Source of the DNA: Acetobacteraceae bacterium
GTDB lineage: Bacteria; Pseudomonadota; Alphaproteobacteria; Acetobacterales; Acetobacteraceae
Length of the DNA: 32,288 nt
Assembly (NCBI GenBank): GCA_003137135.1
Contig: PLFB01000245.1
Location: forward strand, 3,227 to 35,514
Direction: 5' to 3'
This document shows positions 1-32,288 of this stretch, piece after piece. The first letter of the stretch is position 1. Each line of letters begins with the position of its first letter. Both the position numbers and the translations under genes were made by a program. The notes under the pieces are model-generated. The model did not search any database, had not been told where the DNA came from, and saw only the letters and a list, made by a program, of their open reading frames with translations.

Positions 1-450
1 ATCGGCCTGCTCAGCACGCCGGGCGCCGGGCGCGACGCCGACCGCATCGACGATTTTCGCGGCCTGTTCCGCAGCCACCCGTTTCTGGCCGGCAGCCTGG
101 CCCTGATGCTGCTCTCGCTCGCCGGCATCCCCCCGACGATGGGATTCATCGCCAAATTCTACCTCATCGCCGCCGGCATCGGCGCCGGCCTGTTCTGGCC
201 GGTGACCGCACTGGTGATCGGCAGCGTGATCGGCCTGTACTATTACCTGCGCGTACTGGTCGCGATGGCGATGCCGGTCCCCGCCCAGCTCCCAACCCCG
301 GTCCCGGCCGATCCCACCGCCCTCCCGGCGATGCCAGCACTGGCCGGCAACGCGGTGATCGCCCTTCTCCTGGCGCTGCTGCTGGCGCTCGGCGCCTACC
401 CTGCCCCCGCGATCGCCCTGATCCGCATGACCATCGGCACGCCGTTCTAG
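1..450 (+). CDS. nuoN: NADH-quinone oxidoreductase subunit N, C-terminal part
   Basis: This is the last 149 codons of the membrane subunit NuoN of respiratory complex I, one of the antiporter-like subunits that couple NADH:quinone electron transfer to proton pumping in the inner membrane. The frame is open from the first base, so the 5' end lies outside the window. Visible features are the segment [19 protein letters not shown] followed by [19 protein letters not shown], which is the typical loop and helix of NuoN/ND2, and then three hydrophobic helices. The gene ends in TAG at 448-450, only six bases before the stop of the convergent DUF2783 gene, with no room for a separate terminator. NuoN is normally the last nuo gene, which fits the change of strand here. 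The family call is firm. Confidence 0.93.
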
Positions 451-456
451 CCAGTT

Positions 457-666
457 TCAGCCAACCTTCCCATCGCGGGCCGTCGCGATCGCCGCCAAAG
501 CCATCTCCGGGTCGGACAGCGCATTCAACAGCAGCAGGATGAGCCGGGCATTCAGCGCCGCGCTCTCCGCCTCGCTCAACCCCTCATGCGCCACCAGCAG
601 CGCCTCATAGACATCGTCCGCCCGGCCCGCCAGACCGTCATGCTCCGGGTCAAGCCGTGCGGTCAC
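457..666 (-). CDS. DUF2783 small protein, possible hydroxylase coupling subunit (MhaB-like)
   Basis: A 69-residue acidic, helical protein (core DDVYEALLVAHEGLSEAES, then LNARLILLLLNALSD) of the DUF2783 type. The start is GTG at 666, which overlaps the TGA stop of the upstream flavin hydroxylase gene (GTGA, 4 nt), so translation is probably coupled. Small proteins of this size sit directly after the flavoprotein gene in 3-hydroxyphenylacetate 6-hydroxylase (MhaAB) systems, where the small partner is described as a coupling protein for a reaction yielding homogentisate. The placement at the end of a homogentisate cluster supports the same role, but that is inference from context. The DUF family call is stronger than the functional one. 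Confidence 0.75.
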   Translation of the reverse strand: MTARLDPEHDGLAGRADDVYEALLVAHEGLSEAESAALNARLILLLLNALSDPEMALAAIATARDGKVG

Positions 667-2276
667 GCCGCCACCCCTTCCGCCGCGGCCGCAAAACCGC
701 GCGCGCGGCGCAACGCCGCCACCGCCTCCGCCGCCGCCGGCGCCAAAAACCGCGCCGCCACGTGCTGGTCCGGCCGGACCAGATACAGCACATCCCAACC
801 CAGCCGTGCCCGCGCAAACCCCTCCCGGTCCGCAAAGCCCCCCTCGCCGATCCGTACCACCGGCAATCCCGCGCCAGCCGGTGCCGCCACCTGCCCCAGC
901 GCCAGCCATTTGAATGTTTGGCCAAGCAGCTCCAGCAAAAATACATTTTTGCCATCCGGCGCCAGCAGCGGCGCGTCCGGACAAACCTGCCCCGGCGCCA
1001 CACCGCCGCCCACCTCCGCCGGCGTCTGCAACGAAAGCCCCGCCAGCGAGCACGGCGCCGATAGCCGGCCCGAATTCACCATCCGCCGCGCAAAAACATG
1101 CCGCGCCGCCAGGTCCAGCACGGCGCGCCGAAAAACCCGCTCGGTCCCGCCCTTCGGCGTCATGAAATTCGTCGAGCGCGCGGAATGCCGAATATTCTCA
1201 TCCGCGCCAAAAATCCGCTCCTCGTCATAACTCGCCAGCAACCCAGCGCCCGCCTCCCCCTTCACCACCGCCGCCAGCTTCCAGCCCAGATTATCAACGT
1301 CCTGAATCCCGCCATTGCCCCCGCGCGCCCCGAACGGCGAAACGATATGCGCCGAATCCCCGGCAAAAATCACCCGCCCGTGCACGAATTTATCCAGACG
1401 CCGGCACTGAAACGTGTAAACCGACATCCAATCCAACTCAAAAGGCCGCGCACCCACAATCGCCCGGATGCGTGGAATCACCCGCTCGGGCTTTTTCTCC
1501 TCCTCCGGGTCCGCGTCCCAACCCAATTGCAGGTCAATCCGATAAATATCATCCGGCTGCTTATGCAGCAGAGCCGACTCGCCGCTATGAAACGGCGGCT
1601 CAAACCAGAACCAGCGCTCCGACGGAAAATCCGCCTTCATCTCCACATCGGCGATCAAGAACCGTTCCTCGAAAACGCGCCCGGTGAAATCCAGCCCCAG
1701 CAGTGTGCGCGTGCGCGACCGCGCGCCATCGCAGGCAACCAGCCAGCCGGCCTCGATCCGGTACGCGCCCTCCGGCGTCTCGACCGAGACGATCACGCCA
1801 TCATCAAGCCGTTCCAGCTCGACGAGCCTGTTGTTCCAGCGCAGATCAATCAAATCCGGAAAATCCGCGCACCGCTCCACCAGAAACTCTTCAACGTAAT
1901 ACTGCTGCAAATTGATGAACGCCGGCATCTTGTGCCCGGCCTCCGGCAGCAGGTCGAACGAATAGACCTCGCGCTCGCCATGAAACAGGCGCCCCACCCG
2001 CCACGTCACCCCCTTCGCGACCATCCGCTCGCCGATGCCCAGTCGGTCAAAAATCTCCAGCGTGCGCTTCGCCCAGCAAATCGCGCGCGAGCCGACGGAG
2101 ACTCGGTCACTGTCATCCAGCACCACCACCGGCACGCCGTGCAAAGCCAGATCAATCGCCGCCGCCAGCCCCACCGGCCCAGCGCCGATGATAACCACCG
2201 GATACCGCCGCGCCGCCGCGCCGCTCAGCTCCGGCGGCGTGCGATAAGCAAAACGTTTATGAATGTAGCGGCCCAT
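663..2276 (-). CDS. FAD-dependent aromatic hydroxylase, MhaA/MhpA-like
   Basis: A 537-residue flavoprotein monooxygenase of the PHBH/MhpA fold. It shows the Rossmann motif VVIIGAGPVGLAAAIDL (about residues 27-43), the DG motif (LVACDGARSRTRTLLG) and the GD motif (VIFAGDSAHIVSPFGARG), which bind FAD and NAD(P)H. The family adds oxygen to a phenolic ring. Beside hmgA and fahA the likely reaction is 3-hydroxyphenylacetate to homogentisate, as for MhaA; that is inferred. I chose ATG 2276 because GAGGT lies 7 nt upstream; the open frame runs further, but the extra N-terminus would be a translation of a dispersed repeat. A 288-nt gap filled with two repeats separates it from the upstream MBL gene. 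The stop overlaps the DUF2783 GTG start. Confidence 0.87.
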   Translation of the reverse strand: MGRYIHKRFAYRTPPELSGAAARRYPVVIIGAGPVGLAAAIDLALHGVPVVVLDDSDRVSVGSRAICWAKRTLEIFDRLGIGERMVAKGVTWRVGRLFHGEREVYSFDLLPEAGHKMPAFINLQQYYVEEFLVERCADFPDLIDLRWNNRLVELERLDDGVIVSVETPEGAYRIEAGWLVACDGARSRTRTLLGLDFTGRVFEERFLIADVEMKADFPSERWFWFEPPFHSGESALLHKQPDDIYRIDLQLGWDADPEEEKKPERVIPRIRAIVGARPFELDWMSVYTFQCRRLDKFVHGRVIFAGDSAHIVSPFGARGGNGGIQDVDNLGWKLAAVVKGEAGAGLLASYDEERIFGADENIRHSARSTNFMTPKGGTERVFRRAVLDLAARHVFARRMVNSGRLSAPCSLAGLSLQTPAEVGGGVAPGQVCPDAPLLAPDGKNVFLLELLGQTFKWLALGQVAAPAGAGLPVVRIGEGGFADREGFARARLGWDVLYLVRPDQHVAARFLAPAAAEAVAALRRARGFAAAAEGVAA

Positions 2277-2338
2277 TGTTAAGACCTCGGACATTTGTTG
2301 GAAAACAATGCCAATCCGCGTTACCCCCGACCCATCCC

Positions 2339-2373
2339 CGTCATTGCCAGCGAAGCGAAGCAATCCATCTTTT
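2339..2373. repeat. Dispersed repeat family A, copy 1
   Basis: The unit contains GCGAAGCGAAGCAATCC-type sequence (here with an AGCGAAGCGAAG core) followed by ATCTTTT. Near-identical units occur at 24015-24050 and 26105-26138, all in the same orientation. It lies between genes and creates a spurious N-terminal extension of the hydroxylase reading frame. Function unknown; units like this are common intergenic repeats in many bacterial genomes. Confidence 0.85.
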
Positions 2374-2420
2374 CGACGCCCAAAACGATGACAAGTAATC
2401 AGAAAAACACGGCTTGGCAT

Positions 2421-2567
2421 AAGCAAGAAAGAACTTCTTTTTTAAAAAAAAGAAGCAAAAAACTTTTACTAACTTCATACCGTGCTGTTGCAACCACCCA
2501 TGGCCCAGATTACCAAAAGTTTTTTGCGCGCTTTTTTTCAAAAAAGCGTTTCTTGCTTCCTTCCTTA
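2421..2567. repeat. T-tract palindromic repeat family B, copy 1 (full element)
   Basis: Two halves in inverted orientation. The left half (2421-2469) holds CTTCTTTTTT facing AAAAAAAAGAAG, then CAAAAAACTTTTAC. The right half (2513-2567) holds AAAAGTTTTTTGCGCGC, a T-tract and A-tract, and TTCTTGCTTCCTTCC. The centre (2470-2512) is unlike that of the other copies and not clearly palindromic. Each half folds into its own T/A hairpin. The right end touches the MBL stop codon (2565), so it may serve as terminator for that gene. Confidence 0.85.
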
Positions 2568-3518
2568 TCCTTGCAGCGCCGCCCACATCTCCCGATCGCG
2601 CGCCGCCGTCCACACCCGCGGCGTATCGATGCCCAGCGCCTCGTCGTAGGCGCGGGCGACGTTGAACGGCAGGCAGTGTTCATAGATCGCGTAGCCGGAG
2701 AATTTGGCGTCACCGGCGGCGCGCGCCGCCGCCATCGCCTCTTTGAGGCTGCCGCCGCGCGCCGCGACGCCGTGCACCGGCCGGTAGGTGGTTTCCAAAA
2801 AATCCTTGGTCAGCGCCAGCGCTTCGGCAACCTTTTCGGGCCCCACCAGCGCGTCGCCGCGGCCAGGCGCCAGCGCCGCCGGCGCAAAAGCGGCGATCGC
2901 GTCCAGCGTCGCCGGCCAGTCGCCAAAATGCCCGTCGCCGCAGTAGCAGGCGGATTTGTATTCCACGATGTCGCCCGAAAACATCGTGCCCGCATCCGGC
3001 ACCCAGGCGACGATGTCGCCGGCGGTATGCGCGCGGCCAAGCTGCATCAGCTCGACCCGCCGTTTGCCGAGATACAGCGTCAGCTTGCCGGCAAAAGTCA
3101 GCGTCGGCCAGGTCAGGCCGGGCACGCTTTCGGCCGCCTGGAACAGCCGCGGAAACCGGCCGAGTTCGCTGTCCCAGTCCTCCTGCCCGCGTTCCTGGAT
3201 CATCGCCCGGCATTTTGTGGAGGCGATGATTTCCGACGCGCCGTAGGCCGAAGCGCCCAGCACGCGCACCGCGTGATAGTGCGAGAGCACGACGTATTTG
3301 ATCGGCTTGTCCGTCACCATTCGTATGTTGTCGATGACAAGCCGCGCCATCACCGGCGTCGCCTGCGCGTCGACGATCATCACGCTATCGTCACCAATGA
3401 TCACGCCGGTATTGGGATCGCCCTCCGCGGTATAGGCGAACAAATTTGGGCCAATTTCGGTAAACGATATTGTCTTCTCCGCGAGATCGCCGGTGGAGGC
3501 GAAGGAATTTGTTGCCAT
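2565..3518 (-). CDS. MBL-fold metallo-hydrolase with altered metal motif, hmg cluster
   Basis: A 317-residue metallo-beta-lactamase-fold protein. ATG 3518 is chosen because GAGGA lies about 8 nt upstream; an upstream in-frame ATG at 3581 has no comparable ribosome site. The usual zinc motif HxHxDH appears as SHYHAVRVLGAS, so the first two His are kept but the Asp and third His are replaced by Val and Arg. The later His (GRAHTAGDIVAW) and bridging Asp (FSGDIVEY) are present. This suggests that one metal site is intact and the other altered. It follows fahA by 72 nt on the same strand and is probably in the hmgA operon. The substrate is unknown; a thioesterase- or lactonase-like step in aromatic catabolism is possible, but nothing in the sequence fixes it. 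Confidence 0.82.
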   Translation of the reverse strand: MATNSFASTGDLAEKTISFTEIGPNLFAYTAEGDPNTGVIIGDDSVMIVDAQATPVMARLVIDNIRMVTDKPIKYVVLSHYHAVRVLGASAYGASEIIASTKCRAMIQERGQEDWDSELGRFPRLFQAAESVPGLTWPTLTFAGKLTLYLGKRRVELMQLGRAHTAGDIVAWVPDAGTMFSGDIVEYKSACYCGDGHFGDWPATLDAIAAFAPAALAPGRGDALVGPEKVAEALALTKDFLETTYRPVHGVAARGGSLKEAMAAARAAGDAKFSGYAIYEHCLPFNVARAYDEALGIDTPRVWTAARDREMWAALQG

Positions 3519-3590
3519 GGCTATATCCTCATTCGTAATCGGTTTGGTTTTGCGTCGCCGCCCGCGCGCGAGCTTGCGCACAAAGCGTGT

Positions 3591-4874
3591 TCACCCCCGG
3601 CCCGCTTCCCAGCCATCCACCGGCAAAGCCGGCAGAATTTTGCCAGTACATTCGCCAAAGCCGATGCGGTAATCCGGCCCCTGCGCCCAGCCGGTCAGCG
3701 TCAGCGTGTCGCCATCCTCGATGAACGTCCGGGTTTCGCCGGTCTCCAGCGTCAACGGCTCCGCCCCGCCCCACGACAATTCCAGCAGCGAGCCGCGGCT
3801 GTCCTTCGTCGGCCCGGAGATCGTGCCGGACCCCAGCAAATCCCCCGTCTCCATTTTGCACCCGCCGATCGCGTGGTGCGCGAGCTGCTGCGGCGCCGAG
3901 AAATACAATTCCCGCGCATTCGTCCGCGAGATCACGCTCGGCCGCGCCGCCCCCTCCGGCTGCATCAAAATTTCGAGCTGGATGTCGAACAGCATCGGCC
4001 CCGGTTCGGCCAGGTAAGCCAGTAGCGGCCGCTCGCGCGCTGGTGCTGCGACCCGGAACGGCGCCAGCGCCGCTTTGGTCACCACCCAAGGACTGATCGA
4101 CGTCCCAAAAACTTTTGCCTGAAACGGCCCCAGCGGCTGGTATTCCCAGGCCTGGATGTCGCGCGCCGACCAGTCATTCAGCAGCACGTAGCCAAAAATC
4201 TTTTCCTCCGCCTCGGCCACCGTGATCGGCGCCCCCATCGCCGTCGGCAGCCCGACCACAGCACCCATTTCCAGCTCAATATCCAGCCGTCGGCTCGGCG
4301 AAAAAACCGGCAAATCCTGGCCCGAAGGTTTGATCTGCCCGAGCGGCCGCCGGATCTCCGTCCCGCTCACCACCACCGTCGAGGCGCGGCCGTTATAGGC
4401 AATCGGAATGCTCAGCCAATTCGGCGGCAGCGCATTCTCCGCGCCGCGGAACATGATACCCACGTTCGACGCATGGTGCTTGCCGGAATAAAAATCCGTG
4501 TAGCCGGCGACCCTGAACGGCAGATGCATTTTGACATCCGCCATCGGCGCCAGCACGCGCGCCCGCAGCGCCGCGTCGCCCCGCAGCGCGTCATCGCCGC
4601 CCTCCGTTAACAGCGCCGTCAGCCGCGCCCGCATGGCGTCCCATGCAGCCGCCCCCAACGCCATAAAATCATTCAGCGCCGGCGCGCCAAACACCCGCGC
4701 CGGCCCGGCGCTGATCAGCCCAGCCTGCTCCAGCACCGCCAGATCAGCCACGCAGTCACCGATCGCCACACCACAGCGCGGCGCTTCGCCGTCCCGGCTG
4801 AACACGCCGTAAGGCAGATTCAGCAACGGAAAATGGTTTTCGGGATGATTCGCACTCGCAATCCAGCTTTTCAT
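3591..4874 (-). CDS. fahA: Fumarylacetoacetase
   Basis: A 427-residue enzyme that hydrolyses fumarylacetoacetate to fumarate and acetoacetate, the last step of tyrosine/homogentisate breakdown in the cytoplasm. The catalytic region reads [19 protein letters not shown], matching the family Asp metal ligand and catalytic His. The acidic metal ligands appear in [12 protein letters not shown] and [19 protein letters not shown]. Length is close to the usual 415-435. The ATG at 4874 overlaps the hmgA stop codon (ATGA), so the two genes are translationally coupled. I see no maleylacetoacetate isomerase gene in the window, so the isomerisation between HmgA and FahA must be encoded elsewhere or be glutathione-dependent without it. 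Confidence 0.96.
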
Positions 4875-6175
4875 TTCACACCCGGCCTACCGTCGAATTT
4901 CTTCTCGATGCCGGCCCAGCACGCCGCATAGTTCTCCTGCAATTGCGGCAACCCGGCCGCATAGGCGGTCAACTGCTGCGGAAACCTCGTCTCGAACATA
5001 AATGCCAGCGTGTTCGTCAGTTTCACCGGCTTCAAATCCGCCGTGCTGGCTTTCTCGAACGCCGCCGCATCCGGCCCGTGCGGCAGCATGCAGTTATGCA
5101 GGCTCATGCCGCCCGGCGAAAACCCCGCCTCCTTGGCGTCGTACTGACCATAGATCAGCCCCATGAATTCCGACATGATATTCATGTGATACCACGGCGG
5201 CCGAAACGAATTTTCCGCCACCAGCCAGCGCTCCGGAAAAATCACGAAGTCGATATTCGCCGTCCCCGCCTCGCCGGAAGGCGCGGTCAGCACGGTAAAA
5301 ATCGACGGGTCCGGATGGTCAAACGCAATCGCCCCGACCGGCGAAAACATCCGCAAATCATATTTGTAAGGCGCGTAATTGCCGTGCCACGCCACCACGT
5401 CGAGCGGCGAATGCCCAATCACTGTCTCGTAAAACCCGCCGCACCATTTCACTGTCAGCCGGTGCGCCACCTCGCGATCCTCATACGCCGCCACCGGCGT
5501 TTTGAAATCCCGCGGATTCGCCAGGCAGTTCGCGCCGATCGGCCCGCGCTCCGGCAGCGTGAACTTTGGCCCGTAATTTTCACATACATACCCGCGCGAC
5601 GGGCCATCAATCGGGCTGACCTTGAATTTTGTCCCACGCGGGATGACAGCAATTTCAGCGGCGCCGATCTCAAGCCGCCCAAGCTCGGTAAAAATCTCCA
5701 GCCGTCCGGTCTCCGGCACGATCAGCAATTCGCCGTCGGCATTATAGAAAACCTCGTCGCGCATCGGCGCCGTCACCTGATAGACATGCGCGGCCATTCC
5801 GGTCTGCGTCAACACATCCCCCGCCGTCGTCATCGTCCGCATGCCGGTGACAAAAGTCAGCTTTTCGCTCGCAAGCGGCACCGGGTCCCAGCGCATTTGC
5901 GCCAACGGCATGTTGGGCACGATATGCGGCGCGCTCTTCCAAAGCGGCACCTCGGCGGCGCTGAACTTGCCGCTATGCCTCACCGAAGGCCGGATGCGGT
6001 ACAGCCAGGACCGCTCATTGGCGCCGCGCGGCGCCGTAAACGGCGAGCCGGAAAGCTGTTCGGCGTACAGCCCATAATTGCAGCGCTGCGGCGAATTCTG
6101 CCCCTGCGGCAGCGCGCCCTCGAGCGCCTCCGTCTCAAAATCATTGCCGAAACCCGGCATGTAGCGCAGCGTCAC
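4871..6175 (-). CDS. hmgA: Homogentisate 1,2-dioxygenase
   Basis: A 434-residue Fe(II) dioxygenase that opens the ring of homogentisate to maleylacetoacetate. The iron ligands are visible: [10 protein letters not shown] gives His330 and Glu336, and [12 protein letters not shown] gives His366 from this start. The spacing of 6 and 30 residues equals that of the human enzyme (His335, Glu341, His371). I chose GTG 6175 because AGAGAGG lies just upstream and the protein then begins [13 protein letters not shown], the usual N-terminus; the ATG at 6226 would add 17 unlikely residues. It is the first gene of the minus-strand cluster and reads away from the MarR gene across a 21-bp palindrome, so it is probably repressed by that regulator. 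Confidence 0.97.
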
Positions 6176-6241
6176 GACGCACCTCTCTCCCAAACCCGGC
6201 CCAGCGTTCTTCCCACCGGCGTCCATGGGCTTGCTTCAAAC

Positions 6242-6262
6242 CATTTCATATCATATGAAATG
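6242..6262. promoter_or_regulatory. Perfect 21-bp palindrome, likely MarR/HmgR-type operator
   Basis: Arms CATTTCATAT (6242-6251) and ATATGAAATG (6253-6262) are exact reverse complements around a single C. The site lies between the divergent hmgA and marR genes, 67 nt before the hmgA GTG and 34 nt before the marR ATG. Its size and symmetry fit a winged-helix MarR dimer, which would repress both directions until a pathway ligand releases it. The symmetry is seen directly; the regulator assignment is inferred. Confidence 0.8.
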
Positions 6263-6295
6263 AATTGTCAAGTGAAAACGCCGCCAGGATTCAAA

Positions 6296-6730
6296 ATGCT
6301 CGAACTGGATCGCTTCTTGCCCTATCTCGTCAACAAGCTCGCCGCCCGCCTGAGCGACGAACTCGCCGCCGTGTACCAAAAACGCTTCGGCATCACGATC
6401 GCCGAATGGCGTCTGGTCGCGCATCTGGCGGAACACAAGAATGTCTCCATCCGCGAGATTTTCGTCCGTGTCGCGATGGACAAATCCAAGGTCAGCCGCG
6501 CCGCTTCCCGCCTCGAACTTTCGGGTTTCGTCAAAAAGACCATCAACCCCGCCGACCGCCGCCTGATCGAGCTGCAACTGACCGCCAAAGGCCGCAAACT
6601 CTTTGAAAAGATCGAGCCGCTCGCCCTGGCCTATGAGCGCGAAGCCCTGTCCCCCCTGTCCGCGCAGGACGCTGAAACGTTCCGTGGACTGATCTACAAG
6701 CTCTTGGCCTCCCCCCCAACCGCCAGGTAG
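6296..6730 (+). CDS. MarR-family regulator of the homogentisate cluster
   Basis: A 144-residue MarR-type dimeric winged-helix repressor. The N-terminal dimer helices start LELDRFLPYLVNKLAARLSD. The DNA-binding part is AEWRLVAHLAEHKNVSIREI followed by VAMDKSKVSRAASRLELSGF, and the wing is KTINPADRRLIELQLTAKG. I chose ATG 6296 because AGGA lies about 5 nt upstream; an earlier ATG at 6260 is inside the operator palindrome and has no ribosome site. It is divergent from hmgA and is probably its repressor, analogous to HmgR-type control, though many HmgR proteins belong to other families. The likely ligand is a pathway intermediate; that part is inference. Confidence 0.9.
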   Translation: MLELDRFLPYLVNKLAARLSDELAAVYQKRFGITIAEWRLVAHLAEHKNVSIREIFVRVAMDKSKVSRAASRLELSGFVKKTINPADRRLIELQLTAKGRKLFEKIEPLALAYEREALSPLSAQDAETFRGLIYKLLASPPTAR

Positions 6731-6782
6731 GTTACATCGCACCCGTCTCCCGCGCCTCCCATTTCATGCTAAATCCTCCCGC

Positions 6783-7421
6783 ATGACCGTCCAGACCCGA
6801 AAACACCTCACCGCCGCCTGCCCCACGATGGCCGCCCACATCAAGCGTGTCGGCCCTCTGCCCTGGCCCAAACCCGAAACCACCGACCTCTACGAATCCC
6901 TCATCCGCGCCGTCGCCCACCAGCAACTCCACGCCCGCGCCGCCGAAACCATTTTGGGCCGCCTCAAAACCCTCAGTCACGGCGAACTCCCCAGCGCCTC
7001 AGAACTCTTGCGCCTGCCCGACGAATCCATCCGCGCCTGCGGCTTTTCCGGCGCCAAAATGGCCGCCTTGCGCGACATCGCCGCCAAAGCCGCCGACGGC
7101 ACCATCCCCACCCCCACCCGCGCCAAAAAACTCTCCGACGCCGAACTCATCGAGCGCCTGATAAAAATCCGCGGCGTCGGCCAATGGACGGTGGAAATGC
7201 TCCTCATCTTCACCCTCAAACGCCCGGATGTTTTTCCGGTGGACGATTTCGGCGTGCGCGAAGGCTACAAAATCCTGTACGGCCTGGAAGCCCAGCCCAA
7301 GCCAAAACTCTTCGCCGAAATGGGCAAAATCTACGCCCCCTACCGTTCGATGGCCGCGCTCTACCTGTGGCGCGCCGCCGACATGGCCAAGCCCGCCCCC
7401 CGCTCCGCCACCGCGAAATAA
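6783..7421 (+). CDS. alkA: DNA-3-methyladenine glycosylase II (AlkA-type)
   Basis: A 212-residue base-excision repair glycosylase of the HhH-GPD superfamily, which removes alkylated bases such as 3-methyladenine. The helix-hairpin-helix is LIKIRGVGQWTVEMLL (residues 126-141), and the catalytic Asp lies in FPVDDFGVREG (Asp155, aligned to the second Asp of the E. coli motif). It lacks the N-terminal domain of E. coli AlkA, as is usual for the short alphaproteobacterial form. The last 61 nt overlap the 3' end of the convergent MFS gene. Start at ATG 6783; no strong ribosome site is visible, but the N-terminus fits the family. Confidence 0.92.
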   Translation: MTVQTRKHLTAACPTMAAHIKRVGPLPWPKPETTDLYESLIRAVAHQQLHARAAETILGRLKTLSHGELPSASELLRLPDESIRACGFSGAKMAALRDIAAKAADGTIPTPTRAKKLSDAELIERLIKIRGVGQWTVEMLLIFTLKRPDVFPVDDFGVREGYKILYGLEAQPKPKLFAEMGKIYAPYRSMAALYLWRAADMAKPAPRSATAK

Positions 7422-8569
7422 CCCAACGCCAGCACCGGCGCCAACACCCCCACCGCGCAAATCCCCGCCCACCCTAACCGCGCCAAAACCGGGCTCACCA
7501 CCGCCGAGCCAACCGCGCCGCCAACAAAAAAAATCGCCATGAAAACGCCATTCAACCGTGACCGCATATCCGGCGCCAACCCGTAAATCGCCCGCTGCGA
7601 AAACACCAAATTGGCCTGCACCCCGGAATCCAGCAGCACGCCCGCCGCCGCCAGCGCCACCACCGAATGCCCAAAAAACCCGCCCCACGCCGCCAGCCCA
7701 AACGCCGCCGCCACCGCCGCCAGCGCCACCACCGTCCCGACCTGGCCAAAATCCCGATCCGCCAGCCGCCCCGCCACCGGCGCCATCAGCGCCCCCGCCG
7801 CCCCCACCAGCGCAAACACCGCAATCCCCGCCTGCGAGTACCCGAATTTTTGCGCCAGCAGCAGCGGCGCCGCCGTCCAGAACAGCGAAAAACATCCAAA
7901 CGCCGCCGACTGATACATCGCCCGCCGCCACAGCACCGGCATTTTAATCGGCAACATCACCAGCGACGCCAAAACCCGCCCATACCGCGCCGGCGCCGGC
8001 CGCCTTTCCGGCAGCACCACCCGCATCGTTCCCGCCAGCACCACCATCAGCCCCGCCGAAATCAAAAACACCGCTCTCCAGCCGAACGCATCGGCGATCA
8101 AACTGGCAAACGGCCGTGCCAAAAGAATGCCAAACAACAGCCCACTCATCACGTTACCAACCACCCGCCCGCGGACCGCATCGGGCGCCAAATTCGCTGC
8201 CAGCGGCACCACCATCTGCACCGCCACGGAGGTCAGCCCCACCACGCAGGACGCCGCCAAAAACACGCCCGTCGATCGCGCCGTCCCCAGCACCAGCAGC
8301 GGCAAAATGCTCGCCAGCACAGTCACCACCAGCAGCCGCCGGTTCTCCACCACATCCCCCAACGGCACCAAAAATAAAAGCCCCGCCGCGTATCCCAGTT
8401 GCGTCAGCGTCACGATCAAGCTCGCCACCCGCGCCGGCATGTCCAGCGACGGCGCGATCATCCCCACCAGCGGCTGCGCATAATAAATATTGGCGACAAT
8501 CACACCGCAGGACAGCGCCAGCATGAACACCAAGGCCGGGGGCGGCGCCGCCGCCTGACGATTTGACAT
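7361..8569 (-). CDS. MFS transporter, probable drug/metabolite exporter
   Basis: A 402-residue integral inner-membrane protein with about twelve hydrophobic helices. The first helix carries LSCGVIVANIYYAQPLVGMI, a signature of the NIYYAQP subgroup of major facilitator efflux proteins. The loop between helices 2 and 3 has the family A motif in the form PLGDVVENRRLL. It probably exports a small molecule using the proton gradient; the substrate cannot be told from sequence. It starts at ATG 8569 and diverges from uppP over an 83-nt gap that should hold both promoters. Its 3' end overlaps alkA by 61 nt. Confidence 0.88.
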   Translation of the reverse strand: MSNRQAAAPPPALVFMLALSCGVIVANIYYAQPLVGMIAPSLDMPARVASLIVTLTQLGYAAGLLFLVPLGDVVENRRLLVVTVLASILPLLVLGTARSTGVFLAASCVVGLTSVAVQMVVPLAANLAPDAVRGRVVGNVMSGLLFGILLARPFASLIADAFGWRAVFLISAGLMVVLAGTMRVVLPERRPAPARYGRVLASLVMLPIKMPVLWRRAMYQSAAFGCFSLFWTAAPLLLAQKFGYSQAGIAVFALVGAAGALMAPVAGRLADRDFGQVGTVVALAAVAAAFGLAAWGGFFGHSVVALAAAGVLLDSGVQANLVFSQRAIYGLAPDMRSRLNGVFMAIFFVGGAVGSAVVSPVLARLGWAGICAVGVLAPVLALGYFAVAERGAGLAMSAARHR

Positions 8570-8652
8570 GCCCCGTCACTTAACGCGGCAAATCTTTTGT
8601 GCAATGCACCGCACCGCGCAACCGATATGCGCCGAACTGCTTGGGAGCATTC

Positions 8653-9489
8653 ATGGATTTCCTGCACGCCGTCCTGTTCGCCATCCTCCAGGGCGCCACC
8701 GAGTTATTTCCCGTCAGCAGCCTCGGCCACGCCGTCATCGTCCCCAAACTGTTGCACTGGGGCATCGAGCAATCCTCCCCCGGCTTCCTGCCCTTCCTCG
8801 TCATGCTGCATCTCGGCACCGCGATCGGCATGCTGATCTATTTCTGGCGGGACTGGGCCGCCATGCTCCGCGGCGTCCTCGGCCGCGGCTACGCCGTCGA
8901 GGTCGCCGTCCAGCGCAACATCCTCGCCAAACTCGTCACCGCCACCATCCCCGTCGTCATCATCGCCTTCCTCGTCAAAAAACCCGTGGAGCACCTGTTC
9001 GACCGCCCCCGCATCGCCTGCCTCTTCCTCGTCGCCAACGCCGGCCTCCTGCTCCTCGGCGAATTTCTGCGCACCCGCGGCACCAAGCGGGACGACAACC
9101 TCACCTACACGGACGCCGTCATCATCGGCCTCTTCCAATGCCTCGCACTCCTTCCCGGCATCTCCCGCAGCGGTGCGGCCATCGTCGGGGCCTTGCGCCG
9201 CGGCATCGCGCACGAGGCCGCGGCCAAATTCTCCTTCCTCATCGGCACCCCCGCGATCTTCGCCGCCGCCGTCCTGGAAGTCCCCAAACTCGCCCACGCG
9301 CACGAACTCCACGCCTTGTTCGGCACCGCCCTCATCGCCGCCCTCATCTCCGGCCTGGTCGCCTTCGCCAGCACGGCGTTTTTGATGCGCTATTTCCGCG
9401 ACCACGATTCCTGGGCGCTAAAACCCTTCGCCTACTACTGCGCCGCCGCCGGCGCCGGCGCGTTCGTCCTCATTTCGATCGGGCTATGA
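8653..9489 (+). CDS. uppP: Undecaprenyl-diphosphatase (UppP/BacA)
   Basis: A 278-residue multispanning membrane phosphatase that recycles undecaprenyl pyrophosphate to the monophosphate carrier for peptidoglycan and other surface glycans; overexpression of the family gives bacitracin resistance. Motif 1 is LQGATELFPVSSLGHAV, with the family Q/E-xxx-E pattern. Motif 2 is LLPGISRSGAAIVGALRRG, in which the usual final Thr of PGxSRSxxT is Ala. I chose ATG 8653, preceded by GGGAG at 7 nt, over the in-frame ATG at 8599. Its stop TGA overlaps an ATG of the next frame (ATGA at 9486), and a family B repeat follows at once. Confidence 0.94.
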   Translation: MDFLHAVLFAILQGATELFPVSSLGHAVIVPKLLHWGIEQSSPGFLPFLVMLHLGTAIGMLIYFWRDWAAMLRGVLGRGYAVEVAVQRNILAKLVTATIPVVIIAFLVKKPVEHLFDRPRIACLFLVANAGLLLLGEFLRTRGTKRDDNLTYTDAVIIGLFQCLALLPGISRSGAAIVGALRRGIAHEAAAKFSFLIGTPAIFAAAVLEVPKLAHAHELHALFGTALIAALISGLVAFASTAFLMRYFRDHDSWALKPFAYYCAAAGAGAFVLISIGL

Positions 9490-10406
9490 TAAAAGTAAGA
9501 AAGCAAGAACTTCTTTTTTTGCAAAAAAAGAAGCAAAAAAACTCTCATTACCTGCGGGCTTTGGCACCGCGGCCGCCAAAGCCCGCAGGTAATAAAAGTT
9601 TTTTGCTTCTTTTTTTTAAAAAAGAAGTCCTTGCTTTCTTTCTTTGCTTTTTCCCCTTTGCGGCCCACGCCACCAACATTGCCGCCGTCCCCATCGGCCG
9701 CCAAAACCTCCCCTGGTGGCAAGCCCGCTTCACCACCACCCTCGCCGAGGCCAAAACCACCCCCAACGCGAAAATCATCTGGCTCGGCGACTCCATCACC
9801 CAGTTCTGGCAGCGCACTGGCCCCCACGGCTACGACAACATCCTGCCCATCTGGCAAAAATACTACGCCCCCTACAACGCGCTCGATTTCGGCTTTGTGG
9901 GTGACACCACCTCCAGCCTGCTCTGGCGCCTGGACCACGGCCAGGTCGCCAGCCTGCACCCTTCCCTCGCCATCATCCTCATCGGCGCCAACAATCTCGG
10001 CCACCCGCACTGGCCCGCCAGCCTCACCACTCCTGGCATCGAGGCGGTGGTCACCAAAACCCACACCCTCCTCCCCACCACCCACATCCTGCTGCTCGGC
10101 GTCCTCCCCTCCATCCGTTCCCCCTGGGTGGACACCCAAACGAAACTGATCAACCAGTCCCTGGCCCAGGCCTACGCCAACAATGCCACCGTGACCTTCA
10201 TCGACGTTTCCCCCGTCCTCACCACCAACGGCCACGCCGACCCCGCCCTCTACATCGACCCCAAAGAGACTCCGCCCCGTCCCGCCCTCCACCCCGACGC
10301 CGCTGGCATGTCCCGCATCGCCGCCTACCTCGCCCCCACCGTGCAGCACTTCGTCAGCCTGCCGTCAGTCGCCAGTCGTCAGTCGTCAGAACCTTCTGAC
10401 AACTGA
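9486..10406 (+). CDS. Secreted SGNH/GDSL hydrolase, start within a repeat
   Basis: An SGNH-fold esterase or acyl hydrolase. Block I is IIWLGDSITQFW (nucleophile Ser), block II FGFVGDTTSSLLWRL, block III LIGANNLGHP (normally GxND) and block V PALHPDAAGMSRIA, where the Asp of the usual DxxH is Pro. The start is uncertain. ATG 9486 overlaps the uppP stop, but its first roughly 40 codons translate a family B repeat. An alternative TTG at 9603 gives a neat signal peptide ending FFLCFFPFAAHA before TNIAAVP, also derived largely from the repeat. The last residues (SVASRQSSEPSDN) come from another palindromic repeat shared with trpF. The substrate is unknown. The fold call is sound, the start is not. 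Confidence 0.75.
   Translation: MIKVRKQELLFLQKKKQKNSHYLRALAPRPPKPAGNKSFLLLFFKKEVLAFFLCFFPFAAHATNIAAVPIGRQNLPWWQARFTTTLAEAKTTPNAKIIWLGDSITQFWQRTGPHGYDNILPIWQKYYAPYNALDFGFVGDTTSSLLWRLDHGQVASLHPSLAIILIGANNLGHPHWPASLTTPGIEAVVTKTHTLLPTTHILLLGVLPSIRSPWVDTQTKLINQSLAQAYANNATVTFIDVSPVLTTNGHADPALYIDPKETPPRPALHPDAAGMSRIAAYLAPTVQHFVSLPSVASRQSSEPSDN
9490..9655. repeat. T-tract palindromic repeat family B, copy 2 with 19-bp perfect stem
   Basis: A complete element: left T/A hairpin (about 9497-9540), a central perfect inverted repeat with arms ATTACCTGCGGGCTTTGGC (9547-9565) and its complement (9575-9593) around a 9-nt loop, then the mirrored right half (about 9595-9655) with AAAAGTTTTTTGCTTC. The central stem differs from those of copies 3 and 4, so outer halves are shared while centres vary. 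It sits directly after uppP and may terminate it. Confidence 0.9.
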
Positions 10407-10423
10407 CGACTGAAAACTGACGG
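10362..10423. repeat. 30-bp-arm palindrome shared by two convergent gene ends
   Basis: Left arm 10362-10391 and right arm 10394-10423 pair at 26 of 30 positions around a CC centre. The sequence is built from CAGTCGTCAGT-like tandem words, a type seen as a dispersed repeat in other genomes. The SGNH gene stops inside it (10404-10406) and trpF stops inside it from the other strand (10379-10381), so both C-termini are encoded by the repeat. A bidirectional terminator role is plausible, although there is no U-tract. Confidence 0.85.
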
Positions 10424-11041
10424 CTGCCTGGCATTGGCCACGAAGCGCCGCATGAGGGCGGGGGATTTGACGCCGGGCAGGCTTTCAACGCCGGAGGAGA
10501 CATCGACACCAGGGGCGCCGGACTGGGCGATCGCGATGGCGACATTGTCCGCGGTCAGCCCTCCGGCCAGCAGCCAGGGTACCGGGGCCTGCCAGTCTTT
10601 CGTAATCGTCCAGTCGATGCTGACCGCGTTGCCGCCCGGCCTTGTGGCGCCGGCGGGCGGCTTGGCCTCCACCACCAGACAGTCCAGGCCAGGCGCCTCC
10701 GCCGGCAGGTCCGCCGCGGTTTCCACACCAATGGCCCGCCCCACGCGGAGTCCGAAGTGGTTGCGCAGGTCCACGCAGCGCGGTTCGCTGGCGTAGATTT
10801 GCAGCCGGTCCAGGTGCATGGCGCCGAGCACGGCCTGAATTTGCCTATTGGTAGGCTCGACAAACAGCCCCACCCGCAGCGGCCCGCCCGCCTGCCGGGC
10901 CGACAGCGCCGCCGCCTGGCGCGCCGTCACATGCCGCGGCGAGCCCTGAAAAAACACGAACCCGATCAAATCCACCTGCAGTTCCACCGCGACATCGAAC
11001 GCCGCCTCGCTGTTGATCCCGCAGATTTTCACCCGTGTCAT
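10379..11041 (-). CDS. trpF: Phosphoribosylanthranilate isomerase
   Basis: A 220-residue TIM-barrel enzyme that converts N-(5'-phosphoribosyl)anthranilate to the 1-deoxyribulose form in tryptophan synthesis. The N-terminus MTRVKICGINSEAAFD holds the catalytic Cys. The phosphate-binding region PWLLAGGLTADNVAIAI and the Asp-containing strand GVDVSSGVESLPGVKSP are typical. The ATG at 11041 overlaps the pyrF stop by 4 nt. The natural end is probably near RRFVANARQ; the final residues SVFSRQLSEGSDD are translated from a palindromic repeat. In many alphaproteobacteria trpB follows trpF; here it does not, and the convergent SGNH gene comes next. Confidence 0.96.
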   Translation of the reverse strand: MTRVKICGINSEAAFDVAVELQVDLIGFVFFQGSPRHVTARQAAALSARQAGGPLRVGLFVEPTNRQIQAVLGAMHLDRLQIYASEPRCVDLRNHFGLRVGRAIGVETAADLPAEAPGLDCLVVEAKPPAGATRPGGNAVSIDWTITKDWQAPVPWLLAGGLTADNVAIAIAQSGAPGVDVSSGVESLPGVKSPALMRRFVANARQPSVFSRQLSEGSDD

Positions 11042-11733
11042 AGGATGCTTTCGGCAATTCTGCGCGCAGCGTCCCCGGGGTCTGCCGCCCGCGTAATCGG
11101 CCGCCCCACCACAATATAATCCGCCCCGGCGTCAATTGCGGCCCGCGGCGTCATCACCCGCGCCTGGTCGCCCACCTCCGCGCCCTCCGGCCTGATACCC
11201 GGCACCACCAAAATCGGCGTTTCGCCAAACGCATCCCGCAGCACCGCAATCTCGTGCGCCGCGCATACCAGCCCGTCCGCCCCCGCCGCCAGCGCCAGCC
11301 GCCCCAGCCGCAGCACCTGCTGCGTCGCCCCGCCGGCCACGCCGACGCTGGCGAGCGCGCTCGCATCCAGGCTGGTCAGCACCGTCACCGCCAAAATCTT
11401 CGGCCGCCCGGCGCCCGAAACCTCCGCCGCCTCGCGCGCCGCGGCGATCATCGCCGCCCCGCCGGCGGCGTGAACAGTCAACATCTTTACCCCCAATGGC
11501 GCCAAAGACCGGACCGCGCCAGCAACGGTATTCGGAATATCATGCAATTTAAGGTCGAGGAAAAGCGGGACGTCATTAAAAATTGCAACCGCCTCCGGGC
11601 CCCGCGCCAAAAACAGTTCCAGCCCCAGTTTCATCAGCCCGCTATACGGCGCGGTTTCCTTCACCAGAGCAGTCGCGCGCAAAAAATCGGCCGTATCGAT
11701 GGCCGTGATCAGCCGCCGCCGCGGCAAGGTCAT
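11038..11733 (-). CDS. pyrF: Orotidine 5'-phosphate decarboxylase
   Basis: A 231-residue TIM-barrel enzyme that decarboxylates OMP to UMP, the last step of pyrimidine synthesis. The catalytic Asp-Lys-Asp set lies in LFLDLKLHDIPNTVAGAV. The phosphate loop near the end is VTPGIRPEG-like (VVPGIRPEGAEVGDQ), followed by DYIVVGRPITRAADP. It begins at ATG 11733, overlapping the lapA stop (ATGA), and ends overlapping the trpF start. The run ihfB-lapA-pyrF-trpF with 4-nt overlaps indicates one transcript with coupled translation. Confidence 0.97.
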   Translation of the reverse strand: MTLPRRRLITAIDTADFLRATALVKETAPYSGLMKLGLELFLARGPEAVAIFNDVPLFLDLKLHDIPNTVAGAVRSLAPLGVKMLTVHAAGGAAMIAAAREAAEVSGAGRPKILAVTVLTSLDASALASVGVAGGATQQVLRLGRLALAAGADGLVCAAHEIAVLRDAFGETPILVVPGIRPEGAEVGDQARVMTPRAAIDAGADYIVVGRPITRAADPGDAARRIAESIL

Positions 11734-12020
11734 CGCGCCGGAACCGCCGGCGGCGCCGCCAATTTCCCTTCCAGCTCCGCGACCTTTTTCTCCGCCTTCT
11801 GCGCCCGCCTATGCGCCCCCACGCGCTTCGGCAAATGCGCCGCCAGCCCCGCCAAAAACCCCACCGCCAGCGCGATCAGCACCACCGCCGCCAGCGGCAC
11901 CGCCACGATCACGATGCCGAACGGCCAATAATTCAAATCCACCGGCTGCCGATTCGACAAAAAGAACAACACCAGCACCAGCAGCAAAAATACCGAGACG
12001 ATCGTGCGAAATAATTTCAG
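11730..12020 (-). CDS. LapA/DUF1049-type small membrane protein
   Basis: About 96 residues. Two membrane helices ([14 protein letters not shown] and [19 protein letters not shown]) flank [14 protein letters not shown], the signature of the lipopolysaccharide assembly protein A (LapA, DUF1049) domain; a charged helical tail follows ([16 protein letters not shown]). No ATG fits. A CTG at 12020 overlaps the ihfB stop as CTGA, with GGAGG 9 nt upstream, and gives the normal N-terminal basic stretch KLFRT; the next option is TTG at 11987, which would cut into helix 1. The stop overlaps the pyrF ATG. In this position in alphaproteobacteria a LapA-like gene is common; it likely acts in envelope lipopolysaccharide control. 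Confidence 0.83.
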
Positions 12021-12340
12021 CTTTTCGATCCTCCGTTCTTCTTCGAACCGGGCAGGTTTATGGGCTTGTTGATGCGTTCACGCAATTCCTTGCCCGCCTT
12101 GAAGAATGGCACGGATTTTTGCGCCACATCCACCGTCTCCCCGGTGCGCGGGTTGCGCCCCGCCCGCGCGTTGCGGTGCTTGACGGTAAACGCGCCAAAC
12201 CCGCGCAATTCCACCCGCGCCCCGCGCGCCAGCGCCTCCGTCATTTCGTCAAAAAACGCTGCGACGATGCGCTCGACATCCCCCACCGTCAAATGCGGGT
12301 TATCCTCCGCCAATCCCGCGATCAGTTCCGAACGTGTCAT
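12017..12340 (-). CDS. ihfB: Integration host factor subunit beta
   Basis: A 107-residue HU/IHF-family protein that binds and bends DNA as a heterodimer with IhfA. The sequence [16 protein letters not shown] starts the dimer helices. [20 protein letters not shown] leads into the DNA-inserting arm with the Pro at its tip ([12 protein letters not shown]), followed by [18 protein letters not shown] chose ATG 12340, preceded by GGGAGA at 5 nt, over ATG 12361. A TTGACC on the minus strand upstream could be a -35 element, but the matching -10 is poor. It is the first gene of the overlapping ihfB-lapA-pyrF-trpF run. Confidence 0.96.
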
Positions 12341-12426
12341 CCAAATCTCCCAGACATCCATTGATGCCAGGACGACATAATCAGGTCAATAACTGATTGT
12401 GTTCACACGGTTTTTTTTGAACGCCG

Positions 12427-12603
12427 CTAGACCGGCGCCGCCACCAGCCGGCGCCGCTTCTGGACCACCTGGCTTTGCCGAATCATCAGAAACCGACCGG
12501 ACCAAGACCGCGGCACCGTCCAAATCCCCTCGATCTCCGTGCGGTCCCCATTCAGCGTGCCCGCATACAGCACCGCGTGGCGTCGCCGTTCCCCTTGATA
12601 GGT
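12427..12603 (-). pseudogene. 5'-truncated gene remnant with WSGRFLMIR-type C-terminus
   Basis: Minus-strand frame of 58 codons plus TAG (12427-12429). It reads from TYQGERRRHAVLYAGTLN through GDRTEIEGIWTVPRSWSGRF and LMIRQSQVVQKRRRLVAAPV. The pattern YxGTL...IEGxWxxP..WSGxFLMIR is familiar from the C-terminal half of small alphaproteobacterial proteins of unknown function. An in-frame TAG (12604-12606) lies immediately upstream and no start codon with a ribosome site is present, so the front of the gene is missing. About 28 nt further upstream the family B repeat (12631-12781) begins, suggesting that the truncation is linked to that element. The function was never known; I am confident only that it is a remnant. 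Confidence 0.6.
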
Positions 12604-12630
12604 CTACCGAAAAATTAGCAAGTCAGACTC

Positions 12631-12781
12631 AAGTAAAGAAGCGCTTTTTTGAAAAAAAGCGCGCAAAAAACTTCTGATTCCCACGGCTTTTGAGCGGCCA
12701 TACTGTGGCCGCTCAAAAGCCTTGGGAATCAGAAGTTTTTTTGGTTACTTTTTTTTCAAAAAAAGTAACTGCTTCCTTCCT
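12631..12781. repeat. T-tract palindromic repeat family B, copy 3 with 29-bp stem
   Basis: Left half AGTAAAGAAGCGC, a T-tract, an A-tract and GCGC (12631-12670). The central inverted repeat has 29-nt arms 12671-12699 and 12707-12735 with one mismatch around the loop ATACTGT. The right half AGTTTTTTTGGTTAC, T/A-tract hairpin and GTAACTGCTTCCTTCC runs to 12781. The same centre and loop recur, decayed, at 26151-26291. It lies just downstream of the Kef stop (12785), so it can also act as its terminator. Confidence 0.92.
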
Positions 12782-12784
12782 CGC

Positions 12785-14545
12785 CTAAAATTCCCGATCC
12801 GACTCAAACAAATCCATCAGCTCCTGCGCCGCCTCATACGTGGTCTGGATCAACTTCCCCTCGTCATGCGCAAACGCCCGGCTCTCCACCAGAATCCGCT
12901 CGTCATGCGCCTCGAACAGCGCAATCGCCCGCTCCGCCTGGCTCTTGCCGATCCCAAGCTCCGCCATCGTCAACGCCGTCAGCCGCAGGCTGGAGAAATA
13001 GGTCTCCCGAATAATATGCTCGATCCCGAGATCCATCAGCAAATGCACATGCCGCCGGTTGCGCGCCCGCGCCACGATCGCCAGGTCCGGAAATTTTCGC
13101 CGCACCATCTGCGCCGTTTTCAGCGAGGCATCCATGTCATCCAGCGCGATCACCAGCACCTTGGCATCCTGCGCGCCGGCCGCGCGCATCACCTCCTCGC
13201 GCGCCGGATCGCCGTAAAACACTTTTGTGCCGAACCGCCGCACCACGTCCACCTGCTCCTGGTTCTGGTCCAGCGCGGTAAACGCAATCTTCTGCGCGGA
13301 GAGAATCCGCCCCACGATCTGCCCCATCCGCCCGAACCCGCAGATGATCACCGGCGTCACCCCGTCATCGATCTTATCAAACGGCCGCGCCGCCGGCCGC
13401 GCCAGCCGCGGCTGCACCAAAATCTCGGCGGCGGAGAACAATACCGGCGTCACCATCATCGAAAGTGCGACCACCAGCGTCGCCATATCCGCGATGTGCT
13501 TGTCCAGCGCCCCGCTCGCCACCGCCGCGCCGAACAGCACGAAACTGAACTCACTCCCCTCCGGCAGCGCCAGCCCAAACCGCAGCGCCGGCCCCACCAG
13601 CCGCCGCCGCGTAAAGCTCACGCCAAACGCCACCATTGCCTTCAGCCCCACCAGCCCGACCACCAGCACCAGAATCTCCAGCGGCTGATGTAACGCGAGG
13701 GAAAGATCGGCCGACATCCCCACCGAGATGAAAAAGAACCCCAGCAACAACCCCTCGAACGGCTCGATATCCGCCTGAATCTCGTGCCGGTATTCCGAAT
13801 CCGACACCAGCACGCCCGCCATGAACGCCCCCAGCGGCGCCGACAACCCGCCCCAATTCGCCAGCGCCGCCGTCCCGATCACCAACAGCAGCGCCGTCGC
13901 GGTAAACATTTCTGGCACCCTGGTCCCGCCGATAATGCGAAACAGCGGCCGCAGCAAAAAACTCCCGCCCACCAGGATTGCCGCAATCACCCCAATGCCG
14001 CGGAAAAAATCCGCAATCGAAACCTGCTCCGAAAAATTCGATCCGCCGGCCAGCAGCGGCACCAGCGCCACCACCGGAATCGCGGTAATATCCTGAAACA
14101 GCAGCACCGCGAACGCATCCCGCCCGGCAATCGAAGGCAACAGATTCCGCTCCCCCAGCATCGGCAGCACGATCGCGGTCGAAGACAGCGCCAGCCCAAT
14201 CCCCAACAGCCCCGCCCCCGTCCAGGCCAGCCCGAAAAAATGCGCCACCCCGGCGATCAGCACCGCCGTCGGCACCATCTGCCCCAGCCCCATCCCGAAC
14301 ACGGCTTTCCTGAGAATCCAAAGCCGATGCGGCCTTAACTCCAGCCCAATCAGAAACAGCAGCATCACCACGCCGAGTTCGGAAACGTCGGCAATCTGCC
14401 CCACATTATTAACCAGCCGCAGCCCCGAAGGCCCAATCACCACCCCCGCCCCCAGATACCCCAAAATACTCCCCATCCCCGCCCGCCGCGACAACGGCAC
14501 AGCAATCACAGTCGCGGCCAACAATATCACAAGGGTAATCAGCAT
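12785..14545 (-). CDS. Kef-type monovalent cation:proton antiporter (CPA2) with TrkA-N domain
   Basis: A 586-residue inner-membrane antiporter. Residues 1 to about 380 form the Na+/H+ exchanger-type transmembrane domain (twelve or so helices; early signature FLIGLELRPHRLW, later LGAFMAGVLVSDSEYR). From about 395 to 520 there is a cytoplasmic TrkA-N/RCK nucleotide-binding domain with VIICGFGRMGQIVGRIL and ALDQNQEQVD. The C-terminus is a charged tail. By family it exchanges K+ (or Na+) for H+ and is gated by NAD(H) or thiol conjugates; whether it is nearer KefB or KefC cannot be said. No KefF/KefG-type partner is adjacent. Start ATG 14545, end just before a family B repeat. Confidence 0.92.
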   Translation of the reverse strand: MLITLVILLAATVIAVPLSRRAGMGSILGYLGAGVVIGPSGLRLVNNVGQIADVSELGVVMLLFLIGLELRPHRLWILRKAVFGMGLGQMVPTAVLIAGVAHFFGLAWTGAGLLGIGLALSSTAIVLPMLGERNLLPSIAGRDAFAVLLFQDITAIPVVALVPLLAGGSNFSEQVSIADFFRGIGVIAAILVGGSFLLRPLFRIIGGTRVPEMFTATALLLVIGTAALANWGGLSAPLGAFMAGVLVSDSEYRHEIQADIEPFEGLLLGFFFISVGMSADLSLALHQPLEILVLVVGLVGLKAMVAFGVSFTRRRLVGPALRFGLALPEGSEFSFVLFGAAVASGALDKHIADMATLVVALSMMVTPVLFSAAEILVQPRLARPAARPFDKIDDGVTPVIICGFGRMGQIVGRILSAQKIAFTALDQNQEQVDVVRRFGTKVFYGDPAREEVMRAAGAQDAKVLVIALDDMDASLKTAQMVRRKFPDLAIVARARNRRHVHLLMDLGIEHIIRETYFSSLRLTALTMAELGIGKSQAERAIALFEAHDERILVESRAFAHDEGKLIQTTYEAAQELMDLFESDREF

Positions 14546-14930
14546 GACTCTGAACTAGGGGCAGCCGAACTCAGGAAGCAAGCCCTTCCGCCGCTGTAGG
14601 GTAGGGTGCTCTTCCGCACCCCACCTCTCCCGTGTCGCGAAGCAGACCGCTGAATGCAGACCCGTCAGATGGGTGGCGCTCGTGCGAAACCCCATCATTC
14701 AACGCCCCCTGATCACCAGCGAGCCGCCCTTCGTTATCCACCCCCCACGTAACAACTCCCCCACCGCAAATCCCACCACCTTCGCAACAACCCCACCGCC
14801 CGCCTAAACCTTTCAACACCGCCTCAATCTGTTACAATTCCCCCGAGAACTGTATCAAATTTCCCAATTGTTAGCGGTGTTACAAATTTGTTACAATCTA
14901 TTCTTTCACCGGAACACCGGCAAGACGATC
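14546..14930. other. Intergenic region with repeat debris and TGTTACA motifs
   Basis: I see no convincing gene in these 385 bases; an 82-codon minus-strand frame has no start signal and repetitive, Gly-rich translation. 14590-14705 contains sequence like the common intergenic repeat words TAGGGTGC and GCGAAACCCCATCATTC; a related stretch lies at 18518-18552. 14820-14930 is AT-rich and carries CTGTTACA and TGTATCAA (14829-14857) and two TGTTACA words flanking AATT (14878-14895). The Kef promoter should lie in this region. Confidence 0.6.
14829..14857. repeat. CTGTTACA inverted-repeat motif, copy 1
   Basis: CTGTTACA (14829-14836) and TGTATCAA (14851-14858 region) form an imperfect inverted repeat with a spacer of 14. 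Nearby, TGTTACAAATTTGTTACA (14878-14895) contains the 10-bp palindrome ACAAATTTGT. The motif recurs at 16146-16174 and 16491-16519 inside the same island. It is probably an operator or other protein-binding site; function unknown. Confidence 0.55.
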
Positions 14931-15296
14931 CTAGTTCCCTCCAAAGAAATTTTGGAATCGTCGCAAAAGACCACCTGAAAACGAGCCCGCCATGTTGGCT
15001 ATCCTAACCCAGTGTTCCAACAGTTTTTGATACACTTTACCTAATTCTGTAGCATGGCGCGATGTGACGTCAAAATTTGGCTGGGGTTGACGCTGAAGAC
15101 GGGATCGACTCTTTTTTGTAAACTTCCTAAAGCTGAGCGCGTAATTCCTTTCCACGTTGGTTGAGTTGAATTGTGATCTTTGCGAAACTAGCAAACATGT
15201 CTGAGCCTTCGTCATAGCGTTATCATCGGCGTAGGCGTATGCTGGTATTATCAGTAGAAAAACAAAAGCGGCGGTCTTCTAAATTTGGTTGATCAT
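14931..15296 (-). pseudogene. Small secreted protein gene broken by an in-frame TAG at codon 6
   Basis: The frame begins at ATG 15296, which overlaps the stop of the upstream gene (ATGA), and reads MINQI, then TAG (15279-15281), then KTAAFVFLLIIPAYAYADDN. That last stretch is a typical Sec signal peptide with an AYA or AYADD cleavage region. It continues for about 95 residues (AMTKAQTCLLVSQRSQFNS and so on, ending RFQNFFGGN). The signal peptide cannot be made as one piece unless the TAG is read through. I do not recognise the family; the mature part is basic and has no clear domain. The reading of one nonsense mutation in an otherwise coupled gene pair is inferred from the overlap and the intact signal sequence. 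Confidence 0.65.
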
Positions 15297-16100
15297 TGAT
15301 TATTCTCTTGAAAATCAATCTGGTCACACGGCAAATTGCCGTCGAACGGGGGACAGCTCATTTCAAATTTGATGATAAATGGAATTAGATAATTTGAATC
15401 TGATGAAACCCGGATAGCCATTAAATCTATCAAGTAGGCTGGCCCTGGATCATTTATCATTTCAATCAGACCATCGGTAGGCAGACGCGACAAGGTGCTC
15501 AAATCGTTCGGGGAATATCTGGTGGCGTTCAAAATCTCCGTTCCAAGACCTCTATGATCAGCTGGCGTCCGGTATTGCAACTGTGAATCAGAGGTGTAAT
15601 TCAGCGTGTCTGTGCCAAATCGAGGGACAAGACTTTCGCCTTCTAATAACGAACCCTGCTGCTGTGCCGACTTCAAAAAATCTGATTTAGAACAAATTTT
15701 CTGGAAGTATTGGGAACAATATCGCCGCACGAAACTGACCCCTGGCCCAGTTTCAGCGGAACCCGCCATCATTACAATCGCCGGCCCTGTATCGGTATCG
15801 CCGGTCTGCGGGCTGGCCCAAAGTGAGCCAATAGCATTGCCCCACTCACCTCCGCATTTCCATCCGCGTGGTGCTAAAAATCCCAAACCGTGGCCCAACG
15901 TACAGCGCCAATTTCGCGGCGGCTGCCGGCGGCATGTCAACTGTAATGGGATGGCCGGACGGCGGATCGATAGGTCCCGCCATATCATTGCCCGGGCATC
16001 CGACGAACGGAATCGTGCTTGATGCCAGGGCTGGCAATGCCGGAAACCCCCAAACACCAAGAGCGACTAAAACCATAGTCCAACGAAATAAATTCGACAT
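15293..16100 (-). pseudogene. Conserved hypothetical exported protein with a frameshift
   Basis: The first frame starts at ATG 16100 with a clear signal peptide (MVLVALGVWGFPALPALASS), then TIPFVGCPGNDMAGPIDPP, and runs to LALYVG. A surplus G or C within 15891-15896 then throws it into a frame that stops at 15846. Removing one base joins it to GHGLGFLAPRGWKCGGEWG and on to LQYRTPADHRGLGTEIL, with a stop at 15293. The LAPRGWxCxGxxG and YRTPAHxxGLGT segments are hallmarks of a widespread family of exported proteins of unknown function. The repaired protein would be 268 residues. It may be a true pseudogene or an assembly error. It overlaps the next small gene by ATGA. Confidence 0.78.
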
Positions 16101-16145
16101 GAAGTGGCCTGGTGTCGCTGAAATTTTCGGAGTTAGTCATCAACT

Positions 16146-16174
16146 CTGTTACACGATATCCAATTCGGTATCAG
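16146..16174. repeat. CTGTTACA inverted-repeat motif, copy 2
   Basis: CTGTTACA (16146-16153), 13-nt spacer, GGTATCAG (16167-16174). It matches copy 3 (16491-16519) at 23 of 29 positions. It covers the stop codon of the 94-residue hypothetical gene and lies about 45 nt upstream of the frameshifted exported-protein gene, so it could be an operator for the latter. Confidence 0.6.
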
Positions 16175-16455
16175 GAATTTTGGATTTTAGCATCTGGCAA
16201 ATGCCATCGAACGCCCTCCGCAGAGATTTCTAGCACGAGGCTCCGTGAAAGCTCCGTCCAAGGCGATGTCGTATCGTCATATTCTACAAGTTCATAAGAT
16301 CGGCCGCACTTCGACCAGTTAGTGCACGGGGCAACGTTGGGCCGCTCATCCCACGGGATTTTGGCTCTGTGTTCCAACTCGGATAATGCCTCATCGCGCG
16401 TTGAGAATCTTCCTTCCTGCCACTCAGCATGAATTTCATCCTCAATCACAAACAT
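16171..16455 (-). CDS. Conserved hypothetical protein, intact
   Basis: A 94-residue soluble acidic protein beginning MFVIEDEIHAEWQEGRFSTR and containing AIPW-type core (HRAKIPWDERPNVAPCTNW), SKCGRSYELVEYDD, and LEISAEGVRW near the end. I recognise the pattern (xIPWDExPNxAPCxxWxxCGRxYExxEYD) as a small family of unknown function in alphaproteobacteria; the two Cys are part of it. ATG 16455 is chosen because GAGG lies 6 nt upstream; a longer frame from 16509 starts in the copy 3 motif. It is the only minus-strand gene in the island without a visible lesion. No function is proposed. Confidence 0.72.
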   Translation of the reverse strand: MFVIEDEIHAEWQEGRFSTRDEALSELEHRAKIPWDERPNVAPCTNWSKCGRSYELVEYDDTTSPWTELSRSLVLEISAEGVRWHLPDAKIQNS

Positions 16456-16490
16456 AAAGAACCTCGGAAATCCAAACGTTAACGGTCTAA

Positions 16491-16519
16491 CTGTTACAGT
16501 ATTACCCATTCTGTATCAG
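16491..16519. repeat. CTGTTACA inverted-repeat motif, copy 3
   Basis: CTGTTACA (16491-16498) and TGTATCAG (16512-16519) pair at 7 of 8 positions across a 13-nt spacer. It sits 36 nt before the start of the intact 94-residue gene on the minus strand, which is the position expected for a promoter or operator. Confidence 0.6.
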
Positions 16520-16590
16520 ATTCCAGCCAAAATCCAGCCCCCAATGCCCGCGCCCCGAAGCCACTAACGGCGTTGTGGCGGCCCGCCCGT

Positions 16591-16827
16591 TCACACCAAA
16601 ACGTCAAGACCATGCTTTCGGCTGATATCCAACAGTTTCAAGGCCATATTGCTTGGCCGCTTGGCCCCCGTCTCCCACTACTCCACAGTGCTCTCGCTGG
16701 TGTTTAAATACCGGGCAAACACTGGCTGGCTAAATTGGTTAGCCTCACGGATTTGCTTAATCTCTAACGGACCGATTTCCACCGGCACAGTCAGACCGCC
16801 AGCACCCCGTCCCAAACCGCTGACGCC
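16591..16827 (-). pseudogene. XRE/YiaG-type helix-turn-helix regulator interrupted by TAG
   Basis: Minus-strand reading gives LTVPVEIGPLEIKQIREAN, then QFSQPVFARYLNTSESTVE, then TAG (16678-16680), then WETGAKRPSNMALKLLDIS and RKHGLDVLV before TGA (16591-16593). Without the TAG this is a textbook Cro/CI-type HTH of the YiaG/antitoxin sort, where the position is normally Gln (VxQWExGxKxPSG). A CAG to TAG change would explain it. The upstream frame shows no ATG (a GTG at 16788 is possible). A neighbouring frame reads FDEASAVWDGVLA, which may be the displaced N-terminus, hinting at a second lesion. It was probably a local regulator, perhaps of the island or of the divergent PYP gene. Confidence 0.7.
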
Positions 16828-16954
16828 TCATCGAAGTCGCTAATATTTCCAATGACGGAACCCAAAATCGCCAATCGATGTTGGGAATATCTTAACGAAA
16901 CAGTGTCTATTCACGTCTGCCAGGGATTTATCCTGATAACTTGGAGGACCGACG

Positions 16955-17350
16955 ATGCGTGCGGCAGACACTGATGTTGGGCTCGAAGATATCGGCTTCG
17001 AGAGCGCAAATCTATTGAATCGGCTTGATTTAATGGCTGATGAAACATTGGATCATCTGAAATTTGGCATCATCCGCTTCGACAAGACCGACAAAGTCAT
17101 TTTCTACAACAAGACTGAAAGCCAGGCATCATTATTGCCGCTGACGAAGGTGCTGGGCCGTAATTTCTTTGCGACCGTAGCGCCCTGCATGAACAATTAC
17201 ATGGTCGCGACGCGGTTCGAAATCGAGCCCGAACTGGACGCCGTGATCGATTACGTGCTGACGCTTCGGATGCCTCCAACGCCGGTTAAAATGCGATTAC
17301 TCGCCTCGCAGTCCAGCCCCAACCGTTATGTTGTGATCAAGTGGCTTTAG
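16955..17350 (+). CDS. pyp: Photoactive yellow protein (PYP) homologue
   Basis: A 131-residue PAS-fold blue-light receptor, which binds p-coumaric acid as a thioester to a Cys. From memory it aligns to Halorhodospira halophila PYP without gaps from residue 24 to 79 at an offset of 9: LKFGIIRFD, VIFYNKTES, GRNFFATVAPC. Tyr42, Glu46 and chromophore Cys69 are kept as Tyr51, Glu55 and Cys78. Thr50 is Ser59, Arg52 is Leu61, and Met100 is Met106. The end MPPTPVKMRLL and RYVVIKWL matches the last strands (MTPTKVKV, YWVFVKRV). Only a three-residue deletion is needed near residues 86-92. ATG 16955 has GGAGGA at 7 nt. The histidine kinase follows after 87 nt. No tyrosine ammonia lyase or coumaryl ligase gene is in the window. 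Confidence 0.9.
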   Translation: MRAADTDVGLEDIGFESANLLNRLDLMADETLDHLKFGIIRFDKTDKVIFYNKTESQASLLPLTKVLGRNFFATVAPCMNNYMVATRFEIEPELDAVIDYVLTLRMPPTPVKMRLLASQSSPNRYVVIKWL

Positions 17351-17437
17351 CGGCGGGCACCCTTCATTAAATCCTTGCCGCCCCTTTGAAACACCGAATG
17401 GGCCCGCGCCGCCCAGCCGCTGATCCAGGATGAATTC

Positions 17438-18496
17438 ATGAGCCCCAGACAGAACTTTGCAGACCAATTCAGCGAGCTTCTCGAATTCTTTTACCTGTTG
17501 CCGATCGGCGTCATAAAATTCAAGGGCGAAGGCAGTGTCGAACTGATCAATCCGGAATCGAGCGGGCTGCTGATGCCGCTCATCGGCAACGCCGGCCTGA
17601 ACAATATCTACATCACACTTCGCGAGCTGATGCCCGACCTAGCCAAAGTTGTCGCAAACTCTTCAGAATCCCTCGGCGTGCTGGTCGATCAGGGGCATCC
17701 CACGGCGGGCGTTGCGAACCACGTGGTCTCGCTCTCGCTGACGGTTGCGCGGGTGCGCGAGGACACCTATTTGGCCGCCATCGAAGATGTGAGCCGGATG
17801 AGCGATCTGCTGACCCGCCTGACGCGATCCAATACCGAACTGGAGAGTTTCGCCTACGTCGCATCCCATGACATGCAGGAGCCGGTGCGGATGATGTTGA
17901 GCTTCACGCAACTCCTGGAACGCGATTATCACAATGTGCTGGACGCGGAGGGGCGGCAATATCTGTCGATCATCGAAAGCTCGGCGTTACGAGTACGCAA
18001 TATGATCCGTGACCTGCTGGACTATGCCAGGCTGGAGGGCGGCTCGGGCGACTTTGGGCCGGTTGACATGCGCCTCAAGTGGGACATGGCAGCGGATAAT
18101 TTGCATCAGCTCATCGCCGAGACGAAGGCGGTCATCACCTGCGACGATCTGCCGGTGGTCAATGCCAACGCCATTCAGGTGACGCGTATTTTACAAAATT
18201 TGCTGCAGAACGCGGTCAAGTTTCAGCCGCCGGGACAGCTTCCGCTTGTGCATCTGGGGGTCACGCAAGAGGCGGACGGGCCGGTGTTTTATGTGCGTGA
18301 TAACGGCATCGGCATAAAGCCCGAGTTTGTGGAGCAGATTTTTGAGCCGTTCCGGCGGCTCCATACATGGGACGCGATACCTGGCAGCGGGCTTGGGCTT
18401 TCGATCTGCCGCAAAATCATCGAGCGGCATGGCGGCAAGATCTGGGCGGTCTCCTCGCCAGGCGCGGGCACGACCATCTATTTCAAGCTACGGTAA
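17438..18496 (+). CDS. Histidine kinase with N-terminal PAS-like domain, PYP-linked
   Basis: A 352-residue soluble sensor kinase with no membrane segment. Residues 15-125 look like a PAS domain (LLPIGVIKFKGEGSVELINP), which lacks a PYP-type Cys. A short coiled linker leads to the dimerisation domain FAYVASHDMQEPVRMMLSF with phospho-acceptor His144. The ATPase domain shows the N box ILQNLLQNAVKFQPP (Asn258), G1 VRDNGIGIKPEF, F box IFEPFRRL and G2 GSGLGLSICRKII. The His motif resembles kinases attached to bacterial phytochromes. AGGA precedes ATG 17438. It is in the same direction as pyp, 87 nt downstream, and has no response regulator beside it. A role as PYP output partner is inferred from context. 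Confidence 0.9.
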   Translation: MSPRQNFADQFSELLEFFYLLPIGVIKFKGEGSVELINPESSGLLMPLIGNAGLNNIYITLRELMPDLAKVVANSSESLGVLVDQGHPTAGVANHVVSLSLTVARVREDTYLAAIEDVSRMSDLLTRLTRSNTELESFAYVASHDMQEPVRMMLSFTQLLERDYHNVLDAEGRQYLSIIESSALRVRNMIRDLLDYARLEGGSGDFGPVDMRLKWDMAADNLHQLIAETKAVITCDDLPVVNANAIQVTRILQNLLQNAVKFQPPGQLPLVHLGVTQEADGPVFYVRDNGIGIKPEFVEQIFEPFRRLHTWDAIPGSGLGLSICRKIIERHGGKIWAVSSPGAGTTIYFKLR

Positions 18497-18601
18497 AAAC
18501 GCCGCAAGCCTATCGTAGGATGGGCAGAGCCCTTGCAAAGCCCATCATTCACCCCCGCCCTCCCGAGTGGCCAACCCGCACCCTCTCAAAGCCGCAAAAA
18601 C

Positions 18602-18655
18602 CAAAAGTTTTTTGGTTACTTTTTTTCAAAAAAGTAACTGCTTGCTTCCCTTCCG
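18602..18655. repeat. T-tract repeat family B, right half only
   Basis: Contains AAAAGTTTTTTGGTTAC, a T/A-tract hairpin and GTAACTGCTTGCTTCCC, the right half of the full elements. It lies between the convergent histidine kinase and rpsA genes. A partner left half lies on the far side of rpsA at 20611-20662. Confidence 0.85.
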
Positions 18656-18658
18656 CGC

Positions 18659-18691
18659 AAAAAAACGCCGCCAAGCTCCCGCCCGGCGGCG
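18659..18691 (-). terminator. Rho-independent terminator of rpsA
   Basis: Read on the minus strand: 7-bp stem CGCCGCC/GGCGGCG (18685-18691 with 18666-18672), a 12-nt loop that can pair further, then seven T (18665-18659). It begins 19 nt after the rpsA stop codon. Confidence 0.85.
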
Positions 18692-18709
18692 TCCCTGAAT
18701 CAGGCGCTC

Positions 18710-20443
18710 CTACTCGTCCGTCTGCTGATTCCGCCGCCGAATCGCCGCCCCCAAAATATCCCCCAGCGAAGCCCCGGAGTCAGACGAGCCAAACTCCGCC
18801 ACCGCGGTCTTATCCTCGTCAATCTCCTTGCCCTTAATCGTCAGCTGCAGCTTCCGCGCAGCCCTATCAACCGCCGTTATCTTCGCATCCACGGTATCAC
18901 CAACCGCAAACCGCTCAGACCGCTGGTCCGCCTTATCCCGCGCCAACTCAGCCCGCCGGATAAACCCGGTCAGCACGTCGTCCACCTTCACCTCAACGCC
19001 ATTCGCCTGCACCGCGGTCACAACGCAGGTCACAATCTGCCCCTTATGGATCTTATCCAGCACGCCCGCGGCCGGATCGACCTCAAGCTGCTTGATCCCC
19101 AGGCTAATGCGTTCCTTCTCCACATCCACATCCAGCACCTTGGCCTTCACCACCTGCCCCTTGGCATACTTGGCAATCGCCAGTTCCCCGGTATCGTCCC
19201 AAGAAAGGTCCGACATATGGATCATGCCGTCGATCTCGGCGCCCACCGCAATAAACAGCCCGAACTCCGTAATATTCCGAATTTCGCCCTCCACCAGCGA
19301 CCCAATCGGATGCTCGTCCTGGAATTCCTCCCAAGGATTGCGCTGCACCTGCTTCAGCCCCAGCGATATCCGCCGCTTCGAGGCATCCACATCCAGCACC
19401 ACCACATCCACTTCCTGGCTGGTCGATACAATTTTTCCGGGATGCGCATTCTTCTTGGTCCACGACATTTCCGAAACATGCACCAGGCCTTCCACCCCCG
19501 GCTCCAGTTCCACGAACGCCCCGTAATCCGTAATATTCGTCACCCGCCCCGAAGCCTTCACCCCCGGCGGATATTTTGCATCCACACCCTCCCAAGGATC
19601 GGCCTCCAACTGCTTCATCCCCAGCGAAATCCGCTGCGTATCCGCATTGAACCGGATCACCTGCACTTTGACCGGCTGCCCAATCACCAGCGCCTCCGCC
19701 GGATGATTAATCCGCTTCCAAGCAATGTCCGTGACGTGCAACAGCCCATCGACACCGCCGAGATCAACGAACGCGCCGTAATCCGTAATATTCTTAACGA
19801 CACCATCCAAAATCTGGCCTTCCTTCAGGCCCAAAATCAGCTCGCTGCGCTGCTCCGCCCGCGTCTCCTCCAGCACCGCCCGCCTTGAGACCACAATATT
19901 CCCCCGCGCCCGATCCATCTTCAGTATTTGGAACGGCTGCGACATCCCCATCAGCGGCCCCACATCCCGAACGGGGCGAATATCCACCTGGCTCCCCGGC
20001 AAAAACGCCGTCGCCCCGCCCAAATCCACCGTAAACCCACCCTTCACGCGCCCATGAATCACTCCATTCACCCGCGTCTGCGCCTCAAACGCCTTCTCCA
20101 GCTGCGTCCAGCTTTCCTCCCGCCGCGCTTTTTCGCGCGACAACACCATGGAGCCGTCCTTGTCCTCATACCGCTCGATATAAAGATCAAACACATCCCC
20201 AATCGCCACCTCCGGCTTCGACCCCACCGGCGCAAACTCCCGCAGCGGCACCCGCCCCTCGGATTTCAGCCCGACATCGACGATGACAAAGTCATCATCA
20301 ATCCGCAAAACCTTGCCAGAAACAACAGACCCCTCAAACCCGGCATTCACGCCAAGCGAAGAGTCCAAAAGCGCGGCAAAATCATCAGTGCCGGAATATT
20401 TAACGGTTTCGTCGTGACGAACAGCGGTTGCGATGGAAGCCAT
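18710..20443 (-). CDS. rpsA: 30S ribosomal protein S1
   Basis: A 577-residue protein with six S1 RNA-binding repeats, which delivers mRNA to the 30S subunit. Repeat cores can be read in order: VIVDVGLKSEGRVPL, KGGFTVDLGGATAFLP, ITDYGAFVDLGGVDGLLHV, ITDYGAFVELEPGVEGLVHV, ITEFGLFIAVGAEIDGMIHM and GVEVKVDDVLTGFIRRAEL. The start MASIATAVRHDE at 20443 matches the family; a longer frame to 20503 is leader sequence. AAGGA lies about 13 nt upstream, a weak site, and S1 genes often rely on leader structure and self-control. It is not next to cmk or ihfB as in many genomes and stands alone here, with half copies of repeat B on both sides. Confidence 0.96.
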   Translation of the reverse strand: MASIATAVRHDETVKYSGTDDFAALLDSSLGVNAGFEGSVVSGKVLRIDDDFVIVDVGLKSEGRVPLREFAPVGSKPEVAIGDVFDLYIERYEDKDGSMVLSREKARREESWTQLEKAFEAQTRVNGVIHGRVKGGFTVDLGGATAFLPGSQVDIRPVRDVGPLMGMSQPFQILKMDRARGNIVVSRRAVLEETRAEQRSELILGLKEGQILDGVVKNITDYGAFVDLGGVDGLLHVTDIAWKRINHPAEALVIGQPVKVQVIRFNADTQRISLGMKQLEADPWEGVDAKYPPGVKASGRVTNITDYGAFVELEPGVEGLVHVSEMSWTKKNAHPGKIVSTSQEVDVVVLDVDASKRRISLGLKQVQRNPWEEFQDEHPIGSLVEGEIRNITEFGLFIAVGAEIDGMIHMSDLSWDDTGELAIAKYAKGQVVKAKVLDVDVEKERISLGIKQLEVDPAAGVLDKIHKGQIVTCVVTAVQANGVEVKVDDVLTGFIRRAELARDKADQRSERFAVGDTVDAKITAVDRAARKLQLTIKGKEIDEDKTAVAEFGSSDSGASLGDILGAAIRRRNQQTDE

Positions 20444-20467
20444 GTGGCTGGATGTGTCCTTAAGAAG

Positions 20468-20483
20468 GGGCAAAACTTTGCCC
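20468..20483 (-). promoter_or_regulatory. Stem-loop in the rpsA leader
   Basis: GGGCAAA and TTTGCCC pair perfectly around two bases, 25 nt upstream of the rpsA start codon. S1 genes are commonly self-regulated through leader structure, so this hairpin is a candidate element. It may be incidental. Confidence 0.4.
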
Positions 20484-20610
20484 GATTGGTATGCGCGGCC
20501 CAAAGCAATTGCGGCAACGGCTAAGCACCCGTCTGGGCGCCCGGTGAAGTGAATGGCGGTCTCATAGGCCGCACGCCAACGGAGTCAAGCGCCAGGCGGC
20601 CAAACAGCTA

Positions 20611-20662
20611 AGAGAAAGCAAGTAAGCAGTTCTTTTTTGAAAAAAAGAACCAAAAAACTTCT
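20611..20662. repeat. T-tract repeat family B, left half only
   Basis: AGAGAAAGCAAGTAAGCAG, a T/A-tract hairpin (GTTCTTTTTTGAAAAAAAGAAC-like, 20639-20660 region) and CAAAAAACTTCT. It is the left half of the full elements and lies upstream of rpsA and of the GNAT gene; an ATG at 20663 at its edge gives a spurious start. Confidence 0.85.
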
Positions 20663-20707
20663 ATGAACCCTAGACCGTGCCCGCGCGACCGGCTTTGGCT
20701 AGACGGC

Positions 20708-21142
20708 ATGAACTATAGCATCGAAATCCTCGAAACCGAAAGCCCCGAAGCCGTCACCGCCATCGGCGACGCCCTGGAAGCCTTCAACACCTCCCAAGCC
20801 GGCCCCAGCCCCCACCAGCCCCTCTCCATCCTGATAAAGCACCCCGAAACCAACGCCATCCTCGGCGGCCTAACCGGCGCCTCCTCCCACGACTGGCTCT
20901 TCATAAAGCTCCTCTTCATCCCCGAATCCCTGCGCGGCCAAAACCTGGGCACGAAACTCATGGCCCAAGCCGAATCCATCGCCCGCGCCAGAAACCTCAC
21001 CGGCATCTGGCTAGACACCTTCGAATTCCAGGCCCGCGCCTTCTACGAAAAACAAGGTTTTTCCCTCTTCGCCACCCTCCCCGACCACCCCAAAGGCCAC
21101 AACCGCTATTTTCTGCAAAAACGCCTGGACGTTCACGAATAA
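20708..21142 (+). CDS. GNAT-family N-acetyltransferase
   Basis: A 144-residue acetyl-CoA-dependent acetyltransferase. The acetyl-CoA loop is in FIPESLRGQNLGTKLMAQAE (family pattern RGxxLG, about residues 77-96), after the strand WLFIKLLF. The C-terminal FEFQARAFYEKQGFSLF is the usual QAxxFYxKxGF block, and the end is GHNRYFLQKRL. I chose ATG 20708 (MNYSIEIL) over 20663, which lies at the end of a repeat; neither has a strong ribosome site. The substrate is unknown; this subgroup is annotated simply as GNAT. The two neighbouring genes give no hint of its role. Confidence 0.87.
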   Translation: MNYSIEILETESPEAVTAIGDALEAFNTSQAGPSPHQPLSILIKHPETNAILGGLTGASSHDWLFIKLLFIPESLRGQNLGTKLMAQAESIARARNLTGIWLDTFEFQARAFYEKQGFSLFATLPDHPKGHNRYFLQKRLDVHE

Positions 21143-21165
21143 GAAATGCAAGCCGTGCCACCGCA

Positions 21166-21205
21166 CGTCATGGCCGCGCTTGACGCGGCCATCCACGCCT
21201 TTCTC
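21166..21205. repeat. Palindromic intergenic repeat after the GNAT gene
   Basis: GGCCGCGCTTGACGCGGCC forms a 7-bp-arm hairpin within CGTCATGG...CCATCCACGCC. Words of this type recur between genes in alphaproteobacteria. It gives a short spurious frame (ATG 21146, 25 codons). It may terminate the GNAT transcript. The rest of the gap to bamD (to 21405) holds only a CATCTGCG tandem-like stretch (21310-21337). Confidence 0.6.
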
Positions 21206-21405
21206 GCCGAACGCCTGACCTAATCACCAGCAGGCTCGGCATCATCGCCCGCCCCCGCCTCCTTGCCGTCCCCCATTTGGCCCGGAGCAGCCCCCACCCC
21301 ACTGACCCATCTGCGTCCATCTGCGTCATCTGCGGATAACCTTAAGAAACCCGCCCCACACCACCCTAATGACGGCTTAACAATACCTGTCTATAACGCG
21401 CCGCA

Positions 21406-22251
21406 ATGACCCAAAACCTCTCCGGCATCCTCCGCTTCGCCCTGCTCGCCGCCGCCCTCAGCTTGGCCGCCTGCAACTCCACCCCCAAAAACGACCCCTA
21501 CCTCACCGGCGTCAACCTGCCCCCGCCCGACCAGCTCTACGCCCACGGCGTCGACCAGGTGCAAAAGGAACACTACGACGACTCCGTCAAAACCTTCGAC
21601 GCCGTCGAGCAAAACTATCCCTACTCCGTCTGGGCCACCCACGCCCAGCTCATGCACGGCTACGCCCAGTACAAACAACAAAACTACGACGAAGCCATCG
21701 ACGCGCTCTCCCGCTTCATCGACCTGCACCCGGAAAACCAGGACGCCGCCTACGCCTATTACCTCAAAGCCCTGTGCTACTACGAGCAGATCGACGACGT
21801 GCAGCGCGACCAGACCGCCACCTATGAAGCCATCCAGACCCTGCAGGACGTCATCGACCGCTTCCCCGATTCCGCCTACGCCCGCGACGCGCGGATAAAG
21901 CTTCGCCTGGCCAACAACCGCCTCGCCGGCCACGACATGACCATCGGCCGCTTCTACGAAAAACAGCACCTCTACGCCGCCGCCATCGGCCGCTACCAGG
22001 ACGTCATTTCCGCCTACCAGACCACCACCTACGTCCCCGAAGCCCTGGAACGCCTGACCGAATGCTACCTGGACATCGGCCTCTCCGACGCCGCCATCCG
22101 CACCGCCTCCGTCCTCGGCTTCAATTTCCCCGGCAGCACCTGGTACTCCGCCGCCTACGGCAAGCTGGAGGCCGACAACCTGGTCACCGCCGCCGACACC
22201 GGCAACTTCCCCCCGCCCAAAAAATCCCACTGGTTTTTTGGACTGTTTTAG
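21406..22251 (+). CDS. bamD: Outer membrane assembly lipoprotein BamD
   Basis: A 281-residue lipoprotein of the BAM complex, which inserts beta-barrel proteins in the outer membrane. The signal peptide ends in the lipobox SLAAC (Cys at residue 23). Five TPR-like helical pairs follow, for example QLYAHGVDQVQKEHYDDSVK, HGYAQYKQQNYDEAIDALSR and AYYLKALCYYEQIDDVQRDQ. It carries the BamD hallmark of a long N-terminal TPR array followed by TVPEALERLTE-type sequence (VPEALERLTECYLDIGL). It is followed by recN after 61 nt, a pairing common in alphaproteobacteria, but the gap is almost all family B repeat. Confidence 0.96.
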   Translation: MTQNLSGILRFALLAAALSLAACNSTPKNDPYLTGVNLPPPDQLYAHGVDQVQKEHYDDSVKTFDAVEQNYPYSVWATHAQLMHGYAQYKQQNYDEAIDALSRFIDLHPENQDAAYAYYLKALCYYEQIDDVQRDQTATYEAIQTLQDVIDRFPDSAYARDARIKLRLANNRLAGHDMTIGRFYEKQHLYAAAIGRYQDVISAYQTTTYVPEALERLTECYLDIGLSDAAIRTASVLGFNFPGSTWYSAAYGKLEADNLVTAADTGNFPPPKKSHWFFGLF

Positions 22252-22301
22252 CAAGGGAAGAAGTTCTTTTTTTCAAAAAAGAACTTCTTTCTTTCTTCCT
22301 A
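22252..22301. repeat. T-tract repeat family B, core hairpin
   Basis: GCAAGGGAAGAAGTTC, T-tract, A-tract and GAACTTCTTTCTTTCTTCC form one hairpin without a central GC-rich stem. It fills nearly the whole bamD-recN spacer and may attenuate read-through into recN. Confidence 0.85.
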
Positions 22302-22312
22302 GCGGCACTTCC

Positions 22313-26099
<3,787 letters not shown>

Positions 26100-26104
26100 C
26101 GCCC

Positions 26105-26138
26105 CGTCATTGCGAGCGCAGCGAAGCAATCCATCTTT
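26105..26138. repeat. Dispersed repeat family A, copy 3
   Basis: CGTCATTGCGAGCGCAG followed by CGAAGCAATCCATCTTTC, six bases after the ligA stop and 12 bases before a full family B element. Copy 1 is also next to a B element. Confidence 0.88.
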
Positions 26139-26150
26139 CTCAAAACAAAA

Positions 26151-26291
26151 AGAAAGAAGTTCTTTTTTGAAAAAAAGAACCAAAAAACTTCTGATTCCCC
26201 CGGCGTTTGAGCGGCCATACTGTGGCCCCTCAACGGCCGCGGGAATCAAAAGTTTTTTGGTTACTTTTTTTCAAAAAAGTAACTACTTCTC
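26151..26291. repeat. T-tract palindromic repeat family B, copy 4 (full element)
   Basis: Left half with GTTCTTTTTTGAAAAAA and GAACCAAAAAACTTCTGATTC; a centre related to that of copy 3 with the same ATACTGT loop (26218-26224) but more mismatches; right half AAAAGTTTTTTGGTTAC, T/A tract, GTAACTACTTC. The FkbH-like stop codon (26283-26285) lies in its right end. It separates the convergent ligA and fkbH-like genes and could terminate both. Confidence 0.9.
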
Positions 26292-28421
26292 TTCCCTCAC
26301 ATGCCCCGGAATCACCGGCATAACCCCCTCCCCCAACTCAAACCTCCCGCCTCCCACATCCACAAACCCACTCCGCGCAAAAACATCCCGGCACGGCGCA
26401 TTATCCGCCGTCTCCACGAGCATCGCTGTCACCGCCCCGCCTCGCTTGGCCCGCATCACCATCACCGCATGCGCCACCGCATACACTTCCACCTCCATCC
26501 CCAGCACCCGGCAGCTCATCACGAACTGCAAAATCTCCCCGTCCCGGCAAAACAGCACCCCCACCAGCCCATAATCCGTAAACCTGTCCTTTACCCGCAA
26601 CGCCAGCACATCCCCGCCTTCCGCCGCAAACGCCGCCACCTCCGCATGGCTCCACCGTTTCCCCGTCGTATTGAACTGATTGGTCTTATTCACCAATTCC
26701 ACCACCCGCCCAAACGCCGCATCATCCGCCCCCCGCACCGCCAAAAACACCACCCGGCATTGCAACGAATCCAGAAACTGCTCTCGCGTCAGCGACTTTC
26801 GCTCCGTCTCCCTCACAATCTGCCCCCGCACCATCTCCTCCCGCGCCGCCGACTCATCCGTCAGCACCGCCACCTGAGTCTCCGGCGCCCACAACAGAAT
26901 CCGCCGCGTCAGATAAGGGTTCGCCCCGATCACCCGAATATCCGGCATCGCCGCCTTCACCGCCGCCCGCTCCACCGGGTTATCATCCACAAACACCACG
27001 CTTTTCGGCCGCACATTCAACTCCCGGCAGATTTCCAAAATATTCTCCGCCTTCGTCCGCCAGTTGATTTTCACGCACACGAAATCATCCAGCGAAACAA
27101 ACGCCGGCTCCACCGCCCGGCTCCACATTTTTCGGACCACCTCCTCGTCATTCTTCGAGCAAACCGCGCATAAAATGCCGCGCGCGCGCAGATGATGCAC
27201 CGCCTCCCAAAGCCCGATCGGCCAGCCATCCGGCTTCGGCCACTCCGCGCCGTCCCGAAAATCCTCCGCCAACTGCCCCCGCCACAGCGTGTTATCCAGG
27301 TCAAACACCACCGCCTTCACCTGGTCCACTTGGGCGACCGTCCGCACGGTCGCCAGAATCTGGTCCCACACCGCCTGCACAAACTCCAGCCGCTTCGACT
27401 GGTAAAAATTCTCCATATCCGGAATCGCCTCGATCCGCGCCGGCCTTTCGTAACTCACCCATTCCCGAAAAAACGCCCCGTTATGCCCATAAAAATTGAT
27501 CATATCGTCCAGCACATATTGCTTGCCGATACTCTCCGCGATCCCATTCACATCCGCCAAATACACATTTTTATACCGCAACAAAACCGCCGCCAGATAA
27601 TCATTCAGCCGCCTTACCAGCCCGGCCAAATCCCGCGCCCCATATCGCCCAAACAAATGCGTCGTCACCGACATCTGCGGCACAATGAAGTTAGACACCA
27701 GCGTCATCAGCCCATGCGACTCCACATGCGCCAGCGCGCTCGCCAGCATCGCATCGATCACCTCGCACCCGGTGCGAAACACCTCCTCAAAAAACCCCTC
27801 CTCCCCAAACCGCCCCGCCCAAACCACCCTATCCGTCAGCACCGAGCGCAGCGGAATCTGCACATACTGCAAATCAAATTTTTGCCCCGGCGGCGCGATC
27901 TCCCCGGCATAATTGAACACCACATACTCAAACGCGGTTTCCGGCACCGCGCGCTGAAACTGCTCATGATACAAAGCCGTCATGCAGCTCCCCACCAGCC
28001 GCACGCGCTCCAACTTCACAGGAGTTACCGCCAAGTCCTTCGGAAACAAAAAATCCGCCGGGCTCAGCGCGCCCACCGGCGCCGCCACAGCCACCGGTGC
28101 CGCCGCCGGCAGCGCCGGCCCCTCCTTCAGCACAAACGCCGCGTTAGCATCCCGCGGCGTCTTCAGCCCGATGCAGAACAGAGAATCCTCCACATACCGG
28201 CTCGCCGCCACCCACATCAGCGCGCCCGAAAAGTCGAAAATCTCCAACCGCCCGTTATTCAGCGCCCAGCGCCGCTCATTCGGGTGGTCATAATTCCCAA
28301 TCCCGCCATCCGCCAAAAACGTAAACCGGTCGGTTTTCGCCTCGCCCCAGCCCGGCCCAAACCGCCAATAGCAGCTCAGCAGCTTCTGCCTGAAGAGATC
28401 CTGAATCGGCGCGCCAGCCAT
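26283..28421 (-). CDS. FkbH-like HAD-superfamily protein with extra N-terminal domains
   Basis: A 712-residue cytoplasmic protein in three parts. Residues 1-100: a small beta-rich module (YWRFGPGWGEA, GGIGNYDHPNERRWALNNG) like those attached to glycan enzymes in this class. Residues 135-355: an SGNH/WcbI-like region (VRLVGSCMTALYHEQFQ). Residues 365-560: a HAD IIIC phosphatase with VFDLDNTLWRG (Asp374, Asp376), VCSKNDEEVV and VVFVDDNPVERAA. The last 150 residues are the GNAT-like FkbH tail (VVELVNKTNQFNTTGKRW). FkbH proteins load glyceryl groups from 1,3-bisphosphoglycerate on carrier proteins; here no carrier or synthase is adjacent. GAGGG precedes ATG 28421 and overlaps the stop of the OmpA-like gene. 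It is the last gene of the envelope operon. Confidence 0.83.
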   Translation of the reverse strand: MAGAPIQDLFRQKLLSCYWRFGPGWGEAKTDRFTFLADGGIGNYDHPNERRWALNNGRLEIFDFSGALMWVAASRYVEDSLFCIGLKTPRDANAAFVLKEGPALPAAAPVAVAAPVGALSPADFLFPKDLAVTPVKLERVRLVGSCMTALYHEQFQRAVPETAFEYVVFNYAGEIAPPGQKFDLQYVQIPLRSVLTDRVVWAGRFGEEGFFEEVFRTGCEVIDAMLASALAHVESHGLMTLVSNFIVPQMSVTTHLFGRYGARDLAGLVRRLNDYLAAVLLRYKNVYLADVNGIAESIGKQYVLDDMINFYGHNGAFFREWVSYERPARIEAIPDMENFYQSKRLEFVQAVWDQILATVRTVAQVDQVKAVVFDLDNTLWRGQLAEDFRDGAEWPKPDGWPIGLWEAVHHLRARGILCAVCSKNDEEVVRKMWSRAVEPAFVSLDDFVCVKINWRTKAENILEICRELNVRPKSVVFVDDNPVERAAVKAAMPDIRVIGANPYLTRRILLWAPETQVAVLTDESAAREEMVRGQIVRETERKSLTREQFLDSLQCRVVFLAVRGADDAAFGRVVELVNKTNQFNTTGKRWSHAEVAAFAAEGGDVLALRVKDRFTDYGLVGVLFCRDGEILQFVMSCRVLGMEVEVYAVAHAVMVMRAKRGGAVTAMLVETADNAPCRDVFARSGFVDVGGGRFELGEGVMPVIPGHVREEK

Positions 28422-28429
28422 AAAAACCC

Positions 28430-29590
28430 TCAGCGGCTCGTCAGGCGAAATTCAATCCGCCGGTTCTGCGCATAATCCGCTTGGCTATCACCCGCCGCGA
28501 TCGGATTCGCACTCCCAAACGCCGTCGCCGCCACCCTATCCGCCGGCACGCCATCCTTCACCAGCAGATGCAGCACCGCCAGCGCCCGCGCCGCGGAAAG
28601 ATCGTAATTATCCTTGAACGGCCCGCCCGTCACCGGCTGCGCATCCGCATACCCATCCACGCTCAGCACCCAGTCGATATTCGGCGGAATCTTCGCCGCG
28701 ATCTTCTCGATCACCTTCGCCACGTCACCAATCTCCGCCTGGCCCGCCGGCGTCATCGTCGCCTCGTCCACCGGAAACAGCACGTCGCTCTCAAACACAA
28801 ACCTGTCCCCCACCACCTTGATATTCGGCTCATTCGCCAGAATCTGCCGCAGCGTGCCAAAAAACTCGCTGCGATAGCTCTGCAACTCCTCCACCTTCCG
28901 CGCCAGCGCCTCGTTCAACTGCTTGCCCAGATCCACGATCTGCACATTGTCCTTCTTGTCCGCCGCCTGCGCCGCATCCAGCGCCTGCGCCAGCATCGCC
29001 ATCTGCAATCTCAGCGCCGCCACCTGCTGGTTCAGCAAATCCACCTCATCCATCGCCTGTTGCGACAACTGTGTCTGCGCCTGCAACTTCTGCTGCGTCT
29101 CGCTCAATTCCTGCCCCACACTCGGCGCCGCATTCGCCTGCGCCTGCGCCTGCGCCGCAAGCTGCCCCTGCAGCGCCGCAATCCGCGCGCTGGCGGAAGC
29201 CGCCTGGGCCTGCGCATCCGAAAGCTGCCCCGTCAACGACCGGATATTCCCCGTATCCGCATTCTGCGCCGCATTCGCCGCCGCCAATTCCTGCGCCAAC
29301 GTCGCGTTAGCCCCCTTCACATCCGCCAACTGGCTGTTCAGCGCTGCCAATTCCTGCGCCAGCGACGCATTATTGGATTGCTCCAGCGACAGCGCCGAAG
29401 ACAGCTCCGCAATCTGCCCGCGCAACTGATTGATCGTACTATCGCTCCCGCTCAGCGCGGATGACAAAAACGCCTCCGCCAGCACAAACACAAGAAGCAC
29501 AAAAATCGTCACCATCAGCAGCGTGGACAGCGCGTCCACGTACCCCGGCCACGCCTCCAGCCCGTTACTCCCGCGTTGCCGCCGGCTCAC
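28430..29590 (-). CDS. MotB/OmpA-like stator protein with long coiled coil
   Basis: A 386-residue protein with one N-terminal membrane helix (YVDALSTLLMVTIFVLLVFV), in which Asp19 occupies the place of the proton-binding Asp of MotB. A coiled coil of about 200 residues rich in Ala, Gln and Leu follows (for example LRGQIAELSSALSLEQSN), and an OmpA/MotB peptidoglycan-binding domain lies at about residues 255-386 (FVFESDVLFPVDEATM, NYDLSAARALAVLHLL, QNRRIEFRL). It should pair with the MotA/TolQ-like protein encoded just upstream, whose stop overlaps this ATG (ATGA). No flagellar gene is near, so it is not likely to be the flagellar stator. ZorB of the Zorya defence system has a similar plan, but ZorC/D are absent. 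Confidence 0.85.
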   Translation of the reverse strand: MSRRQRGSNGLEAWPGYVDALSTLLMVTIFVLLVFVLAEAFLSSALSGSDSTINQLRGQIAELSSALSLEQSNNASLAQELAALNSQLADVKGANATLAQELAAANAAQNADTGNIRSLTGQLSDAQAQAASASARIAALQGQLAAQAQAQANAAPSVGQELSETQQKLQAQTQLSQQAMDEVDLLNQQVAALRLQMAMLAQALDAAQAADKKDNVQIVDLGKQLNEALARKVEELQSYRSEFFGTLRQILANEPNIKVVGDRFVFESDVLFPVDEATMTPAGQAEIGDVAKVIEKIAAKIPPNIDWVLSVDGYADAQPVTGGPFKDNYDLSAARALAVLHLLVKDGVPADRVAATAFGSANPIAAGDSQADYAQNRRIEFRLTSR

Positions 29591-30726
29591 CTGGTCTCTT
29601 CCGAAATCGCCGCGATCGTCCGCGTCAGCATTTTGATGTCACTGCGCAATTCCGCCGTGCTTTGCGTCCGCCCCTGCTCGCTCTCCGTCAGCATCCGGTT
29701 CAGCAGCAGTTCGATATTCCGCAGATGCGCGCGCGCAATTTCGTCATTATTATTATCGCTCAAATTCGCCAGCCTGGTCAGCGCCGGCCCCATCGCCAAT
29801 TGCGCCTCCGCCAGCTTCAACATCAATTGCTGGTTCGTCCGCAGCGTGTCGGAAAGTGTGCCCATCCGCTCATTCAACGACTGCATCGTCGCGTTCGCGC
29901 CCGCCCGCGCATCCTCGCTCCGGTTCAAAACCCGTTGCAGCGCCTCCATGTTCTCCGCCGTCTGCTCCAGCAGCGCCTGCACATAAACCGGCACGGAAGC
30001 CTCGCCATCCCCGCCCAGCACGCCGGAAGACAGCCGCGTCAACCCGGCCAGCCACTCCTCCAATTCGTTATAGAACCGGTTCATCGCCTGCCCGGCCGTC
30101 AAGTCCAAAAACCCCAATATCAGCGCCCCGGACAGACCAAACATCGACGACGAAAACGCCGTCCCCATCCCCGCCAGCGGCCCCGCCAGCCCGCTCTTCA
30201 GTTGCGCGAACATCCCATTCACGTCGCCGCCCGACAAATTCATCCCATTAATCACCGCCGCGACCGACGAAACCGTATGCAGCAACCCCCAAAACGTCCC
30301 CAGCAACCCAAGAAAAATCATCACCCCGGTCACATAGCGTGAAAGCTCCCGGCTCTCATCCAACCGGCTCGCGATGCCATCCAGCAGCGTCCGCATCGCC
30401 TGGCCGGAAAGCGTAATCCGCCGCTCCCCATCCGCCCGCCCTTGCAGCATCCGCGCCATCGGCGCCAGCATCTCCGGCGGCTTCGCCTGCTCCAGCGCCT
30501 GCCGGTTGCGCCGAAAATGCTCCACCCACACCACTTCCGGGTATAGCCGCTGCACCTGCCGCAAATTCCACGCGACGCCAAAAATCTCCACCAGCACGAT
30601 CACCGAATTGATCAGCGGGTTCGCCATATAGAACCGCGCCAAATCCGGCGAGATGATCGCCGCCGTGCCATAGACCAGCACGCAAAACACCAGCATCCGC
30701 AACAAATAATTCGTCGGCTTGGTCAA
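29587..30726 (-). CDS. MotA/TolQ/ExbB-like proton channel protein
   Basis: A 379-residue inner-membrane protein. Helices lie at about 8-25, 37-55, 131-158 and 182-212. The MotA/TolQ/ExbB domain covers the last two (IFLGLLGTFWGLLHTVSS, LAGPLAGMGTAFSSSMFGLS). A cytoplasmic region between helices 2 and 3 and a long C-terminal helical tail (about 165 residues, LEQTAENMEALQRVLNRSED) flank it. It would form the ring around the single helix of the downstream OmpA-like protein and convert ion flow to movement or force. Start ATG 30726 overlaps the stop of the periplasmic protein gene. A TolQ role is unlikely since no TolR/TolA/TolB genes are close. Confidence 0.84.
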   Translation of the reverse strand: MTKPTNYLLRMLVFCVLVYGTAAIISPDLARFYMANPLINSVIVLVEIFGVAWNLRQVQRLYPEVVWVEHFRRNRQALEQAKPPEMLAPMARMLQGRADGERRITLSGQAMRTLLDGIASRLDESRELSRYVTGVMIFLGLLGTFWGLLHTVSSVAAVINGMNLSGGDVNGMFAQLKSGLAGPLAGMGTAFSSSMFGLSGALILGFLDLTAGQAMNRFYNELEEWLAGLTRLSSGVLGGDGEASVPVYVQALLEQTAENMEALQRVLNRSEDARAGANATMQSLNERMGTLSDTLRTNQQLMLKLAEAQLAMGPALTRLANLSDNNNDEIARAHLRNIELLLNRMLTESEQGRTQSTAELRSDIKMLTRTIAAISEETR

Positions 30727-31409
30727 TTCTCCACCCCCCCGCCGGTCAGCGAAATTCTGGCCGTCGCCGGGTCGCCTCCGGTCGTCCCATCGGCCCGCGG
30801 AATAATTTTCGCCGCCGGCACGCCGCAGCTCGTCAGCGCGTCCTTCACCGCCAGCGCCCGGCTCAGCGATTCCCGCATCGGCCCGGATGGGTCACCCCCG
30901 CTCGGCGGCGCGAACGCGTCGATCACCACCAGGCTCGCCATCCCAGCCTGCTGGCAAATCGGCGCCAGCGCGCCCTCAGCGCCCGCCGGCAGCGTGTCAT
31001 CCCCTGCGGCAAACCGCAGCACCACGGCACCTTGTGACGCCACCGGCGCCTGCGGCTTCACCACCGCCGTCGCCACATGCGGTTTCGGCGGCACCAGCAG
31101 AGAAAACACTTTTGGCAGCACCGGCGCCGCCAACACCGGCACCGCCACCACCGGCGCCGCGGCCACCACCGGCGGGGGCGCCGGCGGCGGCGGCAACACT
31201 TTTACCACCGCCGGCACCACCCGCATCACCATCCGCTTGTGGCGTACCACCGGCCGCAGCGCCACCTTCTTCACCACCGCCGCCGGCGCGGCGGCCGCGG
31301 CTCCCCCCGCCAACTGCGCCAGCGCCGCCTGATTAATAATCACCTGCGCCCACGCGCCCGCGGGCAACAGCAGCAGCACCAAAAGAACAAAAACCGGTCT
31401 CACAAACAA
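30723..31409 (-). CDS. Proline-rich periplasmic protein with OmpA-like C-terminus
   Basis: A 228-residue exported protein. The signal peptide ends at LLPAGAWA before QVIINQAAL. Residues 40-125 are low-complexity, rich in Ala, Val and Pro with basic patches (KKVALRPVVRHKRMVMRVV, then PPPPAPPPVV), suited to spanning the periplasm. The C-terminal 100 residues recall an OmpA-like fold (VVLRFAAGDDTLPAGAEGAL, SLSRALAVKDALTSCGVPAA), though the key residues are poorly kept. It begins nine nt after suhB and overlaps the MotA-like ATG. It is probably a partner of the channel and stator pair. I know no named family for it. Confidence 0.72.
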   Translation of the reverse strand: MFVRPVFVLLVLLLLPAGAWAQVIINQAALAQLAGGAAAAAPAAVVKKVALRPVVRHKRMVMRVVPAVVKVLPPPPAPPPVVAAAPVVAVPVLAAPVLPKVFSLLVPPKPHVATAVVKPQAPVASQGAVVLRFAAGDDTLPAGAEGALAPICQQAGMASLVVIDAFAPPSGGDPSGPMRESLSRALAVKDALTSCGVPAAKIIPRADGTTGGDPATARISLTGGGVEN

Positions 31410-31418
31410 ACCTTATCG

Positions 31419-32246
31419 TCATCCCCGCCCCGCCGCCAGACCATCCGCCACCACCTCCAGCAACTTCGCATGCAAGTGTGGGTTCGCCGCCACCACCGTC
31501 TCCGCCACGGTATCCTTGCCCAGCGCGTCCGTCGCATACCCGCCAGCCTCCCGCACAATCAGCATCCCCGCCGCGATGTCCCACGGCTTGATCCCCATCT
31601 CCCAATACCCGTCATACCGTCCCGCCGCCGTCCACGCCAAATCCAGCGCGGCCGAGCCAAACCGCCGCACCCCCGCAATCTGCGGCATCAGTACACTCAG
31701 CGTCCGCGCAAACGCCAGCCGATTCGCCCCGGACGTCGCCGCAAACGGCACCCCCGTCGCAAACACCGCATCCTTCAACTCCCGCCGCGCCGAAACCCTC
31801 AACCGCTTATCATTCACATAGGCCCCCACCCCCTTCTCCGCCCAAAACATCTCGCCCGCCACCGGCGCGTAAACCAGCCCCGCCGCCACCTCGCTCCCGC
31901 CATCCGCCAGCCGCTTCTCCAGCGCGATCGAAATCGCCCAATGCGGTATCCCATGCAAAAAATTCGTGGTCCCATCCAACGGATCCACCACCCACCGCCA
32001 AGCCCACTTCTCCGAGCCCGAAGCCCCACTCTCCTCCATCAACATCCCATATCCCGGCCGCGCCTTCTCCAAATCCTCCCGAATGGACGCCTCCGCCCGT
32101 ATATCCGCCTGGCTCACAAAATCCCCCGGCCCCTTCACGGAAACCTGCAAATTCTCCACCTCATTAAAATCCCGCAGCAGCCGCTTGGCCGCCCGCTGCG
32201 CCGCCGCTTGCATGACGGTCATGTGGGCCGAAAGACGAGGCATCAT
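31419..32246 (-). CDS. suhB: Inositol-1-monophosphatase family protein (SuhB-like)
   Basis: A 275-residue Mg2+-dependent sugar/inositol phosphatase. The metal-binding motifs are MLMEESGASG, WVVDPLDGTTNFLHG and KPWDIAAGMLIVREAGG, all intact. AGGAG lies 8 nt before ATG 32246. It heads the operon that runs through the periplasmic, channel, stator and FkbH-like genes. By family it hydrolyses inositol monophosphate or related sugar phosphates, and SuhB can also act in rRNA transcription antitermination; which applies cannot be read from sequence. The gene symbol is by family resemblance; several paralogues exist in most genomes. Confidence 0.92.
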   Translation of the reverse strand: MMPRLSAHMTVMQAAAQRAAKRLLRDFNEVENLQVSVKGPGDFVSQADIRAEASIREDLEKARPGYGMLMEESGASGSEKWAWRWVVDPLDGTTNFLHGIPHWAISIALEKRLADGGSEVAAGLVYAPVAGEMFWAEKGVGAYVNDKRLRVSARRELKDAVFATGVPFAATSGANRLAFARTLSVLMPQIAGVRRFGSAALDLAWTAAGRYDGYWEMGIKPWDIAAGMLIVREAGGYATDALGKDTVAETVVAANPHLHAKLLEVVADGLAAGRG

Positions 32247-32288
32247 GGTGCGGGCTCCTAGTGTTGAAGGAAGTAAGGCCAGGGGGGC

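Follow-up and report, generated by a model that had tools for sequence, protein, structure and literature searches.

A clade-C photoactive yellow protein homolog and an adjoining histidine kinase with a shared partner domain: a candidate two-gene blue-light input module in an Acetobacteraceae bacterium

The stretch of DNA analyzed here, referred to as the window, comprises 32,288 nucleotides from an Acetobacteraceae bacterium (assembly GCA_003137135.1, contig PLFB01000245.1, positions 3,227 to 35,514). It encodes a homolog of photoactive yellow protein (PYP) of the clade-C type and, downstream on the same strand, a sensor histidine kinase whose N-terminal domain recurs in the genes adjoining nearly all clade-C PYPs that we collected (Table 1). 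We consider it probable, though by no means secure, that the two genes form a blue-light input module in which PYP would act in trans on the partner domain of the kinase and thereby alter phosphotransfer.

Table 1. Coordinates of the PYP gene, the kinase gene and their features in the window
Feature	Position	Strand	Basis
PYP homolog, clade-C type, 131 aa	16955..17350	+	Homology, tree, AlphaFold2 model
GGAGG, likely ribosome-binding site of the PYP gene	16943..16947	+	Read from sequence; 7 nt before ATG
Codon Tyr51 (= Tyr42 of H. halophila PYP)	17105..17107	+	Alignment; Tyr in 25/27 clade-C rows
Codon Glu55 (= Glu46 of H. halophila PYP)	17117..17119	+	Alignment; Glu in 27/27 clade-C rows
Codon Cys78 (= Cys69, chromophore attachment)	17186..17188	+	Alignment; Cys in 27/27 clade-C rows
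Sensor histidine kinase, 352 aa; starts 87 nt after the PYP gene	17438..18496	+	Pfam/NCBIfam, motifs
N-terminal PAS-like "PYP-partner" domain, residues 1-122	17438..17803	+	Common to genes after 24 more clade-C PYPs; Pfam silent
HisKA, residues 136-202	17843..18043	+	PF00512, E = 1.1e-12
HATPase_c, residues 245-351	18170..18490	+	PF02518, E = 2.5e-27

The first-pass annotation, made from the letters of the window, had proposed a PYP homolog at this place, and the searches confirmed it. The sole NCBIfam match of the 131-aa open reading frame (ORF) was TIGR02373 (photoactive yellow protein; E = 5.9e-19, 68.4 bits). Because this score lies below the curated cut-off of 143.05, the protein is not filed under the TIGR02373 photo_yellow equivalog; the model covers only 20% of the PYP homologs found by BLAST (PMC9664959). 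Pfam returned PAS_4 alone, with an E value of 0.11 and below its cut-off. A phmmer search of the PDB gave 33 distinct sequences, each of them PYP, the PYP domain of Ppr or the PYP-derived FAST (best E = 3.4e-13). The match to H. halophila PYP had been described as gap-free over residues 24-79; the computed alignment in fact runs without a gap over query residues 11-89 and extends to 129, with Cys78, Tyr51 and Glu55 opposite Cys69, Tyr42 and Glu46, as the annotation had placed them. In a Foldseek search with an AlphaFold2 model (mean pLDDT 83.8, built from 7 sequences), the top 39 chains all belonged to the PYP family (rank 1, E = 5.5e-10), and the first other PAS domain appeared at rank 40 (E = 6.9e-6). 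The annotation had named a generic PAS domain as the competing identity, and a PYP-family HMM and a comparison of the predicted structure with PYP structures as the means of deciding. In both comparisons PYP scored far better, and the generic PAS domain was rejected. The PYP family is defined in PMC9664959 by homology together with Cys69; the window protein shows both, as well as the equivalents of Tyr42 and Glu46.

A tree of 50 PYP-like sequences from the collected loci and H. halophila PYP, fragments shorter than 95 aa being excluded, placed the window PYP within a clade of 27 rows (support 100/99), with H. halophila PYP outside. Nine residues separate these 27 rows from the other 24, namely, Leu52 (25 of 27), Asn72, Val75 and Ala76 (27 each), Leu96 (24), Thr97 and Arg99 (26 each), Leu107 (25) and Arg108 (27). 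The window PYP carries eight of them (L52, N72, V75, A76, L96, T97, R99 and R108) and has Met in place of Leu107. According to PMC9664959, clade C consists of Proteobacteria, especially Burkholderiales, and has no characterized member; Phe92, Phe96 and Trp119 are not conserved in it, while Met100 is kept. At these four places, the window PYP has Ile, Leu, Tyr and Met, respectively. The 27-row clade thus appears to be the published clade C, an equation drawn from these residues and from the Burkholderiales membership rather than from the published tree.

The earlier description of PYP as rare among bacteria proved dated. A total of 984 homologs have been published (PMC12826048), and we found a PYP homolog in 17 of 150 genomes of the same family, the window's own counted, 7 of which carry a clade-C PYP. 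Eight of the remaining 10 fall outside the clade by the tree; the other 2 (G044 and G076) were judged by signature residues alone because their fragments of less than 95 aa had been left out of it. Given its position in the clade and its clade-C residues, the window protein is a new member of a known PYP family and not a very rare one. The class and phylum draws gave mostly short, weak PAS matches, of which those below 54 bits against the PYP profile were discarded. PYP counts in these two draws are lower bounds because scoring was limited to the ~10 top candidates of the first look in each genome.

Several features of the wider collection were recorded in passing. PYP homologs occurred on plasmids in 13 records, and public entries label the clade-C PYPs of plasmid records L107-L110 and L112 as "phosphonate transporter", a misannotation of PYPs noted in PMC9664959. 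The L164 locus (2916-3702; genome G143) contains two tandem clade-C PYP genes, the second with GRC in place of the APC Cys motif; they precede a single GGDEF-HisKA-HATPase partner gene, and a dedicated coumarate-CoA ligase (pCL) lies on the opposite strand. In L080 and L081, PYP-like domains form the N termini of large proteins and have Ser for Cys69 and Ala for Glu46, and these domains are probably no longer chromophore-binding.

The chromophore pocket of the window PYP is largely intact. PMC12826048 lists nine pocket residues, eight of which are retained (Ile31, Tyr42, Glu46, Phe62, Val66, Ala67, Pro68 and Cys69); the ninth, Phe96, is replaced by Leu, as it is in 24 of the 27 clade-C rows. 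With Ser in place of Thr50, absorption may lie toward the blue end, near 434 nm, according to a trend based on two proteins in PMC12826048. The protein is nevertheless divergent: of the 43 strongly conserved columns, 7 deviate from the clade-C consensus here, among them Hhal position 51 (Gly to Leu), and its end branch of 1.1 changes per column is the third longest in the clade, after those of L007 (2.09) and L012_1886 (1.4). The long branch and the deviating columns suggest that some change of its properties is possible.

With respect to chromophore supply, we found no tyrosine ammonia lyase (TAL) in the window genome, the assembly of which is 83.8% complete. Its single PF00221 protein (L027) was rejected as a TAL candidate, as it exceeded the NCBIfam cut-offs for histidine ammonia-lyase but fell far short of those of the tyrosine lyase and mutase models; it stands between genes over the cut-off for hutI and hutG. 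Histidine ammonia-lyase (HutH) is therefore the only aromatic lyase found in this genome. A dedicated pCL was not found either, the best TIGR02372 score being 89.6 bits against a cut-off of 334.7 and the best match to a profile of four PYP-linked ligases having an E value of 2.1e-20. Because the assembly is incomplete, these absences are not proof that the genes are missing. The genome gave 29 TIGR02372 matches, 8 of which were obtained as loci and 7 classified; one of the 7 is a benzoate-CoA ligase family protein (L030, over its curated cut-off), which might substitute for pCL.

The evidence from relatives for a link between clade C and p-coumaric acid is partial. Judged by the same four-ligase profile, a strong pCL (E < 1e-80) was present in 14 of 25 PYP-bearing genomes, taken from 31 with a PYP-like match, and in 5 of the 8 clade-C genomes among them. 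The three clade-C genomes without it were the window genome, G049 and G092, the last two being 98-99% complete and yet lacking pCL. At the level of loci, a PYP-type CoA ligase lay beside the pair in 10 of the 21 clade-C loci checked, with 8 of 10 plasmid loci having it, and was absent from 11, including all 6 from the genome collection (4 of these 12 kb long). In L115 (Indioceanicola profundi), an annotated aromatic amino acid ammonia-lyase lies directly upstream in addition to the ligase. Among published PYP operons, TAL is present in 5% and pCL in 32%, and uptake or distant genes have been suggested (PMC12826048).

These results bear on an alternative that we regard as unlikely, namely, that fold and partner are preserved in the window PYP while, in this lineage, it senses a cue other than light, either as an apoprotein or with another ligand on Cys78. 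A genome in which no dedicated pCL was detected and HutH was the sole aromatic lyase found, together with the long end branch, would be consistent with such a role, and loss of chromophore binding by PYPs has been described in methylobacteria (PMC9664959). However, unlike in the published losses, the equivalents of Cys69, Glu46 and Tyr42 are all retained here, along with the rest of the pocket except one residue. Moreover, the benzoate-CoA ligase family protein might stand in for pCL, and p-coumaric acid could be taken up, as PMC12826048 suggests. The first-pass annotation had spoken of a working light sensor. The pocket agrees with this, whereas the failure to find either TAL or a dedicated pCL in the incomplete assembly is its main weakness; from the residues, we infer that the window PYP is likely, though not certainly, a blue-light sensor.

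The product of the downstream gene, which the first-pass annotation had left unmentioned, combines HisKA and HATPase_c with the intact motifs SHDMQEP (143), NLLQNAVKF (254), DNGIGI (288) and GSGLGL (316), which we take to be the H, N, G1 and G2 motifs, and is a histidine kinase by these features. When its N-terminal part was searched alone against the ORFs of the PYP loci, it matched, for most of the close PYP relatives, the gene that comes immediately after them. This partner domain starts the next same-strand gene after 25 of the 27 clade-C PYPs, with 23 cases coming from a profile search of the loci and 2 (L003 and L078) from a six-frame search. The two clade-C PYPs without an adjoining partner are the first tandem copy in L012, the second copy of which has one, and the PYP of L107. 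At the latter locus (2983-3369), a histidine kinase is encoded further upstream on the same strand, and the opposite strand encodes a CheR-PAS-kinase-REC protein. None of the 23 other PYP rows was followed by the partner domain in flanks of ~1.5 kb or more, some of them ended by the contig; 10 of these rows sit in ORFs of more than 200 aa, where a downstream partner is less expected.

The domain is fitted to different outputs. In 26 proteins that carry it, no Pfam match starts before residue 132. Among the 23 of 25 partners that were scanned (L003 and L114 left out), 19 contain GGDEF, including GGDEF-EAL in L166 and GGDEF-HisKA-HATPase in L164, 2 contain PAS without a recognized GGDEF (L013 and L024), and 2 contain HisKA-HATPase alone (the window and L007). 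In L003, L004, L108 and L167, two successive genes both begin with the partner domain. Where these were scanned (L004 and L167), the first encodes GGDEF and the second GGDEF-EAL, and thus one PYP could address opposing c-di-GMP enzymes.

As these counts stem from the surroundings of PYP genes, we also asked how the domain is distributed in whole genomes, using a profile whose 8 rows came from the window plus six loci in a different collection, so that no other genome of the family draw contributed to it. The domain was found in 7 of 150 same-family genomes, the window's own included, and these are the same 7 that carry a clade-C PYP (Fisher p = 3.4e-12, which overstates the association because the genomes are related). 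By coordinates, 10 of the 11 copies in this draw lie directly downstream of a PYP match. The exception, L165 (3357-3674; genome G143), is a PAS-GGDEF protein with no PYP match adjoining. In the 398-genome phylum draw, with ~10 candidates per genome scored, the domain was present in at least 2 genomes, the two with a clade-C PYP. Distances between PYPs correlated with those between partner domains (r = 0.70 for 25 pairs and 0.62 for 19 pairs) and with those between the remaining parts of the partner proteins (0.65 for 19 pairs). The correlation with the partner domain is no higher than that with the rest of the protein and can be explained by co-inheritance without contact.

It could thus be argued that PYP and its downstream gene are merely co-inherited, with PYP signaling elsewhere and the PAS-like domain of the kinase sensing a ligand of its own. 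Apart from the distance correlations, which do not single out the N-terminal domain, this would fit the gap between the two genes, which is 87 nt in the window versus -32 to +12 nt in 22 relatives, and the L165 copy without a PYP beside it. Yet the domain follows PYP across GGDEF, GGDEF-EAL, GGDEF-HisKA and HisKA outputs and was not found in the sampled genomes without a clade-C PYP, and we judge mere co-inheritance to be very improbable. No terminator was found between the two genes of the window, and promoter-like sites in the interval numbered 2 against 1.4 expected.

The structural model of the partner domain was of only moderate quality (pLDDT 76.2). Its best Foldseek match was the PAS domain of FixL (E = 2.1e-5); PAS matches had E values of about 1e-5 to 1e-3, and PYP chains stood lower. 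A recent duplication giving rise to PYP and the partner domain was considered and rejected, as the profile comparison between the two was weak (probability 17%). We found no description of a shared PYP partner domain in the available text of PMC9664959 and PMC12826048 or among the papers listed by searches of the open-licence literature, supplements aside. On balance, we lean slightly toward the view that the N-terminal domain of the kinase represents an undescribed PAS subfamily, a plug-in receptor for clade-C PYP that has been combined in evolution with diguanylate cyclases, with an enzyme of the GGDEF-EAL type, with a hybrid of GGDEF and kinase and, in the window bacterium, with a plain histidine kinase.

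The PYP-kinase pair was likely imported. PYP was not found in nine same-genus genomes of the order draw. In the three nearest genus-mates (rpsA 92-94%), rpsA and ihfB are ~150 nt apart, versus 6.3 kb in the window, where the interval is taken up by the PYP and kinase genes, a kefC-like gene and a gene-poor stretch; in the remaining six genus-mates, there was no ihfB within ~6 kb downstream of rpsA. The island DNA gave no match to the stretches from the nine genus-mates. Between about 15 and 17 kb of the window, G+C is 0.42-0.54; around the PYP gene it is ~0.50-0.53, as compared to 0.57-0.65 inside kefC and rpsA. The KefC-like potassium efflux gene (window 12785-14545), located between ihfB and rpsA, was likewise not found in the nine genus-mate stretches. 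The region beside the PYP gene (14560-16950) is gene-poor and low in G+C, and Pfam gave no significant match for three ORFs in it (16171-16509, 14931-15215 and 15846-16100).

This could suggest that the two genes arrived recently and are now drifting or out of use. The absence of PYP from the genus-mates, the widened rpsA-ihfB interval, the shifted G+C and the three neighboring ORFs would all suit a recent arrival. Drift or disuse, however, accords poorly with two open frames in which the key residues of PYP and the motifs of the kinase are in place and with the Shine-Dalgarno-like GGAGG ahead of the PYP gene; we hold a drifting or unused recent import to be quite improbable.

We therefore return to the two-gene input module. 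In it, p-coumaric acid would be attached to the clade-C PYP at Cys78, and its phenolate would be held by Tyr51 and Glu55. Light would isomerize the chromophore and alter the surface of PYP, which would then contact, in trans, the PAS-like N-terminal domain of the adjoining kinase. This domain would relay the change to HisKA and HATPase and so modify phosphotransfer to a presumably unlinked response regulator. The N-terminal domain may be a receiver dedicated to clade-C PYPs that elsewhere resides mainly on diguanylate cyclases, in which case the output would have been swapped from c-di-GMP to phosphotransfer in the window bacterium.

The signaling partner of the model PYP is still unknown after four decades (PMC11003764 and PMC13250908), and the signal transduction chain of PYP has been called an important gap (PMC12826048). 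For clade C, a sequence-defined partner domain linked to its PYPs reduces this gap to a question that a simple binding assay between small proteins can address. The natural swaps of output suggest a modular two-part light switch, and if the plug-in receptor reading is true, it identifies the missing direct signaling partner for a whole branch of PYPs.

Compared to H. halophila PYP, the window protein is likewise a single PAS-fold domain with Tyr42, Glu46, Cys69 and Met100. The two share about 29-30% identity in the Foldseek alignments, and the window PYP differs in Arg52 to Leu, Thr50 to Ser, Phe96 to Leu and Trp119 to Tyr, in falling below the TIGR02373 cut-off and in a genome where pCL and TAL were not found. 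It resembles the clade C of Xing et al. 2022 (PMC9664959) in the loss of Phe92, Phe96 and Trp119, the retention of Met100 and an adjacent signaling gene; however, the published neighbors are often GGDEF proteins, while the window neighbor is a downstream histidine kinase without GGDEF. Its placement also differs from that of operon kinases in PMC12826048, which prefer a position upstream of pyp. As in R. centenum Ppr, a PYP would feed a histidine kinase, but Ppr is a single PYP-phytochrome-kinase fusion with a bacteriophytochrome, whereas the window has two genes and no phytochrome domain. As in Idiomarina loihiensis, a single-domain PYP is thought to act in trans on the adjoining enzyme; there, the PYP belongs to clade A, and the adjacent GGDEF protein gives a c-di-GMP output (PMC9664959). 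Among the loci examined, that of the Spirochaetes MAG GWE1_32_154 pair (L007) is the only other one in which the partner domain is joined directly to HisKA-HATPase; its PYP, with an end branch of 2.09 and Val in place of Met100, is very divergent.
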